The position numbers were made by a program, and so were the translations under genes. A stretch of 8,166 nucleotides of DNA, taken from positions 1 through 8,166 of the forward strand of contig JABIQT010001033.1 of assembly GCA_018667995.1 (NCBI GenBank), given 5' to 3'. Numbering within the stretch: position 1 is the first letter of the stretch; the number at the start of each line of letters is the position of its first letter. The notes under the pieces are model-generated. The model saw only the letters and a list, made by a program, of their open reading frames with translations, ran no database searches and had not been told where the DNA came from. Of the stretch, positions 1 to 8,166 are shown one piece after another. This stretch comes from Candidatus Latescibacterota bacterium. GTDB taxonomy: Bacteria > JAAXHH01 > JABIQT01.

Positions 1-1460
1 CTGTTTGCGGCTGCATTCGTGATTGCTTCGGCCAATGGGTGCGTCGATGTTTGTTCGCCTGAGGCGGCCAGTTGTAGCACGAGATCATCGCTCATGCTAT
101 CTGCCGGTATCACGTCCGTAACCAGGGGATGTCCGGTAGTGAGGGTGCCGGTTTTGTCCAACAGTAGCATGTTTAGTCCGGCGATGTGCTCAAGGGCGGA
201 AGCTCGCTTTATGAGAATACCTCTTTCGAGGCCTAATCCGCTGCCAACGAGAATGGCTGTGGGCGTGGCCAGGCCCAATGCGCAGGGACAAGCAATCACC
301 AGAACGGCCATAGACGCCGTGAGCGCGAATACCACTGTTGATTCGAACAGATAAAACCAGCAAGCGAACGTGACCAGTGCAAGGGTAAGTACAACAGGGA
401 CGAACACCTGGGAAACCGAATCGGCAAATCGCTGAATTGGGGCTTTATCCGCCTGGGCCGTCGCGACCATCTGCACGATCTGCGCGAGCACGGTTTCCTG
501 CCCTACAGCCGTTGCTTCTATGAGCAGAAGCCCCGACGTATTAGTAGTCGCCCCCGTGACGAAATCGCCCAGGCCTTTCTCAACAGGTATAAACTCACCC
601 GAGATGATCGACTCGTCCACCGCCGCTTGGCCTTCTATGACTCGACCATCAACGGGCAGCTTCTCTCCCGTCTTTATTCTCAGAAGGTCTCCTACGACGA
701 CGTCTGAGGCAGGTAGGTCGACCTCCACACCATCTCTTACAACTCGAGCCCGATCCGCCTGTAGTTCGAAGAGTCGCTCCAGTGCTTTACCGGCACGGTC
801 TTTGGCACGCGCCTCCAGGAACTTTCCGAACCTGATGAAGAGAAGCAGAAAAACCACGACCTCGAAAAAGTGACCCTGTTCAAGGAATGCGTCGGGCATC
901 AGTACCACAAGTAGGCTGAAACTGTATGCCGATGAGATTCCGAGTGAGACGAGGACGTCCATGTTCGCCAGTCGGTTCTTGAGCGCATGGTATCCCCCTC
1001 GGAAGAAAGTAGCTCCTGAGGTGGTGATAGCTAAGGTCGCGCTGACGAGGAGTACTGAAAGTGGCAGGCGGGGAGCATTCGGAATCATGCTCAGCACAAA
1101 AGGTAGAGAGAGGAAGAGGGTCCAAATCACCCAGTGTCTCGAATTCCGGGCTTCTATATCGCGTTCGTGTCTTGGGTTGGCGGTCCCGGGGCCTGGGAAT
1201 GCCGCGAAGCCAAGGTCCTTGACTCTGGCCATAATAGCCTGGTCATCAGTGGTTTGCGGCGAGTAAGAAACCGACATATTCTCGGCGGAGAGATTGACGG
1301 CCACGTCAGTGATGCCCTCGGTCGACCCCAACCCCTTTTCAATGGCAAGTGCGCAATTAGCGCAGCTCATACCCTTTACACGAAATGTCTGGGTTACAAA
1401 GATATCGGTAGGATTCTCGTCGCTATTCAGAGGGACGGAATTTAGGGAGGGTTTAGTCAT
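1..1460 (-). CDS. copA: Cu(+)-translocating P1B-type ATPase, 3' end cut by window edge
   Basis: Couples ATP hydrolysis to export of monovalent copper across the cytoplasmic membrane. I translated the minus strand from ATG at 1460; 486 codons are present without a stop or frameshift. Seen in order: an N-terminal heavy-metal-associated domain with MSCANC (Cys33 and Cys36); hydrophobic segments from about residue 105; the NMDVLVSLG motif; an actuator loop DESIISGEF with Glu289 at the TGE position; the membrane CPC motif (391-393) in ACPCALGLATP; the phosphorylation motif DKTGTLT with Asp435; and the THPL (HP) motif with His474-Pro475. CPC plus a CxxC domain points to copper or silver rather than zinc (family knowledge). 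The ATP-binding GDG region and last membrane helices lie off the window. The start overlaps the end of the upstream PC4-like gene by 8 nt, so translation is probably coupled. No clearly spaced Shine-Dalgarno is seen for this start. Confidence 0.95.
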   Translation of the reverse strand, partial: MTKPSLNSVPLNSDENPTDIFVTQTFRVKGMSCANCALAIEKGLGSTEGITDVAVNLSAENMSVSYSPQTTDDQAIMARVKDLGFAAFPGPGTANPRHERDIEARNSRHWVIWTLFLSLPFVLSMIPNAPRLPLSVLLVSATLAITTSGATFFRGGYHALKNRLANMDVLVSLGISSAYSFSLLVVLMPDAFLEQGHFFEVVVFLLLFIRFGKFLEARAKDRAGKALERLFELQADRARVVRDGVEVDLPASDVVVGDLLRIKTGEKLPVDGRVIEGQAAVDESIISGEFIPVEKGLGDFVTGATTNTSGLLLIEATAVGQETVLAQIVQMVATAQADKAPIQRFADSVSQVFVPVVLTLALVTFACWFYLFESTVVFALTASMAVLVIACPCALGLATPTAILVGSGLGLERGILIKRASALEHIAGLNMLLLDKTGTLTTGHPLVTDVIPADSMSDDLVLQLAASGEQTSTHPLAEAITNAAAN

Positions 1461-1713
1461 CCTCGTCTTCATCGATGGTCACCAAATCGCGTTCTACAAG
1501 TGCGTTATGGAGCTCTTCGACACAGCTCCTAAAAGACACCCAGGTATCTAATGAGACGGTGATGCCCTTCTTACTTGGGAAGTAGTCGCCATCCTTCTCA
1601 TAGAAAATCCGAACATCCGCGTACTCCCGCCCCTTGAAATTGGTGATGCTAAACCGAAATTCCTCTTGGCTGTTCTTTTGAAAATTTGAAATCAACTCGC
1701 TTTCTTCCGCCAT
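1453..1713 (-). CDS. PC4/p15-family transcriptional coactivator-like ssDNA-binding protein
   Basis: An 86-residue protein matching the PC4/Sub1 fold, which binds single-stranded DNA as a dimer; bacterial members are small nucleic-acid-binding proteins of mostly unknown role. The family pattern spans residues 19-70: a strand EFRFSITNFKGREYADVR, then FYEKDGDYFPSKKGITVSL, then Trp58 in LDTWVSF leading into the C-terminal helix. The basic SKKGI turn and the FKG...DVR strand are typical PC4 features. The tail is very acidic (DEDEDD), as in some bacterial homologues. A GGGGTG stretch 6 nt before ATG 1713 may serve as ribosome binding site. Its last codons overlap the copper ATPase start, so both are likely read from one message. 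Whether it regulates the ATPase or something else cannot be told from sequence. The family call rests on recognised pattern, not a search. Confidence 0.82.
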   Translation of the reverse strand: MAEESELISNFQKNSQEEFRFSITNFKGREYADVRIFYEKDGDYFPSKKGITVSLDTWVSFRSCVEELHNALVERDLVTIDEDEDD

Positions 1714-1872
1714 GAGAGCACCCCAGAAATGTTGGCCACAAGTAGCGATTAGTCACGCGAAAAAAGAATTGTCTTTATTTCCATTTTTGAGTGCGTAACA
1801 TATGGCAAGCTGGTAGTTTATATCCTGCCACCGGTGAGTGATTTGTACACTAAGTCCACATTTTAGGTGTGT

Positions 1873-1890
1873 CAAGTTATTTTCAACTTG
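1873..1890. promoter_or_regulatory. Inverted repeat overlapping the -35 box (possible operator)
   Basis: CAAGTT (1873-1878) and AACTTG (1885-1890) are perfect inverted copies separated by 6 nt. The right arm overlaps the proposed -35 TTGTAA at 1888-1893. Size and symmetry fit a dimeric repressor site. No regulator gene is in the window, so the binding protein is unknown. Confidence 0.4.
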
Positions 1891-1916
1891 TAATTCTGTA
1901 CAGATTCTAATATAGT
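1888..1916 (+). promoter_or_regulatory. Putative sigma70-type promoter for the aminotransferase gene
   Basis: TTGTAA at 1888-1893 (4 of 6 to TTGACA) and TATAGT at 1911-1916 (5 of 6 to TATAAT) are separated by 17 nt, the ideal spacing. Transcription would start near 1923, giving a leader of roughly 100 nt to the ATG at 2022. The surrounding AT-richness supports a promoter here. Found by eye; other -10-like words such as TAATAT at 1908 are nearby. Confidence 0.5.
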
Positions 1917-1922
1917 TATTAG
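1907..1922. promoter_or_regulatory. Inverted repeat over the -10 box (possible operator)
   Basis: CTAATA (1907-1912) and TATTAG (1917-1922) are perfect inverted copies with a 4-nt spacer. The dyad covers the proposed -10 box TATAGT (1911-1916). An AT-rich dyad can arise by chance, so this is only a candidate operator. Confidence 0.3.
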
Positions 1923-2021
1923 ATATTACTAGGGGTAGTGTCCTATTTCATAATAGATTTATTGGACACTGACAGCCCCGAACGAATAGAGTGCAGCGCC
2001 GTAGGCTGCCTGGAGTTTTGG

Positions 2022-3224
2022 ATGGACTGGAATACATTGTACGCTGACCGAATGGCTTTGATAAGCGACACATCCATCATCGGTCTTCTGAAGCTAGCCG
2101 AACGTCCTGATGTGATATCATTTGCAGGTGGTTTACCCGATCCCAAGTCCTTCCCGTTGCCTCGTATTAAAGAAGCTGCTGATTGGGTTCTTGACAACGA
2201 AGGTCCCGCATCACTACAATACGGACCGACTGCTGGGTATACTAACTTGCGCGAGTGGATCGCGGCTCGTATGGAAACCATAGACAAGGTATCCATGACG
2301 GCGGATCATCTCATGATCACCTCCGGAGGATTGGAGGCGATAGATCTGGTTGCCAAGGCCTTCATCAATCCAGGTGATACCGTGATCGTAGAGGCGCCGT
2401 CCTATCTGGCAGCCTTACACACCTTTCGAAGTTATCAGGCTGAATTGGTGGATGTTCCCATTGATAGCAATGGGCTTGATGTGGACAGACTCGATGTCTG
2501 TCTAAATGATCTTTCTCGTCAGGGCATAAAACCTAAGTTTATTTATACTATAGCGACTTTTCAGAATCCGGCAGGTGTGTCCCTCTCTACTGAGCGGCGA
2601 CGACGGCTTGTGGAGGTCGCTGACAAATACGGTGTCCCTATCCTTGAGGATGCACCCTACGCAGAGTTGCGTTACGAAGGCGAGCCGCTTCCGTCGCTGG
2701 TCTCTTTGAATCCGGATGGCGTGATTTTCGTCAATACATTTTCGAAGATCTTTGGCCCCGGAATTCGATTGGGCTGGATCGCTGCCCCGCCGGATGTGAT
2801 TGCACAGTTCTGCCAGTGTAAACAAGGAACGGATCAATGTTCGAGCACGATCGGGCAGAGAATCGTGTACGAATACGGCAAACGAGGTTATATTGACCGA
2901 CAGGTTGCGGAATCTATACCAATTTATCGTGAGAAACGTGACCGTACGCTTGCCGCATTAGAGAGCGCTATGCCACCCGGTGTAGAGTGGACGCATCCTG
3001 CAGGTGGCTTCTATCTGTGGGTTACGCTCCCCGATGGTGTAGACTCAGTCCCCATGCTGGCATGGGGCATAGAGAATGAGAAGGTTGCGTATGTAGCCGG
3101 CCCACCTTTCTACATGGACGGTCGAGGCGAAAACCAACTGCGCCTCTGCTATAGCTTCTTGGAGGCTGATCAGATCGAGGATGGCGTCGGAAGGCTTGGA
3201 CGCGTGATCGGTCACCATATCTAA
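2022..3224 (+). CDS. PLP-dependent aminotransferase, class I/II, LysN/2-aminoadipate-type
   Basis: A cytosolic fold-type I PLP enzyme moving an amino group between an amino acid and a 2-oxo acid; the closest recognisable group is the LysN/aromatic/2-aminoadipate transaminase family. The 400-residue product has the family N terminus (MDWNTLYADR), VISFAGGLPDP at 32-42, SGGLEAIDL for cofactor phosphate contact, QNPAG with Asn182, EDAPYAEL with Asp210 and Tyr213, the Schiff-base Lys242 in TFSKIFGPGIRLGW, and substrate-carboxylate Arg374 in QLRLCYS. All expected catalytic residues are present, so it should be active. I chose ATG 2022 because GGAG lies 6 nt upstream and the family starts there; GTG 1938 would add 28 residues with no family match. 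The native substrate is not decided by sequence: aminoadipate, branched-chain, aromatic or kynurenine are all possible. It stands as its own unit with promoter and terminator. Confidence 0.93.
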   Translation: MDWNTLYADRMALISDTSIIGLLKLAERPDVISFAGGLPDPKSFPLPRIKEAADWVLDNEGPASLQYGPTAGYTNLREWIAARMETIDKVSMTADHLMITSGGLEAIDLVAKAFINPGDTVIVEAPSYLAALHTFRSYQAELVDVPIDSNGLDVDRLDVCLNDLSRQGIKPKFIYTIATFQNPAGVSLSTERRRRLVEVADKYGVPILEDAPYAELRYEGEPLPSLVSLNPDGVIFVNTFSKIFGPGIRLGWIAAPPDVIAQFCQCKQGTDQCSSTIGQRIVYEYGKRGYIDRQVAESIPIYREKRDRTLAALESAMPPGVEWTHPAGGFYLWVTLPDGVDSVPMLAWGIENEKVAYVAGPPFYMDGRGENQLRLCYSFLEADQIEDGVGRLGRVIGHHI

Positions 3225-3248
3225 AGGCGCCATCAGGCGTCAATGAGT

Positions 3249-3275
3249 GCCTGACTTTAACTTTCAGGTCTTTTT
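3249..3275 (+). terminator. Probable intrinsic terminator after the aminotransferase gene
   Basis: CCTGA (3250-3254) pairs with TCAGG (3264-3268) across a 9-nt loop, with one extra G-U pair outside, and is followed by TCTTTTT. A second small GC-rich hairpin (3227-3231 with 3236-3240) sits just before it, right after the stop codon. The main stem is short, so termination may be partial and the TPR genes could receive read-through. Confidence 0.5.
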
Positions 3276-3339
3276 CGTGCTTATAGCAAAAGAATGAATC
3301 AGCATTAGCTTTGAACGTAAGGTGGAGGTATTTTAGACC

Positions 3340-4020
3340 ATGCAGCTTAAACATTCGACCTGTAAAGATCTGCGTTTCTCAGAGCCGAATGGTGACTGTT
3401 GCATTGCTCTGCGATTAATAGTCACATTCCTGCTGATCTGTATTCTAGGCGGAAGTTGTGCGCCAACGGCCGTTGTACAGGCGCCTACCGTCGGAGATTT
3501 GCCCAGGTCCCTTCTGCTGAGTCGCGAAGAAGTACTGGCTGTTCTGGACGAATTGGAAATGGTTAGGAAGTCTATCAAGAGTGATGGAAAAAATGCACAG
3601 CTTCATTACCAGGCAGGGCTTTTAGAAGAACGGATAGAGCGATGGGGTGATGCTCTAAGGGATTTCCAGGAGGCCATTCACCGAAACTCAAACTTTGCCG
3701 AAGCGTACTATCATGCAGGTTATGTGGCCGAAAAGGTCGACGAAGCCTATGAGATTGATCCGGAAACCGGGGAGCCTGGTCGCAAGGTAGGCGGTGCAAT
3801 GCAGCGATACGCAGTGTCCTCCTACAGGAAGGCTGTCCAACACAAGCCCGATTATCCGGATGCACAATACCGACTATGTATGGCTTACTTACTCAATAAG
3901 GACTTGTCCCGCGCACTGGATGCCTACCAAGGCTTCAAGGTTTTGGAACCGGGGACAAGTCGAGAGAGGGAACTACTCTCACGTGTATACGACCTGCAGA
4001 AAGCCCAACAGAAGGACTGA
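3340..4020 (+). CDS. Exported TPR protein, probable lipoprotein (TPR cluster gene 1)
   Basis: A 226-residue protein with a hydrophobic segment at about 23-38 ending in GGSC (Cys40), which resembles a signal peptidase II site, although position -3 is Gly rather than the usual Leu. After a linker and a helix at 61-82 come tetratricopeptide-type units: TPR1 about 85-117 (LHYQAGLLEERIERWGDALR), TPR2 about 118-170 broken by an insertion, and TPR3 about 171-204 (DAQYRLCMAYLLNKDLSRAL). The insertion (about 133-157) lies in the turn of TPR2 and contains GRKV and MQR, motifs shared with the next two genes. TPRs bind protein partners; the partner is unknown. GGAGG lies 11 nt before the ATG, rather far but the best available. 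It is the first of three paralogues on the same strand, 115 nt after the aminotransferase. Specific function not recognised. Confidence 0.88.
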   Translation: MQLKHSTCKDLRFSEPNGDCCIALRLIVTFLLICILGGSCAPTAVVQAPTVGDLPRSLLLSREEVLAVLDELEMVRKSIKSDGKNAQLHYQAGLLEERIERWGDALRDFQEAIHRNSNFAEAYYHAGYVAEKVDEAYEIDPETGEPGRKVGGAMQRYAVSSYRKAVQHKPDYPDAQYRLCMAYLLNKDLSRALDAYQGFKVLEPGTSRERELLSRVYDLQKAQQKD

Positions 4021-4045
4021 TACTGGTCTCCGGCTTGTGAAGCTC

Positions 4046-4660
4046 ATGCGATGCTTGGCTTCCGTAGTCGCGGTCTGGCTTGTTTTGGAATTGCCTTTGG
4101 CTCCTCTTGTACTCGCTCAAGATGAAGACAAAGGGAACGGTGAATCCAGAACGACGATGCGTACTTCTCGGAGACGCATGTCCGGCCTGACTTTAGAGGA
4201 TATCCGTGGTTCGCTCAAAAAAAACCCCGATGATGCACTGCTGTATTACCGGGCCGGACTTCTGGAAGAGCAACGTGGAAATCTAGAGCAGGCGTTGAGG
4301 GACTACCAGGAGTCCGTTAATCGGAAAGCCAGAGTATCGGATGCATGGTTTCGCATGGGGACAGTTTGGGAAAAGTCAGGTGAGCTATACGACCTGAAAG
4401 GTATGACCAAAGGGCGTGTGGTCAGTGGTCCTCAGCGTAGAAAAGCGATCGATGCTTACAAGGCGGCGGTCAGGGCAAGGCCGGATTTTGCCGACGCGCA
4501 CTATAGACTTTGTCTGGTTTACCTAGTAGGTGATGATATGCGCGAAGCAAATGAATCATATCAGAAGCTGCATGACCTCGAACCAAAATCGGACCGTACC
4601 CGACAGTTACTTCTCATGATCTACAAGCGGCATCAGGTCCAATCCAGGCAAAAACGATAG
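4046..4660 (+). CDS. Exported TPR protein (TPR cluster gene 2)
   Basis: A 204-residue paralogue of its two neighbours. The N terminus is a classic signal peptide: MRC, a hydrophobic core to about residue 22, and a cleavage site VLA|QDE (Ala24/Gln25). There is no lipobox cysteine, so unlike its neighbours it is predicted to be released into the periplasm or outside. A basic linker (RTSRRR) precedes TPR1 about 62-94 (YYRAGLLEEQRGNLEQALRD), TPR2 about 96-147 with the shared turn insertion (SGELYDLKG...GRVVSGPQRR), and TPR3 about 148-181 (ADAHYRLCLVYL). The reading frame is open back to 3794 inside gene 1, but those codons are out of frame with gene 1 and lack TPR or signal character, so I take ATG 4046; GTG 4037 is an alternative. 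The ribosome binding site is weak. The gap from gene 1 is 25 nt, consistent with one operon. Confidence 0.87.
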   Translation: MRCLASVVAVWLVLELPLAPLVLAQDEDKGNGESRTTMRTSRRRMSGLTLEDIRGSLKKNPDDALLYYRAGLLEEQRGNLEQALRDYQESVNRKARVSDAWFRMGTVWEKSGELYDLKGMTKGRVVSGPQRRKAIDAYKAAVRARPDFADAHYRLCLVYLVGDDMREANESYQKLHDLEPKSDRTRQLLLMIYKRHQVQSRQKR

Positions 4661-4670
4661 GAATACTCTA

Positions 4671-5288
4671 ATGTCTCTCCCTTGCAGTCGCCTCCTTCTT
4701 GTTCTCACACTTACATTCAGTCTTGCATATATCTCGTCCGGTTGTGCCGCCCGCAGAACACCGGGGCCAACGATCGTGGTTGTGGATGACCGTTCTGCCC
4801 CAGATCCTCCTATTCTGAAATCAGAAGAAGAGCAGGCCCGAAGGCAACTCTCCGTGATGAAGGACCTGCTAAAGAAAGACGATCGAAACGCTAAGCTGCA
4901 ATTTGAGGTCGGGCTACTGGAAGCGCGACTCGGTCATTGGGATGCGGCACGGAGCAAATTCAAAAAGGCGCTCGATCTGGATCCAAGATACGCCGATGCT
5001 CAGTATCAAATTGGCCTTACCTGGGAACACAGCGGCGAGATGTACGTGATTACCAAAGGACGCACCGTCTTGCCCCTACAGCGGGAACGCGCAATCGAGG
5101 CCTACCAGAAAGCTATAGTAATGGATTCCTATTTGGCAGATGCCCACTACCGCCTTGCAGTATTGGCATTGATGGATGAGAACATTGAGATAGCGCGTAA
5201 GGCCATTGATGACTTGGCACGTATTGAGCCTGAGTCCCGTCGATCCCATGAGATGCTAGCAAAACTTACCGAGATCTTCCGACCGTAG
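4671..5288 (+). CDS. Exported TPR protein, probable lipoprotein (TPR cluster gene 3)
   Basis: A 205-residue paralogue of the two genes before it. A short n-region (MSLPCSR), hydrophobic core (8-21) and ISSGC (Cys25) suggest a lipoprotein, although the lipobox is again not perfect (Ser at -3). A proline-rich stretch (31-50) follows, then a helix at 51-70, TPR1 about 72-105 (LQFEVGLLEARLGHWDAARS), TPR2 about 106-153 with the shared insertion (SGEMYVITKGRTVLPLQRER), and TPR3 about 154-188 (LADAHYRLAVLALMDENIEI). The ATG lies 10 nt after the stop of gene 2, with AGGA 8 nt upstream overlapping that stop codon, so the two are surely co-transcribed. A strong terminator follows. By family knowledge it is likely a scaffold or adaptor on the envelope; no catalytic motif is seen. 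Confidence 0.88.
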   Translation: MSLPCSRLLLVLTLTFSLAYISSGCAARRTPGPTIVVVDDRSAPDPPILKSEEEQARRQLSVMKDLLKKDDRNAKLQFEVGLLEARLGHWDAARSKFKKALDLDPRYADAQYQIGLTWEHSGEMYVITKGRTVLPLQRERAIEAYQKAIVMDSYLADAHYRLAVLALMDENIEIARKAIDDLARIEPESRRSHEMLAKLTEIFRP

Positions 5289-5318
5289 TCTCCGATACCT
5301 GACAAATTGATATCTGTT

Positions 5319-5342
5319 GATCGCTCCTGCTGGAGCCAGATC
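5319..5342. other. Small GC hairpin upstream of the terminator
   Basis: GCTCC (5323-5327) pairs with GGAGC (5332-5336) around a TGCT loop, and flanking GATC copies (5319-5322, 5339-5342) can extend the stem past a 2-nt bulge. It lies between TPR gene 3 and the main terminator and has no T-tract of its own. Role unknown; it may protect the 3' end of the message. Confidence 0.35.
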
Positions 5343-5346
5343 CTGG

Positions 5347-5380
5347 AAAGACCTGAGTTAGTCGCGCTCAGGTCTTTTTT
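5347..5380 (+). terminator. Strong intrinsic terminator closing the TPR operon
   Basis: AAAGACCTGAG (5347-5357) and CTCAGGTCTTT (5367-5377) form a perfect 11-bp stem around a 9-nt loop, followed by a run of six T ending at 5380. This is a textbook Rho-independent terminator for the plus strand. Its right arm and T-run are also the last codons and stop (TGA, 5368-5370) of the convergent minus-strand gene. On the minus strand the trailing T-run is only three bases, so termination in that direction should be weaker. Confidence 0.9.
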
Positions 5381-6483
5381 ATGTGTTGAGCTATATCTCT
5401 CATCAGAGGGGCAATTGCTTGCTTTCGACCAAATACTAGACTTCGCGTGCGAGGCATTTCTGCGAGCAGATTGATGGCGGTCCTATTGGCTTCGACAAGG
5501 CCCGGGGCGTCGCCATCGAGGGTGATGTAGAGAAAGTGTGGACCAATAGTTCCTGATGGATGTAGTCGGGTTTCCAACTTCGACTGCATATCCTCTGTCT
5601 CGGCGGCTTCGACTCGCGGACAGAAATTGATGGAGCCCGCATCAGGGTGGCCGAACGATGTTCGAAATTCAACCAAATCCAAGTCTCTATTAAACGTCCA
5701 AGTGACATCTTGTTCGATATTCGTCTGTTTAGTGGGGCTTCTTTCTGCGGTCGATGCGATGGAACCAAACCTGCTACAGTCCACGCTCTCTCTTGAACAA
5801 TTGCCGTAACTCAAAGCCTTGTGATCCCATTTCAGATTCCCCAGGTCGACCGTCCCCGGTTCCTGATAGCCCAGAGATTGCCACATTTTCAGTAGAATTC
5901 TCACAGCATCACCCGAAGAAGCACCATCTTGCTCGCTCAACTCGAAATCTCCGGCCAGAGCCTTCATACTTCCCTGATTAAGAATTGGAAAAACGCCATC
6001 TCCGTAGACCATCTGGAAACCCCGTAGATTCTTGTGTACGTCCCACGTAGGGCTCAGTGATCGTTCGTCCGTAACATGCACTGCGTAATCAACGGGTATC
6101 GGGCGCGAATGAATCTCTGGATGGTAGAAGTCGAGCTGGTTTCCCATGGGGTAATCACTTGAGGCAAAGGGGATTGTAAACGAACAGATGGTGGTCTGGT
6201 CATCCACGACACCGAAGGCTCGAGTCAATTCACCCAATCGAATCAGGTAGTTTCCGGTGGAGCGGGGTGTGCATGTCGCGGATCCCGTCTTGATCGGTGC
6301 CGAGTCAGTCCATGACACTCTGACCCCGTCGCCCACGGTGAATTCTTGTTCGAGGTATCGTTCTGTCAGCTCTAAGGTCAATGGTAGGTACTCACGGCCG
6401 CTTGTGACGCTGATCGTCACAGGATCCCCGAGCTTTACAAGTTCAGGATGGACTGTGACGGATTCCTGATATTCACCCACCAT
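5368..6483 (-). CDS. Hypothetical protein of 371 residues, unrecognised
   Basis: I do not recognise this protein. The reading frame is long and clean and ends inside the shared terminator. Residues 1-100 look beta-rich, like an immunoglobulin-type domain (ESVTVHPELVKLGDPVTISV, later GNYLIRLGELTRAFGV). The middle (about 120-260) has aromatic-rich segments such as GFQMVYGDGVFPILNQGS and LGNLKWDHKALSYGN plus several Cys (NCSRESVDC, NFCPR). The C-terminal part (about 295-371) looks alpha/beta: PHFLYITLDGDAPGLVEANR followed by basic helices. There is no signal peptide or membrane segment, which is odd for a protein starting with an Ig-like fold; the N terminus may be truncated or the true start different. 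No Shine-Dalgarno precedes ATG 6483; that ATG overlaps the stop of the glycerol kinase fragment by 11 nt, so coupled translation is possible. Confidence 0.75.
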   Translation of the reverse strand: MVGEYQESVTVHPELVKLGDPVTISVTSGREYLPLTLELTERYLEQEFTVGDGVRVSWTDSAPIKTGSATCTPRSTGNYLIRLGELTRAFGVVDDQTTICSFTIPFASSDYPMGNQLDFYHPEIHSRPIPVDYAVHVTDERSLSPTWDVHKNLRGFQMVYGDGVFPILNQGSMKALAGDFELSEQDGASSGDAVRILLKMWQSLGYQEPGTVDLGNLKWDHKALSYGNCSRESVDCSRFGSIASTAERSPTKQTNIEQDVTWTFNRDLDLVEFRTSFGHPDAGSINFCPRVEAAETEDMQSKLETRLHPSGTIGPHFLYITLDGDAPGLVEANRTAINLLAEMPRTRSLVFGRKQAIAPLMRDIAQHIKKT

Positions 6484-6802
6484 TCGGATCGGCCCAACCT
6501 TTGCTCTTTGATACCGCTTTCTGCCAGCCCAAAAACAGTCGGTCCCGTACCTTTGCTTCCATCCGTGGCTCGAATACCTGGATTCCAGGCCTGTCTACGG
6601 GTAGAGCGGTCGTATTTTTCCAAATATTGACACCGAGACCGGCAAGGAGCGCTGCGCCAAAGGCGGTGGTTTCGGAGACTGATGGTCTCTGAACCGAGAT
6701 TCCAAGAATGTCAGCCTGAAACTGCATCAGAAAATCGTTAGCAGCAGCAGTCATTCGCTTGACTGCATCAGGAGCTGAAGACGGGATTGGCGACGAGGTC
6801 AT
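6473..6802 (-). pseudogene. glpK: Glycerol kinase C-terminal remnant (109 codons)
   Basis: Glycerol kinase phosphorylates glycerol to sn-glycerol 3-phosphate and is normally about 500 residues. Only the last 90 or so are here: NDFLMQFQADILGISVQRP, SETTAFGAALLAGLGV, FEPRM...RDRLFLGWQKAV and a natural C terminus KSKGWADPNGG. The first 17 residues (MTSSPIPSSAPDAVKRM) do not match, and the conserved VDGG loop that should precede the NDFLMQ segment is absent (KRMTAAAND instead). The FGGY N-terminal domain with the sugar-binding site is missing, so no kinase activity is expected. Still, the ATG has AAGGA 6 nt upstream (6809-6813) and an in-frame stop 24 nt upstream, so the fragment could be translated as a small protein. 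Most likely a decay product of a deletion; the preserved 3' part suggests a recent event or a retained role. Confidence 0.85.
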
Positions 6803-6928
6803 CGGGATTCCTTTGAGAGGGTTTTAGGAGTGCACACTATAATCCCCCGAGCCGAAACATGGGGGCATCGATACTTCAGATTGAAGAGAAGAGGCGCTGA
6901 ACAAAATTCAGCAGCTAGCTACCTGAGA
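6803..6928. other. Short intergenic region between the hydrolase and glpK remnant
   Basis: About 126 bases with no coding signal and no further glycerol kinase sequence in any minus-strand frame. It holds the hairpins listed as a possible terminator and a CCCCC/GGGGG pair (6844-6848 with 6861-6865). This is where the deleted 5' part of glpK would have been lost. Confidence 0.5.
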
Positions 6929-6941
6929 TTAACCCCAGGTA
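6896..6941 (-). terminator. Possible two-hairpin terminator after the amidohydrolase gene
   Basis: Reading the minus strand, TACCTG and CAGGTA (plus coordinates 6936-6941 and 6920-6925) form a 6-bp stem spanning the stop codon, then GCTGAA/TTCAGC (6907-6912 with 6896-6901) forms a perfect 6-bp stem with a 5-nt loop, followed by a pyrimidine-rich GCCTCTTCTCTTC. There is no solid U-run, so termination would be inefficient. Confidence 0.35.
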
Positions 6942-7759
6942 CCAAACAGTCTTTCGCACGTACCGCCGAGAATTCGATCAGAAAGCCCAGGTCCAATCGC
7001 TGGCTCGATTCGATCTGCGATCTCCCAGCCTTTGGTGTAACCCGCCTGCTCAACAATGAAAGGAAAATCGGTTCCCCACATAAGTCGATCTGCCGAGTAC
7101 TCATCGATCAAACGATGCGTCCAGTCGAACAGGTCGATATACGGAAACTCTTCGTTCGATGCCCGAGGAAATTCAGATAGTTTCACGTTCATATTTGGGT
7201 AACGTGACATAGACAGCAGCCGTTCGAAATCGGGAACCTCAGCACCATCCCGAGAAGGAACACAGTGACCAAAGTGATCGACAATCGCATCCGTATCTGG
7301 ATACACAGCCGCTAGCGTTTCGATTTCTTCGTAGTTGTTAGGGCTAACCAAGAAACCAACCGGAATTCCCAGCTCGCCAGCGCGCTTGTACAGCGCCTGA
7401 CCAACATCGCCGTTCATGAGTTCACCCTCACGCCAAAGCGCAGGATTGAACCTAACTCCCCTGTATCCACGCCCAACCAGTTCGTCGAGCATGCCGACCG
7501 GGTCTGCAGCTTGAGGATCGACAAGACACATGCCAACGAATCGATCTGGCCACTGGGCGATCGTGTCATCGACATAAGCATGATCGAAGCCATGGACAAT
7601 CGGCTGAACGATTAACGCACCGTCGACATCTGCTCGGTCCATCAGATCAAGCAAGAATTCAGCGTCACCTCGGTCACGTGGCGGCGCCTGCCCTTCCCGG
7701 TACGGATACATATCGGGATCGTGCGCCCAAACGTGCAAATGTGAATCGATTTTTTTCAT
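6929..7759 (-). CDS. Amidohydrolase_2 family hydrolase (lactonase-like, COG3618 type)
   Basis: A 276-residue TIM-barrel metal hydrolase, the normal length for the amidohydrolase_2 group, which includes sugar-acid lactonases (L-rhamnono- and L-fuconolactonase), 2-pyrone-4,6-dicarboxylate lactonase and decarboxylases. Seen: N-terminal metal motif IDSHLHVW (His7, His9), GYRGVRFNP (about 98-106) on a barrel strand, IVDHFGH (Asp161, His162, His165), VKLSEFPR, and the C-terminal MWGTDFPF with the catalytic-type Asp231; it ends in the familiar LFGTW. No signal peptide, so cytosolic. ATG 7759 is chosen because the family starts at this HxH motif; no good Shine-Dalgarno is close. The 5' flank is open and in frame to an upstream TAA but has no ATG. 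It is divergent from a sugar-isomerase-like gene, which supports a sugar-acid or lactone substrate. The exact substrate cannot be named. Confidence 0.9.
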   Translation of the reverse strand: MKKIDSHLHVWAHDPDMYPYREGQAPPRDRGDAEFLLDLMDRADVDGALIVQPIVHGFDHAYVDDTIAQWPDRFVGMCLVDPQAADPVGMLDELVGRGYRGVRFNPALWREGELMNGDVGQALYKRAGELGIPVGFLVSPNNYEEIETLAAVYPDTDAIVDHFGHCVPSRDGAEVPDFERLLSMSRYPNMNVKLSEFPRASNEEFPYIDLFDWTHRLIDEYSADRLMWGTDFPFIVEQAGYTKGWEIADRIEPAIGPGLSDRILGGTCERLFGTWG

Positions 7760-7886
7760 GTCGTCAGCCCGTGCCTCATCAAATTCTTCAAATTCCAGAG
7801 TTGAAGAAGTGCGCAGTTTAGCGTCAATCGGAGAAGCTTACGCGATCCCTGCTCAAGCAGATAGACCACTCGCATGGATGGTTAAT

Positions 7887-7912
7887 AGAGCTCATCAGAA
7901 TAAAAGAGCTCT
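7887..7912. promoter_or_regulatory. Paired AGAGCTC boxes (possible operator)
   Basis: AGAGCTC at 7887-7893 recurs at 7905-7911, 18 nt apart start to start. Because GAGCTC is itself a palindrome, the pair also forms an inverted repeat (AGAGCTC...GAGCTCT, 7887-7893 with 7906-7912). Spacing near two helical turns and the location between divergent sugar-related genes fit a regulator site. Chance is not excluded. Confidence 0.35.
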
Positions 7913-7928
7913 CATAAACGGCTTGATT

Positions 7929-7968
7929 CACCCCGGGCTGGTGGTACATTCCCTCCCAGCCCGGTGTG
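7929..7968. other. Strong GC-rich stem-loop in the divergent region
   Basis: CACCCCGGGCTGG (7929-7941) and CCAGCCCGGTGTG (7956-7968) are inverted copies with 12 of 13 bases pairing around a 14-nt loop. There is no T-run on either side, so it is not a standard terminator. It may be a regulator-binding dyad, a leader structure or the trace of a small repeat element. It lies about 85 nt before the plus-strand start. Confidence 0.6.
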
Positions 7969-8052
7969 CCGCCGATCATGTACCTAAAGTGACAACGAAG
8001 TCGGCAAATCTCACATAAACGCAAGACCACGACCTCGAAAAGAAAATTCTCA

Positions 8053-8166
8053 ATGATCAAGCTCAGTCTGCAATCCCTCTCTTACCGCGACACATTCAAC
8101 GCGGGCAAGATCACCCTTCTCGGCATAATCGATAAGGCCGCCGAGTATCAAATGGACGGTGTAGAC
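8053..8166 (+). CDS. Probable sugar phosphate isomerase/epimerase, 5' end only
   Basis: The first 38 codons of a gene cut by the window edge. The translation begins MIKLSLQSLSYRDTF and continues with a helix AGKITLLGIIDKAAEYQMDGVD. This matches the start of xylose-isomerase-like TIM-barrel proteins (AP endonuclease 2/IolE-type family): a first strand with a short polar loop, then a helix ending in 'GVD' before strand two. Such enzymes isomerise or epimerise sugars and inositol derivatives in the cytosol using a divalent metal. ATG 8053 is the natural family start; the upstream purine-rich AAAAGAAAA is only a weak ribosome binding site. It is divergent from the lactonase-like hydrolase. With so few residues the subfamily cannot be given. 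Confidence 0.7.
   Translation, partial: MIKLSLQSLSYRDTFNAGKITLLGIIDKAAEYQMDGVD

Follow-up and report, generated by a model that had tools for sequence, protein, structure and literature searches.

The stretch of DNA analyzed here, referred to as the window, is an entire contig (C395) of 8166 bases from a fragmented genome bin (1165 contigs, 6.06 Mb in total) with an estimated completeness of 85%. It carries three adjacent TPR genes, here named A, B, and C, whose products are predicted from their sequences to be exported. Gene A (3340 to 4020, + strand) encodes a three-TPR protein of 226 residues with a weak lipobox-like GGSC (Cys40), gene B (4046 to 4660, +) a three-TPR protein of 204 residues with a type-I-like signal peptide and a putative cleavage site between LVLA and QDE, and gene C (4671 to 5288, +) a three-TPR protein of 205 residues with a lipobox-like SSGC. 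The assignments of A and B draw on sequence, Pfam, and AF2 models, and that of C on sequence and Pfam. An initial annotation had already described three adjacent genes coding for 226, 204, and 205 residues, and these are indeed open reading frames on the same strand, separated by 25 bases (A to B) and 10 bases (B to C), with homology far above chance.

Upstream of gene A lies a gene for a class I/II PLP aminotransferase (1938 to 3224, +; PF00155, E = 2.5e-39). Two terminator-like hairpins are found in the window, a weaker one of 8 pairs 3' of the aminotransferase gene (3233 to 3254, +) and one of 14 pairs with a T tail, resembling an intrinsic terminator, 3' of gene C (5345 to 5379, +). Since these hairpins, both consensus matches only, flank the three TPR genes, A-B-C may form a transcription unit of its own. 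The aminotransferase scores best against the MocR-like factor PdxR, with 242 bits against a cut-off of 320, and is a stand-alone enzyme, ordinary in length, with no recognized DNA-binding domain. A PC4-like protein (PF02229) of 86 residues is encoded at 1453 to 1713 on the reverse strand, and a relative of it adjoins the aminotransferase gene in genome G011 as well as in members of the sister genus g3.

Paralogy and targeting of A, B, and C

Searches of the window's own genome (G000) directly established that the three proteins are paralogous: protein A as the query retrieved B with an E value of 4e-32 and C with 3e-18, and protein B retrieved A with 3e-32 and C with 5e-22. Pairwise identity is 27 to 32% across the whole alignment, and all three share one layout, in which a hydrophobic stretch at the N terminus is followed by a variable linker, a cap helix, the three TPRs, and a helix at the C terminus, as judged from sequence and Pfam for A, B, and C and from structure models for A and B. 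PF13414, PF07719, and other TPR models score above their gathering thresholds in each of them, and the cores of the A and B models match solved TPR clamps with Z scores of 16 to 18. An origin of A, B, and C by duplication is thereby supported.

In the family tree, the B proteins of the window, G011, and G013 form a clade with support of 100/99, and the C proteins of the window and G011 form another with 94/89; the placement of A is weak (48/44). Because the B and C clades are well supported, the split between them predates the divergence of G000 and G011. Two B orthologues are 73, 86, and 37% identical at codon positions 1, 2, and 3, respectively, which points to purifying selection.

The initial annotation had proposed a tandem duplication followed by divergence of targeting, with two lipobox-like proteins and one cleavable signal peptide. 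Both the duplication and a divergence between B and C are supported, and the assignment is plausible for these two proteins and weak for A. A type-I-like cleavage site with no lipobox is found in B in all four genomes that carry the family, and B therefore looks soluble in each of them. For C, we compared the residues after the signal peptide with the lipobox consensus [LVI][ASTVI][GAS]C. The orthologue in G011 has a canonical ITGC while the SSGC of the window is off consensus, and C looks like a lipoprotein. The GGSC of the window's A is off consensus as well, with a glycine at position -3, making a lipoprotein assignment for A doubtful.

The insertion in TPR2

All three proteins carry an insertion at the turn between helix A and helix B of TPR2, as the initial annotation had noted and as the alignment and the canonical TPR spacing confirm. 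Measured against that spacing, the insertion comprises 19 residues in A, 17 in B, and 14 in C, and 13 to 19 in the whole family, so that the 17 to 25 residues first reported for A, B, and C were slightly too many. When the family profile is aligned with consensus TPR proteins, a 14-position gap opens exactly at this turn. The motif originally described for the insertion, (G/D)E-x-Y ... GRxV ... QR, holds. As read from the alignment of the eight members found at the locus in four genomes, E-x-Y is present in all eight, R-x-V in six, and QR in seven.

In the AF2 models, A and B each have the cap helix, three TPRs, and the C-terminal helix, with two strands placed between helices A and B of TPR2. 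Strands assigned by DSSP span residues 135 to 139 and 146 to 150 in A and residues 113 to 116 and 123 to 126 in B. The predicted β-hairpin thus covers residues 135 to 150 of A (EAYEI ... GRKVG; 3742 to 3789, +), where the alignment agrees, and residues 113 to 126 of B (ELYD ... GRVV; 4382 to 4423, +); the equivalent segment of C, residues 123 to 133 (EMYVITKGRTV; 5037 to 5069, +), is placed by alignment only. On the models, E-x-Y corresponds to the first strand, GRxV to the second strand, and QR to the start of helix B. Mean pLDDT is 81 for A and 78.5 for B, and by blocks the hairpin is modeled with lower confidence in B (64 to 71) than in A (75 to 83), with the tip of the B hairpin (residues 119 to 122) at low confidence. 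Both models were calculated from four-sequence alignments of the same four sequences and, given this common input, count as one piece of evidence and not as two.

Conservation agrees with the models. Column identity among the eight locus members is 53% and 42% for the two strands, compared with 43% for TPR1, 48% for TPR3, and 28% for the hairpin tip. Strands as conserved as the TPR core, joined by a tip that is free to vary, support the hairpin model. A disordered and unconserved segment, named at the outset as the observation that would count against the insertion, was not what we found: the individual models of A and B place a hairpin at the equivalent site, and we consider the TPR2 insertion to be supported as conserved and as a predicted β-hairpin.

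Distribution of the family

A profile built from nine family members was run over all sixteen phylum genomes examined. The nine members fall in 4 of the 16 genomes with E values of ~1e-72 or lower, and the next best match in the phylum has an E value of 4e-17. Copy number varies: the window's genome has A, B, and C, G011 has B and C, G001 has a protein termed A', B, and a distant lone member, D, and G013, apparently the same genome as L011, has B only, which makes B the sole member constant across all four. Among the hits read from a separate scan of genome contigs, L011 was the only further member. D (252 residues; L047:4877-5635, +, on contig G001:C26) is encoded away from the aminotransferase locus and has a 13-residue insert with part of the motif only. 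Weaker matches in the phylum, such as 238-residue proteins in g3 and a 229-residue protein of the window's genome (G000:C697), were, among those read, generic TPR proteins with no insert.

In each of the four genomes the same gene, that for the PLP aminotransferase, lies directly upstream of the first TPR gene of the locus and is itself flanked on the far side by a copper-ATPase gene. Downstream of the TPR genes the neighbors differ between the four genomes, and no functional neighbor is conserved there; the enzyme encoded by the conserved upstream neighbor is of a cytosolic type and shows no evident connection to them. An orthologue of the aminotransferase is present in all 16 phylum genomes, including the twelve of the sister genus g3, in which the profile search found no family member anywhere. 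Among the g3 aminotransferase loci that were read, with 1.5 kb of flanking sequence, the neighboring gene is PC4-like or unrelated, for example dioxygenase-like. Part of the order therefore conserves the locus and the family, with its hairpin, but not the triplet suggested by the window, the number of copies ranging from one to three. The family does not dissolve into unrelated single TPR genes lacking the insertion, the outcome that had been set against the initial annotation, as insert-bearing members occur in four genomes.

Outside the phylum, scans of ~660 genomes at strict thresholds, in which scoring was limited to a certain number of first-look candidates in each genome, yielded only ordinary TPR proteins with no insert and no family member. 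These scans covered 368 genomes of other phyla across the domain and then 195, 84, 39, and 3 genomes, with some genomes shared between scans, and those of 84, 39, and 3 genomes had no internal positive control. For the twelve best non-family matches, which were checked individually, the profile span differed by -14 to -16 or by +20 to +21 residues, as opposed to -5 to +7 for the nine family members. Such spans correspond to a protein with no insert, or to one with an extra 34-residue repeat minus the insert. Because the outside genomes gave TPR proteins devoid of the insert wherever spans were checked, the family looks lineage-restricted within the limits of this sample.

Known systems and a probable role in the envelope

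The nearest known features are found in two proteins, and the family belongs to neither. Ycf3, the photosystem I assembly protein (NF002725), is an assembly factor that also has three TPRs and carries an insertion where helix A turns into helix B, and the family profile aligns through this insert of equal length nearly without gaps. In Ycf3, however, the insert sits in the last TPR and lacks E-x-Y and GRxV, the protein has no signal peptide, and B and C score 30.5 and 22.3 bits against a cut-off of 143 (A is not among the listed matches). The earlier statement that no named family with this layout was known must accordingly be qualified: an insert equally long and at the same turn does have a precedent, though in the last repeat and lacking the motif. 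The other likeness, one of structural feature, is to p67phox (NCF2), a eukaryotic, cytosolic protein whose hairpin lies between two repeats and not inside one. There, a β-hairpin insertion in the TPR domain binds Rac together with the loops joining TPR1-3 (PMC8387964).

With NlpI, PilW (PilF), and Tgl the family shares the character of small exported TPR proteins, adaptor lipoproteins of the envelope in the case of these three, but A, B, and C score far below the corresponding NCBIfam cut-offs: 33.6 (A) and 32.0 (C) bits, with B not listed, against 250 for NlpI (NF008391), 19.9 to 27.3 bits against 154 for PilW/PilF (TIGR02521), and 26.0 to 34.9 bits against 225 for Tgl (NF033762). MamA, the magnetosome scaffold, is a small TPR protein that is cytosolic and self-assembling.

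Our preferred reading, to which we assign a probability of about one half, is that A, B, and C are lineage-restricted exported three-TPR clamps that were duplicated in tandem beside the aminotransferase gene, diverged in targeting, and act as envelope adaptors with the hairpin as a second contact. The paralogues would have arisen by tandem duplication next to that gene, after which B would be a soluble periplasmic protein and C one anchored as a lipoprotein, the fate of A being uncertain. Each protein would then be an adaptor or assembly factor whose TPR groove holds a peptide or partner and whose hairpin adds a second, specific contact. With soluble and anchored versions, one kind of clamp would be available both in the periplasm and at the membrane. 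In our judgment, the proteins are most likely periplasmic or membrane-anchored adaptors for which the hairpin is an added surface of contact, and they probably serve to hold other proteins together in the cell envelope. An obligate three-part complex of A, B, and C is unlikely, because the number of copies varies and B is the only member in G013. The initial annotation is thus borne out in what it observed, insert length and the lipobox of A aside, and only in part in how it interpreted the set.

It is also possible, though we favor it less, that these are ordinary periplasmic TPR proteins in which the hairpin is an inherited ornament that stabilizes an extended TPR2 with no special binding, the copies being redundant duplicates. 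The plain TPR core fold would fit this, as would the variable copy number, the twelve sister-genus genomes that do without the family, and the strong differences between the paralogues elsewhere. What speaks for the adaptor reading instead is that, among paralogues only ~30% identical, the strands are conserved like the TPR core while the tip is free, and that two genomes have kept B and C as distinct clades, each with its own signal type. A more specific proposal, in which soluble and lipid-anchored copies form a lineage-specific envelope assembly set and use the conserved hairpin to recognize one another or a shared partner, appears unlikely to us; such a hairpin-based mode of TPR recognition was not found described in bacteria, and a literature search for hairpin insertions in periplasmic TPR proteins returned nothing relevant.

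Still more doubtful is a self-assembling scaffold in which the hairpin forms the interface between subunits and the paralogues polymerize or co-assemble like MamA. MamA (NF040959) ranks first or nearly so among the named models for all three proteins (34.5, 43.3, and 34.7 bits for A, B, and C) and is among the best fold matches (3vty, Z = 16.3 to 16.5), and a scaffold would be well served by anchored and soluble members together. The bit scores, however, lie far below the 200-bit cut-off and express a general likeness between TPR proteins, and one genome has a single family member. The adjacency to the aminotransferase in 4 of 4 genomes raises the idea that the TPR proteins act with this enzyme or with the copper ATPase, for example in an envelope stress or metal response. 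We regard this as very improbable, as the enzyme is of a cytosolic type and the TPR proteins are exported, a terminator-like hairpin lies between the two in the window, and twelve genomes keep the aminotransferase with no TPR family member; shared descent explains the linkage.

What is new here is the lineage-restricted hairpin variant, the TPR fold itself being common and already known. Found in an uncultured lineage, the family makes up a small and well-delimited TPR subfamily whose conserved β-hairpin lies inside a repeat. Should the hairpin be a binding surface, it would offer a simple, testable case of a common repeat fold gaining a specific contact and would also show duplicates splitting between soluble and anchored forms; if not, this would be one more lineage-specific TPR family.

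Two further reading frames follow in the window on the reverse strand. The one at 5368 to 6483 encodes a 371-residue protein with no Pfam or NCBIfam match. It shares 36% identity (E = 1e-65) with a 562-residue protein of G001 (L046:14021-15709, -), over the N-terminal two thirds of the latter, which is likewise encoded downstream of TPR genes on the opposite strand. The other, at 6473 to 6802, encodes 109 residues and overlaps the next gene; it matches nothing but the last part of the C-terminal domain of FGGY carbohydrate kinases and looks like a leftover piece of a degraded kinase gene.
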